DNA of 64,000 nucleotides from Peribacillus simplex (GTDB lineage Bacteria; Bacillota; Bacilli; Bacillales; DSM-1321). How positions within the stretch are numbered: position 1 is the stretch's first letter; the number at the start of each line of letters is the position of its first letter. The notes below the pieces were generated by a model that made no database searches, was not told the origin of the DNA, and saw only the letters and a list, made by a program, of their open reading frames with translations. Below, one piece after another: positions 1 through 64,000 of the stretch. Both the position numbers and the translations under genes were made by a program. Where the stretch lies: assembly GCF_900156045.1 (NCBI RefSeq), contig NZ_FTMX01000006.1, positions 248,001 to 312,000 on the forward strand. Direction: 5' to 3'.

Positions 1-853
1 ATGGTTGTTGCGTATAGCGAAATTCACTATCATAATCATCCTCGATAATATACCCTTGCATCTTGTTAGCCCAATGAATAAGCGTTTGCCGTTGTTGAAT
101 GGACATGCTTACCCCATATGGACTGTGATGGGAAGGGGTTACATAGATTAGACGTGATTTAATTTGTTCCAATTGCGAAAAATCAGCACCTGTCTCATAA
201 ACTGGTAAAGTCTCAATCGTAAAACAATGGAATTGAAAAGCTTCCCTAGCGCCATCATATCCAGGGTCTTCTACTGTAACGCTTGGAAAATCACCCTTCA
301 GTATATGTCCAAGATTGATAAGCATTTGTTGGGTACTGCTGCCGATAATGATGGCATTTGCATCTGTTTTCACCCCACGGGATTGGAGTAAGTATGTGGC
401 AATTTGTTCACGTAGGCACACCTCACCAAAGGGTTCCCCATATTGAAAACTCTCCTGTAACGTTAATACTTGATTGGCAATCCTCCTCCAAATTTTCAGA
501 GGAAAATGTGCTTGATCTACGGCACCAGCCCGGAAATCAATGAGGGTAGGTGTCACTGGCTCCCTTTGCGTTTTATTATGAGGAATTAACTCTTCTTGGG
601 ATAAAAGTGGCTCTAATTCATTTACAAAATAACCCTTTCTCCCTTCTCCACGAATATAGCCTTCAGCTACAAGTTGATCATAAGCCATTAATGTCGTATT
701 GCGACTTACTTGAAGGGAATCTGCCAGTTGGCGGATGGAGGGCAATTGTTCATCGGCAAGTAAGTCACCCCTTTCAATAAATGACTTAAACTGCTCGTAA
801 ATTTGTTTGTATCTGGGGGAATCCTCCTTAAAAGCAAAAATGGCATTTATCAT
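1..853 (-). CDS. MocR-type GntR/aminotransferase fusion regulator (partial, C-terminus outside window)
   Basis: Reading the minus strand from ATG at 853 gives 284 open codons that run off the window start. Residues 1-75 form a GntR winged helix ([33 protein letters not shown]). From about residue 105 an aminotransferase class I fold follows ([45 protein letters not shown]), the MocR/PdxR architecture that normally binds PLP. The ATG is preceded by AAAGGAGA. It lies divergent to the paiB-like gene across about 170 bp, so it may control that gene. The PLP-lysine is beyond the edge, so catalytic or regulatory status cannot be judged. Confidence 0.9.
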
Positions 854-1026
854 TTACGATCTCCTTTGACATGTCTATTTGTTTAGAATTGTACCTTTTT
901 ATATGTCAGTTTATATATTACCATATTTTACAGAAGAGGTTCACGAGCAGAAATGAGGATGGACACTTAGTAAAAGTCGCTATGATTGTGAATGGAATAA
1001 TATTGACGGATGAAAGGAGATTTTTT

Positions 1027-1638
1027 ATGTATATCCCTAAGCAATTTGAAATAAAAGAATTAGAAGCAGCCTGCGATGTAATACAGGAGAATGGTTTTGC
1101 AACATTGTGTTCAATGCATGAAGGCATGCCTTTTGCTACACATTTACCACTGCTGTTGAATAAGGAGAAAACCTATTTGTATGGTCATTTTGCTCGTCCG
1201 AACCCTCAATGGAAAGATATTGAAAATCAAACTGTCTTAGCAGTCTTTCATGGTCCTCACTGTTATATCTCATCTTCTTGGTATGAGACGAACCAAGCAG
1301 TACCAACATGGAATTATGTGACTGTTCATGTATACGGCGAAGTCGAACTTATTGAGGATGAACAGGAGTTAACGGATACCTTGCATGACATGGTATTGAA
1401 GTATGAAGCCCCTGATAGTTCATACAATTTGCAAGATTTAGATGCTGACTTTCTCGCTGGGATGAACAAAGGGATTCAAGGCTTCAAAATTAAAATTAAC
1501 AAAATAGAGGGGAAAGCGAAGTTAAGTCAAAACCATTCATTACATCGACAAGAGCTGGTTATCAATCAACTGGAACAGATCCAAAATACAGATGAGCAAA
1601 AAATTTCCTCTTTAATGAAGGCAAACCTAAAAAAATAA
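1027..1638 (+). CDS. PaiB-type FMN-binding negative transcriptional regulator family protein
   Basis: 203 residues starting at an ATG with GAAAGGAGA upstream; the open frame extends further upstream but without an RBS. It shows the split-barrel flavin-binding family features of PaiB: MYIPKQFE at the N-terminus, [23 protein letters not shown], the strongly conserved [13 protein letters not shown] and [12 protein letters not shown], then a [18 protein letters not shown] segment near the C-terminus. B. subtilis PaiB is linked to control of sporulation and protease genes; whether this homologue regulates transcription is not shown here. The divergent MocR gene fits a common pairing of PLP-sensing regulators with FMN-split-barrel proteins. 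Confidence 0.88.
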
Positions 1639-1653
1639 CGTTGAATGTTACTG

Positions 1654-1730
1654 CGCTAACGTGAGTGTTGATCCAATAAGGATTTACACTCTTTTTGTTG
1701 AACTTCTGTTACTAACGGAGCAGATTTCAA
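1654..1730 (+). repeat. Degenerate three-hairpin element
   Basis: GCGCTAACGTGAGTGTT and, further on, TACTAACGGAGCAGATTTCAA resemble the two outer boxes of the window-wide element. The rest of the 350-bp gap is AT-rich with no gene seen. Confidence 0.4.
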
Positions 1731-1986
1731 TACTAATGTAATTAGCAGCAACGTTTTTTCACTATCGTGTTAATGGAAGAAAAATTGGATCCTTTTTAAA
1801 TAATCTAGTCAAAATCTTAACAAATTTCTAAATGTAAAGCCGTATGGGCATTTTTAAAAAAATATGCATGTACTGGGTTAATTTAATAATTATTATTTAA
1901 AATATAACAAAAAATCACGGTCCCTTTATACGGATATAAAATTCCAGAGTTATTCTTAATTTACATCCAGAGGGAGGGATCGGAAG

Positions 1987-3588
1987 TTGTCAAAATTTCA
2001 GGCCATAGCTTCTTTGTTCATCTTGGTATTTTTCATCATTTTCGTAACTTTTAAAATCACAGCACACTCAACCAAACATTCCACAACGAATCGTTCCACA
2101 TCCAACCGCAACATCCAAGTACAATTGTTAGGCGTTAATGATTTTCACGGCCAGCTGAACAAATATCAAATGGTTTCAGGGAACACGGCAGGCGGTGCTG
2201 AATACCTGGCTGCCTATTTAAAAAAATATAAACAAGAAAACCCGAATACACTGCTTGTTCATGCTGGTGATATGGTAGGAGGAAGTCCTCCAATCTCTTC
2301 TCAATTTCAAGACGAACCCACGATTGAATTTTTAAACCTCCTGCACTTTGATGTCGGGACACCTGGAAATCATGAATTGGACCAAGGCGTAAATGAAATG
2401 AAACGTCTTATTCATGGAGGATTCAACAAAAAAACAGGTTATTTTCAAGGTGCCAATACTTCTTACAGTTCTGCAAATATCATCGATAGAAAGTCGGGTA
2501 CTCCCTTGTTACCACCGTATGTTATTAAACAAATTGACGGGATTAATATTGGATTTATCGGTGTGGTCACAAAAGAAACCAACCTGTATGTGGCCCCTGA
2601 AAATCGAAAAGAAGTAGAAATTACGGATGAAGTTTCAGCTATTAACCGAACCGTTAAGCTTTTAAAGGAAAAAGGGATCAAAGTAATTGTTGTTCTGGCA
2701 CATGATTCAGCTAAATCAGATAAGGCAGGAGAAAATTCCAGTGGAGCTTTAGTGGAGATGGCTCCAAAAATCGATGATGAGGTCGATGTCATTTTTGCCG
2801 GTCACAGCCATGAATATGCCAATACCGTTGTAGCCGGTAAACTGATCGTTCAAGCTTATTCCAATGGGAAAGCCTTTTCTCAAGTAAATCTTGAAGTTGA
2901 CCCACAGACTAAAAATATTGTTAAGAAACAGGCAAAGGTTATTGTCACTTCACATCATCATATAAAACCAGATAAAGAAACGGCTGCTCTTCAAATTAAA
3001 TATAGAAAAAGATTGGGGAGCTATTTTAATCAGATAATAGGAGAAATGCCTGAAGAAATAACACGAAATCAAGATGCAAACGGTGAATCCCCATTAGCGA
3101 AAATGATTGCAGAATCTGAGCGGGAAGCCATGGGGGTAGATATAGCTTTTGTCCATCAAGGAGAAATGCGGAAAAATTTAAAAAAAGGGGAAATCACTGT
3201 AGAAGACATTTATACAGACTTGCCTATGGGACATAATGTCAGTAAGTTAATCTTAACAGGAGACCAAATAAAGCTTGCTTTAGAACAGCAGTGGGCGAAA
3301 AATTATGAAAATAGGTTACAAACGGTTGGTTTAACGTATAATTGGGACCCCAATGCTCCAATTGGCAACCGCATTGTTGCGCTGAAAGACATGAAGGGTC
3401 AAGAGATTCAGCCAAACAACGAATATGAAGTAGCGGTTAGTAATTATTTAGCTTCAGGCGGTGATAACTTCACTGCATTTGAACAAGGTAGGCTCGTAGA
3501 ATCCGGTCCACAAGTTGTCACTGCACTTATAAATTATATCCAACAGAAGTATCCCCATGAAAGTTCTCACCATTCATTGAAAGAATGA
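1987..3588 (+). CDS. Exported 5'-nucleotidase / 2',3'-cyclic phosphodiesterase family protein
   Basis: 533 residues from a TTG start after GAGGGAGGG. An N-terminal hydrophobic stretch (about residues 5-24) is a signal peptide or membrane anchor. A calcineurin-like metallophosphatase domain follows with its metal-binding motifs in order: VNDFHGQL, HAGDMVGGSPP, GTPGNHELDQG and FAGHSHEY. The C-terminal 5_nucleotid_C domain runs from about residue 345, with VHQGEMRKNLKKGEIT and the signature YLASGGDNFTAF. UshA/YfkN-type enzymes hydrolyse extracellular nucleotides and recover phosphate and nucleosides. No sortase motif or transmembrane tail is seen, so it is probably membrane-anchored through its N-terminus or secreted. 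Confidence 0.92.
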   Translation: MSKFQAIASLFILVFFIIFVTFKITAHSTKHSTTNRSTSNRNIQVQLLGVNDFHGQLNKYQMVSGNTAGGAEYLAAYLKKYKQENPNTLLVHAGDMVGGSPPISSQFQDEPTIEFLNLLHFDVGTPGNHELDQGVNEMKRLIHGGFNKKTGYFQGANTSYSSANIIDRKSGTPLLPPYVIKQIDGINIGFIGVVTKETNLYVAPENRKEVEITDEVSAINRTVKLLKEKGIKVIVVLAHDSAKSDKAGENSSGALVEMAPKIDDEVDVIFAGHSHEYANTVVAGKLIVQAYSNGKAFSQVNLEVDPQTKNIVKKQAKVIVTSHHHIKPDKETAALQIKYRKRLGSYFNQIIGEMPEEITRNQDANGESPLAKMIAESEREAMGVDIAFVHQGEMRKNLKKGEITVEDIYTDLPMGHNVSKLILTGDQIKLALEQQWAKNYENRLQTVGLTYNWDPNAPIGNRIVALKDMKGQEIQPNNEYEVAVSNYLASGGDNFTAFEQGRLVESGPQVVTALINYIQQKYPHESSHHSLKE

Positions 3589-3688
3589 AGGGGATCATAC
3601 AGGGATTCGCATAAGTTGCTTTTGAGTAAGTATTACCAAAAAATAAATTCAGTTACTCAAGATTGGCTTATTAAACGAGAAATAAGGG

Positions 3689-3727
3689 GTAGGGAGTTGC
3701 TTTGGCAGCTCTTTTTTGTTGCATAAG
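3689..3727 (+). repeat. Three-hairpin element, central hairpin only (type II)
   Basis: GGGAGTTGCTTTGGCAGCTC followed by T6 is a terminator-like hairpin identical in design to the central part of the element near 8.6 kb. It lies between the nucleotidase and cupredoxin genes. Confidence 0.55.
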
Positions 3728-3873
3728 AATAGATACCAGAAGATCGTCATTAGAGTCGAGCTTTTTCTTTTCACTGTTTCAGATAAAAAGCTACTATCTG
3801 AAAGTACGCAACCAAATTTATCGTAATAATATTTCATGGATTAGAAAAAAATAGAGAAAAGGAGGGATTGCGA

Positions 3874-4263
3874 ATGTCTGTGAAAAAGTGGGTAACACGA
3901 TTGGTCGTTGTGCTTGCAATGTTTGTGGTTGTGACAACACTAGGCTCACTCGGCGTATTTGCCGAATCCGGTGTTGTGACACAGCCTATGGAGACGGGGA
4001 AATCGATTGAGGTCGTGTTGAATGATGACTTCTTTAATCCGAAAGTCATCACCATTCCGAGTGGAACAGCCACAACGATGATATTGAAAAACAAAGGCAG
4101 TAAAGAGCACACCTTCACACTGGAAAAGCTCGGAATTGACGTTGAGGTTCAGCCAGGTGAAGAAAAAAACATTACCGTGAATCCGAAACAGCCCGGTACA
4201 TATGAATTGATATGCCGGTACCATTTCCAGGAGGGAATGGTTGGGAAAGTAATAGTCGAATAA
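3874..4263 (+). CDS. Exported cupredoxin-domain protein
   Basis: 129 residues from ATG with GGAGGG 7 bp upstream; a TTG two codons earlier is too close to the RBS. Residues 1-31 are a signal peptide (VSVKK-type basic start, long hydrophobic core, VFAES). The mature protein has a cupredoxin fold with candidate type-1 copper ligands: His in SKEHTFTLEKL, then Cys, His and Met in ICRYHFQEGM. It therefore probably binds copper and acts in electron transfer or copper handling outside the membrane. A strong terminator follows, so it is transcribed alone or as a last gene. Confidence 0.85.
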   Translation: MSVKKWVTRLVVVLAMFVVVTTLGSLGVFAESGVVTQPMETGKSIEVVLNDDFFNPKVITIPSGTATTMILKNKGSKEHTFTLEKLGIDVEVQPGEEKNITVNPKQPGTYELICRYHFQEGMVGKVIVE

Positions 4264-4265
4264 AA

Positions 4266-4297
4266 TGCAGGGCCGATAAGGCCTTGTTTTTTTTATA
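4266..4297 (+). terminator. Intrinsic terminator after the cupredoxin gene
   Basis: AGGGCC-gataa-GGCCTT stem followed by T8, 3 bp after the stop codon. Confidence 0.85.
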
Positions 4298-4442
4298 GGC
4301 AAAGGAAATTACTTACTTCCTCCGCGAACGGACTTCTCTACTTTGTATTATCGATTAAGGTTTAGAGAGAGTTTTTATTAAGCTTATTTTTCATTACAGA
4401 GAATATTGATGCTTGGATCATTAATAATTGTTCCACCTCTAT

Positions 4443-4482
4443 AAATGGTAAATATAATGTATGGTAATGTATAAACCATTTA
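4443..4482. promoter_or_regulatory. Inverted repeat upstream of the membrane protein gene
   Basis: TAAATGGT and ACCATTTA are perfect inverted arms 24 bp apart, with two internal ATGGTAA direct repeats between them, ending 15 bp before the GTG start. It looks like an operator for an unidentified regulator; function is inference. Confidence 0.35.
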
Positions 4483-4497
4483 AAATGAGGTGGAAAG

Positions 4498-5052
4498 GTG
4501 TATTTTTTAAAACCTATTTCTGATGAGGCTCGTTTATCTCAATTAATATTCAATAAACATAAAAAAACGATGAAGCTCATTCAAGTATCTATTTTTTCCT
4601 GTATTGCTGCCATTCTGCAGGCTGCCGGAGTTTTACCGGGGGTAGGATATTTTATAAGTCCGCTGGCCACTGCACCTATCCTGTTATGTTCCATGTTTTC
4701 CATTCCATTTGGGGCAATGTCCTACTTTCTGACAATGATGCTGTTATTCATCCTGCAGCCAACTGAACTAATTGTATTTCCTTTTACAACAGGATTGTTA
4801 GGACTTGGCATAGGGGCATCTTTTCACCTTTTTAGAAAGAGGTTAAGTATTATTGCTACTGGTGCCATTCTTTTAATATTAGGAATTATGAGTCTAATAT
4901 TTATTTTTCACTTTCCGGTATTAGGTCCAGCCGTCTCTGTTTCACTTTCATTTCTTACAATTGGCTTTTTATTTGCCTTCATTTATAGCTGGGTATGGGT
5001 TGAAATTGCTTTAATCATTTTTAAAAGGCTAAAAATGATTATATTGAATTAG
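4498..5052 (+). CDS. Polytopic membrane protein of unknown function
   Basis: 184 residues from GTG after GAGGTGGAAAG. About five hydrophobic segments: roughly residues 25-48, 52-78, 80-100, 118-138 and 140-175. The start LIQVSIFSCIAAILQAAGVLPGVGYFISPLATAPILL and the internal repeats of small residues recall substrate-binding (S) components of ECF vitamin transporters, but no ligand motif is recognised, so this is a guess. The stop codon TAG overlaps the first base of a MITE copy, so the insertion may have defined the present C-terminus. Confidence 0.7.
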   Translation: MYFLKPISDEARLSQLIFNKHKKTMKLIQVSIFSCIAAILQAAGVLPGVGYFISPLATAPILLCSMFSIPFGAMSYFLTMMLLFILQPTELIVFPFTTGLLGLGIGASFHLFRKRLSIIATGAILLILGIMSLIFIFHFPVLGPAVSVSLSFLTIGFLFAFIYSWVWVEIALIIFKRLKMIILN

Positions 5053-5204
5053 GCTGTTTTCGCATACTTTGTTGCTATTTACCAAGTAATGCGGTGTGGT
5101 TGATTTCCCCTCCAGATGCTCGCTTTCCGCGGGAGTCTCGTACTTCCGCTCCAATCAACCTTAAATCATTTCGTTTTAAAAACAAAAATCTTAACGAAAA
5201 GAGC
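5052..5204 (-). mobile_element. MITE copy 1, internally deleted
   Basis: Both ends of the ~220-bp family are present, but about 70 bp of the GC-rich centre is missing (junction at CGCGGG/AGTCTCG). Orientation is opposite to copy 2. Flanks TTGAATTA and TTAAATTG are a decayed 8-bp duplication. Confidence 0.8.
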
Positions 5205-5294
5205 TTTAAATTGATTCTCCATTACCTGGTTTTTCGATTCATTTAATCCATGTAAGAGATTTATCAAGATTAAGTTGAAATGTATTGTTTTGAT

Positions 5295-6725
5295 TCATGG
5301 AACTATTTCAAAAACAGTGCCTTGGTTAAAATCAGTCACTTTCATAGAGCCATAAACCGCTAAATATAAGCTGGTTTGATTCAGGTTCGTTCCCAAACTA
5401 ACATAATAGGCTGATTGGGACCCAAAATCATAATCGGTTTGTATCACACTGAAATCATTTTGTTCACCATTTGGTCTTACGGTGGTATAAGCTAATGCCC
5501 CTTTAACCTGGGGTTGAGAATCTTTCCGGGCAAGATCGGTAAACACAACGCTTCCTGTTAAACCAGGGATTGTATTCCCCATATAGGCTTGCACTCCTGT
5601 AAGTGCAGTTCCTCCAAACTTATCGGGTCGGGTATCTTTATGAAAATAACTGGTTAAAGGCTGAAGGCGACTCGCTGAATGTGTTACTGCTTCATTGTAA
5701 TAAGCAATCGTTTTCTTATCCAAAGTCTGATTTTGATTATCAGTGCAGCCACTTATAATCGAAGTAGGAAAAGCACCTTCCCAGCCTCGCCAGCCAAAGT
5801 TAATGAATCCTTCTTTGTCAGGTTCAGAATTCATGAAAGAAGCTTGAACAAGCTGAGTAACCGGTATTGGTTTATATTGAACGAATGAAAATATCGACTC
5901 GACCAAATTCTGGCCGACATTTCCCGCATATTTAATATACTGATTATAAAACCTTTGAAATGAAATGCCTGGTATATTGCGAACCCCTTTGGCCATTACC
6001 ATGAGCGTTTCCTGAATAGTTGTGGGCAGTTCATTAAGACGTGTGACAATGGGTGGATTATTGAAGGATATATTCTTATTAACATCAATTTCAATTATTT
6101 TACCCGCGATTTCCAAATCGTCCTGGCTTAAATTAAATGGATCATAGCCTGATCCACCATCACCGGTTGTTAAAACAAGCTTTCCTGTTTCAGGTGAAAA
6201 GTTTAAACTATTGACCCCATTATGATTTAAAAATGGTCTTCTTAAGTTAAGTAATGTCCGCCTTTTTTGGGGTTGACCATTCGATTGTAAAACCCATTCT
6301 TCAATTGTATCTATATGATCATATCGAGTTTCTCTATTTATCCACCTTAGGTTTAAAGTTTTAGGATCACACGGGTCTGGATTAAAAGATTCAGGAAGAG
6401 CACCTGGTCCTTGTGATCCTGCTACTGAATAATGAAGATAAAACAGACCGTTATAATAAAATTCGGGATGAAACGCCAGCCCCAGCAATCCCCGTTCATC
6501 ATATCCGCCGCCAGAAGCACCTAGTTTTAGGATTCGCGGGCGAATATCCAAAAAAGTCCTTATAACTCCGTTTCCTATGTAAAAGATCTCTCCTACCTGG
6601 GTTGCAATAAATAATCTTTCAATTGAGTCACCTGGAAGTATGGTTGTCTTTAAAACAGTAGGTAAATTTATCTTACTTACAATGGGCCGTAAACCAACCT
6701 TAACTTTTATCAACTGACTTTGCAC
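5295..6725 (-). CDS. GSDH-family (PQQ-type sugar/sorbosone) dehydrogenase-like beta-propeller
   Basis: 476 residues. The diagnostic signatures of soluble glucose/sorbosone dehydrogenase-like propellers are present: RLFIATQVGEI, DERGLLGLAFHPEF near residue 76, NHNGVNSLNFSPETGKLVLTTGDGG near residue 168, FGWRGWEGA, and a C-terminal GSMKVTDFNQGTVFEIV. Such enzymes oxidise sugars with PQQ in the periplasm. Oddly, no signal peptide is visible. The GTG start sits inside its AAGGGG motif; a TTG four codons in, with 11-bp spacing, is an alternative start. No PQQ synthesis genes are in the window, so substrate and cofactor are unproven. Confidence 0.75.
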   Translation of the reverse strand: MQSQLIKVKVGLRPIVSKINLPTVLKTTILPGDSIERLFIATQVGEIFYIGNGVIRTFLDIRPRILKLGASGGGYDERGLLGLAFHPEFYYNGLFYLHYSVAGSQGPGALPESFNPDPCDPKTLNLRWINRETRYDHIDTIEEWVLQSNGQPQKRRTLLNLRRPFLNHNGVNSLNFSPETGKLVLTTGDGGSGYDPFNLSQDDLEIAGKIIEIDVNKNISFNNPPIVTRLNELPTTIQETLMVMAKGVRNIPGISFQRFYNQYIKYAGNVGQNLVESIFSFVQYKPIPVTQLVQASFMNSEPDKEGFINFGWRGWEGAFPTSIISGCTDNQNQTLDKKTIAYYNEAVTHSASRLQPLTSYFHKDTRPDKFGGTALTGVQAYMGNTIPGLTGSVVFTDLARKDSQPQVKGALAYTTVRPNGEQNDFSVIQTDYDFGSQSAYYVSLGTNLNQTSLYLAVYGSMKVTDFNQGTVFEIVP

Positions 6726-6830
6726 CCCTTCTAATGTTTTCTTATAAGAATATGATTAGAACCGTCTATTAGTACCAAATTAGGCCGGGAATCCGATAAC
6801 GCATTGCACTACTTTCCGCACGAGCGTAAT

Positions 6831-6857
6831 TAAACTAAAGGGGCAGGATAGTGCAAT
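6831..6857 (+). repeat. Three-hairpin element, box 2 only
   Basis: AACTAAAGGGGCAGGATAGT, a single 3' box of the element, lies upstream of the minus-strand dehydrogenase gene and is still in plus orientation. Confidence 0.5.
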
Positions 6858-6870
6858 AAGAAAATCAAAA

Positions 6871-6915
6871 ATTGGGGATGATACCTTTAATATTGTTAAA
6901 GGTATCATCCCCAAT
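6871..6915 (-). terminator. Long perfect hairpin, possible minus-strand terminator
   Basis: Two perfect 20-bp arms (6871-6890 and 6896-6915) flank a 5-bp loop TATTG. On the minus strand the stem is followed by a T-rich tract (TTTTTGATTTTC). There is no minus-strand gene upstream for it to terminate, so its role is unclear. Confidence 0.5.
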
Positions 6916-6941
6916 GAAGAGTGAATTTCCTTTTTTATTAT

Positions 6942-7162
6942 GGCTCTTTTCGTAAAGATTGTTGTTTTTAAAACGAAACGATTTAAGGTTGATTGGAGCG
7001 CAAGTGCGAGACTCCTGCGGGAGCAGCGGGACAGGTGAGACCCCACAGGCGTTTTACGCCGAGGAGGCTCACCGCCCGCCCCGCGGAAAGCGAGCATCTG
7101 GAGGGGAAATCAACCACACCGCTTTACTTGGAAAAATAGCAACAAAGTAAGCGAAAACAGCC
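6942..7162 (+). mobile_element. MITE copy 2, full length, ISL3-like ends
   Basis: 221 bp. The ends are imperfect inverted repeats: GGCTCTTTTCG on the left and, reverse-complemented, GGCTGTTTTCG on the right. A second inverted pair GGTTGATT lies inside, and the centre is GC-rich and highly foldable. A perfect 8-bp AT-rich target duplication, TTTATTAT, flanks it. It encodes no transposase; short frames crossing it recur in every copy and are not genes. ISL3-family elements have such GGCTCTT ends and 8-bp duplications, so mobilisation in trans by an ISL3-type transposase is inferred. Confidence 0.88.
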
Positions 7163-7238
7163 TTTATTATTTAAATACTGCTGATAGTAAATAATCAGAA
7201 ATGATTGTTAGACATTACCTAAAGGTTGGAGTGAGAAA

Positions 7239-7847
7239 GTGGAAAATCATGTTGCTTACCTTCTAGAACATTATGGGTACGTCGGAATAATATTTGCTTT
7301 AATCGGAGGTATTGTAGGACTTCCTATACCCGACGAGGTTCTTCTTACATATATTGGTTACAATGTGTTTCAGGGTAAATTATCTTACTTAATTTCAATA
7401 GTAAGTGCCTTTGCAGGAGCAACAGGGGGGATTTCGCTTAGCTACTTCATTGGTTATAAATTTGGGTTGCCTTTATTAGAAAAGTTTGGACCAAAACTTC
7501 ACATAACCGAACAAAAAATTAATATAACAAAGAAATTATTCAAGAAATTTGGACCCTATCTTTTATTATTTGGTTATTTTATTCCTGGGGTACGGCACCT
7601 TACAGCGTATATAGCATCTGTCAATCGCTTCTCTTTTAGAAAATTTATTGTTTACGCCTATACTGGTGCATTAATATGGAGTTTTACTTTTATCACATTA
7701 GGAAGAATATTAGGGGAAAATTGGAACAATGTTGAACTATATATGTCAACATACAGTATTTATGTGATTACGAGTTTATTTGTCCTTTCAATATTCATTT
7801 ATTTTTTATGGAAGAGAAGAAATCGATTAAGAAGGGGTATTTCATAA
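7239..7847 (+). CDS. DedA-family membrane protein
   Basis: 202 residues from GTG after GGAGTGAGAA. It shows the DedA/VTT pattern: an N-terminal re-entrant region (YGYVGIIFALIGGIVGLPIPDEVLL), a glycine-rich GATGGISLSYFIGYKFG segment, and the conserved FGPYLLLFGYFIPGVRHLTAYIASVNRFSFRKFIVYAYTGALIWS block carrying the family's arginine. Several bacterial DedA proteins act as lipid scramblases/flippases that recycle undecaprenyl phosphate or phosphatidylethanolamine. The C-terminus ends in basic residues. The gene directly follows a MITE and precedes the first clear three-hairpin element. Confidence 0.9.
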   Translation: MENHVAYLLEHYGYVGIIFALIGGIVGLPIPDEVLLTYIGYNVFQGKLSYLISIVSAFAGATGGISLSYFIGYKFGLPLLEKFGPKLHITEQKINITKKLFKKFGPYLLLFGYFIPGVRHLTAYIASVNRFSFRKFIVYAYTGALIWSFTFITLGRILGENWNNVELYMSTYSIYVITSLFVLSIFIYFLWKRRNRLRRGIS

Positions 7848-7899
7848 AAGTGACGGTTTAGATGGAGGACTTTAATAAAATTATATATAGAGCTTATAG

Positions 7900-7987
7900 A
7901 ACTATGGGGTGTGTTAGCTGAAGATTAGAGCTGTCTTTAAGTCAGCTTTTTCTTTATGGAACTATCGAGGCAGGCTAGTTGAATAAA
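7900..7987 (+). repeat. Three-hairpin element, full copy (type I)
   Basis: Box 1 (ACTATGGGGTGTGTTAGCTGAAGAT), central terminator hairpin (GAGCTGTCTTTAAGTCAGC + T5) and box 2 (AACTATCGAGGCAGGCTAGTTGAA) in that order. Confidence 0.85.
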
Positions 7988-8112
7988 GAATTTAGTTTTA
8001 AAAAAATATAGGTTTTTTGAATGAATTAACGGGCACGAGTGCTGAACAAGGGTAGACCAAAATATAAATGATACATAGCATATTTTAGAATTTTTAAAAG
8101 TGGGTGAATGTA

Positions 8113-8571
8113 TTGAGCTATTATTTTCCCTACCGGCAAGACTGGTCTACTGTATTGGAATATTTAAACTACAGTCTGAACGGCGAACAAATGGTTTGTT
8201 CAATGACGACGCAATTATTTCATATCCCTGTCACTAAAAATCTAAAAGGACACGCAGAAATGCATAATCATCTTATTCCAGCCTCCTATCACCGGGTTAC
8301 AGCATTAGGCTGCGCAAAACGATTGCAGAGTGGTGAATACCATGAATCCATTATTAAAGCCCTGGTTGCATGTGTTAATAATGGGTTGAAGCAAGACAAG
8401 GAAGTAACGAAATGGTTAAGGGTTATGAGGGAAAATGCTCCAAGTGAATTTAAAGAGTTCATGGATACCGTTATCGACTGGCAGCAGAAGACAGAGGAAA
8501 GTTTAGCTTATACCCAGCAGTTGCTAAGGGGAATGGGATTTGACACTGAAAACGGGGAGTCAGCTTACTAA
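8113..8571 (+). CDS. Conserved-looking hypothetical protein, 152 aa
   Basis: I do not recognise a family. The TTG start is chosen because GTGGGTGA lies 5 bp upstream; an in-frame GTG three codons earlier overlaps that RBS. The protein is soluble and mixed alpha/beta, rich in His and aromatic residues at the N-terminus (SYYFPYRQDW, HAEMHNHLIPASYHRV). A helical C-terminal half follows (HESIIKALVACVNNGLKQDKEVTKWLRVMREN). The His cluster could bind metal, which is speculation. It lies between two copies of the three-hairpin element. Confidence 0.6.
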   Translation: MSYYFPYRQDWSTVLEYLNYSLNGEQMVCSMTTQLFHIPVTKNLKGHAEMHNHLIPASYHRVTALGCAKRLQSGEYHESIIKALVACVNNGLKQDKEVTKWLRVMRENAPSEFKEFMDTVIDWQQKTEESLAYTQQLLRGMGFDTENGESAY

Positions 8572-8588
8572 AGTAAATATTCATATTG

Positions 8589-8668
8589 AGCTAACGGGTG
8601 CTTTACTTCCATAAGGGAGTTGCTTCGGCAGCTCATTTTTTATGGAGCTAAAATTAGGTTACTTCAAC
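8589..8668 (+). repeat. Three-hairpin element (type II centre)
   Basis: GCTAACGGGTGCTTTACTT, then hairpin GAGTTGCTTCGGCAGCTC + T6, then a degraded box 2 (GAGCTAAAATTAGGTTACTTCAA). The following 225 bp up to the VOC gene show nothing recognisable. Confidence 0.75.
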
Positions 8669-8896
8669 AATTGGGCCATTTTCTTGAATAAGGGAAGGGA
8701 TCATTCGTAAGGAAATCGAAATTAATCAAAGGAATAAATGTTCAAAGCACTTTTGAAAAAATATTCATCTCCACTGACATACTGTTGTCAGCATTAGACG
8801 TTTACATTAGCTTTTGGAACAACAACCAGGAAATAACCCGGCGACCCTGAATTTTAAAGAACAGTTACATACTCGACATTGAGGAGGAAATCGAAT

Positions 8897-9316
8897 ATGA
8901 GCGACCAAAAGACATTACGAGGACTCACCACCGTCAGTTTTTGGGCGGCTGATCTAGTGGCAGCAAAGAAGTGGTACGCCGAGCTGTTGGGTATCGACCC
9001 ATACTTCGAACGCCCAGGATATGCCGAGTTTCGCCTCGGCGACTACCAGCACGAGCTTGGCCTGATCGATAGCCGCTACGCGCCCGATGGTTCGTCGACC
9101 GGCCAGGCCGGTGGTGCTGTCGTGTACTGGCACGTCGATGATGTGACAGCAACTTTCGGGAAGCTGTTGTCCATGGGAGCGAAAGAACACGAAGCACCTA
9201 CAGTTCGCGGTGAGGGGTTCATTACTGCCTCTGTGGTTGATCCCTTTGGGAACATACTGGGCATTATGTACAATCAGCACTATTTGGAAGTTCTAGGTTC
9301 GACCAGAAAAGCGTGA
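8897..9316 (+). CDS. VOC/glyoxalase superfamily protein, probably acquired
   Basis: 139 residues from ATG 7 bp after GAGGAGG. It has a vicinal-oxygen-chelate fold: TVSFWAADLVAAKKWYAELLGIDP at the start, paired beta-alpha-beta-beta-beta repeats, and VVDPFGNILGIMYN at the end. Function within the superfamily (dioxygenase, resistance, epimerase) cannot be assigned. Codon use is clearly unlike its neighbours, with many C/G third positions across 8940-9130, suggesting recent transfer from a higher-GC bacterium. It is flanked by three-hairpin elements on both sides, as a mobile cassette would be. Confidence 0.85.
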   Translation: MSDQKTLRGLTTVSFWAADLVAAKKWYAELLGIDPYFERPGYAEFRLGDYQHELGLIDSRYAPDGSSTGQAGGAVVYWHVDDVTATFGKLLSMGAKEHEAPTVRGEGFITASVVDPFGNILGIMYNQHYLEVLGSTRKA

Positions 9317-9466
9317 TCCGAGCTGTCGGCATTCAGCTTAACGCATGCCCAGTTTGTACTACTCACATCGCTGGTATGTTTACACAATTTATTTTATAGA
9401 ATCGTTCAATCGAACAAATGAAATGATTAAATGGTAATCCGCGAAGGGTACGAACCTTTGATAATG

Positions 9467-9555
9467 AACTAACGGGTGCTTTAGGTGAAGATCGATCGGA
9501 GTTGTCTTTAAGGCAGCTTTTTCTTTATGCAACTATCGGGGCAGTATAGTTGAAG
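9467..9555 (+). repeat. Three-hairpin element, full copy (type I)
   Basis: AACTAACGGGTGCTTTAGGTGAAGATC, GAGTTGTCTTTAAGGCAGC + T5, then AACTATCGGGGCAGTATAGTTGAAG. Confidence 0.85.
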
Positions 9556-9570
9556 AAGAACTGAATAAAT

Positions 9571-9599
9571 AAAAACAGCCAGGTTCTGGCTGTTTTTTT
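9571..9599. terminator. Bidirectional terminator between VOC and patatin genes
   Basis: AAAAACAGCCAG-gtt-CTGGCTGT followed by T7; A and T runs on both sides suit the convergent genes. Confidence 0.85.
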
Positions 9600-9661
9600 A
9601 TAAAAAATCCAAATGCTTACAATAAAAACAAAAATTCAATCAGATTTATGGGATAATTTTA

Positions 9662-10618
9662 TTAATTCCAGTTTTTCTCTATAAATTGAACTGCAGGTTG
9701 TAAATTTGTATTGTTAGCAATTGAAATGACAATGGGAACCACAGAAGGGTCCGTTTTGGATAAATTAGGGATCCGTGGATTTAACCGAAAAAAACGATTT
9801 CCTAGAAGCTGAGAACTGACCATGGATTCATAGTAACCAGATCCACTAGCGACTATCTGAAGAAATGGCAGTAAGGGTTCATTGGGCGATCGGTCCAAAA
9901 GAACTCCCCAATTTGGGGGAAGGTTCTTCATATTTTCGGGGCGTATGTTATCTGCACTCACCATCCCCCACCCCTTCGTATCTCTTCTTAATTGAGTCGG
10001 CTCTTCACCTGTTCCAATGGATAATACCGCAATTTGATCCAACGGCTGTTTGGCTTTCCCAACTGCAAACGCGATACTGGCTGTACTGGGGTTAGTTGTT
10101 ACTGTATACCCATCCACGTAGTTTTGATAGGCTCGTTGCGTCGCGGGAGCACCACTGCTCCGTAGTATTACATCACTCGCTTTCTCATTTAAATAGGGAG
10201 AGCCAGGAAAGTTGTGGAATAACACAGGAGTCCAACGATTCAGCTCCGGTGAGAATAGATGAAATGCAGGGACAACAATTCGTCTTTTTAAGTCTTTGAG
10301 GAGAAGATCTGGGGGAAAAAATGTTTGTACCGCTTTAATGAATCCGGAATATGGTAATTGTTGGTTAAAAACAGGTCCGCCTGGTCGGGAAACGCTGAAT
10401 GCCGGCAGGATTTTATCCTTAAAAAACTGGAGTGTCTCCTTCGGCGATCTTCCACTTGCTAGCGCAAGGGCAGTGAATGAACCGATTGAATTTCCCGAAA
10501 AAACATTGGTTCGACTAATTAATTTTGGGTTTTGCCGAGCCAGCCTGTTCAAAAGTTGTAAACTTAAAGCACCTAATGTGCCGCCTCCATCAAAGGACAT
10601 GATTCGATATTTTGTCAA
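9662..10618 (-). CDS. Patatin-like phospholipase
   Basis: 318 residues when started at the TTG preceded by AAAGGAG with 9-bp spacing. A longer frame to ATG at 10702 exists, but its extra 28 residues precede the domain and its RBS is poorer. The Ser-Asp dyad is visible: oxyanion motif SFDGGGTLGA at residues 8-17, nucleophile elbow GNSIG with Ser44, and the DGY box in NYVDGYTVTTNPS. The oxyanion motif has Thr where DGGGxRG usually has Arg. There is no signal peptide, so it is a cytosolic lipid acyl hydrolase by family. It is one of few minus-strand genes in this part of the window. Confidence 0.87.
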   Translation of the reverse strand: MTKYRIMSFDGGGTLGALSLQLLNRLARQNPKLISRTNVFSGNSIGSFTALALASGRSPKETLQFFKDKILPAFSVSRPGGPVFNQQLPYSGFIKAVQTFFPPDLLLKDLKRRIVVPAFHLFSPELNRWTPVLFHNFPGSPYLNEKASDVILRSSGAPATQRAYQNYVDGYTVTTNPSTASIAFAVGKAKQPLDQIAVLSIGTGEEPTQLRRDTKGWGMVSADNIRPENMKNLPPNWGVLLDRSPNEPLLPFLQIVASGSGYYESMVSSQLLGNRFFRLNPRIPNLSKTDPSVVPIVISIANNTNLQPAVQFIEKNWN

Positions 10619-10698
10619 AGCTGATTTCTCCTTTCTAATCTGGTCAAAAGTATCATTCAGTATATGTTTATTTTTCAGGAGCCGGATTATGTAGCTAA

Positions 10699-10857
10699 AC
10701 ATCCAAGGAAAGACTCCATCGAGTATATAAAAAATACGACGAGGATAAGAAGACTACGTTTGAGTGGCAGTACGGGCAAGCCAAACGGGAATTTATTAAA
10801 CGTACTTTGTTTGTAATGGGTGATGAGAAAGGCAGAAAGTACAGCCAAAAAAAATGA
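10699..10857 (+). pseudogene. Possible remnant of a plus-strand gene
   Basis: A 52-codon open frame without a start, ending in TGA, reads like the hydrophilic C-terminus of a real protein (YKKYDEDKKTTFEWQYGQ, AKREFIKRTLFVMGDEKG). No family is recognised. An overlapping minus-strand frame also exists, so this is tentative. Confidence 0.3.
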
Positions 10858-11024
10858 AAGAAAAAAAGCCATAGCGGTAGGATACGGCTGCCTGTTTCGT
10901 CCTCAAACAGGTTATTTTGCAACCCTGTGAACAAAAGGTTATTGATTATTGTTATTAAATATCGTGCAATCCTTCAAGATGGAGACCGCTTTTTTCAACA
11001 ACAGGAGTGTGAAGAATTACACTT

Positions 11025-11110
11025 AAACTAAGGGGTGCGTTAGCTTTAGATCAGAGCTGTCTTTAAGGCAGTTTTTTTCTTATGGAACTATAGGGGTAGG
11101 TTAGTTGGAT
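11025..11110 (+). repeat. Three-hairpin element, full copy (type I)
   Basis: AACTAAGGGGTGCGTTAGCTTTAGATC, GAGCTGTCTTTAAGGCAG + T7, AACTATAGGGGTAGGTTAGTTGG. It lies upstream of the minus-strand patatin yet keeps the plus orientation. Confidence 0.85.
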
Positions 11111-11142
11111 TGCCTGACAAAGAATAGGAGTGGTTTGTATTT

Positions 11143-11346
11143 ATGGCAATAACAAAGAAAAGATTCTTCATTAGTTATATAGTGGTTTTCATACTCATGT
11201 ATATTGCAAGCTCTGGTCTGCAATACTTCAGGGGGCAAACGATAAATTGGTTAGGGAATTTAGCATACGCATTTTGTTTCGTAGCATTTCATTCCCTTTT
11301 TAGTTGGTTATGGGGAGATTTTGATAAGAAAAAAGCCGATCACTAA
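11143..11346 (+). CDS. Small two-TM membrane protein, 67 aa
   Basis: ATG start after AATAGGAGTGG. Two hydrophobic segments, about residues 7-26 and 36-56, lie between a basic N-terminus and a charged tail (DKKKADH). Unknown function. It follows directly after a three-hairpin element, as do the next several genes. Confidence 0.65.
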   Translation: MAITKKRFFISYIVVFILMYIASSGLQYFRGQTINWLGNLAYAFCFVAFHSLFSWLWGDFDKKKADH

Positions 11347-11473
11347 TACATAGTCCCAAGACGCTTATAGTATTATGGCTTATTGGAATTGGGAGTGTAG
11401 AAATTATTTTTTAAAGCAGTAGTCAGTAAACGGGTCATTTAATACTTTATTGAAATACAAAGGGAGGGAAGAA

Positions 11474-11836
11474 ATGGTGGTTGGCAATAGTCTTGAAAAC
11501 GTTAAAACTCATAAGAAATTGGGATTGGGTTCATTGTCTCTATTACTATTTTTACTAGGATTATTATTTTCCTTTTCGTTTGGCAAATACGGAGCTTTTG
11601 GCGATCATATATTGCGTTTTATAGGGATAAATCCTTGGTCAAATGGCGATACAGGTTTACATTATACGATATTTTATGCGCTTACTTTTTATATACCAGG
11701 ATTGATGGTTGGTTATAAATTCAAAAATGATTGGGGAGCAAAAATAGGTAAAAATTTATCATTAATTTTGGTTGTTCTTGTTTTATTTTTGGTTGTTCTT
11801 GTTTTAGTCTCACTATTATTTTTCGCTGTTGTGTAA
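11474..11836 (+). CDS. Small membrane protein, 120 aa
   Basis: ATG preceded by GGGAGGG with 5-bp spacing; an upstream in-frame TTG lacks an RBS. Three hydrophobic segments lie around residues 20-40, 65-80 and 95-120. The last consists of a tandem duplication at DNA level (TTTGGTTGTTCTTGTTTTA repeated at about 11766-11807) encoding LVVLVLF-LVVLVLV. Unknown function; resembles small Bacillus membrane proteins only in general composition. Confidence 0.65.
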   Translation: MVVGNSLENVKTHKKLGLGSLSLLLFLLGLLFSFSFGKYGAFGDHILRFIGINPWSNGDTGLHYTIFYALTFYIPGLMVGYKFKNDWGAKIGKNLSLILVVLVLFLVVLVLVSLLFFAVV

Positions 11837-11867
11837 TTCTTTCCACAATCGGGCGCAATTGTAGAGG

Positions 11868-11897
11868 AAGGGTAGCGAAAGCTACTCTTCTTTTTTT
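11868..11897 (+). terminator. Intrinsic terminator
   Basis: GAAGGGTAGC-gaaa-GCTACTCTTC stem (one G-U pair) followed by T7. Confidence 0.85.
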
Positions 11898-11909
11898 GTC
11901 TTTTCCCTT

Positions 11910-11960
11910 TCCTTTAAGGCAGCCTTTTTCTTATGCAACTACGGGGCAGGATAGTTCAAG
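11910..11960 (+). repeat. Three-hairpin element, lacking box 1
   Basis: TTTAAGGCAGCCTTTTTCTTATG, then AACTACGGGGCAGGATAGTTCAAG. Confidence 0.7.
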
Positions 11961-12081
11961 AAATGTAGTGTATTCGAACTGTGCGGTAAACATTAATACT
12001 CCTTAAGAATAGTAATAAAATAAATGAATGTGGTATCCTACTAATTAGTAATATTATCCAAAGTTGAGCGTGTAAAAGAGA

Positions 12082-12210
12082 ATGAACGACGACCAATGCC
12101 CTAAATGTTACTCAAACAATATTAAGAAAGGAGCTCTTGGAACCGGGTGAAAATTTGACTGGAATTCCTTAACAACCATTTATACAAACATATGCTTATA
12201 TAAATACTAA
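12082..12210 (+). pseudogene. Small zinc-ribbon protein gene with in-frame TGA
   Basis: ATG opens MNDDQCPKCYSNNIKKGALGTG, whose CPKC knuckle and KGxLGTG motif look like a small zinc-ribbon protein. TGA at 12148-12150 stops it after 22 codons. The same frame then stays open for 19 codons (KFDWNSLTTIYTN) to TAA, reading as a continuation. The second CxxC knuckle is absent. Most likely a decayed gene. Confidence 0.4.
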
Positions 12211-12272
12211 CCAAGGGAGAGATAAGTATTTTTTTATACGTTTATGAAGCAGGAATTATACTGGGAATTATT

Positions 12273-12887
12273 ATGTGTGGACTCACCTATCTATTTTTGA
12301 GAAAGATAGAGGACAGAACTCAATTCTTACTTCTATTCTCACTAGGCATTTTAATTTTAGTGTTTTCACTTTTTGTGATTGGTGGGTTCGAGGGGATGCC
12401 GTATGGTGTATTGAGCCTTGGTGTATTGACACTGGCGGTTTTATATTTTTTCTTAAATAGGTATTCCTTAGGAAGGAAAATTCTCTTTATTGGGGTTCCA
12501 TTACTCATTGCTCTTCATATATTATTCGTATTTATCAATCAAGTTGACTACAGGGTAGTGGATAAAGAAAGACTGACGGAGGATGAAACCGGGAATTATA
12601 TTGAAAAAATCGAGAAAGATACATCGATTGTCGGTTACAAAAAGTTTAAAGGAGGTGAAGGGGAGGACTTTTTATTAATATCAATGGGTGGTGAAAGAAA
12701 GGGAAATACCATTGAAGTGTTGGAAGTGAACGAAGATAGTGAAAAGACTATCATCCGCATTCGGACATCTTATAATAAAAACCCTGAGCCAAATCCGTAC
12801 ATAGCTGTAGCACTTACTCGTATAAAATCAAAGGTAGTCATTTTGGATACTGATGGAACAAATTATGGAGATGGTTTATTTGATTAA
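12273..12887 (+). CDS. Membrane protein with soluble C-terminal domain
   Basis: 204 residues from the first ATG, but this ATG has no RBS and cuts into a transmembrane segment. The same frame is open upstream (YVYEAGIILGII before MCGLTYLFL). A good AGGGAGAG at 12214-12221 sits 6 bp before an ATT codon at 12228, so a non-canonical ATT start or a lost start codon is possible. Hydrophobic segments lie near residues 1-11, 22-40, 42-60 and 66-88. The C-terminal ~115 residues are a hydrophilic beta-rich domain (GNTIEVLEVNEDSEKTIIRIRTSYN). Unknown function. Confidence 0.6.
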   Translation: MCGLTYLFLRKIEDRTQFLLLFSLGILILVFSLFVIGGFEGMPYGVLSLGVLTLAVLYFFLNRYSLGRKILFIGVPLLIALHILFVFINQVDYRVVDKERLTEDETGNYIEKIEKDTSIVGYKKFKGGEGEDFLLISMGGERKGNTIEVLEVNEDSEKTIIRIRTSYNKNPEPNPYIAVALTRIKSKVVILDTDGTNYGDGLFD

Positions 12888-12910
12888 ACCTTTATAATTT
12901 TTCGTACTTT

Positions 12911-12957
12911 GGATGGTTCCTTTTTCTTATGCAACTAACGGGGCAGGATACTTGAAG
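12911..12957 (+). repeat. Three-hairpin element, 3' half
   Basis: CTTTTTCTTATG followed by an intact box 2, AACTAACGGGGCAGGATACTTGAAG. Confidence 0.65.
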
Positions 12958-13011
12958 AAAGACATTGGATTTTTATGGTAAATAAATCGCGGAATTTAAG
13001 GAGGATTTTTA

Positions 13012-13251
13012 ATGTACATAGTGTCCAACTACTTAAATAAATTCAAATACTATATTTATGAGGATTCACGTTCAACAGGCTATCCGGACAGGTGCTCTGG
13101 TGATGGTTATGCTAAACGCTTTAAAACCATTGAGGAAGCTGAGGAATACGTAAGGAAAGGACATATATATCTTAAATATGATTCTCCTAATTTTACTATT
13201 GAAGAAGTCATAGTAAAGCCAGTAAAAAACTTTACTGTTGAACCTGAATGA
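13012..13251 (+). CDS. Small hypothetical protein, 79 aa
   Basis: ATG with a strong AAGGAGG 8 bp upstream. Soluble, aromatic- and charge-rich (KFKYYIYEDSRSTG, RFKTIEEAEEYVRKGHIY). The segment TIEEAEEYVRKG resembles a ligand-facing helix of small alpha/beta modules, but no family is recognised. Flanked on both sides by three-hairpin elements. Confidence 0.65.
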   Translation: MYIVSNYLNKFKYYIYEDSRSTGYPDRCSGDGYAKRFKTIEEAEEYVRKGHIYLKYDSPNFTIEEVIVKPVKNFTVEPE

Positions 13252-13261
13252 ATATAGGAGG

Positions 13262-13318
13262 AGCAGGCAATGTAGCCTTTTTGTTATTAAGCCAACGGGG
13301 CAGGTTAGTTGAATAAGG
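13262..13318 (+). repeat. Three-hairpin element, degraded
   Basis: Short hairpin remnant (AGGCAATGTAGCCTTTTT) followed by an intact box 2, CAACGGGGCAGGTTAGTTGAA. Confidence 0.65.
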
Positions 13319-13330
13319 ATTTTGTTTTTA

Positions 13331-13354
13331 CGTTAAACTGTATACAGTTTAACG
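13331..13354. promoter_or_regulatory. Perfect 24-bp palindrome (candidate operator)
   Basis: Every base pairs with its partner around the centre GTATAC (half-site CGTTAAACTGTA). It ends 6 bp before the AGGAGG of the next gene, a position where a bound regulator or an mRNA stem would block expression. Confidence 0.55.
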
Positions 13355-13370
13355 GTTTTAGGAGGTGAAA

Positions 13371-13664
13371 ATGATGAAACGTGCGATAGGAATATTTCTT
13401 ACTCTTTCATCTTTACTAACATACTTAATTGTGGACATGCTTTATGATCCTGTTGAGAATAAAATAACAACAACAGATATGAATTCAGGAGTTACAACAG
13501 CATCAGTACTATATCAATATCCTTTGATGTATTGGGTAATTTATGTCATTTTAATAATTACTTTTATTCTTGGGATTTACTTTATTCTAGCAAAGGAAAA
13601 GCAATATGAGGAATGTCCACTCTGTGATACTCCAGAATATACTAAAATAAGTGAATCGAACTAA
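13371..13664 (+). CDS. Small two-TM protein, 97 aa
   Basis: Starts ATGATG after TTAGGAGGTG. Hydrophobic segments lie at about residues 4-22 and 45-70. A short cytosolic tail contains CPLC (EECPLCDTPEYT), a single potential metal knuckle. The stop codon TAA is supplied by the AACTAA that begins the next three-hairpin element, so the present C-terminus may have been set by the element. A perfect palindrome sits just upstream of the RBS. Confidence 0.65.
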   Translation: MMKRAIGIFLTLSSLLTYLIVDMLYDPVENKITTTDMNSGVTTASVLYQYPLMYWVIYVILIITFILGIYFILAKEKQYEECPLCDTPEYTKISESN

Positions 13665-13743
13665 TGCGTGCGTTAGCTGAAGATCGGAGCTGTCTTTAAG
13701 GCAGCTTTTTCTTTATGCAACTAACGGGGCAGATTAGTTCAAG
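13659..13743 (+). repeat. Three-hairpin element, best-preserved copy (type I)
   Basis: AACTAATGCGTGCGTTAGCTGAAGATCG, GAGCTGTCTTTAAGGCAGC + T5, AACTAACGGGGCAGATTAGTTCAAG. Its first bases contain the stop codon of the preceding gene. Confidence 0.9.
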
Positions 13744-13834
13744 AAGCGTAATTTATCCGTACTGTGAATTAATTGCAATACATTTTGCTACCACTCTTTA
13801 TGAAATGGTAATATTTAATGCTGAGGTGGCGTTT

Positions 13835-14242
13835 ATGAAAAAATTATATTTGATCCCTATTTCTATACTTCTTGCAGCTCCATTGTCATCGTTACTTAGT
13901 GCTTCAATTGATAGTTTAATATCTTTAAATGAGGATCTTCCAAAAGATGAATATTTCCCTTTTTTAAATGGAGTAATTATTGGCACATTATATGAATTAG
14001 CAATATATTGCATTATTGGTATTCCTGTAACTCTAATTATTGATACCATAACTTATTTTGTGGGTTTACATACAAACTTAAAAGTATATCTTTTACAATT
14101 TTCTTTGTATACTATTTCTGCAATCACTCTTGCCTACATATTAGACTCTGATAATTTGTGGGCTTATTTAATGGTAGGAATAGCAGTACATACCTATTTT
14201 CATATATTGTTTTTTTTGAAAAAAACTAATAGCAAACCTTAA
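13835..14242 (+). CDS. Polytopic membrane protein, 135 aa
   Basis: ATG preceded by GAGGTGG; a longer upstream frame covers repeat sequence and is rejected. Four hydrophobic segments: about residues 3-24, 43-68, 80-102 and 112-130. Unknown function. Codon use is AT-rich like its neighbours. Confidence 0.65.
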   Translation: MKKLYLIPISILLAAPLSSLLSASIDSLISLNEDLPKDEYFPFLNGVIIGTLYELAIYCIIGIPVTLIIDTITYFVGLHTNLKVYLLQFSLYTISAITLAYILDSDNLWAYLMVGIAVHTYFHILFFLKKTNSKP

Positions 14243-14267
14243 ACAGAATCTATGACGAAATATTGGT

Positions 14268-14316
14268 CTACTGGTGCGTTAGCTTCATAATAAGGCCGAA
14301 AATTGGCTGCCTTTTT
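14268..14316 (+). repeat. Three-hairpin element, 5' half, diverged
   Basis: CTGGTGCGTTAGCTTCATAATAAGGCCGAAAATTGGCTGCC + T5: a variant of box 1 and the central hairpin. Confidence 0.55.
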
Positions 14317-14511
14317 AAAGTATGATTTTAAAAATTATCGTACTGTCATATTCAAACGAAAATCACCCTTATACAGCTAATGGGAAAGATTATTGGAGTA
14401 GGCTATTAACGATATGTGGATTAAAATTGTTTAAATGTAAAATTAAAAGAGGGAGATTAAATTTTTAAAAACACGCAGCACTTTCAGGACCGTAAAAAGG
14501 GGGGGATTTTT

Positions 14512-14862
14512 GTGTTTATAAAGAAAAAAGCTATTATTCTTGTTATTAGTATAGTTATTTTAGTTTCAATGTTTAGTTATTTTTTCTTATCTTATCGTGA
14601 ATCAGCAATAAATAAAGGATTCCCAATACCATTAGGGGCCGAATTATTAAATAAAGACGCTAAAAAGATGTATGAAGAATATAAATGGGGCCCAGCTTCC
14701 GAAGAAAACGGACTTCCACTTTATTATTTAACGGTTATTAAATTATGGGGGTGGGATAAAAAATCACAAGAAGGGGCATTGACAATCTATGAAAAAGAAG
14801 GAAAAAAGCTATGTGTAATCTCTCAAACCGATTCTTTATTTGTTAGTCCATCAGAAGATTAA
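14512..14862 (+). CDS. Membrane-anchored hypothetical protein, 116 aa
   Basis: GTG start after AAGGGGGGG. One N-terminal transmembrane helix (about residues 7-27) is followed by an ~88-residue extracellular domain (FPIPLGAELLNKDAKKMYEEYKWGPASEENGLPLYYLTVIKLWGWDKK). No lipobox. Small, single-anchor proteins of this layout are common among Bacillus accessory genes; I cannot assign a function. Confidence 0.65.
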   Translation: MFIKKKAIILVISIVILVSMFSYFFLSYRESAINKGFPIPLGAELLNKDAKKMYEEYKWGPASEENGLPLYYLTVIKLWGWDKKSQEGALTIYEKEGKKLCVISQTDSLFVSPSED

Positions 14863-14988
14863 TATTTTTTCCAAGATATCTTCTGTTTAACATGAAAAAG
14901 GTAGGGCTCATATACTTCATTCACCCAAGGCAGATATCAAATGATAAGGATAAAGTGAATATAGCTATAGGAGTGGAGGCTTATCCAA

Positions 14989-15075
14989 ATGGGAACAATT
15001 AGATCAAACTTTGTTTCAATCCAACATCAGGATGGTTCTTTTCTTGTAACAAAGTTTACTTCAACAGGGGGATAA
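14989..15075 (+). CDS. Possible 28-aa peptide
   Basis: ATG preceded by GGAGTGGAGG at 8-bp spacing opens a 28-codon frame (MGTIRSNFVSIQ, then SFLVTKFTSTGG). It could be a real small protein or the front of a truncated gene. The rest of the 14863-15375 gap holds an element copy and AT-rich sequence. Confidence 0.25.
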   Translation: MGTIRSNFVSIQHQDGSFLVTKFTSTGG

Positions 15076-15162
15076 AGCTATTCTTGTTCAACTACGAAGC
15101 AGATAATAGAAGTTCGTCGGTCTTCAACAATGGGGGGCTTTAATAAGGATTTTTTTCTTAAT

Positions 15163-15236
15163 CAACTAACGAGTGCGTTAGCTGAAGGTCAGGGCTGTCT
15201 TTTAGGCAGCTTTTTCTTTATGGAACTATCGGGCAT
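15163..15236 (+). repeat. Three-hairpin element (type I), box 2 truncated
   Basis: AACTAACGAGTGCGTTAGCTGAAGGTC, GGGCTGTCTTTTAGGCAGC + T5, GAACTATCGGG. A diverged fragment of another copy (CAACTACGAAGCAGATAATAG) lies at about 15099. Confidence 0.8.
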
Positions 15237-15375
15237 TTTTGATTAAGTGTAATATTTCACATGAAAATACTATAATAAACTCATTTAAATAGTTGACTTA
15301 AGCAATCATATTGCATTATGATTTCGTTATAGTTGCCAAAGTCAATCATCTTAATTTTTAAGGAGTTGTTTATGT

Positions 15376-16293
15376 ATGACGCAACCTACTGTTCCAATCG
15401 TATCTGAAATTAGAAAGTTTAATCGGTTTTATACTAAAGTTCTTGGTTTGCTCAACCAGCAAGTGTACGATAGTCCTTTTTCTTTAACTGAAACAAGGAT
15501 TTTATTTGAAATTAATAGTACAAGTAATTGTACAGCAAAGTTTTTACAGGAAGAACTGGATTTAGATCGTGGGTATGTAAGTAGAATATTAAAACGTTAC
15601 GAAGAACTAGATATAATCTATAAGCAGAAATGGGAGGAAGATGGTCGTACATATTTTATTCATTTAACAGAAAAAGGGAAGATTATTTACCACGATTTGG
15701 AGACAAAAGCCGAACAGCAAGTCAAATTTCTTCTGAAAAATTTAGAAATGGAAAAACAACAAAACCTAATCGAATCAATGAGAACAATTGAAATGATTTT
15801 GTCGGAGTATATGGAACAAAATGAATCTGCCATTTCCATCCGAGATGAATATACAGCTGAAGACAAAGAACTTATTATTGAAAAGCAAAGAGCTTTTTAT
15901 AGTGATAATTATGGGTTTGATGAAACATTTCTAGATTATCTTCACGATTCCTTTGATGGGAAAATCAAAAAAATTTGGATTGCAGAAGATAACGGAAAAT
16001 TTGCAGGTTGTGTCGGTTTAGTCGAAGAAAATGAAGCGACAGCTATATTAAGGTGGTTCATTGTCGAGCCATCCATTCGCGGAAAAGGAGTAGGTACACA
16101 CTTAGTTCAAACGCTACTTAATTACTGCAAAGAACAACAATATGAACGAGTGTTTTTATGGACTGTGAGTAGTTTGCCAATAGCAAGACGATTATATGGA
16201 AAATTTGGATTTAAAATCACTGAAACAAAAGAGGAACAATTATTGTGGGGGCAAAGAATCGTGGAAGAACGGTGGGATTTAGAATTGAAGTAA
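15376..16293 (+). CDS. MarR-type HTH fused to GNAT N-acetyltransferase
   Basis: 305 residues from ATG with AAGGAGTTG upstream. Residues 5-145 are a MarR winged helix (SLTETRILFEI, LDLDRGYVSRILKRYEELDII, DGRTYFIHLTEKG). From about residue 155 a GNAT domain follows, with the acetyl-CoA loop RGKGVGTHLVQTLL and the C-terminal VSSLPIARRLYGKFGFKIT. This two-domain architecture is widespread in Firmicutes and Proteobacteria. The substrate is unknown, and ligand or acetyl-CoA control of DNA binding is a family-level guess. Confidence 0.92.
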   Translation: MTQPTVPIVSEIRKFNRFYTKVLGLLNQQVYDSPFSLTETRILFEINSTSNCTAKFLQEELDLDRGYVSRILKRYEELDIIYKQKWEEDGRTYFIHLTEKGKIIYHDLETKAEQQVKFLLKNLEMEKQQNLIESMRTIEMILSEYMEQNESAISIRDEYTAEDKELIIEKQRAFYSDNYGFDETFLDYLHDSFDGKIKKIWIAEDNGKFAGCVGLVEENEATAILRWFIVEPSIRGKGVGTHLVQTLLNYCKEQQYERVFLWTVSSLPIARRLYGKFGFKITETKEEQLLWGQRIVEERWDLELK

Positions 16294-16456
16294 CTAAAAC
16301 ACGCGTCCGTACTAACCCAAGTGAAAAGGATTAAATAGTAAATACCAGTGGTGAATAACGGGGGCTTTCCCTTTTATTATTTCGCTATAATGGCAGCATA
16401 GAGGAAGAAGGGTAAAAAAGAACACAAATGAAATGTATCATTTGTGTTCTTTGAAC

Positions 16457-16787
16457 TTATCCTAATCGGTCGCCTTTTTTAACCCTTTGTTGAGGTTCAA
16501 TTAGAACAGCACCTTGCTCTGAATAAGTCCCCATCACCAAAACTACTGAACTAAAATCAGCAACTTTAATAGGATGGAAATGGACCACTCCTATTACTTG
16601 CTTACCAACTAGATCATTTAAATCATAGCAATCTGTTATTTGAGCGCTCCTTTGTTTAATCCCTATTTCTTCTCTAAAATCAACCCATAATTTATAGGCT
16701 GGTTTTTCTTGCTTTAGGAAATTCTTCTGCTTTTGTAATTTCCTCAACACGCATATCTAATTTTTGAAAATCGTCGAAAGTTGCCAA
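16457..16787 (-). pseudogene. csaA: csaA-like tRNA-binding-domain chaperone gene, frameshifted
   Basis: Frame 1 from TTG at 16787 reads MATFDDFQKLDMRVEE and ITKAEEFPKARK, then hits a stop. Frame 2 continues KPAYKLWVDFREEIGIKQ, SAQITDCYDLNDLVGKQVIG, ending VKKGDRLG. Removing one base from the five-A run (T5 at 16703-16707 on the plus strand) joins them into 109 codons, close to the ~110-residue CsaA family length, with the family's EIGIKQRSAQIT core intact. It sits 18 bp behind the EamA gene. Either a recent homopolymer mutation or a sequencing error. CsaA is a tRNA-binding-fold protein with proposed secretion-chaperone activity. Confidence 0.85.
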
Positions 16788-16805
16788 TGTTATTCTTTTT
16801 TGTAT

Positions 16806-17708
16806 TTATTGAGATAATGATTGATTTTGTTCTTCTTGTCTATCTTTAATAACGATTAAGACTCCTATCAGAATCAAGAAAGATCCTATCCAAAAAGTGA
16901 TACTAATCGTTTCACCTAATATCAACCAACCTAATAATGTTCCAACAACGGGTTGGAAAAAAAAGAAAACTCCTCCACTAGATGCATTTAGCATTTGTAA
17001 ACCACGATTCCATAATAGAAATGCAATAGCTGTTGATATTACCCCTAAATATATTATTCCCCCAAAAATGGTAGGATTCATTAAATCATTTATATTTATT
17101 TTAGGTAATCTTGTTATAACTAAAGGAGTTAGAACAACAAAAGCAATTAAAGTAGCATAGGTATTTACAACAATTTGTGAATAGTCACCAGGCAAGAGTT
17201 TTATAAGTACTGACATTAAAGCCCATGTCAATGCAGCTATAATAAGGGAGACTCCTCCTAGCAAACTAGACATATCAATATCGTCAATTCCAACGATAAT
17301 AATGACACCGATAGTGGCTAAACTAACAGAAATAGCTTTCTTAAAAGTTAAACGTTCTTTAAGAATTATACTAGCAAACAAAACCATGAATGCAGGTGTT
17401 GTAGAAGTGATAATAGCCCCCATTTGTGCGGTAGAAAGCATTGTACCTGTTTCTTGAGTAACAATGGAAATGACGTATCCTATAATTGCAATGGCAATTA
17501 TAATTCCAAAATGCTGTCTTCTAATTCTCCAATTTTGTTTAGTCACAAATCCAATGATTACTAACGCAACAAGTGCTATAAGATAACGCATCCACACAAG
17601 TTCTAATGGTGGTATGACTGCCACTACTACTTTAACGACAACATACATACCTCCCCAAATACTTGAAGCTAATATTAAAAATAAAGAACCAATTAGTGTA
17701 TTTTTCAT
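16806..17708 (-). CDS. EamA/DMT-family membrane transporter
   Basis: 300 residues, ATG with GGAGGG 7 bp upstream. Ten predicted helices form two EamA halves: the N-terminal SSIWGGMYVVVKVVVAVIPPLELVWMRY and the second half beginning GGVSLIIAALTWALMSVLIKLLPG. The C-terminal half carries FFFQPVVGTLLGWLILGETI. Family members export amino acids, metabolites or drugs. Control is the interesting part: a translated leader with four mutually pairing segments precedes it, one of which covers its ribosome binding site. Confidence 0.9.
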   Translation of the reverse strand: MKNTLIGSLFLILASSIWGGMYVVVKVVVAVIPPLELVWMRYLIALVALVIIGFVTKQNWRIRRQHFGIIIAIAIIGYVISIVTQETGTMLSTAQMGAIITSTTPAFMVLFASIILKERLTFKKAISVSLATIGVIIIVGIDDIDMSSLLGGVSLIIAALTWALMSVLIKLLPGDYSQIVVNTYATLIAFVVLTPLVITRLPKININDLMNPTIFGGIIYLGVISTAIAFLLWNRGLQMLNASSGGVFFFFQPVVGTLLGWLILGETISITFWIGSFLILIGVLIVIKDRQEEQNQSLSQ

Positions 17709-17712
17709 GTTT

Positions 17713-17801
17713 GTACCCTCCGTATTTATTTTAGGCTTGTTATGCCTTAACGGAGAGAAATAGCTATTCTAAAGCTCTCTCCGTTAAGCGTGGGAGAGTA
17801 C
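17713..17801 (-). promoter_or_regulatory. Leader attenuator controlling the EamA gene (erm-like four-segment fold)
   Basis: In the mRNA sense: segment 1 GUACUCUCC (17801-17793, in the leader ORF), segment 2 CUUAACGGAGAGA (17788-17776), segment 3 UCUCUCCGUUAAG (17758-17746), segment 4 ACGGAGGGUAC (17723-17713, the EamA Shine-Dalgarno). 2:3 is a perfect 13-bp stem. 1:2 pairs CUCUCC/GGAGAG, 3:4 pairs CUCCGU/ACGGAG, and 1 can also pair directly with 4 over 9 bp including one G-U. Ribosome occupancy of segment 1 would favour 2:3 and free the SD. Confidence 0.65.
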
Positions 17802-17840
17802 TGTTGGTACATCGTTTTCAAATAATGGAGTCCAAAACAT
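17784..17840 (-). CDS. 18-aa leader peptide upstream of the EamA gene
   Basis: ATG preceded by GAGGTGAC at about 5-bp spacing encodes MFWTPLFENDVPTVLSHA and stops with TAA lying inside the 5' arm of the downstream 13-bp stem. Its Val-Leu-Ser codons are the segment able to mask the EamA RBS. Position, length and overlap with the alternative stems match ribosome-stalling leader peptides. Confidence 0.6.
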   Translation of the reverse strand: MFWTPLFENDVPTVLSHA

Positions 17841-17941
17841 CTTAGTCACCTCGTTACCAAAATTTCATAATTTTTTTAAGTGTAACAAAAATTAATATTG
17901 ATGAACACCTTATTTTTTTCGGATTCATAACTAAAATATTG

Positions 17942-17962
17942 TTATTAACCTAGTGTTAATAA
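17942..17962. promoter_or_regulatory. Perfect 8-bp inverted repeat
   Basis: TTATTAAC-ctagt-GTTAATAA, between the regulator remnant and the EamA leader; candidate operator or remnant of one. Confidence 0.35.
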
Positions 17963-17976
17963 AAGGGTAAGATACT

Positions 17977-18096
17977 TTATTTGGTAAAATCAATTCCGTA
18001 TTTCTTCATTTTTTTATAAAGAGTAGCTCTAGACATTCCTAATTCTTTTGCAGTGATGCTTTTATTTCTATATGTTTTTTCAAGAGTTTGCCAAGG
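17977..18096 (-). pseudogene. C-terminal remnant of a Fis-type HTH (sigma-54 activator-like) gene
   Basis: About 39 codons to a TAA read WQTLEKTYRNKSITAKELG then MSRATLYKKMKKYGIDFTK. This is the HTH_8 recognition end of an enhancer-binding protein of RocR type. No other domain remains upstream. Confidence 0.6.
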
Positions 18097-18230
18097 GAAC
18101 AATGAACATATATATGAAAAATTATTTGAAAGGATATACTAAGATGAGTGCGATGATATTTAACCTTAATTGGGGACATTTTCGCTACCATCGGAGGTTC
18201 ATTAACAAAGCGTAGTTAGAGGAGGTTAAA

Positions 18231-18785
18231 ATGGAGAAGCAGGCTGTTTTATTTCATTCATTAGAGGGTGAAAAAATCTACTTCAAAGCACTAAGGATAG
18301 AGGATGTTCAAGAGATACATCATTATGCGTCAGATCAAGAGGTTTCACGATTTATTGGCTGGAATTTGATGAGTACTTTTGAGGAAACTCGTCAGTTCAT
18401 TGAAATAATGTTAAAACGTGAGTCGGCAGGAACTCATTTATATTCCTCCATTGTTGAAAAATTAACTCAAGCAATTATAGGAACAGCCATAATTTTTAAT
18501 TTTGACCAAGAAGCAAACCAAGCTGAAATTGGTTATGTGTTGCATAAACATCATTGGGATAAGGGGTATGGAACAGAGATTGTTGCATTGATAAGTGATT
18601 TTGCATTTAAATCACTTAATCTTCATAAGCTCCATGCTATGGTAGTGCATGCCAATATTGGCTCTGCACGGATACTTGAAAAGAACAGGTATGAGTTAGA
18701 AGGACGATTAAAAGACCACTATTTTATAGAGGATAAGTATTATGATGCATTACTTTTCGGCAAAATTACTAACTTGGAAACTTAG
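18231..18785 (+). CDS. GNAT N-acetyltransferase, RimJ/RimL-like
   Basis: 184 residues from ATG behind AGAGGAGG. It has the RimJ/L-type features GEKIYFKALRIEDVQEIHHYASDQEVSRFIGW at the start, AEIGYVLHKHHWDKGYGTEIV as the acetyl-CoA-binding motif, LHKLHAMVVHANIGSARILEKNRYELEGRLKDHYFIEDKYYDALLFGKI at the end. Enzymes of this kind acetylate ribosomal protein N-termini or small amines. Target unknown. Confidence 0.9.
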   Translation: MEKQAVLFHSLEGEKIYFKALRIEDVQEIHHYASDQEVSRFIGWNLMSTFEETRQFIEIMLKRESAGTHLYSSIVEKLTQAIIGTAIIFNFDQEANQAEIGYVLHKHHWDKGYGTEIVALISDFAFKSLNLHKLHAMVVHANIGSARILEKNRYELEGRLKDHYFIEDKYYDALLFGKITNLET

Positions 18786-18856
18786 CGTTCTTGTACAGAT
18801 AAAATGAAGAGGTTTGTTGACGATAATTTCAATAAAATATAATCCCTTCTTATTCA

Positions 18857-18905
18857 ATTAAAGGGCGCGATTCTTTAATAAGAATTGCTTTTCTTTTAGA
18901 ACTAC
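18857..18905 (+). repeat. Three-hairpin element variant (type III centre)
   Basis: TTAAAGGGCGCGATTCTTTAATAAGAATTGCTTTTCTT: same framework, but with an AATTCTTATTAAAGAAT hairpin as the centre, followed by a partial box 2. Confidence 0.6.
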
Positions 18906-19103
18906 AATGAAAATATGTTTCTTTAAAAATGGAAAAATGACAATACATAAGAAGACCCTGCTCAATCGTTTAAAAAAAGAGGAGAGCGTTAATTAATTAG
19001 TCTATGGATTAGGGTTGACTGGATTAAGGTCAGTATCAGTATTGACACTTCCTAACCATTTTCATTCTTTGTGGTGAGTCGCCGATTTTTGCGTTTCATG
19101 GAT

Positions 19104-19191
19104 GGCTAACGAGTGTGTTAGTTGCAGATCTGAGCTGTCTTTAAGGCAGCTCTTTTCTTATGGAACTAACGGGGCAGATTAGTTTAATAAG
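19104..19191 (+). repeat. Three-hairpin element, full copy (type I)
   Basis: GCTAACGAGTGTGTTAGTTGCAGATC, GAGCTGTCTTTAAGGCAGC + T4, AACTAACGGGGCAGATTAGTTTAATAAGG. Confidence 0.88.
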
Positions 19192-19201
19192 GGAATTAAA
19201 A

Positions 19202-19235
19202 AGAGGATACAGTATGTACTGTATCCTCTAATCTT
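19202..19235 (+). terminator. Hairpin terminator with 13-bp arms
   Basis: AGAGGATACAGTA-tg-TACTGTATCCTCT, then AATCTTTT. It directly follows an element copy. Confidence 0.65.
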
Positions 19236-19254
19236 TTGCTGCATACAGTAGTCC

Positions 19255-19416
19255 GTTGTAGGTGCAGGATTAACTGAAAATGATGGTATTCATGATCAAA
19301 TTCTGGAGCCAAGTCCAGCAGCGACAAGTGAATACTCTCAAAATTTTTTGCAACTTATTTCCCTCATTATATCCCTAGTTTCTGTAAAAAGTCCGGCTCC
19401 TAATGGAATATTATAA
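19255..19416 (+). pseudogene. Start-less coding-like fragment
   Basis: 53 open codons to TAA (VVGAGLTENDGIHDQILEPS, then LQLISLIISLVSVKSPAP) with a stop just upstream and no start codon or RBS. It looks like a gene remnant; no family recognised. Confidence 0.3.
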
Positions 19417-19480
19417 ATTTAAAAGCTACAGTTACAAAAGAATCTGGGATTGAGGGGCTTAAAGACTTATTGGTTTAAAT

Positions 19481-20008
19481 CTATACTTCCTTAGTTATAT
19501 CATGCTTTAAAAACTTTTGTTGGCCATAAATTTTTTCAAAAAGAATTCCTGTTGAATAGTAAAACACGAGGCCAAAACAAATGTGAATAAGTGTAAATTT
19601 AGAACCGAATGAAGTGAATTCATACACTAGAACTGGCAATTTCACTGTTGACCAAGCGCCTAAGAAAAACACTATATATCGGACACTGGCTCCTTTTTTC
19701 AATAAAAGTACTGCAATTGGAAAGGCTATATAAAGAGGGCCTGCAGCTACTATTGCTAATAATAAGGTGAAGAAGACACCATATATACCTGATTTTTCAC
19801 CCATATATCGAATGAGTGATTCTTTCTTTACCCATTGATCCAATAATCCCACTAATATGAATATAGGCGGAAGTAGGAATAACATATCCAAAATACTTTT
19901 ACCAGTTAACTGAACTGTTTTCAAAGCAATAGCTTGATTCATAAATGCAATAAGAAGAAGCCCTAATAATAAAATGAAAAAGAACCGATATCTTTTTAGT
20001 TTTGTCAT
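19481..20008 (-). CDS. Permease subunit (DUF318/YraQ-like), C-terminal half
   Basis: 175 residues from ATG, with GGTGATGAC inside the upstream gene as RBS. Five or so hydrophobic segments lie in a helical bundle (RFFFILLLGLLLIAFM, ILDMLFLLPPIFILVGLLDQWV). The core GIYGVFFTLLLAIVAAGPLYIAFPIAVLLLKKGASVRYIVFFLGAWS carries the glycine-rich gate typical of YraQ/ArsP-like permeases. Its ATG overlaps the TGA of the preceding gene (ATGA), so the two halves are translationally coupled and probably form one transporter. Substrate unknown. Confidence 0.75.
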   Translation of the reverse strand: MTKLKRYRFFFILLLGLLLIAFMNQAIALKTVQLTGKSILDMLFLLPPIFILVGLLDQWVKKESLIRYMGEKSGIYGVFFTLLLAIVAAGPLYIAFPIAVLLLKKGASVRYIVFFLGAWSTVKLPVLVYEFTSFGSKFTLIHICFGLVFYYSTGILFEKIYGQQKFLKHDITKEV

Positions 20009-20487
20009 GTCATCACCACCCAAATAATTAATGCAAATAGAAGCGACATTATAATGGCAGAAATATTTCGAGCATAAGCAAAACTTCGTCCAAAAGTTTT
20101 TTGTTCCATAGGTAAAGTTGCAAGTCCTACAGACATTAATGTCGACATTAATACAGCTACTTGTGGAAGAGCAGCACCATTTTGAACTAATGTATGTCCG
20201 AGAGGAAAGACGATAAAGCTTGGAACTAAAGCAATTGAGCCAATGATTGTTGAATAAATGATGCCTAGTAAGCCAGAATTTTCGCCAATAATTGAAGAAA
20301 TAAGGGACGGTGTCAATAAAGATAATGCTAGCCCAACAAAAAGCATAATAGCTAATAAATCCGGCAAAACATTGCGAAACATTTTCCATGAACTTAATAA
20401 AGCTGCTTTTGTTTTATGTTTGTCTTTTATGAAAGAAATACCCAAATAAATAATGGCTATGGTATAGAGAATAATTCCATTAATCAT
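20005..20487 (-). CDS. Permease subunit (DUF318/YraQ-like), N-terminal half
   Basis: 160 residues, about five helices. The gate region LPDLLAIMLFVGLALSLLTP and SIALVPSFIVFPLGHTLVQNGAALPQVAVLMSTLMSVG matches the companion subunit in design, giving a two-gene split of what is one protein in the larger permease family. Its start overlaps the end of the padR gene by 8 bp. Regulation by the upstream PadR repressor is expected. Confidence 0.75.
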   Translation of the reverse strand: MINGIILYTIAIIYLGISFIKDKHKTKAALLSSWKMFRNVLPDLLAIMLFVGLALSLLTPSLISSIIGENSGLLGIIYSTIIGSIALVPSFIVFPLGHTLVQNGAALPQVAVLMSTLMSVGLATLPMEQKTFGRSFAYARNISAIIMSLLFALIIWVVMT

Positions 20488-20821
20488 TATTTTGAGCCTT
20501 CCATTCTTTATACTTTTCTAGGAAAAACGATAAATTTTTAATTTTTTCTTCAATATCTATTTGAAAATCTTCTAATTTTCTTTTTCCAACTGTAGTGATT
20601 TTGTACATCCTTATCGGTTTATCATGATTAGATATATCCAGATAAGATTCAACAGCACCTTCTTCCTCTAATTTTTTTAGTGTGCGATATAATATGGCAC
20701 TATCAATTGGATTGATGGGAAGCTCTTTCTCACATTTTTGCAGAAGTTTCCCTCCATAGTTATCTCCCTCTGTTAAAAACAGCAAAAGAAATGCACCTGT
20801 ATGTCTACCTGTATGTTTCAT
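20480..20821 (-). CDS. PadR-family transcriptional regulator
   Basis: 113 residues with AGGAGG upstream. It has the PadR winged helix (FLLLFLTEGDNYGGKLLQKCEKELP, AILYRTLKKLEEEGAVESYL, PIRMYKITTVGKRKLEDFQ) and a short coiled-coil helix at the end (IEEKIKNLSFFLEKYKEWK). It heads a three-gene overlapping operon with the split permease. A 17-bp palindrome lies 52 bp upstream of its start and is the likely autoregulatory operator. Confidence 0.9.
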   Translation of the reverse strand: MKHTGRHTGAFLLLFLTEGDNYGGKLLQKCEKELPINPIDSAILYRTLKKLEEEGAVESYLDISNHDKPIRMYKITTVGKRKLEDFQIDIEEKIKNLSFFLEKYKEWKAQNND

Positions 20822-20872
20822 GAAATATAAAACCTCCTAATTTTAATGTAAAAAATTTTTCCGGTAACAATT

Positions 20873-20889
20873 TACTGTTAATAACAGTA
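20873..20889. promoter_or_regulatory. Candidate PadR operator
   Basis: TACTGTTA-A-TAACAGTA is a perfect palindrome upstream of padR. A further AACAGTA half-site lies about 10 bp beyond it. Confidence 0.6.
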
Positions 20890-20963
20890 TGCTTTCATAA
20901 ACAGTAATGTGTCATTTTTTTCTTTGTGATAACAAAAAAATTAGAATGTGAAGGGTTGTACTT

Positions 20964-20990
20964 AAACTAACGGGTGCGTTAGTTCACTAA
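20964..20990 (+). repeat. Three-hairpin element, box 1 only
   Basis: AAACTAACGGGTGCGTTAGTTCAC, a hybrid of box 1 and box 2. Confidence 0.6.
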
Positions 20991-20996
20991 AGAAAA

Positions 20997-21042
20997 AAGG
21001 AGAGTACATACTATACATGGCTAATATGTACTCTCCTTTATT
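20997..21042 (+). terminator. Long-armed hairpin
   Basis: AAAGGAGAGTACATA and TATGTACTCTCCTTT are perfect inverted arms around a 14-bp loop, followed by ATTTATT. Confidence 0.55.
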
Positions 21043-21190
21043 TATTAAAGGTTTTTTATGATTAGGTCTAGATAATTTTGAAAAACTAACAAACATTAAA
21101 GGACCGTCAATAGACCTGTTTTTTGTACGAAAGAAGGATGGCCACCAAGTTTCGACGAATATATCAATATACTTTTTGGAGGTGTTGGAT

Positions 21191-21376
21191 ATGGGGATTT
21201 GTTGTGGAGAGTGTCACGTTGAATTAAAGAGTGATGATTATGTCACATTGGATGAATTTAGCACGCTGAGGCACACATATTGCGGTTATGATCTTATTGC
21301 CGAGCTGATCAAAGACATTGGGACTTATCGAAATATCAAAACAAAGTATTGGTTTTCCCGTGAGCGCACTAAATGA
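21191..21376 (+). CDS. Small Cys-containing protein, 61 aa
   Basis: ATG with GGAGGT 7 bp upstream. The N-terminus MGICCGECHVELKSDDYVTLDEF carries three cysteines, with another in HTYCGYD, suggesting metal binding. The stop overlaps the start of the next gene (ATGA), so the pair is co-translated. Unknown function. Confidence 0.65.
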   Translation: MGICCGECHVELKSDDYVTLDEFSTLRHTYCGYDLIAELIKDIGTYRNIKTKYWFSRERTK

Positions 21377-21879
21377 AAATCGGGGAAATCTTGGAGTTAA
21401 TTAAAACTGATACACCAGCGAATATTGCCAAAAAGGCTGATTTTCATCTTTCAGAAAAATTACTAAGAAAAGCATTGAAAAAAGCTGGTTATGAGTATAG
21501 AAATTCAGGCGAAAAAGGCTGGTATTTCGTTGGTGAAGGTGACGAGGAAACGGTACAAGAGCAGCTTATTTATGACTTTGCAACAGCAGGAAAAGCAAAG
21601 GCGAACGTTACAACTAATGTAAATAAAGAATCTATTAACGATACCAACCAACGTTCTAACGTTGGCATAAAACGTGGTAAAGAACAGGTCAAACAAGCGA
21701 ACGAACAATCAGCACCAACCATAGAACGAACCAATGTTATAAGAAAACGTTCTTCATTCGATATGGATGTTGAACTTATGAAGGAACTAAAAATACAAGC
21801 AATCATTCATGATAGTACGGTTTATGAACTAGTTGAAAGTGCCGTAAGACACTATTTAGCTGAATTAAAGGGAAAATGA
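21373..21879 (+). CDS. Putative ribbon-helix-helix DNA-binding protein
   Basis: 168 residues. An N-terminal helical domain (MKIGEILELIKTDTPANIAK, LSEKLLRKALKKAGYEYRNSGEKGWYF) resembles small domains of plasmid or mobile-element regulators. A polar Asn/Thr/Gln linker at about residues 75-125 follows. A C-terminal RHH-like module (RSSFDMDVELMKELKIQAI, STVYELVESAVRHYL) is typical of plasmid copy-control, partition or antitoxin proteins. The pair has no visible partner genes of such a system, so it may be a remnant of an integrated element. The linker DNA contains the inverted repeat CCAACGTT-ct-AACGTTGG. Confidence 0.6.
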   Translation: MKIGEILELIKTDTPANIAKKADFHLSEKLLRKALKKAGYEYRNSGEKGWYFVGEGDEETVQEQLIYDFATAGKAKANVTTNVNKESINDTNQRSNVGIKRGKEQVKQANEQSAPTIERTNVIRKRSSFDMDVELMKELKIQAIIHDSTVYELVESAVRHYLAELKGK

Positions 21880-21929
21880 TATGGCTGTGAAATAAAGTCA
21901 CGATGTTTATAATAAAGTTACGCCGTTTT

Positions 21930-21966
21930 ACCCCTTTGGATAATATCCTCTAAAGGGGTGTTTTTA
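21930..21966 (+). terminator. Intrinsic terminator
   Basis: ACCCCTTT ... AAAGGGGT arms with a 14-bp loop, followed by GTTTTTAT. Confidence 0.75.
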
Positions 21967-22035
21967 TGTCCAAAAGATAAAGTACATCTGAAATTTAAAA
22001 ATGGATCAAGGGAATTTTTGAGTGGTAATAGAGTT

Positions 22036-22109
22036 GTTCCGTTAAAGAGCGATTCTTTAATAAGAATTACTTTTCTTATAGAACTAACGGGCACTTTAGT
22101 TCATTAAGG
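22036..22109 (+). repeat. Three-hairpin element (type III centre)
   Basis: TTCCGTTAAAGAGCGATTCTTTAATAAGAATTACTTTTCTT, then AACTAACGGGCACTTTAGTTCATTAAGG. Confidence 0.75.
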
Positions 22110-22160
22110 AACACAAAATTATCAATCTTTTTATAAAAGGATAGTCCAAATAAATATTAC

Positions 22161-22206
22161 AAGGGCATGTTTTGATTAAATTTTTTTCAAAACATGCCCT
22201 TTCTAT
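22161..22206 (+). terminator. Hairpin terminator with 15-bp arms
   Basis: AAGGGCATGTTTTGA and TCAAAACATGCCCTT are perfect inverted arms, followed by TCTATTTG. Confidence 0.65.
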
Positions 22207-22241
22207 TTGTATATTTATCAAGGTTATTTAGGATTCCTGTA

Positions 22242-22388
22242 TCAAAACGCGGACAACATATGCTTTAGATTCTGTTCAAAAAAATCCGAGTTTCTAAACA
22301 CCTTATCATTAAAGGATTTATGAGAGGTTAACTCTTTTTTAATGTCTAATAACCTCATCACTTTATCTATGTCAGTTAATAGGTCAAA
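22242..22388 (-). pseudogene. Coding-like fragment without RBS
   Basis: About 48 codons open from just after a stop to TGA, reading DLLTDIDKVMRLLDIKKELT and SFNDKVFRNSDFFEQNLKHM. It has an amphipathic helical character. The only ATG (22358) lacks an RBS. Probably a remnant; function unknown. Confidence 0.25.
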
Positions 22389-22582
22389 TTAAGTTTAGTT
22401 ACACTATTGATGGTCTTAAAGTACAATAAACATCAATTTTTCATGTGAGAATTTGCTTAGCGTATTTTCTCAGCGAAAAACTACTGGACCCCTGTAAGAA
22501 GAAATAGGTACCGAAAAATACAAACCTGGAAAAACTTGTTTTGAAATTGCAATCTTGGATAGTGGGAGCCGTCTGTATACCA

Positions 22583-23980
22583 TTAACCAGCGTGCAATTT
22601 TACAATCACTCTAGTTCCTTCATCAGGCTTGCTAAAAACCTCAATCGTCCCTTTGTGAGCTTCTACAATCCATTTACATAAAGACAATCCTAAACCTGTT
22701 CCTCCTTGACTTCTTGATCGGGAATCGTCCACACGATAAAATCGCTGAAAAATAAAAGGCAAGTGTTTATCTGGAATCCCAATCCCATGATCATGTACTT
22801 CAATATAAATGAATTTTTCTTTACTGCATGCTTTGATTTCTACCTTACCACCTTCTGGGGTGTACTTAAGCGCATTTTCTATCAAGTTAATAAATAATCT
22901 TCGCAAGAGATCTTCATCCCCGTATAAAATGAATGGATCAGGTATTTGAATATGCATTTCAATCTGTTTTTTCATACTCAAAGATAATAAATGGTTCCTT
23001 ACATATTGGAACAACAACATTCCGTCGACTGTTTTTTGTTCAATCTGATTTGAATTGGAGGTATTTCTTGATAAATATAAGAATTTTTCTACCATATCAG
23101 ATAAATAGATGATTTCTTCCAAAACAGTTTGTAGGATACGTTTATATTCCTCTTCCGATCTATTTCTAATAAAAGCAACATCTAATTCCCCTCGCATAAT
23201 CGTTAAGGAAGTACGAAGTTCATGAGAAACATCGGAAGTAAACTGCTGGATTTGAGTGAAAGAGGTTTCTAATCTGTTAATCATATGATTAACAGTTTTA
23301 GATAAACTCTGCAATTCATCTTCTGGCCCTTCAATAGGCAACCGTTCATGTAAATTTGATGCGGTAATTTGATTGGTAGTATTGATTATTTGATGAATCG
23401 GATGTAACGTTTTTTTCGATATCAGCCGTCCCATGACCAGTGAGATCCCCGCAAATCCGAAAATAAAAAATAAAAGAATGCTTTTTAAATTCAAAATTGA
23501 TAATTCTAATATTCTGCTGTATGTTGCAACTGTAATTTGAAAGTTTAATATTCCCTTAGAACTCATTGGTGCTGACATGGCGCGAAGAGGTGTACCATTC
23601 AACTCTGTATTCCAGATCAAAACATTCTCATCCTTCTTCTCCAACACATCTGAACGTTTGATTCGTTTGCCATGCAAGTTATGAGATCCCGCGATGATTT
23701 GTCCTTGTTTGTTTTCAATTTGCCAATATATTTCTTCTTCGTTAACCATCTCAAAACTTGGCGATCCGTTAATGTGCTGTTCGATTTCAGAAAACGTATC
23801 TTTTTTTCCCAAACAATATGTAATTAAACTGAGCTCTCTGGCCAGCATCGAATCAACTTTTTTGGTTAACATATCAGTAAATGTAAAATATAAGAATGCG
23901 CTAAATAGGAATAAAATGAACATAAACATAATTGAATGCCAAATCGTAATTCTCCATCCGATACTTTTAAAAAAGTTCAT
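22583..23980 (-). CDS. Sensor histidine kinase (heavy-metal/CusS-type architecture)
   Basis: 465 residues. TM1 at about residues 13-35, an extracellular sensor of ~125 residues, TM2 at about 165-185, HAMP at ~188-240. The dimerisation/phosphoacceptor helix has His253 in SDVSHELRTSL, where Ser replaces the usual Pro. The ATPase domain carries the N box LFINLIENALKYTPEGG, G1 VHDHGIGIPDKHLPFIFQRFYRVD and G2 GGTGLGLSLCKWIVEAHKG. Its RBS AAGGAG lies in the end of the response-regulator gene. Its neighbours are iron-uptake genes, so it may sense iron or another metal; the ligand is inference. Confidence 0.92.
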   Translation of the reverse strand: MNFFKSIGWRITIWHSIMFMFILFLFSAFLYFTFTDMLTKKVDSMLARELSLITYCLGKKDTFSEIEQHINGSPSFEMVNEEEIYWQIENKQGQIIAGSHNLHGKRIKRSDVLEKKDENVLIWNTELNGTPLRAMSAPMSSKGILNFQITVATYSRILELSILNLKSILLFFIFGFAGISLVMGRLISKKTLHPIHQIINTTNQITASNLHERLPIEGPEDELQSLSKTVNHMINRLETSFTQIQQFTSDVSHELRTSLTIMRGELDVAFIRNRSEEEYKRILQTVLEEIIYLSDMVEKFLYLSRNTSNSNQIEQKTVDGMLLFQYVRNHLLSLSMKKQIEMHIQIPDPFILYGDEDLLRRLFINLIENALKYTPEGGKVEIKACSKEKFIYIEVHDHGIGIPDKHLPFIFQRFYRVDDSRSRSQGGTGLGLSLCKWIVEAHKGTIEVFSKPDEGTRVIVKLHAG

Positions 23981-23986
23981 GATGGT

Positions 23987-24661
23987 TTATTTTTCTCCTT
24001 TAATCATATAACCTACACTATAAATCGTTTGGATGAGTTTTACATTGAAATTTTTGTCGACTTTATTCCTTAGGTGATTAATATAAACATCAACCACGTT
24101 TGTTCCTATATTATAAGCATCTAACCACACACGCTCTAAAATCAAGGTTCGAGACAAAGTCTTACCTGCATTTCTCATCAAAAATTCCAAAATTGCATAT
24201 TCCTTATTGGAAAGGAATATATGGAGTCCATCTCGAATCACTTCTCTCGTAGAAGGATTCAACGTCAAATCAGCGACTTGCAAAAGAGGTGATGACTTCT
24301 CTTGATTTCGTCTTAACAGACTCCGTATACGTGCTAATAACTCCGTAAAAGCAAAAGGCTTTGTCATATAATCATCCGCCCCGAAATCAAGTCCCTCTAC
24401 TTTATCTACTACTGAATCTTTGGCACTCAGAATAAGAATAGGAACATTTCTTCCATTCAACCTTAGTTCCTTAATTAACCGCATTCCATTTTTTTTGGGA
24501 ATCATAAGGTCAACAATAATAAGATCATAATCTTCTGCATAAGCCAGCTCAGATGCCATTTCACCATCACTCGCCACATCTACAACATAATGGTATTCTT
24601 TTAGCCCTTGCGATATAAAGCGCGCTACTTTTGTCTCATCTTCTACCAATAATAACCGCAT
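23987..24661 (-). CDS. OmpR-family response regulator
   Basis: 224 residues from the ATG preceded by GGGGGA at 7 bp; a longer frame of nine more residues is rejected. Receiver domain: acidic pair ED at residues 7-8, phosphoacceptor Asp51 in IIVDLMIPKKNG, Lys in DYMTKPF. The winged helix runs from about residue 130 (NKEYAILEFLMRNAGKTLSRTLILERVW, VDVYINHLRNKVD, IQTIYSVGYMI). It is first in an operon with the kinase. A perfect 19-bp Fur box lies 36 bp upstream, so expression should rise on iron limitation. Confidence 0.93.
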   Translation of the reverse strand: MRLLLVEDETKVARFISQGLKEYHYVVDVASDGEMASELAYAEDYDLIIVDLMIPKKNGMRLIKELRLNGRNVPILILSAKDSVVDKVEGLDFGADDYMTKPFAFTELLARIRSLLRRNQEKSSPLLQVADLTLNPSTREVIRDGLHIFLSNKEYAILEFLMRNAGKTLSRTLILERVWLDAYNIGTNVVDVYINHLRNKVDKNFNVKLIQTIYSVGYMIKGEK

Positions 24662-24696
24662 CCCATTTCCCCCAACAAATTCACTCACTTCAATTA

Positions 24697-24715
24697 GATA
24701 ATGATAATCATTATC
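24697..24715. promoter_or_regulatory. Perfect 19-bp Fur box upstream of the two-component operon
   Basis: GATAATGATAATCATTATC matches the classical Fur consensus at all 19 positions. Confidence 0.9.
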
Positions 24716-25025
24716 AAATTATTTATAACAATATCTTAGATTAACGCTCTGACCTGGTCAATCGAACAATAATTTCCATTTAAAAGCTAATAAGAAAACA
24801 TACTCTGGTACCATTGCTATTTCTCTGTGGAATTTACTACAAAAACTAACTATTTTTATGATTATTTGACTAGAACGAGAAAATTTAAAACCTAATTTAA
24901 TTAAGGAAAAAAAACGTATCATAAGGGAGGATTTTAGAACTCGGAGTGAAAAATTAATTTTTTTTAATTTTGTTTTAAAGTATTTTTAATTTTTTTTTTG
25001 TAGCATACGAACATCGACAAGTTAT

Positions 25026-25040
25026 TGATAATGATTATCA
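25026..25040. promoter_or_regulatory. Fur box upstream of the iron-uptake genes
   Basis: TGATAAT-G-ATTATCA is a perfect Bacillus 7-1-7 Fur motif; TTGATA overlaps it and could be a -35 box. At 25063-25084 a GGAGG precedes ATGATGTAA, a two-codon frame. The 310 bp between the two Fur boxes are AT-rich divergent promoter sequence without a gene. Confidence 0.88.
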
Positions 25041-25219
25041 TTATTATTTTAACTTTCTATCCGATGGAGGAATTAATGATGTAACACTAAGAGTTAGAAG
25101 GATTGCACCTATAGATAGAAAAATAAAATCATGTTGAAAAATAAAATAATTGAAAGAATTAAATTTTAAGAATGAAATCATTTTTTACACACTTTAGATC
25201 ATATATGGAGGTATAGCTT

Positions 25220-25780
25220 ATGAGAAAATTATTATTAATTTTGGTATCAATCGTAATTCTTGCTTTATCTGTTGCTTGTACCGATCAAAAAGATAAGGCT
25301 TCTGAACAAAAGGGAAAAAGTATAAAACATGAACAACATGAAGAAGCTGGAGAAGATGTAACAATTGGTCAGGTAAATAAAAACGGAATGGAGATTAATG
25401 CAGTTTATATGCCTCATTCAGTTGAAGTGGCACCGGTTGAACATGGAGGAAAAGAAGGTAACATTCATTTAGAAGCAGACATTCATGCAACGGGGGATAA
25501 TACTTTTGGATTCCATGAAGGTGAATGGATTCCTTATCTATCAATTAAGTATAAAATACATCATCTAGATTCAAATAAAGTGATAGAAGAAGGGCAACTA
25601 TATCAAATGGTGGCAGGCGATCCGCATTATGCTTCAAATGTTTATATTCCACAATCAGGAAATTATGAATTGACTTATGAGATCAGTGCACCTGATTTAG
25701 CTCGTCACGTTGGAGATGTTAAAGGTTTCTATGAACCTATGACATTCAAATGGAAATTCAAGTATGAAGAATCTAAATAA
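25220..25780 (+). CDS. P19/Tp34-family iron-uptake lipoprotein
   Basis: 186 residues with ATGGAGG upstream. Lipoprotein signal: LALSVACT with the lipobox Cys at residue 20. A charged linker (DQKDKASEQKGKS) precedes the Tp34/P19 fold, with conserved metal-site regions MEINAVYMPHSVEV, HLEADIHATGDNTFGFHEGEWIPYL, VAGDPHYASNV and PDLARHVG. P19-like proteins bind copper/iron on the outer face and feed high-affinity ferrous uptake, commonly with FTR1 permeases as here. Downstream of a Fur box. Confidence 0.9.
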   Translation: MRKLLLILVSIVILALSVACTDQKDKASEQKGKSIKHEQHEEAGEDVTIGQVNKNGMEINAVYMPHSVEVAPVEHGGKEGNIHLEADIHATGDNTFGFHEGEWIPYLSIKYKIHHLDSNKVIEEGQLYQMVAGDPHYASNVYIPQSGNYELTYEISAPDLARHVGDVKGFYEPMTFKWKFKYEESK

Positions 25781-25859
25781 TTGTCCAATTATTAATGGGG
25801 ATTTTATAAATTTGATTCAAAGTTGACACAAAAAAGTTAATTTATTAAGAGGTGACGAT

Positions 25860-26396
25860 ATGAAAAATTCAATTGATAATATGATATTTAAATCTCTAGT
25901 AGTACTCATGAGAATATTATTTGGATTAGGGTGGTTTTTAGCGGGATTAACCAAAATTACAGGTAAAACAGGTGAAGTATCATGGTACGAACAACCCACA
26001 GTGTTCCTAACTGAATATTTGACAAAATCATTGGATAAGCCAAATGTACCCGAATTTTATAAGAACTTTATTGATGGGGCAGCTTTAAATCATGTGCCGT
26101 TTTTAAATTACACAATACCCATTACCCAAATAATTATGGGCATATGCTTAATAGTTGGCTTTATGACATTACCTGCTATTTTTATCTGCTTATTTATGCA
26201 AATTAATTTCATCCTTTCCGGTAATATGAATTTGCTTAGCTTAACTCTCTATACATCTGCGTTCGGATTATTGTTCTTTAGGAAAGATGCATTGATTTTA
26301 AGTTTAGACAGATATTTTAGAATTAAAATACTTTGCCCCAGCCCGCTTTTGAGTGAGGCAAATGAAAATAAAAACTGGGTCTCTTTTAATGATTAA
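25860..26396 (+). CDS. DoxX-family membrane protein
   Basis: 178 residues, ATG behind AAGAGGTGA. Four hydrophobic segments. The N-terminal MRILFGLGWFLAGLTKITG is the DoxX signature, with later segments near residues 80-100, 108-125 and 128-145. DoxX proteins belong to quinone-linked oxidoreductase or oxidative-stress complexes. Placed between a P19 lipoprotein and FTR1, it may supply redox chemistry for iron uptake, which is inference from context only. Confidence 0.82.
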   Translation: MKNSIDNMIFKSLVVLMRILFGLGWFLAGLTKITGKTGEVSWYEQPTVFLTEYLTKSLDKPNVPEFYKNFIDGAALNHVPFLNYTIPITQIIMGICLIVGFMTLPAIFICLFMQINFILSGNMNLLSLTLYTSAFGLLFFRKDALILSLDRYFRIKILCPSPLLSEANENKNWVSFND

Positions 26397-26592
26397 TTGG
26401 ACACATGGTAAACATGAGAATTACCATCAAATAAGATCGCTACCAAGAAAAATTTAACAGCCTTACCCCGATTGAATACCGAGAAAAGGCAATAGTTTTT
26501 TATATTCGTTAGGGGTATTAGTAAACTCCTTCATATCAAAATATTTATTGACATCCATTAATTAAAGAACGTTTATTTTCTATAGATATAAT

Positions 26593-26607
26593 TCATAATT
26601 ATTTTCA
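26593..26607. promoter_or_regulatory. Fur-box-like site upstream of the FTR1 gene
   Basis: TGAAAATAATTATGA (minus sense) matches 13 of 15 positions of the 7-1-7 Fur motif. Confidence 0.5.
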
Positions 26608-26666
26608 TTACGGATTACAAAATTTTTTTGCATAAAAAGATACTTTTCATTCCAAAGGAGGCCTTT

Positions 26667-28169
26667 ATGAAAAGCAAGTTAGTTACGACTTTTTTAATTT
26701 TACTCACAGCTTTTGTCATTTTACCAATAAACAGTTTTGCAGCTAATGCATCCGATGACATGAAAAAGGCAAATGAGATAGTTGTAGAAACTATCCAATC
26801 TGTGGATAAGGGCGACACAAAGGCAGCTTTTAGGCAATACGAAACCTTTACATCTACTTGGATTTCAATTGAAGATGGAGTGAAAAACCAATCTCAGCTG
26901 GCTTATCATGATATTGAAGATATCATGGGTCAAGCTCAGTTCGCTTTTGCTCAGCAGCCTGTGGATCATGAGAAATTAAAAAATGCACTTATTAGATTAA
27001 AAGAGACCAACCAAAATTTTATAGAAGGTAAGTATTCTTCTTCATCTAAAAGTGGTAAAAATTCAGGTACCACTGGAAATGTAGCAGAACTTGTGACACT
27101 GCTGAATCAGTCTCTTTCGAAGATTAATGATAATGATATTGAAGGCGCAAAGGGGGACATAGAGAAGTTCCGAAAATCATGGTTGAATGTCGAAGGAATT
27201 GTCCTTACGCAATCCTCAAAGATATATGGTAATGCGGAAAGGGATATGGTTGATAGTTACGCCATGTTATCCTCCAATCCCGCGGATGTTCAAAGTGCAA
27301 AGAAAACGATTGAAGGTATGCGTGATTACCTCTCTCCACTGGTAGCAAAGACAAGCTATACCATGCTGGATGCCACCACCATTCTTCTTCGCGAAGGATT
27401 GGAAGCATTGCTTGTAGTGGTGGCTTTGCTTGGATTTTTGAGAAAAGCTGGCCATGAAGCGAAAAGTAAATGGATCTGGTACGGAGTAGGAGCCGGACTT
27501 GGAGTAAGCCTTGTACTTGGCGTAATTGTAAACCTATTATTTTCTACAGGTACATTTGGAAGTAACAATTTCTTGATATCCGGCTGGACAGGGATATTTG
27601 CAGCAGTGATGCTTCTATATATGAGTTATTGGCTTCACAGTAAATCAAGTCTTGCTGAATGGCAACGATATATTCGGACACAAAGTACAAAAGCACTTGA
27701 TACCGGTAGCTTGTTCTCCCTAGCCATTCTTTCGTTCCTGGCTGTTTTCCGTGAAGGAACAGAGACTGTCCTATTCTTTATCGGGATGGCTGCTTCCATT
27801 AAGTTAGCATCGCTTTTACTAGGGATTGCCATTGGACTGTTCATCCTTGTAATTGTTACATACCTCATACTCAAGGTAGGTTTGAAAATTCCAATGCGTC
27901 CATTCTTTCTCGTATCAAGCATTTTGATGTTCTACCTATGCATTAAGTTTGCTGGCATGGGGATTCATGGGCTGCAGCTTGCCGGGTTATTACCCGCGAC
28001 TCAAGCACCCATCCCTAGCATTGACTTTTTCGGTATATATTCAACCTGGGAAAGTTTTATCCCTCAGGTGATCTTACTTGTTATCGCTGTTATTACAGCA
28101 ATTTTAAATAAAAGAAAAAATAGTAAAATAAAAGTACATACTGGAGGTAACAAAATTGAAATCTCGTAA
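26667..28169 (+). CDS. FTR1-family iron permease with N-terminal extracellular repeats
   Basis: 500 residues; ATG with AAAGGAGG upstream. Signal peptide (residues 1-26, ending FAANA). Then two copies of a ~60-residue helical module, each with a conserved FxxxW (YETFTSTWISIEDGVKNQS, IEKFRKSWLNVEGIVLTQS), reach residue ~215. The seven-helix FTR1 domain follows, with both iron-binding motifs: REGLE at about residue 240 and REGTE at about 361. It imports iron with the P19 and lipoprotein partners. It overlaps the downstream lipoprotein gene by 14 bp. Confidence 0.93.
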   Translation: MKSKLVTTFLILLTAFVILPINSFAANASDDMKKANEIVVETIQSVDKGDTKAAFRQYETFTSTWISIEDGVKNQSQLAYHDIEDIMGQAQFAFAQQPVDHEKLKNALIRLKETNQNFIEGKYSSSSKSGKNSGTTGNVAELVTLLNQSLSKINDNDIEGAKGDIEKFRKSWLNVEGIVLTQSSKIYGNAERDMVDSYAMLSSNPADVQSAKKTIEGMRDYLSPLVAKTSYTMLDATTILLREGLEALLVVVALLGFLRKAGHEAKSKWIWYGVGAGLGVSLVLGVIVNLLFSTGTFGSNNFLISGWTGIFAAVMLLYMSYWLHSKSSLAEWQRYIRTQSTKALDTGSLFSLAILSFLAVFREGTETVLFFIGMAASIKLASLLLGIAIGLFILVIVTYLILKVGLKIPMRPFFLVSSILMFYLCIKFAGMGIHGLQLAGLLPATQAPIPSIDFFGIYSTWESFIPQVILLVIAVITAILNKRKNSKIKVHTGGNKIEIS

Positions 28170-28575
28170 ATTACTAGCCCCTATCCTCGTAGTAGCTGCA
28201 TTAAGCTTAACTGCTTGCGGAAACAATAATGAAAAGGCAGCAGATGAAACCAAGAAAACAGAACAGTCCTCTCCAAAATCTGTTTCCATTAGTGATGGTG
28301 CGAAGGATATGAAACAAACGATTGCTGATCTAAATGCACAACTAAAAGCCAAGGATGCTACAAAAGTAAAAGAAAGTGGAGCGAAGCTTGAGGAATCTTG
28401 GCAAACATTTGAAGACGAGGTGAAAGATAAAAGCCCTGATTTATATGGCAAGGTCGAAACTCCCCTTCACACGATAGAAGCTGGTGCAACGTCTTCACCG
28501 CTTGATTTGCCAACACTTACAAAAGCTGCAAATGAGTTAGATGGTGTTTTATCTGACGTTCAAAATTTAAAATAA
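28156..28575 (+). CDS. FTR1-associated lipoprotein (single copy of the FTR1 extracellular module)
   Basis: 139 residues from TTG after GGAGGTAAC inside the FTR1 gene. Lipobox LTAC with Cys at residue 22. After a charged linker the body (KDMKQTIADLNAQLKAKDAT, LEESWQTFEDEVKDKSPDLYGKVE) aligns by eye with the two modules in the FTR1 N-terminus: same spacing, same Trp, same S-x-x-Y/A end. It likely works beside the permease as an iron-binding or docking protein on the outer surface. EfeO/EfeM-like roles are possible. Confidence 0.82.
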   Translation: MKSRKLLAPILVVAALSLTACGNNNEKAADETKKTEQSSPKSVSISDGAKDMKQTIADLNAQLKAKDATKVKESGAKLEESWQTFEDEVKDKSPDLYGKVETPLHTIEAGATSSPLDLPTLTKAANELDGVLSDVQNLK

Positions 28576-28619
28576 AAGTAAATCGTTTTCTATTAGTTAA
28601 ACAAACCATAGGAAGAAAA

Positions 28620-28681
28620 GGGATAGAAGCCTATAGGCTCTATCCTTTTTTTCATATGGAGCTAACAGGAGCAGGATAGTT
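28620..28681 (+). terminator. Terminator followed by element box 2
   Basis: GGATAGAAGCC-tata-GGCTCTATCC + T7 ends the iron operon; AGCTAACAGGAGCAGGATAGTTAA after it is a box 2 of the three-hairpin element. Confidence 0.75.
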
Positions 28682-28766
28682 AATTTTCATTTCAAAATAG
28701 ATGCATATCCGTTTCGAATCTATCCATTGATTCATATCCTATTAATATTAGGGAGGGGATGAATAG

Positions 28767-29150
28767 ATGGCATCTAATGATGAATTAATTTGTCAAAAGT
28801 TTGCTAGGATTATCGGCGGCCAAGAAGGATTTGCGGGTGGAAAATGTGTGACAACCATAAATCGAAATGAAATCAAGGCAAAAATTTTAGGAAAACGTTT
28901 TAGAGTGACCTCTTCTTTCTCATTTGAATCAAGAGATAAGACTGGACAAGCATTGTGCCTAGGTAGGGTAGCACTCTTGCAAAGTGAAGTCGAGAATTTT
29001 GTTGCTTTGATTCTTAAACAAGGAATAATAGTTTCATCCATACACAATGAGTGGCTATTTGATGATCCGAATTTGATTTACGTTAATATCGAAGCTGTTG
29101 ATGATCCATTAGTTTTTGCAAAGAAAGTCAGAAAAGCGTTAAGGAACTAA
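28767..29150 (+). CDS. DUF1259 domain protein
   Basis: 127 residues, ATG behind GGGAGGGG. A single DUF1259 unit: GGKCVTTINRNEIKAKILGKRF, ALCLGRVALLQSEVENFVALILKQGIIVSSIHNEWLFDDPNLIYVNIEAVDDPLVFAKKVRKAL. The IHNxW/H and DDP features match. Function of the family (LppY/LpqO-related) is not established; many members are two-domain exported proteins, whereas this is one cytosolic domain. The stop codon TAA falls in an AACTAACGG box of the repeat element. Confidence 0.82.
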   Translation: MASNDELICQKFARIIGGQEGFAGGKCVTTINRNEIKAKILGKRFRVTSSFSFESRDKTGQALCLGRVALLQSEVENFVALILKQGIIVSSIHNEWLFDDPNLIYVNIEAVDDPLVFAKKVRKALRN

Positions 29151-29210
29151 CGGATGTCCCACTAGTTGATTTTTAATGAACATAATACACGGTGAAAACC
29201 TGGTTTTGTT

Positions 29211-29290
29211 GAACTGACAGGTGCGTTAGCCGAAGATTGGAGCTGTCTTTAAGGCGGCTTTTTCTTTTGGAACTAAAGGGGCAGGTAATC
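29211..29290 (+). repeat. Three-hairpin element, full copy (type I)
   Basis: AACTGACAGGTGCGTTAGCCGAAGATTG, GAGCTGTCTTTAAGGCGGC + T5, AACTAAAGGGGCAGG. An isolated box 1/2 (AACTAACGGATGTCCCACTAGTT) lies at 29146-29168, overlapping the end of the DUF1259 gene. The next 240 bp up to the ArsR remnant show nothing clear. Confidence 0.82.
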
Positions 29291-29529
29291 TTAGTTTATT
29301 CGTACGGCACGATAATGGTCTGGTGATGACTCTGCAGCCTATTTAGCATGAAAACAAACTGCCCCCTTTAAAATGGTTTAGTGCCATACTAAGTACAAAA
29401 GGATGTAAGGGGAATTTTTAACAAACGGTTGGAGTAAAATTTTATAAGGAATTGTTTGACATTTCTTATAGCTTTGCTTAATATTCAAGTATTTAATAAA
29501 ACATCTGAATAGATAGATGGTGATTTTAC

Positions 29530-30168
29530 ATGTTTAACGATCGAAATTTAAAAGATTTATTGTATTAAGAGTTCGCAAGAATAGGTAAAAGACTTCTAGT
29601 CCAAAACGATTGGAAATTCTATATTTTATCTCAAGGGTCCAAAGTCGGTGGAGGCATTATCTAAAGCTATTGATATGTCTGTGGCGAATGTATGAACCCT
29701 TGCTAATTCTAGATTGGTAAAGTTTCAGAAGAAAGGGATCTACGTCATTTACGAACTAGCGGATGCAGCCATTTCGGATTTTTTAACTTCCTTGCATACA
29801 TTATCAGAAAAACAGTTCGTACAGGTTCAACAAATTAAGCAGGAGTTCTTGAATGTCAATCTTGGCATGGATGGGGTTTCACCTTCAGAACTTAAAGAAC
29901 GGATGGATAAAGGTGAAGTTATTTTGTTGGATGTAAGACCTATGGAGGAATATGAAGAAGCTCATATTCCTGGTGCAGTTTCTATGCCAATTGAAGAGTT
30001 AAGTGAGAAACTTTCAACTTTACCAACCAATTGTGATGTGGTTGTTTATTGTCGTGGTTGTTACTGTTTAATGTCAGTGGAAGCTGTTGAACTTTTAAGC
30101 CCAAAGGTTTTAATGCATTTCGTCTAGAGGAAGGTGTACATGATTGGAAATTACAGAATGATAAATGA
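29530..30168 (+). pseudogene. ArsR-type HTH fused to rhodanese, multiply disrupted
   Basis: ATG opens MFNDRNLKDLLY then TAA at codon 13. The frame continues EFARIGKRLL, then breaks more than once in the HTH (MSVANV then TGA). A long intact middle follows: LVKFQKKGIYVIYELADAAI, then the rhodanese domain with ILLDVRPMEEYEEAHIPGAVSMP and active-site loop VVYCRGCYC. A last frameshift near 30100 separates it from the expected end, GFNAFRLEEGVHDWKLQNDK, ending at TGA 30166-30168. Intact homologues are redox- or sulfur-sensing repressors next to transporters. At least three lesions make a sequencing artefact unlikely. Confidence 0.88.
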
Positions 30169-30179
30169 GGTATTAACAA

Positions 30180-31457
30180 ATGTCTAATAAAGCATATCAA
30201 ATGAACCAGGGCTATATAGATTCTCAAGAAAAACAAAAAATGTTATACAAACGCACATTAATTATTGTAAGTATTTCACAAATTTTTGGTGGTGCTGGGT
30301 TAGCTGCTGGAATTACGGTGGGGGCACTTCTTGCTCAACAAATGCTTGGCACTGATGCATTTGCTGGACTTCCTTCGGGTTTATTTACTTTAGGGTCTGC
30401 AGGAGCTGCTTTAGTCGTAGGGAGACTTTCTCAACGTTACGGCCGTCGTACAGGTCTAACAGCCGGTTTTATGATAGGTGGACTTGGAGCAATAGGAGTC
30501 ATAACTGCAGCGATAATAAATAGTGTATTCCTTTTATTTGCTTCCCTGCTTATTTATGGAGCAGGAACAGCGACGAATTTGCAAGCGCGTTACGCTGGAA
30601 CGGACTTAGCAAACAATAAACAACGAGCTACTGCTATTAGTATTACAATGGTGTTTACAACATTTGGTGCAGTTGCAGGTCCGAATTTAGTGAATGTAAT
30701 GGGGGGTTTTGCTGCATCTATAGGCATTCCATCACTTGCTGGTCCTTTCATTTTATCGGCAGCAGCATTTATCCTGGCAGGTCTTGTACTTTTCGTCATG
30801 CTTCGCCCAGACCCATTAGTAATAGCAAGAACGATAGAAGCGTCCAACCAAGAAAGTAAGGGAATAGAACATTCGACTGATACTGAACAAACAGTAAACA
30901 AAAGAGGAATTATTGTTGGTGCGACAATTATGGTTCTTACTCAAATCGTAATGGTGGCTATCATGACAATGACACCAGTTCATATGGGACATCATGGACA
31001 TAACTTGGGTGATATAGGTCTTGTTATTGGATTTCATGTATGTGCCATGTATCTCCCGTCACTGGTTACAGGTTTCCTTGTTGATAAGTTCGGTCGTACT
31101 GCCATGGCTATTGCCTCTGGAGCCACTTTGCTTCTGGCAGGTTTAATATCAGCGATTGCACCAGGCGATTCCATGATTTTCCTAGTAATTGCCCTTTCTT
31201 TACTTGGATTAGGTTGGAATTTTGGTTTAATAAGTGGGACTGCTCTTATTGTTGATTCAACTGAAACTTCAACTCGGGCTAAAACTCAAGGTAAAGTGGA
31301 TGTTTTAATTGCATTATCAGGAGCTTCGGGCGGAGCCTTATCCGGAATGATCGTGGCTGGTTCAAGTTATACAACATTATCATTTATTGGAGGGCTATTA
31401 TCTTTATTATTGATTCCAGTGGTTATCTGGTCCCGGGGAAGCAAAAATAAAATTTGA
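30180..31457 (+). CDS. MFS transporter
   Basis: 425 residues, ATG behind GAGGT 11 bp after the ArsR-rhodanese remnant. Twelve predicted helices with the MFS motif A VVGRLSQRYGRRTG between TM2 and TM3 and its second-half counterpart VTGFLVDKFGRTAMA. A His-rich stretch HMGHHGHNLGDIG lies in the central periplasmic/cytosolic loop region. Family members of this kind sit behind ArsR-rhodanese repressors. With the repressor decayed, this gene may be constitutive. Substrate unknown. Confidence 0.9.
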   Translation: MSNKAYQMNQGYIDSQEKQKMLYKRTLIIVSISQIFGGAGLAAGITVGALLAQQMLGTDAFAGLPSGLFTLGSAGAALVVGRLSQRYGRRTGLTAGFMIGGLGAIGVITAAIINSVFLLFASLLIYGAGTATNLQARYAGTDLANNKQRATAISITMVFTTFGAVAGPNLVNVMGGFAASIGIPSLAGPFILSAAAFILAGLVLFVMLRPDPLVIARTIEASNQESKGIEHSTDTEQTVNKRGIIVGATIMVLTQIVMVAIMTMTPVHMGHHGHNLGDIGLVIGFHVCAMYLPSLVTGFLVDKFGRTAMAIASGATLLLAGLISAIAPGDSMIFLVIALSLLGLGWNFGLISGTALIVDSTETSTRAKTQGKVDVLIALSGASGGALSGMIVAGSSYTTLSFIGGLLSLLLIPVVIWSRGSKNKI

Positions 31458-31489
31458 ACTAACAAATGCTTTAGCACAATAAGCGAAAT

Positions 31490-31529
31490 AAAAAAGCCGT
31501 TTCCTAACGTATAGGAAACGGCTTTTTTT
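31490..31529. terminator. Strong bidirectional terminator
   Basis: AAAAAGCCGTTTCCT-aacgtat-AGGAAACGGC followed by T7. Confidence 0.92.
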
Positions 31530-31589
31530 GCTGGGATTTGCTTATCATACAAAATACCGTAGTTTGTGTGATTCCCCTTCTATGATGAA

Positions 31590-31716
31590 GGCTCTTTTCG
31601 AAAAGATTGTTTTTAAAACTAAACGATTTAAGGTTGATTGGAAAGCGAGCATCTGGAGGGGAAATCAACCACACCGCTTTACTTGGTAAATAGCAACAAA
31701 GTATGTGAAAACAGCC
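31590..31716 (+). mobile_element. MITE copy 3, internally deleted
   Basis: 127 bp, same orientation as copy 2, with the centre removed (junction TTGATTGGA/AAGCGAGC). Near-perfect 8-bp duplication: ATGATGAA / ATGATAAA. Confidence 0.82.
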
Positions 31717-31747
31717 ATGATAAAAAAGCGACAAACAAACGAAAGGT

Positions 31748-31790
31748 AAAGCATGTTTTAAAAGTTTGATCGAAACATGCTTTTATATAT
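31748..31790 (+). terminator. Hairpin terminator
   Basis: AAAGCATGTTT ... AAACATGCTTT then TATATATT. The following 340 bp up to cotS hold no recognisable gene apart from a short coding-like run (VQVELEFIDENDIEIR) near 31800-31855. Confidence 0.55.
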
Positions 31791-32131
31791 TCAATTGAAT
31801 TGTCCAAGTCGAGCTTGAATTCATTGACGAAAATGATATCGAGATTCGATGATTCTAACAGGTCATATTTACACCAGAACCCAATTACCTAACAATTTGG
31901 GTGAATTGTCTGATACAAAAGTTTTTTTTCCACATAGTTTAATAAAAAGTATGACTACTCCAGCGGTGTCGACTAATCACGGATATTTAATAAAGAACAA
32001 TATTCAACATTAGAGTATGAAATTATGCTTGTATATGGATACAACCTGATATTGGAACATAACAAATCTGTCGTGACCTTACCCTTATATTGGCGGAAAA
32101 TACTTTTATATATATCACAGGAGGGGTTTTC

Positions 32132-33232
32132 ATGGAGAAAGCAATAATTGTGCCTTGGGAAGAAGATGAACTTACTCATGAGTTTTTTGTTCCTGAATAT
32201 ATTGAAAAAATGGCACTGGAAGTTCTTGAACATTACGGTTTCTCCGTTCAGAACATGCATGTTGTTACAACAAAACCAGATAAAGGCGGCTCTATTTGGA
32301 AAATGGAAACAAGTTCAGGGCCAAAGAGTTTAAAGCTTTTACACAGAAGACCTACAAGAAGCATGTTTAGCTTGGGAGCTCAAGAATATTTAGTCAATGT
32401 TAAGGAAGCAAGAGTACCGCCCATCGTGAAAACCAAAGATGGAAAAGATTATGTTGAGGCTGGAGGGAAGTTATGGTTCGTCGCTGAGTGGATCGAATCC
32501 TTGGCACCTGTAACAAAAGATTTGGAAGGAGCCAAACACCTTTGCAATGCCCTCGGCGAATTCCACCTTTTAAGCAAAGGGTATGTTCCGCCTCAACAAG
32601 CTGAAGTTGCATCCAGATTATATAAATGGCCAGCGACTTATGAAAAAGTCATTAATAAAATGGATTGGTTTCGAAACATTGCCAATGCATATGAAGAAAT
32701 GCCTGCAAGCCCCCACTTGCTGAATGTGTTAGATCAATTCGAAGAACAAGCAAAAAGAAGTTTAGAACAATTAAATGAATCAAGCTATTTAGAGTTAGCA
32801 CAACAAGGAAATGAATATTGGGGATTAGTGCATCAAGATTATGGCTGGTCAAATGGACAAATGGGAGATAATGGAATGTGGATTATTGACCTTGATGGTG
32901 TTGCTTATGACCTTCCCATTCGCGATTTGAGAAAACTGATTACAGGCACAATGGCAGATTTATATAGATGGGATGCAACTTGGGTAAGAGAAATGATCAA
33001 ATCCTATCATGAGGCAAATCCAATTTCATCGCAACTATATGATATTTTAATGATCGATTTAGCTGGTCCAAATGAATTTTACAAGAATATTAAAGAAGTA
33101 GTATATGAACCTGAATTATTTCTAAATGATCAAACAACAGCCATGATTCAAACAATTGTTGATACCGATCAGACAAAATGGCCAGTTTTAGAAGAAATTA
33201 AAGATGATTGGAAGGGAATGGAACAAACATGA
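32132..33232 (+). CDS. cotS: CotS-family spore coat kinase-like protein
   Basis: 366 residues from ATG 7 bp after AGGAGGGG; a longer frame upstream is rejected. It has a phosphotransferase (APH/CotS) fold: SIWKMETSSGPKSLKLLHR as the glycine/lysine region, LWFVAEWIESLAP hinge, ALGEFHLLSKGYVPP, catalytic-loop equivalent LVHQDYGWSNGQ and metal motif IIDLDGVAYDLPIRDL. CotS in B. subtilis is an inner spore coat protein. Its stop overlaps the cotSA start (ATGA), the same gene pairing as in B. subtilis. Mother-cell (SigK) control is expected but no clear promoter was identified. Confidence 0.9.
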   Translation: MEKAIIVPWEEDELTHEFFVPEYIEKMALEVLEHYGFSVQNMHVVTTKPDKGGSIWKMETSSGPKSLKLLHRRPTRSMFSLGAQEYLVNVKEARVPPIVKTKDGKDYVEAGGKLWFVAEWIESLAPVTKDLEGAKHLCNALGEFHLLSKGYVPPQQAEVASRLYKWPATYEKVINKMDWFRNIANAYEEMPASPHLLNVLDQFEEQAKRSLEQLNESSYLELAQQGNEYWGLVHQDYGWSNGQMGDNGMWIIDLDGVAYDLPIRDLRKLITGTMADLYRWDATWVREMIKSYHEANPISSQLYDILMIDLAGPNEFYKNIKEVVYEPELFLNDQTTAMIQTIVDTDQTKWPVLEEIKDDWKGMEQT

Positions 33233-34365
33233 AAATTTTAATGATTTGTACCGAAAAGCTTCCTGTTCCTCCGGTACTAGGTGGTGCCATTCAAACCTAT
33301 ATCTCAGGCGTCCTGCCACATTTAAGTAAAGCCCATGATATTACGGTTTTAGGAATTAATGATCCATCACTCCCTGATCAAGAGACGATTGATGGAAACC
33401 ATTATGTACGTGTACCTGGAAAAATATTCGAAGTATATCGTGAAGAGGTTATTCACTATCTTGAAGCAAATCATTTCGATCTAATTCATATATTCAATCG
33501 ACCTCGACTAGTCCTTCCTGTCCGAAAAGCGGCACCTAATTCAAAAATTACCCTTAGCATGCATAATGATATGTTTAATCCAGAGAAAATCAATCCGGAA
33601 GAAGCAAAAGCGGCCATAGATGAAGTTACAAATATTGTGACTGTCAGTGACTATATAGGAAATGTCATAAAAACTTTATATCCACAAGCTTCATCAAAGA
33701 TTCGCACAATCTATTCTGGTGTTGACACCAATCGATTTCTGCCCGGCAGTCACCCGAAAATGCAAAAAATTCGTAATGAATTACGCAAAGCAAACGGTCT
33801 TGAAAACAAAACGGTCATATTATTTGCAGGAAGACTTTCAAATAATAAAGGAGTCGATAGGCTAATTCGGGCATTACCTGAGCTTTCAAGTAAATTTAAG
33901 GATTTGGCTATAGTTATTGTCGGAAGTAAATGGTTCAGCCAAAATGATGTTACCGATTATGTAGCTTATGTAAGAGCATTGGCAAAAAAGCTGCCTATCC
34001 CAGTTGTTTCAACAGGTTTTGTTGCACCTAGTGAAATACAAAATTGGTTTGCTGCTGCTGATTTATTCGTGTGTACATCAATATGGCAAGAACCACTTGC
34101 ACGCGTCCATTATGAAGCAATGGCTGCAGGGCTTCCAATCGTAACAACTGCAAGGGGCGGAAATCCAGAGGTCATTCGTATAAGAGAGAATGGGCTTGTA
34201 GTGGAGAATCCAGAAGATCCTGGATGTTTTACAGAGAAGATTACAGAAATTCTATCAAACAGAGCCCTAATGAAAAAAATGGGCGAACGAGGCAGAGAAC
34301 TTGCCCTTACCTTATATGAATGGGATCGAGTAGGATCTGAAATACTTGAAGTTTGGAAAAAATAA
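33229..34365 (+). CDS. cotSA: CotSA-like GT4 glycosyltransferase
   Basis: 378 residues from ATG inside the cotS stop. GT-B fold, family 4: N-terminal VLGGAIQTYISGVLPHLSKAHDITVLG, linker SGVDTNRFLPGSH, and the C-terminal donor domain with LFAGRLSNNKGVDRLIRALPEL, IVIVGSKWF and the E-x7-E motif region WQEPLARVHYEAMAAGLPIVTTARGGNPEVI. Probably glycosylates spore-coat material, matching its coupling to cotS. Confidence 0.9.
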   Translation: MKILMICTEKLPVPPVLGGAIQTYISGVLPHLSKAHDITVLGINDPSLPDQETIDGNHYVRVPGKIFEVYREEVIHYLEANHFDLIHIFNRPRLVLPVRKAAPNSKITLSMHNDMFNPEKINPEEAKAAIDEVTNIVTVSDYIGNVIKTLYPQASSKIRTIYSGVDTNRFLPGSHPKMQKIRNELRKANGLENKTVILFAGRLSNNKGVDRLIRALPELSSKFKDLAIVIVGSKWFSQNDVTDYVAYVRALAKKLPIPVVSTGFVAPSEIQNWFAAADLFVCTSIWQEPLARVHYEAMAAGLPIVTTARGGNPEVIRIRENGLVVENPEDPGCFTEKITEILSNRALMKKMGERGRELALTLYEWDRVGSEILEVWKK

Positions 34366-34747
34366 CTGTATAACCAATCAAGAGTAGATGAGAATTGCGC
34401 TTACTAAACCACTTGTCACTGGTGATGCAGGGGTTAAGGATTACATTTATGTGAACAATTCCTAAAGGGTACGGAAAACAAAATTAGGTGATGATGCATT
34501 TTCAGGACCTACCCCTACTGCCCCCTCTAAGCTAAGCAAGTTAAGCTTAAAGCTCTCCAGAACCACCCCAAGTTTCAATTTTATGCAATAAATTTGTCAA
34601 TCACACCCCTGACTCAACAATCTTTACGAAATCAGCCTTATAAAAAAAATACAATTTAAGGGACCCTTGAATATAGTCTCAAAAAAAGGGCATTTTCCAT
34701 ATTGGAGGGTATATCGCTCTCTTTTCAACCCTAAAATTGAGTAAAAA
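34366..34747. other. Intergenic stretch with a MITE end fragment
   Basis: No gene seen. AACAATCTTTACGAAATCAGCC at 34616-34637 matches one terminus of the MITE family without the rest. Confidence 0.5.
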
Positions 34748-34790
34748 AAGCACCTTGCTTACCTATTAAATAGGCTGTTACAAGGTGCTT
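34748..34790 (-). terminator. Terminator for the permease gene
   Basis: AAGCACCTTG ... CAAGGTGCTT with an inner CCTATT/AATAGG stem; T7 follows on the minus strand. A second stem ACACCCTTAGA/TCTAAGGGTGT (34859-34902) spans the permease stop codon. Confidence 0.75.
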
Positions 34791-34891
34791 GCATTATTTG
34801 TTTGAAAATTATCTGAATAAGGTTATAATTAAAAGTGTTGGAGAATTTAGCCAACTAGACACCCTTAGAGACTTGCCTTGTCCGCTACTTT

Positions 34892-36232
34892 CTAAGGGTG
34901 TATATTAATATTCTGGCTTATACTTGGTTGAATATCGGGTATGGAATGATGGTGTGTAATGGATGGATTTGTTTTTCCATTCAGGATGGCATTTAACACA
35001 ACTAGGGTTATTGTACCCATCACTACTCCATTTCCACATATTAATTGGACTGTTTCAGGGAATTTATCGAATGCTTCAGGGACCCCCTTGATTGCTAGAC
35101 CGACTCCTATTCCAAGTGCAATCGTCAATTGATTCGATGGTTTGCTCAAATCAGCTTTTGCTACCATTCCCAAAGCTGCAGATAGAAGCATTCCAAACAT
35201 TGGTATCATAGCCCCACCGAGAACAGGTAAAGGGATCATCGTCGTAAGACCGGCAACCTTAGGCACAAAAGCTAGAATGATTAGAATACAGCCTGCCGTG
35301 ACTACTACCGAGCGCTGAGTTATCTTTGTCAGCAGGACCAAGCCAACATTTTGTGAGAAGGTAGAATGGTTAAAAGAGTTGAAGATACCACTTATGAAGC
35401 TCCCTATTCCTTCTGCCCGGAGCCCCTTTTCCACATCTTTTTCGGTTATTTCCTTCCCGCATACTTCCCCGAGTGTCAAAAAGACACCTATGCTTTCAAC
35501 AGCAATGATTAAAGATATGATTGTCATAGTGATAATAGATGAAAAGTCGAAGGTGGGTACCCCAAAATAGAAAGGAGTCACCATTGTAAACCAGCTGGCC
35601 TCTGTAAAGCCTGAGGTATCGACCATACCTAAGAAACCAGCCAATATAGTACCAAGAACCATGGCGAAAAGAACTGAAACCGCTTTCAAGAAACCTTTAG
35701 TAAGTGTATTCAACAGAAGGAAACACAGTAGTGTAAAACCAGCTAGCATTAGATTCATAGGATCTCCAAAGGTGGGGGAACCGCTTCCACCCGCTGCATT
35801 TTTCATGGCAACTGGCATTAATGACACGCCTATAATTAAAATGACGGACCCTGCAACAATTGGTGGGAAAAAGGGTATTAATTTACCAATTACTCCTGAT
35901 AAAATAGCAACAATTAATCCAGATACCATAACTGCGCCTAATACCCCGGTTATACTATGGACTGTTCCTATAGCTATTACTGGCTCAACCACGATAAAAG
36001 AAACAGCCATTAAGGCCGGTAACCTTATACCAAATCCTTTACCGCCAATAACTTGAATCAAGGTGACTATCCCACAGGCGAGTAAATCAAACGAGATCAG
36101 GTATATGATCTGTTCTTGTGTCAAGCCGATTGCAGGACCGACGATTAGTGGAACAGCTACCGCTCCTCCATACATTACACAAACATGCTGTAAACCTAAC
36201 AATAGCGTGTTTACTTTGCTCAAATTTTCCAT
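34892..36232 (-). CDS. Nucleobase:cation symporter-2 (uric acid/xanthine permease)
   Basis: 446 residues, 12-14 helices. NCS2/NAT features: LLGLQHVCVMYGGAVAVPLIVG at TM1, GFGIRLPALMAVSFIVVEP, TM8 AVESIGVFLTLGEVCGKEIT, the signature loop NSFNHSTFSQNVGLVLLTKITQRSVV, PLPVLGGAMIPMFGM. The NAT signature Q-N-V-G is the same as in urate/xanthine carriers. Divergent from a PucR gene and 3 kb from uricase, so uric acid uptake (PucJ/PucK-like) is the likely role. A cre site lies between it and pucR. Confidence 0.9.
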   Translation of the reverse strand: MENLSKVNTLLLGLQHVCVMYGGAVAVPLIVGPAIGLTQEQIIYLISFDLLACGIVTLIQVIGGKGFGIRLPALMAVSFIVVEPVIAIGTVHSITGVLGAVMVSGLIVAILSGVIGKLIPFFPPIVAGSVILIIGVSLMPVAMKNAAGGSGSPTFGDPMNLMLAGFTLLCFLLLNTLTKGFLKAVSVLFAMVLGTILAGFLGMVDTSGFTEASWFTMVTPFYFGVPTFDFSSIITMTIISLIIAVESIGVFLTLGEVCGKEITEKDVEKGLRAEGIGSFISGIFNSFNHSTFSQNVGLVLLTKITQRSVVVTAGCILIILAFVPKVAGLTTMIPLPVLGGAMIPMFGMLLSAALGMVAKADLSKPSNQLTIALGIGVGLAIKGVPEAFDKFPETVQLICGNGVVMGTITLVVLNAILNGKTNPSITHHHSIPDIQPSISQNINIHP

Positions 36233-36301
36233 GATTGCCCCCTTTTAATTAGTAAGAGCTTTCCAATTATGTGGATCTAATGAAATCGCCTCCTTGTGAT
36301 T

Positions 36302-36316
36302 TTGTAAACGCTTCCT
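36302..36316. promoter_or_regulatory. CcpA-type cre site
   Basis: TTGTAAACGCTTCCT fits the consensus WTGNAANCGNWNNCW at every position, 70 bp upstream of the permease start. Confidence 0.7.
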
Positions 36317-36479
36317 TATGGTCGAATTTATTGTTGCTTATTAAGAAACAGCATTTACAAAATTAATCTGTTTTTATATTATCACCGCCATAATGCTAAA
36401 TCAAGACTATTTTTTGGAAAAATATGAATATTCATTCAAGTGCATTCTGTTTATAATTAAGAAGAATAGGGGGAGAAAT

Positions 36480-37667
36480 ATGTATTTAACGATCGAAAAA
36501 GCTTTGAAGCTTCCTGCCCTAAACCAAGTGGAAGTTATTGGAGGAAATCAAGGGTTAGCTCGGGTAATTAATTCAGTAAGTATAATGGATCATCCGGATA
36601 TATCATGGATTAAACGAGGGGAACTCCTACTGACAACTGGTTATGTGTTTAAAGATGACCTGAATGCTCAAATCAATCTTGTTAGGGAATTGTCGAAAAG
36701 AGGAAGTGCTGGATTAGCTATCAAGATTAAGAGGTTTCTTTCTACGATTCCTCCTGGAATGGTAGAAGAAGCGAACAAGCACAATTTCCCCTTACTGGAG
36801 ATTCCTTATGAAATGCCTTTATCCGACTTATTATTCAGCTTTACATATGAACTTGTTAATAAGGAAAAAGTGAAAAACAATGGAAAAGGAAGTTTTGAAG
36901 TTTTTCATTCTCTTTTGAATGGGGAAAATAGGACTTCACCTTTTATCCCCCAATTGCAGGAATTTGGCTTTAATCCCGATAGGCCATATATTCTGCTCTT
37001 AATAAATGTAACGAAAGAAGAAGGGGATTCATTCTTTCCAATTGGTAGAATGTTGGAGAAATTAAACCAAACGGAAAAAAAAGATTTTAAGTATTGGAAT
37101 ATCGACTTCGATGGTCAATTGATTATCCTGCAAGGAAAAGGAATGGTGACTGATGAACACCTACTTCTGCAGGCCCAAAGAATTGCCGGCATTTTAGAAG
37201 GTCTTATATCCGAAGATAATCCTGGCACTTCACTATCCATGGGGTTAAGTAAGGTGAAAAAAGAAATCCACAATATGAAAGAAGGGTTTTCTGAAGCTAA
37301 AAAGGCTATTCAACTTGGCTCGAGGGTCAACCCGACTAACATCAATGATTACGCAAGCATTGAAGTTGAAGATTTAATAAATCAAATCCCTAAGGATGCA
37401 ATAACTCAATACGTGCTATCCATGATTCAACCGATTATTGTATATGATAGGGAAAATGAGGGGGAGTTGTTAAAAACGCTGGAAACATATCTATTTTCAA
37501 GAGGGAGAATAGAAGATGCGGCACGAGCTTTGTTTGTTCATCGAAATACTGTAAAGTTCCGTTTGTCCAGGATTGAGGACTTATTGGGAGTTGATTTAAA
37601 ATCGAGGGATATTGCTTTTAAATTGCAGTTTAGTATAAAAGCTGCGAAGTTATTATTACATGACTAG
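36480..37667 (+). CDS. pucR: PucR-family transcriptional regulator 1
   Basis: 395 residues from ATG behind GGGGGAG. N-terminal PucR ligand domain (MYLTIEKALKLPALNQVEVI, ISWIKRGELLLTTGYVF, KRGSAGLAIKI, FPLLEIPYEMPLSDL), a central GGDEF-like region (SLSMGLSKVKKEIHNMKEGFSEAKKAIQLG), and the C-terminal HTH_30 (LLKTLETYLFSRGRIEDAARALFVHRNTVKFRLSRIEDLLG). PucR of B. subtilis activates purine-degradation genes and senses their intermediates. Its divergence from the permease suggests that gene as its direct target. Confidence 0.93.
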   Translation: MYLTIEKALKLPALNQVEVIGGNQGLARVINSVSIMDHPDISWIKRGELLLTTGYVFKDDLNAQINLVRELSKRGSAGLAIKIKRFLSTIPPGMVEEANKHNFPLLEIPYEMPLSDLLFSFTYELVNKEKVKNNGKGSFEVFHSLLNGENRTSPFIPQLQEFGFNPDRPYILLLINVTKEEGDSFFPIGRMLEKLNQTEKKDFKYWNIDFDGQLIILQGKGMVTDEHLLLQAQRIAGILEGLISEDNPGTSLSMGLSKVKKEIHNMKEGFSEAKKAIQLGSRVNPTNINDYASIEVEDLINQIPKDAITQYVLSMIQPIIVYDRENEGELLKTLETYLFSRGRIEDAARALFVHRNTVKFRLSRIEDLLGVDLKSRDIAFKLQFSIKAAKLLLHD

Positions 37668-37720
37668 GTAAAGGTAGCAGGATTTGAAGGAATCCGGAAT
37701 CAAGTGTTACTGGACTTAGA

Positions 37721-37758
37721 AAAAAACTGCCAGGGAATAGGTATCTCTGGCAGTTTTT
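37721..37758. terminator. Bidirectional terminator between the convergent pucR genes
   Basis: AAAAACTGCCAG ... CTGGCAGTTTTT arms with an 11-bp loop. Confidence 0.9.
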
Positions 37759-37778
37759 CATATGGTATGGACTATTTC

Positions 37779-38969
37779 TTATCGGTCATCCAGCAGACGT
37801 TTGGCATATAGGGCAAGTTTTAAAGTGAACAGATCATCATTGCTTAAGTCCATTCCCAATAGTTTTTTTATGCTTTTTATTCGAAAATGGATAGTGTTTC
37901 GATGTACCCCCATTTTTCTGGCCGTTTCAGCAGGCCGAAGATTGCATTGCAAATATGCCTCCAAGGTTTTGATAAGGTCAGACTGGGTTTCATCGTCATG
38001 GTCCTTCAGCGGTGCTAAATTACCTGTAACAATATCCATGAGCATATTTTTTGGAGCATACTGCAAAATTTTAAATGTTATTAATTCTTTGTAGCTGTAA
38101 ACTTCCTTTCCTGGGTTCAATCGTTTTCCCAAATCAATAGATTGTAAAGCTTCCTGTAAGCTAATAGCTAGATTTTTAATACCTGTATGATAGTTACCGA
38201 CTCCCAGCGTAAGTTCCATTGGCAGGTGTTTAGATAAAGTGGAGATAATTTGTTGGCTTATCTGGATGACTTGTGAATAAAAGTGGGTGTTCCCTAGGGG
38301 GATGGTATCCAGATAAATGATAACTAGACTGCCCTTGATATTCCTTATGAGCTTATCGATTTTATATTGCCCGGTTAATGTTTCAATTGTCTTGATAAGC
38401 TGTTTATAAGCAATGGAATCATTCCTTTGATTCCATTGCAGCGTTAAAGGTAAAACAGTACATATGTATCCTCCAGTAATTTGAGTGAAGCTGGATTTGA
38501 CCTCCGTCATCCCTAAAATCCCGTAACTTATATTTTCGGCACCATCTCCCGAAAAATCTTCAATACTATAACTCAACTCTTTTTGTTCATTCTGTCTCGT
38601 TACAATTTCACGAAGCAGGGGAGACATGATATCTGATAGCGAAAACTCAGTGGGGATTCTGAGAATAGGCAAATTGGCCATATTGGCGATGCTGATAGTA
38701 GTTTGTGGAATTTCTTCCAGTTTGATGAACAATCCTGAACAATTCATTTTTGCTAATTCGATTACGAATTGGTCTAATTGTTGCGGATTATCTTGAAATA
38801 AGTATCCTGTTGTTAGAATCAATTCATTTGGCTTCAACCAGGAAAGCACATCAGGAGCATCAAAGCTATTGATGGATTCTATTTCTCTATTAAGTCCCTG
38901 AATGCCAGCTACCACTTGGCATTGTTTGATCTGTGGTAATTTTAATGCATCAGTCATCGTTAAATGCAT
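37779..38969 (-). CDS. PucR-family transcriptional regulator 2
   Basis: 396 residues, ATG behind AAGGGGA. Same three-part layout as regulator 1: MHLTMTDALKLPQIKQCQVV, VLSWLKPNELILTTGYLF, a central ELTLGVGNYHTGIKNLAISLQEALQSIDLG, and HTH LIKTLEAYLQCNLRPAETARKMGVHRNTIHFRIKSIKKLLG. The two share an ancestor but differ widely, so they likely sense or control different things. This one is divergent from the uraD-uricase operon. Confidence 0.92.
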   Translation of the reverse strand: MHLTMTDALKLPQIKQCQVVAGIQGLNREIESINSFDAPDVLSWLKPNELILTTGYLFQDNPQQLDQFVIELAKMNCSGLFIKLEEIPQTTISIANMANLPILRIPTEFSLSDIMSPLLREIVTRQNEQKELSYSIEDFSGDGAENISYGILGMTEVKSSFTQITGGYICTVLPLTLQWNQRNDSIAYKQLIKTIETLTGQYKIDKLIRNIKGSLVIIYLDTIPLGNTHFYSQVIQISQQIISTLSKHLPMELTLGVGNYHTGIKNLAISLQEALQSIDLGKRLNPGKEVYSYKELITFKILQYAPKNMLMDIVTGNLAPLKDHDDETQSDLIKTLEAYLQCNLRPAETARKMGVHRNTIHFRIKSIKKLLGMDLSNDDLFTLKLALYAKRLLDDR

Positions 38970-39207
38970 GATAGGTCCCCTTCGCTGTGCCCTTTTTCTC
39001 TAATTTAACTAATTTTTTGAATATTGGCAACTGAAGCTAAGCTATAAGGATAGCCTGTTTTTTAAAGGTGAGTGCGGTAAGCACAAAGGGTTTGGAAAAA
39101 TATTAGCTTTTTCAGCTAATGACCTATAAATAAGCGCACGTATATAATTCAATTAAGTTAAGAATGTTTTGAATTGTAAAAATAATCTGAAGAAAGGAGG
39201 CCCCGCA

Positions 39208-39705
39208 TTGATATCTGACCTTAATAGCATAAATGAGTTGAACAAGGTGGAATTCATCCAAAAGTTAGGTTGGGTATATGAACATTCTCCATGGATAGCA
39301 GAGCGTTCATGGGATTACAAGCCATTCATTTCCTTAGAGGACCTAAAAGAGAAAATGGAAATAGTTGTGCAGAATGCATCATTATCGGAACAGCTCCAAT
39401 TAATCAAGTCTCACCCGGACTTGGCAGCCCGGATTGATATGGCTGAAGCATCAGTTAAAGAACAATCCGCAGCCGGTTTGAATTCGCTTTCTCCGGATGA
39501 ATATGAAGAATTTCATGCGTTAAATAATCAGTATAAAGAAAAGTTTGGATTTCCGTTCATATTTGCTGTCCGTGGCAGCGATAAAACGTTGATAAAGGCA
39601 GAGATGAAAAGAAGGATTGGTTTGGATCAGGCAAATGAACTTAAGGAAGCGATCAAGCAAATCCACTTAATTGCTAGCCACAGGTTATCTGATTTTATTA
39701 AATAG
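39208..39705 (+). CDS. uraD: OHCU decarboxylase
   Basis: 165 residues from TTG 7 bp after AAAGGAGG. Converts 2-oxo-4-hydroxy-4-carboxy-5-ureidoimidazoline to S-allantoin, the third step from urate. Motifs: the catalytic SHPDLAARI (His near residue 69), SAAGLNSLSPDEYEEF, and FGFPFIFAVRGSDK near residue 110. In B. subtilis this domain is fused to the front of uricase in PucL; here it is a separate gene 13 bp ahead of uricase. Confidence 0.93.
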   Translation: MISDLNSINELNKVEFIQKLGWVYEHSPWIAERSWDYKPFISLEDLKEKMEIVVQNASLSEQLQLIKSHPDLAARIDMAEASVKEQSAAGLNSLSPDEYEEFHALNNQYKEKFGFPFIFAVRGSDKTLIKAEMKRRIGLDQANELKEAIKQIHLIASHRLSDFIK

Positions 39706-39718
39706 GAGGAGGAATAAT

Positions 39719-40702
39719 ATGACAGTTCAAAATGAAAACAGAACGATGTATTACGGTAAAGGGGATGTATTTGTATATAGGACTTTTGTACAGCCTCTTA
39801 CAGGTTTGAGGAAAATACCGGAATCAGGTTTCACAGAAAGAGATAACACTATTTTTGGATTCAATTGCCAGATTTCTCTGAAAGGGGAAGCTTTCTTATC
39901 TTCTTTTACGGAAGGAGATAATAGCTTGGTGATTGCAACGGATTCCATGAAAAACATCATTCATCGCCAGGCCGCCAATTATCAAGGAAATACGGCGGAA
40001 GGATTTTTAAAGTTCTTATGTGAAGTTTTCCTTGATAAGTATAGCCACATAGATGCAGTAGAATTGACAGCAAATGAAGTTCCCTTCGATCATGTACTTG
40101 TTCCAAAAGGGGAAGGACATGAAAATAGTGATGTTGTGTTTCGATGTTCCAGAAATGAGAGGGCTACCACTACAATCGAAGTGAAAAGGACACCTACCGG
40201 AAGCAAAATCGTCAAGCATTCAAGTGGAATAGTTGATGTCCAGTTAATCAAGGTTAAAGGAAGCTCTTTTTATGGATTTATTCAAGATGAATACACCACA
40301 CTGCCAGAAGCTCATGATCGTCCACTATTTATCTACTTGGATTTCGATTGGGAATATAGCCGCTGGGAGGATGCCACGGGAGCAAATCCAGAAAAATATG
40401 TAGCAGCGGAACAAATTAGTGATATTGCAAACACAGTGTTCCATGAACTGAATAACCGTTCGATTCAGCAGCTCATTTATCATATTGGCATCAGGATTCT
40501 GGAACGTTTCCCTCAGCTCGCAAATGTTCAATTTAAAACCAATAATCGTACCTGGGAAACGGTTGTAGATACTATTCCAAATTCAGAAGGAAGTGTTTAT
40601 CAGGAACCTCGTCCTCCGTTTGGCTTCCAAGGCTTTGTCGTTACACAAGAAGACGTTAAACAAAAAAAGGCAGCTGATTCAACTGTAGGGGTTTCCCGAT
40701 AA
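39719..40702 (+). CDS. pucL: Urate oxidase (uricase)
   Basis: 327 residues from ATG behind AGGAGGAGG. Cofactor-free T-fold enzyme oxidising urate to 5-hydroxyisourate and H2O2. Tandem tunnelling folds are seen: N-terminal YYGKGDVFVYRTFVQPLTGL and a central ATDSMKNIIHRQA with the catalytic-Thr TDSMKN box. HSSGIVDVQLIKVKGSSFYGF, DRPLFIYLDFDWEYS and C-terminal HIGIRILERFPQLANVQFKTNNRTWE follow. Its stop shares one base with the next start (TAATG). Compared with PucL it lacks the decarboxylase domain. Confidence 0.95.
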   Translation: MTVQNENRTMYYGKGDVFVYRTFVQPLTGLRKIPESGFTERDNTIFGFNCQISLKGEAFLSSFTEGDNSLVIATDSMKNIIHRQAANYQGNTAEGFLKFLCEVFLDKYSHIDAVELTANEVPFDHVLVPKGEGHENSDVVFRCSRNERATTTIEVKRTPTGSKIVKHSSGIVDVQLIKVKGSSFYGFIQDEYTTLPEAHDRPLFIYLDFDWEYSRWEDATGANPEKYVAAEQISDIANTVFHELNNRSIQQLIYHIGIRILERFPQLANVQFKTNNRTWETVVDTIPNSEGSVYQEPRPPFGFQGFVVTQEDVKQKKAADSTVGVSR

Positions 40703-41061
40703 TGGACAGTAAGCTGACCACACATGTTTTAGACCTGTCTAAAGGCCTGCCGGCAAAAGGGATGAAGATAGAACTTTGGGCCATAGCAGAACAGGGAGAC
40801 CATTCTTTCATTAAAGAAGTCTGTACAAACAAAGATGGGAGAGTGGATGATCCGCTACTTCAAGGGGATGATCTCAAACCAGGGGAGTATGAGCTTGTCT
40901 TTTATGTTGGGGAATATTTCAATGATGGAGCGAATGATCCTTATAAAAGGCCATTTTTAAATAAGGTCCCACTTCGTTTTGGAATAAGAAGTAATGAAGA
41001 ACATTATCATGTTCCTCTGCTTGTTGCTCCAGGAGGATATAGCACCTACCGAGGAAGTTAG
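40702..41061 (+). CDS. pucM: 5-hydroxyisourate hydrolase (transthyretin-like)
   Basis: 119 residues. Hydrolyses 5-hydroxyisourate to OHCU, between the uricase and decarboxylase steps. Signature N-terminal LTTHVLDLSKGLPAKGM with the catalytic His, central Arg in the DGRVDDPLL region, and the C-terminal YRGS tetrapeptide that separates HIU hydrolases from transthyretins. Translationally coupled to uricase. Confidence 0.96.
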   Translation: MDSKLTTHVLDLSKGLPAKGMKIELWAIAEQGDHSFIKEVCTNKDGRVDDPLLQGDDLKPGEYELVFYVGEYFNDGANDPYKRPFLNKVPLRFGIRSNEEHYHVPLLVAPGGYSTYRGS

Positions 41062-41091
41062 TGAATCAGTAAGGGAGTTGGAGGGTTCAAT

Positions 41092-41631
41092 TTGGCATAT
41101 GAGCGTACTGGTGTAGTGACTTTAGGCGGTAATCCAGTGACCTTAATTGGTCTTGAACTAAGGGTAGGGGATAAGGCCCCTGACTTTGCACTATTAACAA
41201 ATGACCGCCGTAAAGCACATTTAACAGACTATAAAAATAAGGCATGCATCATCACGACTGTTCCTTCGCTTGATACGGGTGTATGTGATTTACAAACAAA
41301 GGTCTTAAATGAAGAAGCAAGCAAAATGGGTGATGATGTAGCAGTGTTGGCCATCAGCGCTGACCTTCCTTTTGCTCAAGCAAGATGGTGTAAAGAGAGT
41401 AATGTGGAAGCCATAACCATTCTCTCCGACCATTTTGATTTGTCATTTGGTACTGCATATGGAACGTATATGAAAGAACAACGACTGGAATGCAGGGCAG
41501 TATTTGTAATAAATCAAGAAGGAACTATTAAGTATGTGGAATATGTACCGGAAGTCACGGATCACCCAGATTATGAATCCGCATTGCAGGCAGCGAAGGA
41601 AGTGATAAATAAAGCTGGTACAGCAAAATGA
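41092..41631 (+). CDS. tpx: Thiol peroxidase (Tpx, atypical 2-Cys peroxiredoxin)
   Basis: 179 residues from TTG behind GGAGGG, 30 bp after pucM. Peroxidatic Cys65 in VPSLDTGVCDLQT and the resolving Cys near residue 102 in FAQARWCKES, in the spacing of Tpx enzymes. DFALLTNDRRKAHLTDYKNK and LSDHFDLSFGTAYGTYM also match. It reduces peroxides through a Cys disulfide recycled by thioredoxin. As the last gene of a uricase operon it is well placed to remove the H2O2 uricase makes; this link is inference from order. Confidence 0.92.
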   Translation: MAYERTGVVTLGGNPVTLIGLELRVGDKAPDFALLTNDRRKAHLTDYKNKACIITTVPSLDTGVCDLQTKVLNEEASKMGDDVAVLAISADLPFAQARWCKESNVEAITILSDHFDLSFGTAYGTYMKEQRLECRAVFVINQEGTIKYVEYVPEVTDHPDYESALQAAKEVINKAGTAK

Positions 41632-41679
41632 ATATTTTCCCTCACGAAGGATATTAAAATTTCATTCTATTATTCGTAT

Positions 41680-41714
41680 GACCGTCCGATGTGCAAAAAC
41701 TGGACGGTCTTTTG
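41680..41714 (+). terminator. Terminator of the uricase operon
   Basis: GACCGTCC ... GGACGGTC arms, then TTTTG. Confidence 0.8.
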
Positions 41715-41894
41715 ATGATACTGAATTAAATTGGAGTAGTTTTCCCGTGACTTTAAAAGGAGAAAAGTACTTCTACCCAAGTCTTTTTAAATGTAAAAAT
41801 ATATTAAAAATAACTAAATTTATCATTAATACCTTTTATTTGAAGGTTAACTCATGCTATAATGAAAGTCCAATAGCTTTATATAACATGGAAG

Positions 41895-41932
41895 CGCTTC
41901 CTTCTCCGAGGAAGTGCCCTTTTTATGTTTTT
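41895..41932 (+). terminator. Second hairpin with T tract
   Basis: GCGCTTCCT-tctccg-AGGAAGTGC (one G-U) then CCTTTTTAT. The rest of the 560-bp gap before the nitrilase gene shows no convincing gene. Confidence 0.55.
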
Positions 41933-42192
41933 CACTTACTAATTAACATAACAACGCTAAAAACACCTGAAATAGAAATAAGTATCTGTTTAACGTCCAA
42001 AATCCCTCATCTCTACCCCTTCTACTTCAATTTCTTGATGATATAACAATCAGCCCTTGTAACGGAGAATTTTGCTACATCAGCGAGTGGCAAAATCTAT
42101 CGAGGAAGATTAGTTGAACAAGCCAATCAATGTCTATGCTACAATCATTACAAGCATGGCCATTAATATAAGTTGATGTTTGGGAGATCACT

Positions 42193-42951
42193 ATGGGAAA
42201 AATAAAAATAGCTTTATTACACCTATTGCCTATCGCTGGTGATGTGGAGTATAACCAAAAACTAATTGAACAAGCCATTCATATAGCATCAAATAATAAT
42301 GCCGAATGGATTATAACACCCGAACTTTGTGTCAGCGGACTTCAATTCAATCATAAGATTGGGACTGGATGGATTAACAGGCAACCTGATGCTTGGATGA
42401 GTAATTTGAGCCGTAAACTAAAGAATTCGAATAGCACTGTATTTTTGGGCTGCCCTGAAAAAGGCAGTAACGGAGAGTTGTATAATTCTGTGTTTGTCAT
42501 GGATAAAAAAGGTCATTTATTAGGTAAACAGAGAAAAATAAGTGTTATTGATGATTGGTCAGCTTCGGGGGATGTAATAGAGCCAATAAAAACAGATAAT
42601 GTTGAGGTTGGTATTATGATATGTGCTGACGCATATACCAAAGATATTGCTAACAGCCTATTTGAAAAAGGGGCAAAAATATTAATTGCACCGTCTTCCT
42701 GGGGTCCCGGATTACATGGTCCAGAGGGAGAATGGGAACAAAGGTCATTGGATACAGGACTGCCTGTAATTGTCTGCAATCGTACTGGCGAAGACGAAAC
42801 TGTCCGTTTTTGGGATGCAGAAAGCATGATCATAAAAAATGGTGTTCCCCTCCTAACACATAAATCAAAACAATCAGCGATACTTACCTTTGAATGGGAT
42901 TTACAAAGCATGGAATTAATATCCCCTCATTTCGACATCGAATACATATAA
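42193..42951 (+). CDS. Carbon-nitrogen hydrolase (nitrilase superfamily)
   Basis: 252 residues, ATG behind TGGGAGA. Catalytic triad visible: Glu in IITPELCVSG (residue ~42), Lys in GKQRKIS (~115) and Cys in VGIMICADAYTKD (~143). It hydrolyses amides such as N-carbamoyl compounds or omega-amides; the substrate is not predictable. A ureidocarbamoyl-type role beside the uric-acid genes is possible, but a terminator and 500 bp separate it from that operon. Confidence 0.9.
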   Translation: MGKIKIALLHLLPIAGDVEYNQKLIEQAIHIASNNNAEWIITPELCVSGLQFNHKIGTGWINRQPDAWMSNLSRKLKNSNSTVFLGCPEKGSNGELYNSVFVMDKKGHLLGKQRKISVIDDWSASGDVIEPIKTDNVEVGIMICADAYTKDIANSLFEKGAKILIAPSSWGPGLHGPEGEWEQRSLDTGLPVIVCNRTGEDETVRFWDAESMIIKNGVPLLTHKSKQSAILTFEWDLQSMELISPHFDIEYI

Positions 42952-43013
42952 TGAGAACTTGATTTACTACATACACTGCACTCGTGTTCAATTAAAGGTG
43001 CGTTATTTCATTA

Positions 43014-43232
43014 GGCTGATTTCGCATACTTTGTTGCAATTTACCAAGTAAAGCGGTGTGGTTGATTTCCCCTCCAGATGCTCGCTTTCCGCGGGGCGGG
43101 CGGTGAGCCTCCTCGGCGTAAACGCCCGTGGGGTCTCACCTGTCCCGCTGCTCCCGCAGGAGTCTCGCACTTGCGCTCCAATCAACCTTAAATCGTTTTG
43201 TTTTAAAAACAACAATCTTTACGAAAAGAGCC
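43014..43232 (-). mobile_element. MITE copy 4, full length
   Basis: 219 bp, inverted relative to copy 2, with a perfect 8-bp target duplication TTTCATTA on both sides. It inserted next to a degenerate box 1 (TTAAAGGTGCGTTATT). Confidence 0.9.
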
Positions 43233-43280
43233 TTTCATTAGATGAAAATGAAAAAACTTTGTTTCAATGCATAAACGGAG

Positions 43281-43320
43281 AAAACCCCTTGGCCGCCAAG
43301 GGGTTTTATTTTTTTTATAT
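43281..43320 (+). terminator. Strong intrinsic terminator
   Basis: AAAACCCCTTGGC-cg-CCAAGGGGTTTT then ATTTTTTTT. Confidence 0.85.
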
Positions 43321-43496
43321 ACGGATTGGACCCTCACCACTAATATGACTGAGCCATTTTAAGCTTTTATAGCTGATTCCCCAAAACCTTTTGTTTAGAA
43401 AATAAATGAACAAGGAAGAGTTTAATTTCCAAATATTCGAAGGTATTCAACTGATAAAGTTCTGAAATAATAAGTAAAAAATGCGGGAGAAACCAA

Positions 43497-44351
43497 ATGA
43501 AAAACAATAAACTTTATCAAGTGATTATCGCTATTTTTATACTTGTCTTAATTGCCGATCACCCGGTCCATGCAGCGGAATGGGAAGATGAAGAAGGACC
43601 AATAAGCTTTAAAATTGAGATGTTACCTTGGGAGATTGTGAACAACATTATCCCTAATAAAACTATTTTCACGATTATTGATATTGAAACGGGCTTATCA
43701 TTTAAGGTACAGCGAAGAGCAGGCAGCCATCATGCCGATGTACAACCGCTAACCAAAGAAGATACTCAAATCATGAAGAAAATTTATAATAATAAATGGA
43801 GCTGGAATAGAAGGGCCATTATTGTATTGATCAATAATCAAATGATTGCTGCATCCATGCACGGAATGCCACATGGTGCCGGTGCTCTTCAAAATGGTTT
43901 TGCAGGTCATTTCTGTGTTCATTTCTCTGGAAGCATTACGCATCGTTTGAAAAACGAGGATCTTTCTCATAAATTAATGGTATTGAAAGCGGCTGGCAAG
44001 CTTGATGATTATTTACAAACGGTGAGTCCCTATGAACTTATACGCATTTTTACCATTGCCGTTAATCAAGGAAATCAGAAATTAGTGGCAATGACCTTAT
44101 CAAATCCGGAACATCCCGATCGTGTCAATAAGCTTGTTAACGATATTACATATTTTGGAGTTGTTGACCCTTTAAGACAACCGCCGGAACAACTAAATGG
44201 GCTATTTCTAGTGGATGTACCCGTTCAAGTAGCTATTTATAAGAAGAGAGAAGGCAAAGAAAAAAAGGTTATGCATTTTATGATCCGAAGGGAAAGTTTG
44301 ACTGATCGTTGGTTTATTGATCAAGATTCGCTCCGTGAAGATTTAAAATAA
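43497..44351 (+). CDS. Exported protein of unknown function with GHFCVHF motif
   Basis: 284 residues with GGGAG upstream. Signal peptide (residues 1-26, ending VHAAE). The body carries KVQRRAGSHHADVQPLT, WSWNRRAIIVLINNQMIAASMHGMPHGAGALQNGFAGHFCVHFSGSITH: a conserved-looking His/Cys cluster resembling a catalytic site of cell-wall enzymes. A helical region and a C-terminal FLVDVPVQVAIYKKR beta-rich part follow. I recall similar sequences in Bacillus/Clostridium cell-wall proteins but cannot name a family safely. It is followed 66 bp later by a VanW protein, suggesting a shared surface role. Confidence 0.75.
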   Translation: MKNNKLYQVIIAIFILVLIADHPVHAAEWEDEEGPISFKIEMLPWEIVNNIIPNKTIFTIIDIETGLSFKVQRRAGSHHADVQPLTKEDTQIMKKIYNNKWSWNRRAIIVLINNQMIAASMHGMPHGAGALQNGFAGHFCVHFSGSITHRLKNEDLSHKLMVLKAAGKLDDYLQTVSPYELIRIFTIAVNQGNQKLVAMTLSNPEHPDRVNKLVNDITYFGVVDPLRQPPEQLNGLFLVDVPVQVAIYKKREGKEKKVMHFMIRRESLTDRWFIDQDSLREDLK

Positions 44352-44417
44352 GATTTGTGAAGTAAGGGAAACATGAAATGATGAATCCTAACTATATTAG
44401 TGTGGGGGAGCATTCAA

Positions 44418-45323
44418 ATGAGATTAACATGGATTGCTGGAATTTTACTATTCGTTCAACAAGTGAATATCTCTGAAAGCTTATCGGTAACTCAACATGG
44501 GCAAACCATTGCCACTGTCAACCGTGTTGATGTTACTATGCCCTCACTAAATGTTCCTATGATGGACTTGGATAAATACAATCGGTTTATCGAAAAACTA
44601 GACCGCCAAGTGTACCAAAAACCTGTAAATGCCACCATCGATAAATATGGTAATATTCTACCTGGGCGGCTAGGTTATAAGCTTTACCATCAGGCGTTTA
44701 ATGAGCAATTTTATTCCTATTTGTATAGCAGTAAAGCATACAAAGTGGAAGTGCCTTTGCTTGCCGTTTATCCAAAAGTTGACATCGAATTGCTTGCTCA
44801 GATTCGTGTGAAAAAAATAGGTGAATATAGAACCTATTTTAATGAGAAAAATAAAAATCGTTCTAATAATATCTTGCTTGCTACAAAAGCCATTAATAAT
44901 TATGTCGTATTTCCAGGAGAGACGTTTTCTTTTAACCAAGCCGTTGGCAGGAGGACGGGAGACAAAGGATATATGCCCGCTCGGGTCATAGTCGAAGGAG
45001 AGTTTTCTGAAGGGATCGGTGGAGGGATCTGTCAGGTGTCATCCACCCTGTTTAACGCTATCGACAATGCAGGATTGCAAACTGTTCAACGCTATTCCCA
45101 TTCTAGGAACGTTCCTTATGTTCCATCCGGTCGGGATGCTACAGTAAGCTGGGATGGTCCTGATTTTAGCTTTAAAAACAAGTACAACCAACCTATCCTA
45201 ATCCGAGCTGCAACATATGGAGGAATTGTGAGCATCACGGTTTATTCTTCGGATATGATTAATTATGAGACCAAAAAAGTTCCCAACGCTTCAAAACACA
45301 TATCAAAAGAAATTTCGGTGTGA
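44418..45323 (+). CDS. VanW-family protein
   Basis: 301 residues from ATG 9 bp after GGGGGAG. A short hydrophobic N-terminus acts as signal or anchor. The VanW domain occupies the second half: NYVVFPGETFSFNQAVGRRTGDKGYMPARVIVEGEFSEGIGGGICQVSSTLFNAI, then YSHSRNVPYVPSGRDATVSW and NKYNQPILIRA. VanW proteins occur in some glycopeptide-resistance operons and widely in spore formers; their biochemical role is unknown. Here no van resistance genes accompany it. Confidence 0.9.
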   Translation: MRLTWIAGILLFVQQVNISESLSVTQHGQTIATVNRVDVTMPSLNVPMMDLDKYNRFIEKLDRQVYQKPVNATIDKYGNILPGRLGYKLYHQAFNEQFYSYLYSSKAYKVEVPLLAVYPKVDIELLAQIRVKKIGEYRTYFNEKNKNRSNNILLATKAINNYVVFPGETFSFNQAVGRRTGDKGYMPARVIVEGEFSEGIGGGICQVSSTLFNAIDNAGLQTVQRYSHSRNVPYVPSGRDATVSWDGPDFSFKNKYNQPILIRAATYGGIVSITVYSSDMINYETKKVPNASKHISKEISV

Positions 45324-45506
45324 TTAATGAGTAAAAGCAAGCACGATCTTTCCGTGGGAGCTAGACAATATTCATCTAAAGATAGACTCTGCCATTAATA
45401 CAATATTGATGGTCTGAAGGAAAAGTGGCGTACTACTATTAACCCCGATTACACAAGAAATTTAGTGCCAAAGCCTTCAACACACGATATAGAAGGGGGC
45501 GATGCA

Positions 45507-45608
45507 TTGATGACAGTACCAACAGCAAAAAGACAATTAATTAAATTAATTGTCTTTTTTACCCCACATGGAATGGAGGAGAAAATGAAAGGATTTCAAG
45601 ATGTGTAG
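45507..45608 (+). CDS. Possible short peptide or gene remnant
   Basis: TTG 7 bp after GAAGGGGG gives MMTVPTAKRQ, LIKLIVFFTPHGMEEKMKGF, 33 codons. The same frame is open for about 35 codons upstream (LKEKWRTTINPDYTRNLVPKPSTHDIEGGD) without a start, which favours a truncated gene. It contains the stem AAAAGACAATTAATT-aa-ATTAATTGTCTTTTTT (45526-45560), which would otherwise be called a terminator. Confidence 0.3.
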   Translation: MMTVPTAKRQLIKLIVFFTPHGMEEKMKGFQDV

Positions 45609-45689
45609 AAATTTAGAACTTCCTGACCCCCATCTCCCTTAGGGAGTTTTTTATTTTTTTCCTAATTCTCTATAAAGTCTTTTTAAACA

Positions 45690-46100
45690 TTAAATAATCC
45701 GTTGCGTTGTAACGGAACAAACAGTTTTAACGGAACAAATAGATGAAAGGCTAATGGTAAAATTACCCATTGACCTGTCATTAACTGTCACTTGCCCCGT
45801 AACAGGATCAAAACTTCGTAACTCTACAAATATAGGCGTAAATGGTTCAGCGGTTGTAGTAAATCCAATGACTGAACCTATGATAGAAGTCCTTAAAAAC
45901 TCACTTATTTCACGTCGAGTCTGACATGCTTGTCCGATTGGCGCAAATGTTGTTTTATGACTCCTATCCTTTCCTTTATCACAGCAGGAAGATTTATCAC
46001 AGCAAGATGATTTATGACAGCGGGATGATTTATCACCGCTGAATCGATTATGAACACAGAATGGGTTATGACGGCATAATATATTTTGACAAGATTTCAT
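45690..46100 (-). CDS. Cys-rich N-terminus protein, possible spore-surface protein
   Basis: 136 residues from ATG 8 bp after AAGGAG. Residues 1-50 are rich in Cys, His, Ser and Lys, with a short tandem repeat (DKSSRCHKSSCCDKSSCCDKG) encoded by 15-bp DNA repeats at about 45978-46035. The C-terminal half is beta-rich (RTSIIGSVIGFTTTAEPFTPIFVELRSFDPVTGQVTVNDRSMGNFTISLSSICSVKTVCSV). Layout recalls disulfide-linked spore coat or exosporium proteins such as CotY/CotZ, but the sequence signature is not theirs. The nearby collagen-like gene supports a surface role. Confidence 0.65.
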   Translation of the reverse strand: MKSCQNILCRHNPFCVHNRFSGDKSSRCHKSSCCDKSSCCDKGKDRSHKTTFAPIGQACQTRREISEFLRTSIIGSVIGFTTTAEPFTPIFVELRSFDPVTGQVTVNDRSMGNFTISLSSICSVKTVCSVTTQRII

Positions 46101-46280
46101 ATATATCACTCCTTTTTCTACTATATATATGAGATTTTAAAAAACATGCTTGTACAAATTTACTAAATTCCCTGCCTTTATCGTATCCTTCCTTCTATTA
46201 GGCAATTTTATTTATATTTCTATTGAATGCTTCGTAATCGTTACTAAGTTGGAAAAGAGTTTGTGAGGAAGGTCCTTAAA

Positions 46281-46325
46281 CTTTAAGGCAGCCTTTTTCT
46301 TATGGAATTAACTGGGCAGGATATA
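46281..46325 (+). repeat. Three-hairpin element, lacking box 1
   Basis: TTTAAGGCAGCCTTTTTCTTATG then AATTAACTGGGCAGGATATATGAAC. Confidence 0.65.
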
Positions 46326-46364
46326 TGAACAAATATATCAAATATAAGTAATAGGGGGAGATGA

Positions 46365-46934
46365 ATGAAAATGAATGACGAAAAAATCGGCTCGGCCAGT
46401 GGAGTAGTAATAGCTGTAAGTAAAAGTGATAAACACACATTCAGTAAGGAAAGTTGCACTAGTATAAAACTGTTGAAAGGTTTGGGCGTTGAAGGAGATG
46501 CCCATTTAGGTAAAACCGTTAAGCATCGTTCACGTGTGGCTGCTAACCCAAATCAACCTAACTTGCGGCAAGTTCACCTAATCCACTCAGAATTATTAGA
46601 TGAATTGAAAGATAGGTTTAATGTTACAGCTGGACAAATGGGTGAAAATATCACCACAAAGGGTATTGATCTGCTTGGATTACCGAGGGATTCGTTACTG
46701 TATATTGGGGAAACAGCGGTTATTAAAGTAACAGGCTTACGAAATCCATGTGCCCAAATCGATCAATATAAATCAGGACTGACGAACGCTGTTTTAGACC
46801 GGGATAAGGATGGGAACTTGATACGTAAAGCAGGAATAATGAGCATAGTTTTGGAAAGTGGTGAGGTTCACCCCGGGGACGTGGTTAGAATTCAATTACC
46901 TCCTTTGCCTCATACACCTCTTGAAAGGGTATGA
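46365..46934 (+). CDS. MOSC domain protein
   Basis: 189 residues, ATG behind AGGGGGAG. MOSC fold: GVVIAVSKSDKHTFSKES, LLKGLGVEGDAHLG, RQVHLIHSELLDELK, GQMGENITTKGIDLLGLP, and the sulfur-carrying Cys in VTGLRNPCAQIDQYKSGL. Such single-domain proteins (YiiM-like) bind molybdenum cofactor or abstract sulfur. Standalone gene between element copies. Confidence 0.92.
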   Translation: MKMNDEKIGSASGVVIAVSKSDKHTFSKESCTSIKLLKGLGVEGDAHLGKTVKHRSRVAANPNQPNLRQVHLIHSELLDELKDRFNVTAGQMGENITTKGIDLLGLPRDSLLYIGETAVIKVTGLRNPCAQIDQYKSGLTNAVLDRDKDGNLIRKAGIMSIVLESGEVHPGDVVRIQLPPLPHTPLERV

Positions 46935-47000
46935 GGTTTCAAAAGAACTGTTATTTTCAGTAAAACAAATCAACCTTAACTGGTTGCTTTATTTCAATTA

Positions 47001-47056
47001 GGGGGTTGCTGATGCGGCCTTTTTCTTTTGTAACTCACGGATCGGGATACCTGAAG
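47001..47056 (+). repeat. Three-hairpin element, diverged (type II)
   Basis: GGGGGTTGCTGATGCGGCC + T5, then AACTCACGGATCGGGATACCTGAAG. Confidence 0.6.
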
Positions 47057-47115
47057 AAAATAATGGTATAATATGGTACGTAAATGATCACGCTGCTGAA
47101 GAAGGAGGCTGTCGT

Positions 47116-47517
47116 ATGAGTTATAAGAACACACTTATTACCATTTCAGAGGATTCAAAAGTTACTTCAGCAAAGGTACCTGTCATCAAAAATGATAAAC
47201 CCACAATTGCTTATATTGAGCATGATTTAATTAATAATAACCCATATAAATTTACACAAGACGACGTGCAATTCAAAACATACTTAATCAGGAATCAAAT
47301 AGAAGAGGAAAGTGCAGCTGAACTTCGAGAACAGTTCTTTTCAAAATCCAAGGCTTGCTTCAGAACTTCTCCGTTAGTAAAAAATTATGGTTGGGGAATT
47401 CATTATAATAATCAAGGGAAAATCGCCATATATGACGCCAAGAGTGAAATGTATAACCAATTGCTGAATCAAGTCGACATTACAAAACTCAAAGGTATGC
47501 GTTCCAAAAGAAAATAA
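47116..47517 (+). CDS. DUF6157-like protein
   Basis: 133 residues behind AAGGAGG. The pattern YKNTLITISEDSKVTSAKVP, TIAYIEHDLINNNPYKFTQDDVQF, then FFSKSKACFRTSPLVKNYGWGIHYNNQGKIAIYDAKSEMY matches the DUF6157 family as I know it. Cytosolic, function unknown. Element box 2 begins right after its stop codon. Confidence 0.75.
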   Translation: MSYKNTLITISEDSKVTSAKVPVIKNDKPTIAYIEHDLINNNPYKFTQDDVQFKTYLIRNQIEEESAAELREQFFSKSKACFRTSPLVKNYGWGIHYNNQGKIAIYDAKSEMYNQLLNQVDITKLKGMRSKRK

Positions 47518-47518
47518 A

Positions 47519-47543
47519 AACTAACGGGGCAGATTAGTTGAAT
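47519..47543 (+). repeat. Three-hairpin element, box 2 only
   Basis: AACTAACGGGGCAGATTAGTTGAAT, 2 bp after the DUF6157 stop. Confidence 0.7.
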
Positions 47544-47546
47544 TAT

Positions 47547-47687
47547 ATGAAAACGCTAGATATATATTTGGTGTTTACTAATAAATTAGAGTCCTTCAGC
47601 AAAGGAATTGTGACAAAAGATGCGGTTGCAAAAAAAGATCTTAAATTTCCTGCAATTGACGATTTTCCTTGTCATGTCTTGAATTAA
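47547..47687 (+). CDS. Possible 46-aa peptide directly after an element box
   Basis: ATG MKTLDIYLVFTNKLESFSK then GIVTKDAVAKKDLKFPAIDD, ending in TAA. It reads like protein but has no RBS because the element precedes it directly; probably the tail of a gene cut by the element. Confidence 0.25.
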   Translation: MKTLDIYLVFTNKLESFSKGIVTKDAVAKKDLKFPAIDDFPCHVLN

Positions 47688-47761
47688 TTGGATCATACAT
47701 CCCCTATCCCCAGACATTATTACAGGCAGAATCTAATATGCTGTTTACTGGAGGTGATTTA

Positions 47762-48850
47762 ATGGGCGGGATTTCAATTAGTTTATGCATGATTGTAAAG
47801 GATGAAGAAGATTCACTTTCTAACTGTCTGGCTTCTGTTAAGGAACTAGTTGATGAAATTATTATCATTGATACAGGATCAAAAGATAACACGAAACAAA
47901 TTGCTTCAGCCTTCACTGATCATCTTTATGATTTTGAATGGATCGATGACTTTTCGGCTGCGAGAAACTTCGCTTTTTCTAAAGCGACAAAAGAATATAT
48001 ATTCTGGCTTGATGCGGATGATATTTTAACAGAAGAGAATAAGGAGAAATTTTCAACCCTGAAAAAAGTACTTCCACCTCAATTCGATTCTGTCATGATG
48101 TTTTATCATCTTTCTTTTGATGGGAATGGAAACCCCAGCTTCAGTTCCAGGCGGAACCGGCTCGTAAAACGGGAAAAGAACTTCCAATGGATAGGATTCG
48201 TTCATGAGTATCTTGAAGTAAACGGAAACACATTTCAATCGGATATTGCCATACATCATAAAAAGGAAAAAAGTTTTAATGATCGTAATTTGGGAATTTA
48301 CAAGAAGGCCCTTCAATCAGGAATTGATTTTTCACCGCGCGACAAATATTACTATGCAAATGAATGCAAAGACCATTGTTTATATGATGATGCCATCAAG
48401 TGGTATCGTAAATTTCTTGATGAGGGTAAAGGATGGAGTGAGGATAACATTCAAGCATGCGGCAAGTTGGCGGACTGCCATATTCAATTAAAAGATTGGG
48501 GTTCAGCAGTCCAGAGCTGTTTAAAGTCTTTCGAGTACGATACACCAAGAGGGGAAATCTGCTGTCGGCTCGGATACATCCATATGGAGCAACATGAATA
48601 TGAACGCTCCATATTCTGGTACAATCTAGCAACACAAATAGAAATACCAGAAACAAAAAGCCCTTTTATCGAGCGGAATTGTTACACATGGCTGCCGCAC
48701 ATTCAGCTTTGCGTATGTTTTGACCGCATCGGCAAGCTAGAAGAATCAAAAAGACATAATGAGTTGGCTGCTGAATACTTGCCTGATCACCCTTCCGTCC
48801 TCTATAACCGCAATTATTTTCAGAATATCGAAAAAAAGGAAAAAAGCTAA
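47762..48850 (+). CDS. GT2 glycosyltransferase with C-terminal TPR-like repeats
   Basis: 362 residues from ATG 6 bp after GGAGGTG. GT-A domain, family 2: SISLCMIVKDEEDSLSNCLASV, VDEIIIIDTGSKDNTKQIA, and the DxD metal site FWLDADD near residue 88. From about residue 190 a helical repeat region (YYANECKDHCLYDDAIKWYRKFLDEG, ACGKLADCHIQLKDWGSAVQSCLKSFEYD) resembles TPRs. Similar enzymes glycosylate exosporium collagen-like proteins in the B. cereus group. The collagen-like gene starts 290 bp downstream, so its product is the probable acceptor. Confidence 0.88.
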   Translation: MGGISISLCMIVKDEEDSLSNCLASVKELVDEIIIIDTGSKDNTKQIASAFTDHLYDFEWIDDFSAARNFAFSKATKEYIFWLDADDILTEENKEKFSTLKKVLPPQFDSVMMFYHLSFDGNGNPSFSSRRNRLVKREKNFQWIGFVHEYLEVNGNTFQSDIAIHHKKEKSFNDRNLGIYKKALQSGIDFSPRDKYYYANECKDHCLYDDAIKWYRKFLDEGKGWSEDNIQACGKLADCHIQLKDWGSAVQSCLKSFEYDTPRGEICCRLGYIHMEQHEYERSIFWYNLATQIEIPETKSPFIERNCYTWLPHIQLCVCFDRIGKLEESKRHNELAAEYLPDHPSVLYNRNYFQNIEKKEKS

Positions 48851-48882
48851 TCCCTTGAACGCCAAGGAATTAGCTTTTTTTG
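48844..48882 (+). terminator. Terminator overlapping the glycosyltransferase stop
   Basis: AAGCTAATCCCTTG ... CAAGGAATTAGCTT followed by T5; the stem includes the TAA stop codon. Confidence 0.85.
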
Positions 48883-49122
48883 CTTCTCGAAAAGTTAATT
48901 TTGGTCTTTTAATTGCATGTAAGGGGGGAGAATAGCACTATCAAAATATTGATTATCCTTAGATTAAATAATACATACTACTATTTTATCATTTTTGCAT
49001 AACTCTGGATATTTAACAATGGTAAATGATTTGTGCCGTTTCACTGTTGTTGCAAATTTCATAAAGTACTATAAGGTTCTAACGCCAAATTAAAACACCT
49101 AGTATTTGAAAAAAACATTTAG

Positions 49123-51469
<2,347 letters not shown>

Positions 51470-51489
51470 TGAAAGTAACTTTATATCAC

Positions 51490-51528
51490 CAGCCATATTC
51501 CTTTAAAGTAAGGGTATGGCCTTTTTTT
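51490..51528 (+). terminator. Terminator after the collagen-like gene
   Basis: GCCATATTCCTT-taaagt-AAGGGTATGGC then CTTTTTTT. Confidence 0.8.
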
Positions 51529-51756
51529 AAAAAAAAGGGTTATGAGGAAAGGAATTTTTGAATGTACTGTACTAGATTGAGTACAGTGGTATGTGATGGT
51601 CAATATCGGATGATATCCTCAACCTTGTCCATATCCCCTATGATAAGTAGTCTGGCTCTAAGCCGTTACGCGTAGTGCTTGTGTTATTTGCAAAGGATAA
51701 GAAATGTATTTTGTCCTTTTAAACGTACATTTTGTGTCAAATCTACAAGCCTTATA

Positions 51757-51785
51757 GAACTAACGGGGCAGGTTAGTTGAACAAG
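51757..51785 (+). repeat. Three-hairpin element, box 2 only
   Basis: GAACTAACGGGGCAGGTTAGTTGAACAAG, a consensus box 2. The surrounding 51529-52005 gap shows no gene. Confidence 0.7.
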
Positions 51786-52005
51786 AACAAAGGGGAAACC
51801 TCATGATTCTAAACGTTGTAGGAAACTGTAACAGAAGGCAATGTTTCTTACGTGCGAGAATAACGTGTTAAGTGGGTTTCTGCGTAACACTCATGTACTT
51901 AGACTGTAGTTTTGCTGACAAATGCTAGTTTGTTATAGGATAATGGTGATATATTTGATGGACAAAATATTAGGGGGAAAACTGAAAAGAAGGAAGTGCT
52001 TAGCG

Positions 52006-52713
52006 ATGAATTTAGAGATGGTTATGCAGGAACTTGAAGCCTTTGGCAAGGAACGAACTAAAAAAATATACATATCCAATGGTGCGCATGAGCCGCTTTT
52101 TGGCGTTGCTACAGGCGCTATGAAACCCATTGCCAAGAAAATAAAAATAAGTCAACGTTTAGCAGAAGAGCTTTATTCCACGGGGAACTACGATGTAATG
52201 TACTTTGCAGGCATTATTGCAGATCCAAAAGCCATGACTGAGTCGGATTATGATCGTTGGATGGATGCTGCGTATTTTTATATGCTGTCCGATTATGTAG
52301 TGGCCGTAACCTTAGCAGAGTCAGATATTGCGCAAGAAGTTGCTGATAAATGGATCGCAAGCGGTGAAGAGCTGAGAATGTCAGCGGGCTGGAGCTGCTA
52401 CTGCTGGCTTTTAGGGAATCGGCTAGACGTTGAATTTTCAGAAAGCAAGAATTCCAATATGCTTGATATTGTGAAAAATACGATTCACGATTCGCCGGAA
52501 CGAACGAAATCCGCTATGAATAATTTTTTATACACCGTGGGGATTTCATATTTGCCACTCCATGAAAAGGCAGTCGAGACTGCAAAGGCAATAGGAATAG
52601 TAGAAGTCAAACGGGACAAGAAAAAAAGCAGTTTTCTAAATGCTTACGAAAGTATTCAAAAAGAAGTCGATAAAGGAAGGCTTGGTTTTAAACGCAAATA
52701 TGTAAGATGTTAA
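52006..52713 (+). CDS. DNA alkylation repair (AlkD/HEAT-like) protein
   Basis: 235 residues from ATG behind AAGGAAGTG; an upstream in-frame extension is unlikely. Helical HEAT-repeat pattern: VMQELEAFGKERTKKIYISNGA, FGVATGAMKPIAKKIKISQRLAEELYSTGNYDVMYFAGIIADP, WMDAAYFYMLSDYVVAVTLAES, KWIASGEELRMSAGWSCYCWLLG. This is the variant of the AlkD superfamily whose members remove N3/N7-alkylated bases. Catalytic Trp/Asp residues cannot be assigned with certainty. Confidence 0.8.
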   Translation: MNLEMVMQELEAFGKERTKKIYISNGAHEPLFGVATGAMKPIAKKIKISQRLAEELYSTGNYDVMYFAGIIADPKAMTESDYDRWMDAAYFYMLSDYVVAVTLAESDIAQEVADKWIASGEELRMSAGWSCYCWLLGNRLDVEFSESKNSNMLDIVKNTIHDSPERTKSAMNNFLYTVGISYLPLHEKAVETAKAIGIVEVKRDKKKSSFLNAYESIQKEVDKGRLGFKRKYVRC

Positions 52714-52800
52714 AAAATTAGCCTCGCATTATGAATCAACTATCGTGAAAAGGTTATTACCTTCTCGATAGTTGATTGGATACATGAAAATATCCTTCTT

Positions 52801-52862
52801 AAACTAATGTGTGCTTTACTTCATTAAGGAAGGTTGCTGAGGCAGCCTTTTTCTATAGGTTT
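52801..52862 (+). repeat. Three-hairpin element (type II), box 2 lost
   Basis: AACTAATGTGTGCTTTACTTCATTAAGGAAGGTTGCTGAGGCAGCC + T5. Confidence 0.7.
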
Positions 52863-52929
52863 AATAGAAGTTCATCTTATTTACACTTAATAAAGATAAA
52901 GTGATCATACAATCAGGAGGAATTTTTCA

Positions 52930-53538
52930 ATGGCTTTGTCCGAAATGAATAGTAAATTGTTTAGAATGATTAATAATCTAGGTAAACAATACACGGATTT
53001 AAATCCTTTCTTTGTATTCATCGCGGAATACATGATTTTTTTCTTAGTATTGGCAATCCTTCTGTTTTTGTTTTCTCGAAGAAATAAAAATAGAATCATG
53101 GTAATCTGTGCATTTATTACATTAGCTATCTCGGAACTATTGGCAAAAATAGCAGGGCAATTCCACTCGAATAATCAACCATTTGCTGAGTTGCCCAACG
53201 TTAATAGGTTAGTTGAAAAAGCAGTCAATAATTCCTTTCCAAGCGACCATACGATCATATTCTTTTCCTTTTGTATAACCTTCTGGTTGTTCAAAAGGGG
53301 TTGGGGGATTTTATGGGTAATTTTAGCTGTCACTGTAGGTATTTCGCGAATTTGGGTAGGTGTCCATTATCCAGCAGATGTTCTTGTCGGAGCCATCATC
53401 AGTATTGTTTCAGCCACGATCGTTTACAAAATGGTTCTTAAGTTAAGACTGACCAAGAAATTTTTGGGGAATCAAGGCGAACAATCCATTCTATCTGCCC
53501 TATCCAAACAAAAGAAAGGTAAGTCAAAGGACTTTTAA
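52930..53538 (+). CDS. PAP2-family phosphatase, BcrC/undecaprenyl-diphosphatase-like
   Basis: 202 residues behind TCAGGAGGAA. Five to six helices with the three phosphatase signature regions: KIAGQFHSNNQPF (a KxxxxxxRP variant with Gln for Arg), NNSFPSDHTIIFF, and SRIWVGVHYPADVLVG. The N-terminal MNSKLFRMINNLGKQYTDLNPFFVFIAEY is typical of BcrC, which recycles the lipid carrier for peptidoglycan and confers bacitracin tolerance. Confidence 0.9.
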   Translation: MALSEMNSKLFRMINNLGKQYTDLNPFFVFIAEYMIFFLVLAILLFLFSRRNKNRIMVICAFITLAISELLAKIAGQFHSNNQPFAELPNVNRLVEKAVNNSFPSDHTIIFFSFCITFWLFKRGWGILWVILAVTVGISRIWVGVHYPADVLVGAIISIVSATIVYKMVLKLRLTKKFLGNQGEQSILSALSKQKKGKSKDF

Positions 53539-53624
53539 AAAAGTGTTTTACAATACTACTTGAAATGGAAGAATTATTAAACATTAACCATTTTTCATCT
53601 GAAAGGTCGATAGTTTAACAAAGG

Positions 53625-53678
53625 GTTGCTGCGGCAACCTTTTTTTAGGGAACTAAAGGGGCAGTTTAGTTGAAGAAT
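53625..53678 (+). repeat. Three-hairpin element (type II) with box 2
   Basis: GGGTTGCTGCGGCAACC + T6, then AACTAAAGGGGCAGTTTAGTTGAAG. Confidence 0.75.
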
Positions 53679-53725
53679 GATGTTTAACCATAAAAAAGAA
53701 TAACAAACAACTTCGAGGTGATTGT

Positions 53726-53992
53726 ATGAAATATACTTGTCCTTGCTGTGGATATAAAACATTAGATGAAGAACCGACCGATACTTATGCAATTTGCAAA
53801 ATATGCTTTTGGGAAGATGACGGTGTTCAATTTCGAGACCCTGATTACGAAGGCGGGGCAAATGAAGTTTCATTATGGCAAGCACAAAAAAACTTTGTTA
53901 AGTTTGGGGCATGTGAAGAAGGATGTATTGCTTTTGTAAGGAAGCCAAATAAGAAAGATATAAAAGACCCTAATTGGCAACCGTTTATTTAG
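53726..53992 (+). CDS. CPCC-type cysteine-rich protein, 88 aa
   Basis: Start behind CGAGGTG. N-terminal YTCPCCGYKTLDEEP, then ICKICFWEDDGVQFRDPDYEGGANEVSLWQAQKNFVKFGACE: the conserved Cys pattern of the CPCC (Cysteine-rich CPCC) family, a probable zinc-ribbon fold. Members are often found among toxin-immunity loci or as orphan genes. Function unproven. Confidence 0.9.
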   Translation: MKYTCPCCGYKTLDEEPTDTYAICKICFWEDDGVQFRDPDYEGGANEVSLWQAQKNFVKFGACEEGCIAFVRKPNKKDIKDPNWQPFI

Positions 53993-54004
53993 AGAAAATT
54001 ATTA

Positions 54005-54062
54005 AAGCTAACGGGCACTTTACTTCAATAAAGAGCCTTGGCAGCTCATTCAACAGAGCAGG
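54005..54062 (+). repeat. Three-hairpin element, diverged
   Basis: AGCTAACGGGCACTTTACTTCAATAAAGAGCCTTGGCAGCTC, then a faint box 2. Confidence 0.6.
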
Positions 54063-54144
54063 GTATTGTGTGAAAAACAGAATGTTGCAAGATAATTTTT
54101 AATATGTTCTTGCTTAAATTTCATTTTTGCAAAGGGGGAAGAAA

Positions 54145-54834
54145 ATGTCACAATCATTGATTTTTGATATGGATGGTACATTATTTCAAACAGATAAAAT
54201 TTTAGAAATATCCCTTCAAGAAACATTTGATCATTTGAGAAATTTGAGTTTGTGGGAGCAAAAAACGCCTATAGAAAAATATCGAGAAATTATGGGAGTA
54301 CCTTTACCAGTTGTATGGGAAACCTTATTACCTGAACATTCGAGCGAAATCAGAAAACAAGCAAATGAATTATTCCACGAGAAATTGATTACTAATATTA
54401 ATGTAGGTAATGGTGCTTTATATCCGTATGTAAAGGAAGTTTTTGGCCATTTAAAAGATAATGATTGTGCAATATACATAGCAAGCAATGGGCAAATAGA
54501 ATATTTAAATGCAATCGTAAAGTATTATCAATTAGATAATTGGGTTACGGAAACATTTAGTATACAACAAATACAATCTCAAAATAAGTCAGATTTAGTA
54601 CATACAATAGTGAACAAATATAATGTTGAAAAAGGTGCTGTAATTGGTGATCGCTTATCGGATATTAAAGCAGCAAAAGATAATAGTTTAGTAGCCATAG
54701 GGTGTAATTTTGATTTTGCTCAAGAAAATGAGCTTGCGCAAGCAGATATCATCATTAACAGCTTAGCTGAATTGAAATCAGTTTTAGAAAAATTAAATGA
54801 AAAAAGCAATGGGGGAAATAAGGCAATAAGGTGA
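54145..54834 (+). CDS. HAD-family hydrolase
   Basis: 229 residues, ATG behind AAGGGGGAAG. HAD motifs: I FDMDGTLFQTD, II YIASNGQ, III Lys in the SQNKSD region, IV IGDRLSDIKAA. A helical cap sits between motifs I and II (LQETFDHLRNLSLWEQKTP), i.e. subclass I phosphoglycolate-phosphatase-like. Substrate unknown. Standalone cassette-like gene between element copies. Confidence 0.9.
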   Translation: MSQSLIFDMDGTLFQTDKILEISLQETFDHLRNLSLWEQKTPIEKYREIMGVPLPVVWETLLPEHSSEIRKQANELFHEKLITNINVGNGALYPYVKEVFGHLKDNDCAIYIASNGQIEYLNAIVKYYQLDNWVTETFSIQQIQSQNKSDLVHTIVNKYNVEKGAVIGDRLSDIKAAKDNSLVAIGCNFDFAQENELAQADIIINSLAELKSVLEKLNEKSNGGNKAIR

Positions 54835-54837
54835 GTT

Positions 54838-54882
54838 GGTGAAGCTTTTTCTTTTTGCAACAAATGGGGCAGGTTAGATTAA
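54838..54882 (+). repeat. Three-hairpin element, 3' half
   Basis: GAAGCTTTTTCTTTTTGCAACAAATGGGGCAGGTTAGATTAAG, 3 bp after the HAD gene stop. Confidence 0.6.
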
Positions 54883-55010
54883 GAAGATACATCAATCTGT
54901 ATTATTGAGTGCCAGCGCATGCTATAATGAATAACTTACGATTATTACTGTTTTTGGACGGATGCCAAGTAAAGCCTCCGCATAGCGATAAAATATGGAG
55001 GTGTAAGAGA

Positions 55011-55220
55011 TTGAATAAACAATGGACGATTGGCAAAATTAAAGAATTTGTTGAGAACAATTCGGAAAGTAAGTTGCTAACGACGGAATATCACGGTTTT
55101 TCTCAAAAGTTACTATTTAAATGTACATGTGGTAGCAATTTTGAAAAAACGTTTACGAAGTTTAAAAATAATAAACAACGTAAATGTGACGTGTGCCAAC
55201 CGCCTAAGGCTGCACGATAA
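55011..55220 (+). CDS. Small zinc-finger-like protein, 69 aa
   Basis: TTG chosen because ATGGAGGTG lies 7 bp upstream; longer in-frame ATG candidates lack an RBS and cover a promoter-like TATAAT. The body WTIGKIKEFVENNSESKLLTTEYHGFSQKLLFKCTCGSNFEKTFTKFKNNKQRKCDVC has the treble-clef-like CxC and CxxC pairs seen in small modules attached to phage or homing nucleases. Here the module stands alone. Function unknown. Confidence 0.65.
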   Translation: MNKQWTIGKIKEFVENNSESKLLTTEYHGFSQKLLFKCTCGSNFEKTFTKFKNNKQRKCDVCQPPKAAR

Positions 55221-55333
55221 CGGATAGTGTATAAACGAAGTGCTGATTTCTTTAGGTAAGTTGGCACTATTTTTATTTAATGGGGGAATAAAAGTGGAAT
55301 CCTAAAGGGGAGGTCTAGATGATTATTCCTTCT

Positions 55334-55416
55334 TGAACTAGCGGGTGCGTTAGCTTTACCAATGGGCTGTCATAAGGCAGTCTTTTTTTATGCAACTAAA
55401 GTCTCAGGAAAGTTGA
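55334..55416 (+). repeat. Three-hairpin element, full copy
   Basis: AACTAGCGGGTGCGTTAGCTTTACC, GGGCTGTCATAAGGCAGTC + T6, then AACTAAAGTCTCAGGAAAGTTGAG. Confidence 0.8.
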
Positions 55417-55506
55417 GATTAATGGTATAATAAAAGATGGTGTGTGGAAAGTTTTTCTAATCGTAGTTTTAAAGTTAACGGGATTTACCTAATAGTGAGG
55501 TGCGGA

Positions 55507-56148
55507 ATGAGAAGTTCGAAACATAGAAAAAAAAGATCCGAAAAAATATTAAAGACCCTAAAGGTACCAATAAATAAACATTTGCCCTTAACGGAAAATG
55601 AAGAAGAAGTTTCGCTTAGAACAACAGAAGAGATCATTAACAGAATTATTTCATTAGCGATAGTCTCAGCGAAAGCTTTGGAGGCTCCGCCAGAAAAAAT
55701 TGAGGAGTTTATTGAAAGGTATAATGCTAATGAATTATTCACAGAAGAAGAAAAAAAGTTTTTAATGAAAAAACATCTGAACCAGAACGAGCTGATCCAG
55801 TACTCTTGGAAGTTGGAATGTATTTGGCTTCTGCTTTGGTCTGTAAATCTAATATCCGATATAGAGGTTCCAGCCGATACATGTAATGCTGAATATGTTT
55901 TTGAGACGGTTTTTCTTCATTCTAAACAAGGGTTGCTTGATAAATCCTCTATAAAACCAACCAGTGATATATTGGATAGCCTTGATTTTATTTATAGAGC
56001 ACATTGGGCGGTAAGGGAAGCTCAAATAAATCATTTGGAAGTTCCATCATCTCTAAATGAAGGCGTTGTATATGAAAGACACTACACTCTTAATTGGCTA
56101 GTAAATTATATGAATCAAGAATGGGAAGAAATAAGTACAGATACATAA
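55507..56148 (+). CDS. DUF4272 domain protein
   Basis: 213 residues, ATG behind GAGGTGCGGA. DUF4272 pattern: basic start RSSKHRKKRSEKILKTLKVPIN, RTTEEIINRIISLAIVSAKA, YSWKLECIWLLLWSVNLISDIEVP, SDILDSLDFIYRAHWAVREAQIN, GVVYERHYTLNWLVNY. Cytosolic and helical; the family has no established function. Confidence 0.88.
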   Translation: MRSSKHRKKRSEKILKTLKVPINKHLPLTENEEEVSLRTTEEIINRIISLAIVSAKALEAPPEKIEEFIERYNANELFTEEEKKFLMKKHLNQNELIQYSWKLECIWLLLWSVNLISDIEVPADTCNAEYVFETVFLHSKQGLLDKSSIKPTSDILDSLDFIYRAHWAVREAQINHLEVPSSLNEGVVYERHYTLNWLVNYMNQEWEEISTDT

Positions 56149-56176
56149 AAGCACGAATACTTTTATGCTCTCATTA

Positions 56177-56270
56177 CAGGGGCGAATGATCAGGGTTTAC
56201 TTCAAACAAGGAAGGTTGCTGAGGCAGCCTTTTTCTTATGGCACTAACGAGGCAGGTTAGCTGGATAAGG
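56177..56270 (+). repeat. Three-hairpin element (type II), full copy
   Basis: GGGGCGAATGATCAGGGTTTACTTC, GGAAGGTTGCTGAGGCAGCC + T5, GCACTAACGAGGCAGGTTAGCTGGATAAGG. Confidence 0.78.
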
Positions 56271-56355
56271 GACGAATTACCAGTACAAAAGTTTTCATTT
56301 TTTGAGATAATCAATAAGCACCAAGATTTTGAATGTAATAGGTGCAATTGTATGC

Positions 56356-56466
56356 ATGAAATTAAGTGAACATTTCATGGGGAATGTATTACAAGGGCTG
56401 CCAATCGGAAAATTTATTGGAGCCTATATAAGGCAATACACAGATAAAATTATAAATAAATTGTAG
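56356..56466 (+). CDS. Possible 36-aa peptide or remnant
   Basis: MKLSEHFMGNVLQGLPIGKF continuing IGAYIRQYTDKIINKL; the frame is open further upstream (LNVIGAIVC). No RBS. Amphipathic, coding-like; perhaps the end of a lost gene. The 56271-56629 gap otherwise holds only a diverged element fragment near 56495-56540. Confidence 0.25.
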   Translation: MKLSEHFMGNVLQGLPIGKFIGAYIRQYTDKIINKL

Positions 56467-56629
56467 GTTCCATAAAATACAATCTTATTGACTAAAGGCC
56501 GGTTTAGTAGAAGATGGAGTTGCGACGAGAGCTCTTTTTTCACGTAAAAGAACAGGCATGTTATAGTATAGGAGAACCGGATTTTATTTTATCTGAGGTA
56601 ATCTTTATCATCAAAGGAGTTTTTTCATA

Positions 56630-57427
56630 ATGCATGTGCTACAAAAAACACAAAAAATAGTTCGCTATCAGAATCAACAGGGCAATATACATTACGGTAT
56701 TGTTGAGGATGAGATGATATTACAACTATCCAGCAGTTTTGCTGAACTTGTCAACAAGGAAATAAAGTATGACGGGGTAGAGCTGAAATATAGTGACGTA
56801 AAAATTCTGGAACCTGTAAAACCTTCGAAAGTTGTTAATTTCGGCTGGACATATGCAGGTCATGCAAAGGAAACAGGGGGAGAGGCGAACCTTGTAGAAC
56901 CATTTCTCTTCTTGAAGCCATTATCTTCGCTTATTGCAGACAAGGAGAAAATTATCCTTCCTCCAAACGAGCTATCCAACCAAGTGGAACTCGAAGGGGA
57001 AGTAGCCTTGGTGATTGGAAAGCGCGGAAAAAACATCAAAGAAGAAGATGCGCTTGATTATGTGTTCGGTTGTACGATATTCAATGACGTCACTGCAAGA
57101 GATCTTACAAAAAAAGATCCACAGTTTACGCGGGGTAAAGGATTTGATACATTCGGACCTTTGGGACCGTGCATCGTTACCGGGGTAGATCCGACTAATT
57201 TGCGGATTGTGACCACTTTAAACGGCCGCGTTGTCCAAGACGGTAATACCAATGAAATGTCTCTAAGCATTCCGTTTCTAATCAGCTGGCTTTCACAAGT
57301 AATGACACTGGAGCCCGGTGACATTTTGGCTACGGGTTCACCATCTGGCAGCTGCCCGATCAAGTCGGGGGATGAGGTCGTTGTTGAAGTCGAGAACATC
57401 GGTCGATTGACTAATGACGTTCAGTAA
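56630..57427 (+). CDS. Fumarylacetoacetate hydrolase-family protein
   Basis: 265 residues behind AAAGGAG. FAH catalytic domain: KPSKVVNFGWTYAGHAKE, metal ligands in VELEGEVALVIGKRGKN and IFNDVTARDL, DTFGPLGPCIVTGVD, MSLSIPFLISWLSQVMTLEPGDILATGSPSG. Family members cleave or decarboxylate acylpyruvates and similar 2-oxo acids (for example oxaloacetate tautomerase or decarboxylase activity). Codon use is slightly GC-richer than its neighbours. No aromatic-catabolism genes accompany it. Confidence 0.92.
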   Translation: MHVLQKTQKIVRYQNQQGNIHYGIVEDEMILQLSSSFAELVNKEIKYDGVELKYSDVKILEPVKPSKVVNFGWTYAGHAKETGGEANLVEPFLFLKPLSSLIADKEKIILPPNELSNQVELEGEVALVIGKRGKNIKEEDALDYVFGCTIFNDVTARDLTKKDPQFTRGKGFDTFGPLGPCIVTGVDPTNLRIVTTLNGRVVQDGNTNEMSLSIPFLISWLSQVMTLEPGDILATGSPSGSCPIKSGDEVVVEVENIGRLTNDVQ

Positions 57428-57458
57428 GATGTGCCAGCATTCTTAATAACCACGAATG

Positions 57459-57536
57459 CTAAATAGTTAGTAAAGATCGGAGCTGTCTTTAAGGCAGCTT
57501 TTTTCTTTATGCATCAGGGCAGGATGTTTAATAAGG
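57459..57536 (+). repeat. Three-hairpin element, full copy with reduced boxes
   Basis: CTAAATAGTTAGTAAAGATCG, GAGCTGTCTTTAAGGCAGC + T6, ATCAGGGCAGGATGTTTAATAAGG. Confidence 0.8.
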
Positions 57537-57572
57537 AATGATAAAGTATGTATTTAGATAACCATTTGGGAT

Positions 57573-57929
57573 GTGATTGAAACGGATAGCAGGCTATTAG
57601 AAATATATGTTGGATGGGAAGATAAACTAGATACTGACGAATGGTATTTTAGTAATGCATTCGAATCAATTACTAATGGAATGTCTCCGGAAGATGCATT
57701 TAATTATGTTCCAAATGTCATTGAGGTGTTACTTACATTAAACAATGACTTTCTAATATGGGAAACTCTTTACTTTTTAAGTGAACTCTATAGTGCTGCC
57801 GATACAACCCAAATACATCCACATCACGAAAGTAATTGGTCTGTTTTAACAGAACATATTAAGAAATATGAAGACTCATATGCTACTCCATTTAAAGGAC
57901 TTATGAGACAACTAAGGACAAAAGAATAA
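57573..57929 (+). CDS. Small acidic hypothetical protein, 118 aa
   Basis: GTG start with only a weak RBS (TTGGGA). Helical, acidic and aromatic-rich (LEIYVGWEDKLDTDEWYFSNAFES, FLIWETLYFLSELYSAADTTQIHPHHESNWSVL). Resembles immunity-type or DUF small proteins in composition only; unknown function. Confidence 0.6.
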   Translation: MIETDSRLLEIYVGWEDKLDTDEWYFSNAFESITNGMSPEDAFNYVPNVIEVLLTLNNDFLIWETLYFLSELYSAADTTQIHPHHESNWSVLTEHIKKYEDSYATPFKGLMRQLRTKE

Positions 57930-57955
57930 GTTTATCTACTAAATTAGGTGGATTA

Positions 57956-58099
57956 ATGAAGTTGGACATTGGGGTTTTGCCTCATAAAAAAGACAGTCCT
58001 TGCAAAGCGATGGAGTATGTAAAGAAGAAATTTCAACACTTAATGAACAATATAATGACTAAAATAAAAGTCTATTATATCTATGAAGAGTCAAGTTAG
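57956..58099 (+). CDS. Possible 47-aa protein
   Basis: ATG behind TTAGGTGGA: MKLDIGVLPHKKDSPCKAME then YVKKKFQHLMNNIMTKIKVY. Basic and helical. Its last codons lie in the 5' arm of a terminator stem. It may be a real small protein or a truncated one. Confidence 0.35.
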   Translation: MKLDIGVLPHKKDSPCKAMEYVKKKFQHLMNNIMTKIKVYYIYEESS

Positions 58100-58118
58100 T
58101 GGATTGCTTGACTCTTCA
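58084..58118 (+). terminator. Hairpin terminator
   Basis: TGAAGAGTCAAG-11 nt-CTTGACTCTTCA then TTTCGTT. Confidence 0.65.
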
Positions 58119-58147
58119 TTTCGTTACCTGCAAGTTTTTATGGGAAA

Positions 58148-58366
58148 GGCTGTTTTCACATACTTTGTTGCGATTTAACAAGTAATGCGGTGTGGTTGAT
58201 TTCCCCTCCAGATGCTCGCTTTCCGCGGGGCGGGCGGTGAGCCTTCTCGGCGTAAACACCTGTGGGGTCTCACCTGTCCCGCTGCTCCCGCAGGAGTCTC
58301 GCACTTGCGCTCCAATCAACCTTAAATCGTTTCGTTTTAAAAACAACACTCTTTACGAAAACAGCC
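58148..58366 (-). mobile_element. MITE copy 5, full length
   Basis: 219 bp, same orientation as copy 4. The duplicated target is nearly intact: ATGGGAAA / ATCGGAAA. Confidence 0.88.
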
Positions 58367-58399
58367 ATCGGAAAAGCAAAGAAGGCACGAGATTGTAAC

Positions 58400-58534
58400 T
58401 TATTTAGCATTGCGCGGGGGCTTATTAGTTGGATAAATTGCTTTTTCCAAGTCTTCTGCTGCGATCACTGGATTTACTGTATCGCTATTAGCTTTTCCCT
58501 TCTGACTATTGCCTTTATCACGCTTTTGGCTCAT
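58400..58534 (-). CDS. Small hydrophilic protein, 44 aa
   Basis: ATG preceded by a very strong GGAGGGAGG. Encodes MSQKRDKGNSQKGKANSDTV followed by NPVIAAEDLEKAIYPTNKPP and RNAK: basic, Asn/Lys-rich, no hydrophobic core. Its size and composition resemble small sporulation-associated proteins of Bacillus, but no family is recognised. RBS quality and the sense of the reading frame support it as real. Confidence 0.6.
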   Translation of the reverse strand: MSQKRDKGNSQKGKANSDTVNPVIAAEDLEKAIYPTNKPPRNAK

Positions 58535-58967
58535 GCTTAGAACCTCCCTCCATATAGCTACATTTGTTAAGATGGACTAATAGATGGCGACTTATTCACC
58601 AAACGGGGGAAGGGCCTCGTTTTGAGTTGAATACACCCATATAGGGTTTAATATGTATAACTGATTTCAGCTAAAGTTGATGGACAATTCAATGTTTATA
58701 GATACCCTTTTGGATTATTGATGTTTGTCATAGTAATTATGTCTTGGGCTGTTTTCTAACGTCATTTTTAACTGAAGTTTTATTTCATTCGCGGAATGGC
58801 TAATATTCAATAGGTATGTCCCCGTTTCAACGACCTAAGTTATTCAAGAAAAGGGCGCGTTTCTGGGGCAAGAAATGCGCTCTTAGCAGCCGATGCCTTT
58901 GCATAAGGAAGATTAACGAAGGTACACTAGAAAAAACAGAAATAATAAAATAAATATCCTTATCCAA
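58535..58967. other. Intergenic stretch with a type III hairpin
   Basis: No gene seen. GCGCGTTTCT-ggggca-AGAAATGCGC at about 58855-58880, preceded by AAGG, is a lone central hairpin of the element family. Confidence 0.45.
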
Positions 58968-59002
58968 GCCTTCTCGATCAATAGAGGAGGGCTTTTTCGA
59001 TG
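58968..59002 (+). terminator. Hairpin terminator
   Basis: AAGCCTTCTC ... GAGGAGGGCTT followed by TTTCG, in plus sense. Confidence 0.6.
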
Positions 59003-59045
59003 TCGCTGCGAAACTTGTATGTGTCAGAAGAATGGTAAGGGAATG

Positions 59046-59735
59046 CTACTGCTGATTGGCATGATCCCAATTTTTAAAATGAAATAGATTTGCGTTGTGT
59101 ACAATCTCTGTTATATAGTTCATGGTGATTTTTGCAGCCGTTTGAATATCGTAGCTTTTGCGATTATTTAAAATGTTTGTAAACATTCCCTGCCATACTA
59201 AAATGGTTAATTCATTAATCGCATCAACATTTTCCTCTTTAATGTAGCCCTCTCTTAGTGCAATTTCTAAAAAGGATCTCCCTCTTTTTGACACATTACG
59301 TTCGAATAGGATAGTCTTTAATTCTTCAGGAATGTTAATCAAATCAGACGGATAGATTTTATAATAGTCTTCGAGCAGCTTTTCAGGTTGATCAGCTAGG
59401 TCCATAATAAAAACCGCATGGAAAATTTGTGGTTGCTTAAAAGAGTGATTACAAAAACATTCCCATGCTAATAAGTACTTTTCAATTGGATCTTTTCCTT
59501 TTTCAATATAATCAGCTACCTCATCTGTGTAGCATTTCAAGAATTTCATTGAAGCGAAAAAAATCAAATGGGAGACCTCAGAAAAATAGTTATAAATGGT
59601 TGCGCTATTATAGCCCGCTTTATCCGCAACTTTCCTTATTGTTACATTCTCTAAACCTTCTTCTTCGATAATTTCAGCTGTTGCGTCCACAAAGTATTTC
59701 CACATGCGGCCCATTTGTATTTCTTTTTTTTTCAT
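59046..59735 (-). CDS. TetR/AcrR-family regulator
   Basis: 229 residues from the ATG 7 bp after GAGGGGA; longer in-frame starts are less well placed. HTH at residues ~12-55: MWKYFVDATAEIIEEEGLENVTIRKVADKAGYNSATIYNYFSEVSHL. The ligand-binding helical core follows (YLLAWECFCNHSFKQPQIFHAVFIMDLADQP). It lies downstream of, and in the same direction as, the MFS/hydrolase pair but beyond a terminator. It is the obvious candidate regulator of that pair. Confidence 0.92.
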   Translation of the reverse strand: MKKKEIQMGRMWKYFVDATAEIIEEEGLENVTIRKVADKAGYNSATIYNYFSEVSHLIFFASMKFLKCYTDEVADYIEKGKDPIEKYLLAWECFCNHSFKQPQIFHAVFIMDLADQPEKLLEDYYKIYPSDLINIPEELKTILFERNVSKRGRSFLEIALREGYIKEENVDAINELTILVWQGMFTNILNNRKSYDIQTAAKITMNYITEIVHNANLFHFKNWDHANQQ

Positions 59736-59950
59736 ATCCATTCCCCTCGCATTTTTAAAAAGATATAGGTCCATTTCGATTATAGATGACCTTATTTTTT
59801 TCACTGAACCCTTTAAAACAAAGCTTTCCTGTTTTCTACCTTTATTTTAAGTGGCGTGCTAATCAATAAAGTGCTGATGGATAAATTATACCAAACTATG
59901 GCATGGAAGCCGAAAGAACATTAGCCCACAATAGAAATGTATAAAAATAA

Positions 59951-59988
59951 AAAGCTGGCAAAAAACAAAACGTTTATCGCCAGCCACT
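59951..59988 (-). terminator. Terminator of the hydrolase-MFS operon
   Basis: Minus sense: GGCTGGC ... GCCAGC followed by TTTTTATTTTTAT. Confidence 0.8.
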
Positions 59989-60061
59989 TTACATTTTTGG
60001 GGATTTTTAAGAAAACCTCATTATTCTATCACTTGGCAGCCTTTTAATCCTTTTGTTTTTA

Positions 60062-61354
60062 CTAACTTGCTTTCATTATTCTCTTCTGAAGCACAATTTC
60101 TTTTCGTTTTTCTTTCGTTACTCTTTGCCAAATTATAGCCGTTATCAACCCAACAATCGTCAAGGCTAATAAAATGGTGAATAATACCTTATAACCGTCT
60201 GTACCACTCCAGTGGTCCAAACAAGCACCTGCAACAATCGGCATAAAGATTTCTCCGCTATACCCAATAATCATCAAGGGCATGGCAACTGTTCCCGTTG
60301 TTTCGACAGGATAGTCTCCTTCCACTAAAATAGCGAAGTGCGTTGCCTGTAATGCATACATCGATATATAAATAATCGCTATAAAAACTAACAGTAATAA
60401 GATGAAAGAAGGCTTTCCGGGTAATACGATGAGAGCGGCTAAACCGATTGCCAGAACACAATAGCCAATTATGACCATATTCGAAATACCAATTCGATCC
60501 CCGATAATGCCAGAGCCAAAACTTCCGATTGGGCGACAGTATTGTGAAAAGTAACCCAAAGCAGCGGCGATTATTGTTGAAGCACCAAAGGCAGCCGTTG
60601 CATAAGGCGTAATATAATAGAAACTATTAATCATCGCATAAGACGTTAAAATAAGAATGGCTGCCAACCAGGTTGTCGGCATTTTGAGAATCCTCAAAAG
60701 TATTGCCCAATCAAATTTTTTATTTGCCTTTTCTTTTATTTCATCGCTACTGTTGTCATCATCATGTTCCTTATAAAGTAACAAAATCATGATCCCTAAA
60801 AGAATACACATCACGGAATAGAAAATGATCACAGAGGACAATGCCAGCTTGTCACTCAGTTGCTTTGCTAAAAAGGCGAAGAGTCCTAATACCAAAGCAG
60901 ATTCGATAACTTTGGCAGCACCGCGTCCGCCTTCAAAAAAGCCGAATGCTTTTCCTTGTTCGTTTTCAGATGCTAACGACCGGACGGCTTTTATTAACGC
61001 TACCCAAAAGGTCATGATGGATGTTATACCCCAAGCTGCATAGATTAGCAGCAACACAGGGTAAGGGGGGTACAATAGTAAAGCAAAGCCTAGAATCCCT
61101 GTCGTAAATAAGGATATTGACAACAAGTGCTTCGTTCTCCATCGATCCGCCACATACCCTCCAAAGATATAGGAAATCAAACAGCAAACTCCATACGCAC
61201 TGCCAAGCGTACCCATTTGTGTATTGGTTAAGTGAAAGGCATTTAAGAATACATCATAATAATAGTTTCGAAAATAAGGCAATGTATAAATCATTTCACC
61301 TGCAATGATTAAAATGACTAGAGTAGGTATATTTTTCCTCAGTTTTCCTTTCAT
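60062..61354 (-). CDS. MFS transporter
   Basis: 430 residues, twelve helices. N-terminal VILIIAGEMIYTLPYFRNYYYDVFLNAFHLTNTQMGTLGSAYG and motif A FGGYVADRWRTKHLLSIS, with GFFEGGRGAAKVIESALVLG and second-half GSGIIGDRIGISNMVI. The profile is of a metabolite permease in the glycerol-phosphate/oxalate-antiporter range. It lies 25 bp after the CocE-type hydrolase and probably carries that enzyme's substrate or product. Confidence 0.9.
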   Translation of the reverse strand: MKGKLRKNIPTLVILIIAGEMIYTLPYFRNYYYDVFLNAFHLTNTQMGTLGSAYGVCCLISYIFGGYVADRWRTKHLLSISLFTTGILGFALLLYPPYPVLLLIYAAWGITSIMTFWVALIKAVRSLASENEQGKAFGFFEGGRGAAKVIESALVLGLFAFLAKQLSDKLALSSVIIFYSVMCILLGIMILLLYKEHDDDNSSDEIKEKANKKFDWAILLRILKMPTTWLAAILILTSYAMINSFYYITPYATAAFGASTIIAAALGYFSQYCRPIGSFGSGIIGDRIGISNMVIIGYCVLAIGLAALIVLPGKPSFILLLLVFIAIIYISMYALQATHFAILVEGDYPVETTGTVAMPLMIIGYSGEIFMPIVAGACLDHWSGTDGYKVLFTILLALTIVGLITAIIWQRVTKEKRKEIVLQKRIMKAS

Positions 61355-61379
61355 CTCTTTCTCTCCAATCGCTGGCTTT

Positions 61380-63425
61380 TTAAAGTCCTAAACGTTCAAT
61401 CCTTTGATCCCAATTCTTATGAAATGCCGGTCGGTCGTTTTCTTTAACATCCATTTCCCCAACAATGATAAAGTTTTCTGCATCAGAAGTTTGCGTAACG
61501 GTAATATCAGCCTCAATCCACCAACCTTCACGGCCAATTCTCATTTTTTGAAAAATGGTATATTTCGCGGAAAGAGGATTAGCATTGCTTAATGTCAACT
61601 CTCGTCTCAAATTGTGTTCAACCGTAACATCGATGTCATCAAAACGATAGACGCCTTCACCAAAAACCCCTCCAACACCATCGGTTATGCAAGTCCATGT
61701 ATCCGTTAAAATATCGTATGAAATGGAACGATCGACTTTTCCCTCTGAAAGCATAGTTGTCGGAGTTAATGGCGCACTTTGAGGACTCATATTCGGTCCA
61801 GATACCCGGCTTCCTTTAAAGACTGGTAATGAAAACTTTGCGGTTTCAAGATTCAGGGTAAGGGTTGCATCCTCAGGCATTGTCCAAAACATTGGCCAAA
61901 AAGTTGTTGCAATAGATAAACGTACCCGGTGGCCGGCTTTAAACTTATGCCCGCAACAGTCCAAATCAACAAATGCATTTACCTTTTCACCAGGGGTTAA
62001 CAAGTCTACTTGATCATGTCCATTTAAATGTGTTAAATTCATCACTCCATAAGAAACACGGGTAACGGCTCCATCTGGTGCCACATCTGATAGTTGTGCG
62101 AAGAGCATTGCCTTTGGTTTGTCACTTGTTAGTTGTACTTCAAATCTTGGATAACCAACTATTTCTAATGGGCTTTTCAAGAAATCCCCTTCAAATACCA
62201 TTGCCATACCATCATCCAATCGTTGGTCTGACGGACTTTCTCCCGGTACGCCGGCACCCATCCATTCACCTGATAAAAGGCCGTGATTTAAAGGTGTTTT
62301 TAATAACACTCGCTCTTCTGTTTCATCTCTTTCTGCTAGCAACTTACCATGAGTCAATTGATAAGTTTTCGTTAGAACTTCATTTGATGGCCAGGAATCG
62401 AGTCCAACCCACTTTCCTTTACTGACTGGTTTAATGGAAGAAGGAGGCATACTTTCCTCAAGCCATACACTCACCATTGGTCCATCCATCGCATCGTTCT
62501 CTTTTCCTTTTAGCCAATGGTCCCACCATTTAACAGCTTCTTGCAAAAAGCCCATTGCTGGTCCTGGAACTCCATCATGAGGGTAAACATGTGCCCAAGG
62601 ACCAATAATCCCCTTCCTAGGGACTGAAAGCCCTTTCATTAAACTTAATACGGTATTCGTATAAGAATCTTCCCAACCATCGATGGCTAGAACTGGCACT
62701 TCAATGTCATCATAATTTTCACAAACTGAACCATGCTTCCAATAAGCATCTCTCGTTTGGTGCTCCATCCATTGCGCCATCCATAAAGGCATTTCCTCTA
62801 ATCTTCCCAGCCATTTTTCACGCCAGCTATCCCCGACAATATGAGGGTCAAGTGGACGCACCTGATAGGCTAGCATAATGGCCCCCCACCAGAAATTATC
62901 ATTTAAGAGGCAGCCGCCTTTATAGTGGATATCATTGTTATACCGGTCATCGGTAAACCCGAGTGTAATAATTGCTTTTAAATTTTTGGGCCTCCTGGCT
63001 GCAACTTGAAGGGAATTAAAGCCCCCCCATGATTTACCCATCATACCGATATTTCCATCACACCAATTTTGCTTTGAGATCCAATCAATAACTTCCAGAG
63101 CATCGTCTTGTTCTTGCTTTAAGTATTCATCCCTAAGCAGACCATCTGATTCTCCCGAACCTCTCATATCCACTCTGACAACAGCATAACCGTGCCCGGC
63201 AAAATAACCATGCATCGGTTCATCTCTTGCCCTTGTACCGTCTGTTTTTCTGTAAGGAATGTACTCTAAAATGGCAGGTACTTTCTGACCTTCCCCAATT
63301 TCAGGCAACCAGATACGACTTGAAAGTCTTGTTCCATCTTTTAAAACAATCCAAGTGTTTTCAATGGTTTGAAACGCATAAGGAAAATGGGTGATAATTT
63401 CTTTTTCGTTATATTCTGTTGACAT
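61380..63425 (-). CDS. CocE/NonD-family hydrolase (X-Pro dipeptidyl-peptidase superfamily)
   Basis: 681 residues. Alpha/beta-hydrolase with nucleophile Ser132 in GMMGKSWGGF, oxyanion-side RVDMRGSGESDG, Asp in LAIDGWEDSYTNT and His in IGPWAHVYPHDG. A C-terminal jelly-roll domain follows (VNAFVDLDCCGHKFKAGHRVRLSIATTFWPMFW). Length exceeds typical CocE (about 575) by an extra C-terminal ~100 residues. Esterase or amidase on an unknown substrate, in an operon with the MFS gene. A near-cre site lies upstream. Confidence 0.9.
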   Translation of the reverse strand: MSTEYNEKEIITHFPYAFQTIENTWIVLKDGTRLSSRIWLPEIGEGQKVPAILEYIPYRKTDGTRARDEPMHGYFAGHGYAVVRVDMRGSGESDGLLRDEYLKQEQDDALEVIDWISKQNWCDGNIGMMGKSWGGFNSLQVAARRPKNLKAIITLGFTDDRYNNDIHYKGGCLLNDNFWWGAIMLAYQVRPLDPHIVGDSWREKWLGRLEEMPLWMAQWMEHQTRDAYWKHGSVCENYDDIEVPVLAIDGWEDSYTNTVLSLMKGLSVPRKGIIGPWAHVYPHDGVPGPAMGFLQEAVKWWDHWLKGKENDAMDGPMVSVWLEESMPPSSIKPVSKGKWVGLDSWPSNEVLTKTYQLTHGKLLAERDETEERVLLKTPLNHGLLSGEWMGAGVPGESPSDQRLDDGMAMVFEGDFLKSPLEIVGYPRFEVQLTSDKPKAMLFAQLSDVAPDGAVTRVSYGVMNLTHLNGHDQVDLLTPGEKVNAFVDLDCCGHKFKAGHRVRLSIATTFWPMFWTMPEDATLTLNLETAKFSLPVFKGSRVSGPNMSPQSAPLTPTTMLSEGKVDRSISYDILTDTWTCITDGVGGVFGEGVYRFDDIDVTVEHNLRRELTLSNANPLSAKYTIFQKMRIGREGWWIEADITVTQTSDAENFIIVGEMDVKENDRPAFHKNWDQRIERLGL

Positions 63426-63471
63426 TTTTCATCCTCCATAAAGTAGTCATTATCATCATTTTTAAACTCAT

Positions 63472-63485
63472 TTTAAGCGCTTTCC
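63472..63485. promoter_or_regulatory. Near-consensus cre site
   Basis: Minus sense GGAAAGCGCTTAAA agrees with TGAAAGCGCTTWCA at 12 of 14 positions, about 50 bp upstream of the hydrolase start. Confidence 0.45.
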
Positions 63486-63651
63486 ATAAATTTTTAATCG
63501 GAATTATAAAGCAATCATAGTAATTTTATAATCATGATTACTTTTGTGAATCTAGTATATCACCCGAAGATATGACGGACAACTTAAAATTTTCTGAATT
63601 TTTATGATAAATTTTTTCCCTTTGAAAATACGCTATTGGAGACGAGTTATG

Positions 63652-63730
63652 TAACTAACTGATGCGTTAAGAGCAGTGACGTTCAGCCCTTTTCTTATGG
63701 CACTAACGGGGCAGGTTAGTTCATGAAGGA
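63652..63730 (+). repeat. Three-hairpin element, full copy
   Basis: AACTAACTGATGCGTTAAGAGC, a short centre ending CCCTTTTCTTATG, then CACTAACGGGGCAGGTTAGTTCATGAAGG. It lies upstream of the minus-strand hydrolase but in plus orientation. Confidence 0.75.
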
Positions 63731-63791
63731 CAAATGGAAGTTTATGCCGAAATAATTAAGAGAGTTGATTAATTGTAAAAGAGGTATAACA

Positions 63792-64000
63792 ATGAATGTT
63801 TCATTAAATCAAATTTCCTCAGATGAAAGGCATATTCTTAAGAATTTATATTCCCTTTATTTACATGACCTTTCGGAGTATACCGAGGGTTTAGACATAT
63901 CATCAGATGGTTCGTTTGAGTTTGATTCATTTGAATTGATTTGGAAGATGGAAGGGGTAACACCATATTTTTTGAAAAAAGATAAGACAATTGTAGGGTT
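63792..64000 (+). CDS. N-terminus of a probable GNAT acetyltransferase (cut by window end)
   Basis: ATG behind GAGGTATAAC. 69 codons are visible: SSDERHILKNLYSLYLHDLS, EYTEGLDISSDGSFEF, WKMEGVTPYFLKKDKTIVG. The N-terminal pattern (I-x-NLYxLYLHDLSEY) is that of YjdJ/small GNATs, with the acetyl-CoA site beyond the edge. It is preceded by a three-hairpin element. Confidence 0.65.
   Translation, partial: MNVSLNQISSDERHILKNLYSLYLHDLSEYTEGLDISSDGSFEFDSFELIWKMEGVTPYFLKKDKTIVG

Follow-up and report, generated by a model that had tools for sequence, protein, structure and literature searches.

The EamA/DMT-family exporter gene in the 64,000-nucleotide stretch of Peribacillus simplex DNA analysed here (the window) is very probably controlled by a translational attenuator with the logic of erm and cat genes, in which a short upstream leader carrying the motif FExDVP is the arrest-peptide candidate; the stall, the ligand and export are inferred. 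The ermC/cat type of control had been put forward in the original prediction, and it was supported by the comparison of leaders, helices and predicted opening positions described below. The evidence for the conservation and position of the leader peptide, the alternative helices and the predicted opening position comes from sequence comparison and computed folding. The features concerned, all on the minus strand, are the following:

17846-17852 (-): RBS of the leader, GAGGTGA, ending 5 nt before the ATG; anti-SD duplex of -7.2 kcal/mol.
17784-17840 (-): leader ORF of 18 codons, MFWTPLFENDVPTVLSHA followed by a stop, with ATG at 17840 and TAA at 17786-17784.
Codons 5-12 of the leader (-): conserved core PLFENDVP, found in 68 of the 80 orthologs kept (the best 80 of 466 relatives).
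17805-17810 (-): codons Val11-Pro12, predicted P-site and A-site of the stalled ribosome (computed SD opening; DVP in 80 of 80 orthologs).
17793-17801 (-): segment 1, GUACUCUCC, with segment 4 (exporter SD) or segment 2 as partner (MFE structure).
17775-17788 (-): segment 2, CUUAACGGAGAGAG, overlapping the leader stop codon, with segment 3 as partner.
17746-17759 (-): segment 3, UUCUCUCCGUUAAG, with segment 2 (ON) or segment 4 (OFF) as partner.
17713-17723 (-): segment 4, ACGGAGGGUAC, containing the exporter Shine-Dalgarno GGAGGG (sequence and MFE).
17716-17721 (-): exporter Shine-Dalgarno (SD), GGAGGG.
16806-17708 (-): EamA/DMT-family exporter of 300 aa, the gene that the switch would regulate (Pfam EamA 157.8 bits, cut-off 28.2, two stretches).
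16457-16750 (-): csaA-like gene behind the exporter, with its frame broken near the start; a recurrent neighbour outside the switch.

Two elements of the original prediction, an 18-aa leader with its own RBS (MFWTPLFENDVPTVLSHA and GAGGTGA) and a segment 4 that is the GGAGGG Shine-Dalgarno of the transporter (17721-17716), could be read directly from the sequence. Segment 1, GUACUCUCC, coincides with codons Val14-Ser16 of the window leader, and its partner within segment 4 is GGAGGGUAC (17721-17713); the exporter start at 17708 lies 75 nt past the leader stop. The alternative pairing of segments that had been anticipated was recovered, with helices 1:4, 2:3 and 3:4 all possible. The MFE of region 17860-17690 is -44.8 kcal/mol, with helix 1:4 formed and 2:3 nested within it, in agreement with the claim that segment 1 can mask the SD directly. 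In 200 dinucleotide shuffles the mean was -28.3 kcal/mol (sd 3.7), which places the window 4.4 sd below them (z -4.4), and no shuffle was as low. The stem between segments 2 and 3, described beforehand as a perfect 13-bp helix, does have 13 Watson-Crick pairs, but a terminal G-U brings the possible contiguous pairs to 14, and the MFE structure uses 11 of them contiguously plus three inner ones. No terminator-like site was found at 16500-18500 of the window, so that control by the attenuator would be translational; among 81 loci (the window and the 80 orthologs described below), a T5+ run between leader and gene was present in just 2. A chance fold, or a leader that merely supplies ribosomes to the exporter by coupling without any switching, is hardly credible. 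The leader and the exporter are indeed close (gap of 37-81 nt, median 69), but this gap is wide compared with ordinary stop-start coupling, the SD is predicted to be closed with a ribosome near the stop codon, and the fold lies far from the shuffles.

Conservation of the leader, whose absence had been set beforehand as a refutation test, was assessed in the best 80 of 466 relatives, which were found with the exporter alignment alone, without use of the leader; because only these 80 were kept, close orthologs (65-91% identity) are over-represented among them. All 80 had a short frame upstream containing (F/Y)-E-x-D-V-P, with FENDVP in 75 and PLFENDVP in 68, and with FELDVP, FEIDVP, FEHDVP and YENDVP as variants. 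Leader-bearing genera within these best 80 of 466 include Bacillus, Peribacillus, Neobacillus, Paenibacillus, Sporosarcina, Psychrobacillus, Lysinibacillus, Brevibacillus, Aneurinibacillus, Gracilibacillus and Shouchella, among others. Two types of tail were distinguished, one in leaders of about 18 aa ending, for example, in VALSRS or VALFCS, and the other in leaders of 16-17 aa ending, for example, in VVILP; the VILP type and MNRRLFENDVPTLLS are two leaders that differ from that of the window. Across the 81 leaders, window included, the entropy of the eight core codons was 0-0.32 bits at position 2, 0-0.43 bits at position 1 (Leu reaching 0.89 from TTA/CTA) and 0.39-1.27 bits at position 3. 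Since codon variation falls mainly on position 3, the core amino acids are kept, whereas past Pro the codons vary at all three positions and the residues drift. The best-scoring starts were ATG in 74 loci, TTG in 5 and GTG in 2, and the median SD energy of the leaders was -7.1 versus -4.2 for shuffled stretches, a comparison biased towards the real leaders because several starts were tried for each of them and only one for the shuffles. Deviating cases were also found: the leader of L036 is frameshifted and longer, and upstream of the EamA gene of L008 (minus strand) a decayed leader ending in LFENDVH, with a GGAGTG Shine-Dalgarno, appears by eye to be a natural Pro-less variant. No leader was found in two relatives with 45-47% identity (L029 and L030), nor within 280 nt upstream of a relative on a Selenomonas plasmid (47% identity).

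Beyond close orthologs, an exporter profile run against 398 Bacilli genomes located 145 places in 136 genomes, nine of which had two, and 114 of these loci were read. An E-x-D-x-P leader preceded the exporter in 82 of the 114, from 21 families, compared with 0 of 114 when these stretches were read as their reverse complement and 0, 0, 1, 2 and 1 in five base shuffles. E.D.P was the criterion of this survey, and its invariance among the 82 leaders is therefore by definition; the residue before Glu was F in 72, x was N in 38 and C in 21 (others in the remainder), the residue before Pro was V in 67, Q in 11, H in 2 and T in 2, and the later residues were mixed. The 32 surveyed loci without a leader include 7 of family f48 and 6 directly behind csaA. 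Regarding the 31 places outside the 114, 13 were known otherwise, 11 with a leader and 2 without (L029 and L030), the former not being independent since they came from leader-pattern matches; the other 18 were mostly of the f48 family, all 7 read members of which lack the leader, and gene fragments.

Searches for the motif itself pointed to the same kind of gene. The LFENDVP codon pattern gave 31 matches in 29 of the 398 Bacilli genomes (reversed pattern, 3), and all 30 loci read were the end of a short frame before a DMT gene. Twenty-nine of them precede an exporter of the window type, with a broken exporter frame in L136. At the remaining one, L122, this leader and RNA layout precede a DMT protein that is clearly another one (best NCBIfam match TIGR00950, 152.9 bits, below cut-off), and the switch looks as though it had been transferred to a different exporter. 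Applied to 397 genomes of the order, the pattern gave 28 matches in 26 genomes (reversed pattern, 5), 24 of them leaders, with 23 before the exporter (frame broken in L159) and one at a contig end (L156), while L146, L147, L153 and L166 look like chance. Among 338 genomes, 16 contained FECDVP, with 17 matches in all (reversed control, 3); of these matches 14 stand before the exporter; the other three were discarded as lying beside unrelated frames. The next gene at motif matches was taken as the first frame of more than 100 aa, which in some rows is an overlapping wrong frame; an open exporter frame was confirmed for L137 and L149, and in L291, L292 and L299 the exporter was placed by the profile survey. 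Within the genomes sampled, and as far as sequence alone can tell, the motif accompanies DMT exporters and little else.

The helices were compared in two groups of relatives aligned apart, and the compensatory changes sought as a check of the original prediction were found in helix 1:2 of both. In the 24 VILP-type sequences, 92.7% of the cells of helices 1:2 and 3:4 taken together are paired, against 42-65% when slid, and there are 13 double-change cells versus 4.8 in shuffles, all in helix 1:2, with 3:4 nearly invariant; the number of pairs with a double change (4) is unremarkable, 156 of 500 shuffles being as high. On a mixed alignment of class II, RNAalifold detected helix 3:4 alone, since the sequences brought together differ in their 1:2 architecture, and a 38-sequence subset of this other class (37 distinct) was then aligned apart. 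In this subset 93.7% of cells are paired, against 45-52% when slid, with 9 double-change cells versus 3.0 in shuffles, helix 1:2 accounting for 8; the count of further pair types is unremarkable (210 of 500 shuffles). Helix 3:4 is 99% paired in both groups. Helix 2:3 pairs in 94.5% of cells versus 42-60% when slid, with no covariation signal beyond shuffles.

The effect of a stalled ribosome was computed by parking it codon by codon on the leader, masking the RNA up to +15 (counted from the first nucleotide of the P-site codon), folding the RNA downstream and taking the mean unpaired probability of the SD bases as readout. Over the 81 loci, with Pro as position 0 by construction and two VPP leaders one residue off, the mean was 0.07 in free RNA, 0.10 three codons before Pro, 0.21 two before, 0.36 with Val and 0.34 with Pro in the P-site, and 0.25, 0.20, 0.14 and then 0.04 at the codons after Pro. 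Shuffling the stretch from Pro to the SD gave a flat 0.22-0.24 at every position, and the opening maximum fell on Val or Pro in 54 of 81 real versus 29 of 243 shuffled cases. The free-RNA median was 0.01 in both leader classes, the VILP-type leaders (n=24) peaking at Val and the others (n=57) at Pro, both at 0.39. Thus, the site at which the RNA is predicted to open largely coincides with the end of peptide conservation. The folding with and without a ribosome on the leader that had been suggested as a check gave, in computation, an SD closed in free RNA and partly opened, chiefly at Val/Pro.

In the window, the values were 0.00 in free RNA, 0.43 at Val11, 0.63 at Pro12, 0.71 and 0.91 (Val14) at the next two codons, 0.35 past Val14 and then 0.01, the SD being closed with a ribosome near the stop codon. 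Across relatives, the predicted stall does not fall on the Val-Leu-Ser codons of segment 1 but a few codons before them, on Val11/Pro12, where the front of the ribosome would lie over segment 1; in the window alone the opening rises further, to Val14. In 19 divergent loci, nine of them near-copies from one genus, the post-leader RNA is by eye strongly unlike that of the window; the free RNA gave 0.05, and positions -2, -1 (Val), 0 and +1 gave 0.31, 0.53, 0.30 and 0.11. No clear opening peak was seen in L122 and L137, and in L140 the peak comes one codon later. The 82 survey loci gave 0.12 in free RNA and 0.32, 0.43, 0.36 and 0.28 at -2, -1, 0 and +1, and among the 79 with any opening above 0.15 the maximum was on Val or Pro in 44. 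The three sets (81, 19 and 82 loci) overlap in part, and the computed opening is partial (means of 0.34-0.53).

These results bear on two other explanations of the leader. The short ORF could encode a functional small peptide (a signal, a toxin or an exported substrate) instead of a regulator, a view that conservation at the peptide level would allow, but the residues flanking the core drift at either end, the codons of the tail serve at the same time as RNA segments, and the place of opening follows the motif across differing RNAs, which makes it very improbable. Alternatively, a shortage of prolyl-tRNA might hold the ribosome at the conserved Pro codon, so that starvation would open the exporter. 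Pro is present in all of the best 80 of 466 relatives and occupies the A-site at the predicted opening; it is, however, a single codon, the conserved residues before it, with their freer third positions, are neither needed nor explained by starvation, the first Pro of PLFENDVP sits where no opening is predicted, and an exporter would be an odd answer to such a shortage. This explanation is therefore considered improbable, and the class of amino-acid starvation attenuators was rejected, as the leader peptides have no run of codons for a regulating amino acid. The original proposal had been induction either by a translation inhibitor or by shortage of an amino acid; the second half is the weaker, since what has been conserved is the peptide, not a run of codons, and a ribosome-acting small molecule is the likelier inducer.

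In the attenuator that we favour, uninduced ribosomes would traverse the 18-codon leader and the RNA would fold with the exporter Shine-Dalgarno paired, leaving the exporter hardly translated. The OFF fold is predicted to be 1:4 around 2:3 in the window, and 1:2 plus 3:4 in the two groups of 24 and 38 relatives. The trigger would be a specific state of the ribosome encountered by the nascent ...F-E-x-D-V, most likely the presence of a small molecule in the peptidyl transferase centre or the upper exit tunnel. The ribosome would then halt with Val (or Pro) in the P-site and cover segment 1 with its leading edge, so that segment 2 could pair with segment 3 and the Shine-Dalgarno would be freed. 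The exporter made as a consequence would presumably remove the inducing molecule or a relative of it. The stall, its dependence on a ligand, the direction of export and the substrate are inferred, and a role of the exporter as an antibiotic pump is likewise an inference. A ligand-free variant, in which FExDVP is intrinsically slow and any general slowing of translation opens the exporter, seems unlikely, although it retains more support than the other alternatives. A review on context-specific inhibitors lists +X+ and "the general XPX motif" for erythromycin (PMC13410324), and the E. coli leader ToiL is reported to sense several antibiotic classes (PMC12121999). The opening predicted here is restricted to a few codons, unlike the whole-leader response described for ToiL (PMC12121999), and a fixed six-residue motif suggests, by inference, a specific contact of the nascent chain. 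The same erythromycin motifs mean that a stop around Val-Pro would fit a tunnel-binding drug, without proving it (PMC13410324).

For the exporter, no NCBIfam equivalog scored above cut-off. A profile search of solved structures returned no relative at E 0.01. When the surroundings of 81 loci were compared, no cluster of neighbours covered more than a few, csaA excepted. The csaA-like gene was found within the flanks in 10 of the 80 ortholog loci and in the window, in all of them behind the exporter, some copies being fragments or having broken frames. The window copy has its start region in another frame and matches an intact relative in two frames, with 72.5% over 91 aa and 73.3% over 30 aa; intact copies are present in relatives. 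csaA stands before the exporter on a Priestia plasmid and in L152, and leaderless exporters lie directly behind csaA in six survey loci (L235, L272, L273, L275, L276 and L279). This recurrence in several orders suggests a functional link of the exporter with a tRNA-binding-type protein, and, if leader and exporter form a sense-and-expel module, would hint that the compound acts on translation. The leader-exporter pair is also plasmid-borne in Priestia, Niallia and Bacillus badius. As the leader is kept while the surroundings change, the pair looks like a mobile and self-contained unit, which is an inference. Two further observations were made in the window. A short frame at about 18100-17978 (-), ending in ...AKELGMSRATLYKKMKKYGIDFTK, resembles by eye a C-terminal HTH remnant of a sigma-54-type activator, and no ORF of at least 60 aa on the minus strand covers this stretch. 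At 15376-16293 (+), a MarR-type regulator is fused to a GNAT acetyltransferase.

As a candidate arrest peptide FExDVP is widespread, its stall codon is predicted, and the target genes found so far are of one kind, which raises the question of which molecule stops the ribosome at this motif. Finding that molecule would reveal the inducer and, with it, what is likely to be the substrate of a large family of exporters whose function is unknown; a route of intrinsic resistance in soil bacilli might also come to light. Being only six residues long and close to the peptidyl transferase centre, the motif would also offer a compact model of how a nascent chain and a small molecule together stop the ribosome. 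That FExDVP is a new ligand-dependent class of arrest peptide, sensing a ribosome-acting natural compound or metabolite yet to be identified and forming with its exporter a Bacilli-wide sense-and-expel module, is about as likely as not.

Database searches did not assign the element to a known family: Rfam gave no match up to E 1 at 16700-18800 nor up to E 0.1 in 10 divergent leader regions, and the leader read as 21 aa had no Pfam or NCBIfam match up to E 10. A literature search, made mainly on titles and the openings of abstracts and with subscription journals sparse, returned no description of an FExDVP leader. The logic is known, yet the arrest-peptide candidate and the target class are without a description in the literature searched. 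Four features expected of an erm/cat-type attenuator are present, ligand-dependent arrest in the leader being inferred: a leader ORF with its own RBS in cis and just upstream (the best start being picked per locus, which favours a good score), a downstream SD sequestered by pairing as long as the RNA is free (computed), a defined leader position that frees it (computed only, with a shuffle control, the opening being partial), and no intrinsic terminator from leader to gene (in the window; T5+ in 2 of 81 loci). Membership of the ErmCL/ErmBL/ErmDL family was rejected, since the core is FExDVP and the gene EamA, with no erm motif or rRNA methyltransferase.

In ermC and ermB, induction is by macrolides, and the masked SD becomes accessible once a ribosome has stalled at one codon, about ten residues into the leader. 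In the cat-86/catA leaders the drug is chloramphenicol, and the stalled leader ribosome opens the SD of an acetyltransferase gene. In Bacillus, leaders such as those of BmrB-BmrCD and VmlR stand before drug transporter or resistance genes. With ermC/ermB the window element shares a short leader with its own RBS, alternative helices and a masked downstream SD, and with cat-86/catA the same translational attenuation, with a different leader peptide and target. The ErmC attenuation scheme is described in PMC10219788, and the ErmCL arrest motif is quoted as MGIFSIFVIS (PMC13410324). Compared with ErmCL and ErmBL, the arrest motif is another one, and the target is a DMT exporter instead of an rRNA methyltransferase.

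ToiL is an 8-codon uORF of E. coli topAI that pairs with the downstream RBS, which stalled ribosomes free, and stalls anywhere along the leader are proposed to count (PMC12121999). Pairing of uORF RNA with a downstream RBS, freed by stalled ribosomes, is common to both systems, whereas ToiL controls a toxin-antitoxin operon and the window-type leader is predicted to open the RBS at a few codons only (PMC12121999). For BmrB-BmrCD (PMC4191407) and VmlR (PMC9226507) of B. subtilis, the titles point to transcription attenuation. The likeness is that of a Bacillus leader ahead of a drug transporter or resistance gene, whereas no terminator was seen at the window exporter. In TnaC and SpeFL, transport or catabolism is switched on by ribosomes that stall through the joint action of a nascent peptide and a small metabolite. 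Their nascent chains are longer than the approximately 10-12 residues that would be present at the predicted FExDVP stall, MNRRLFENDVP being among the shortest, and this length is in the range of the drug-dependent erm leaders.
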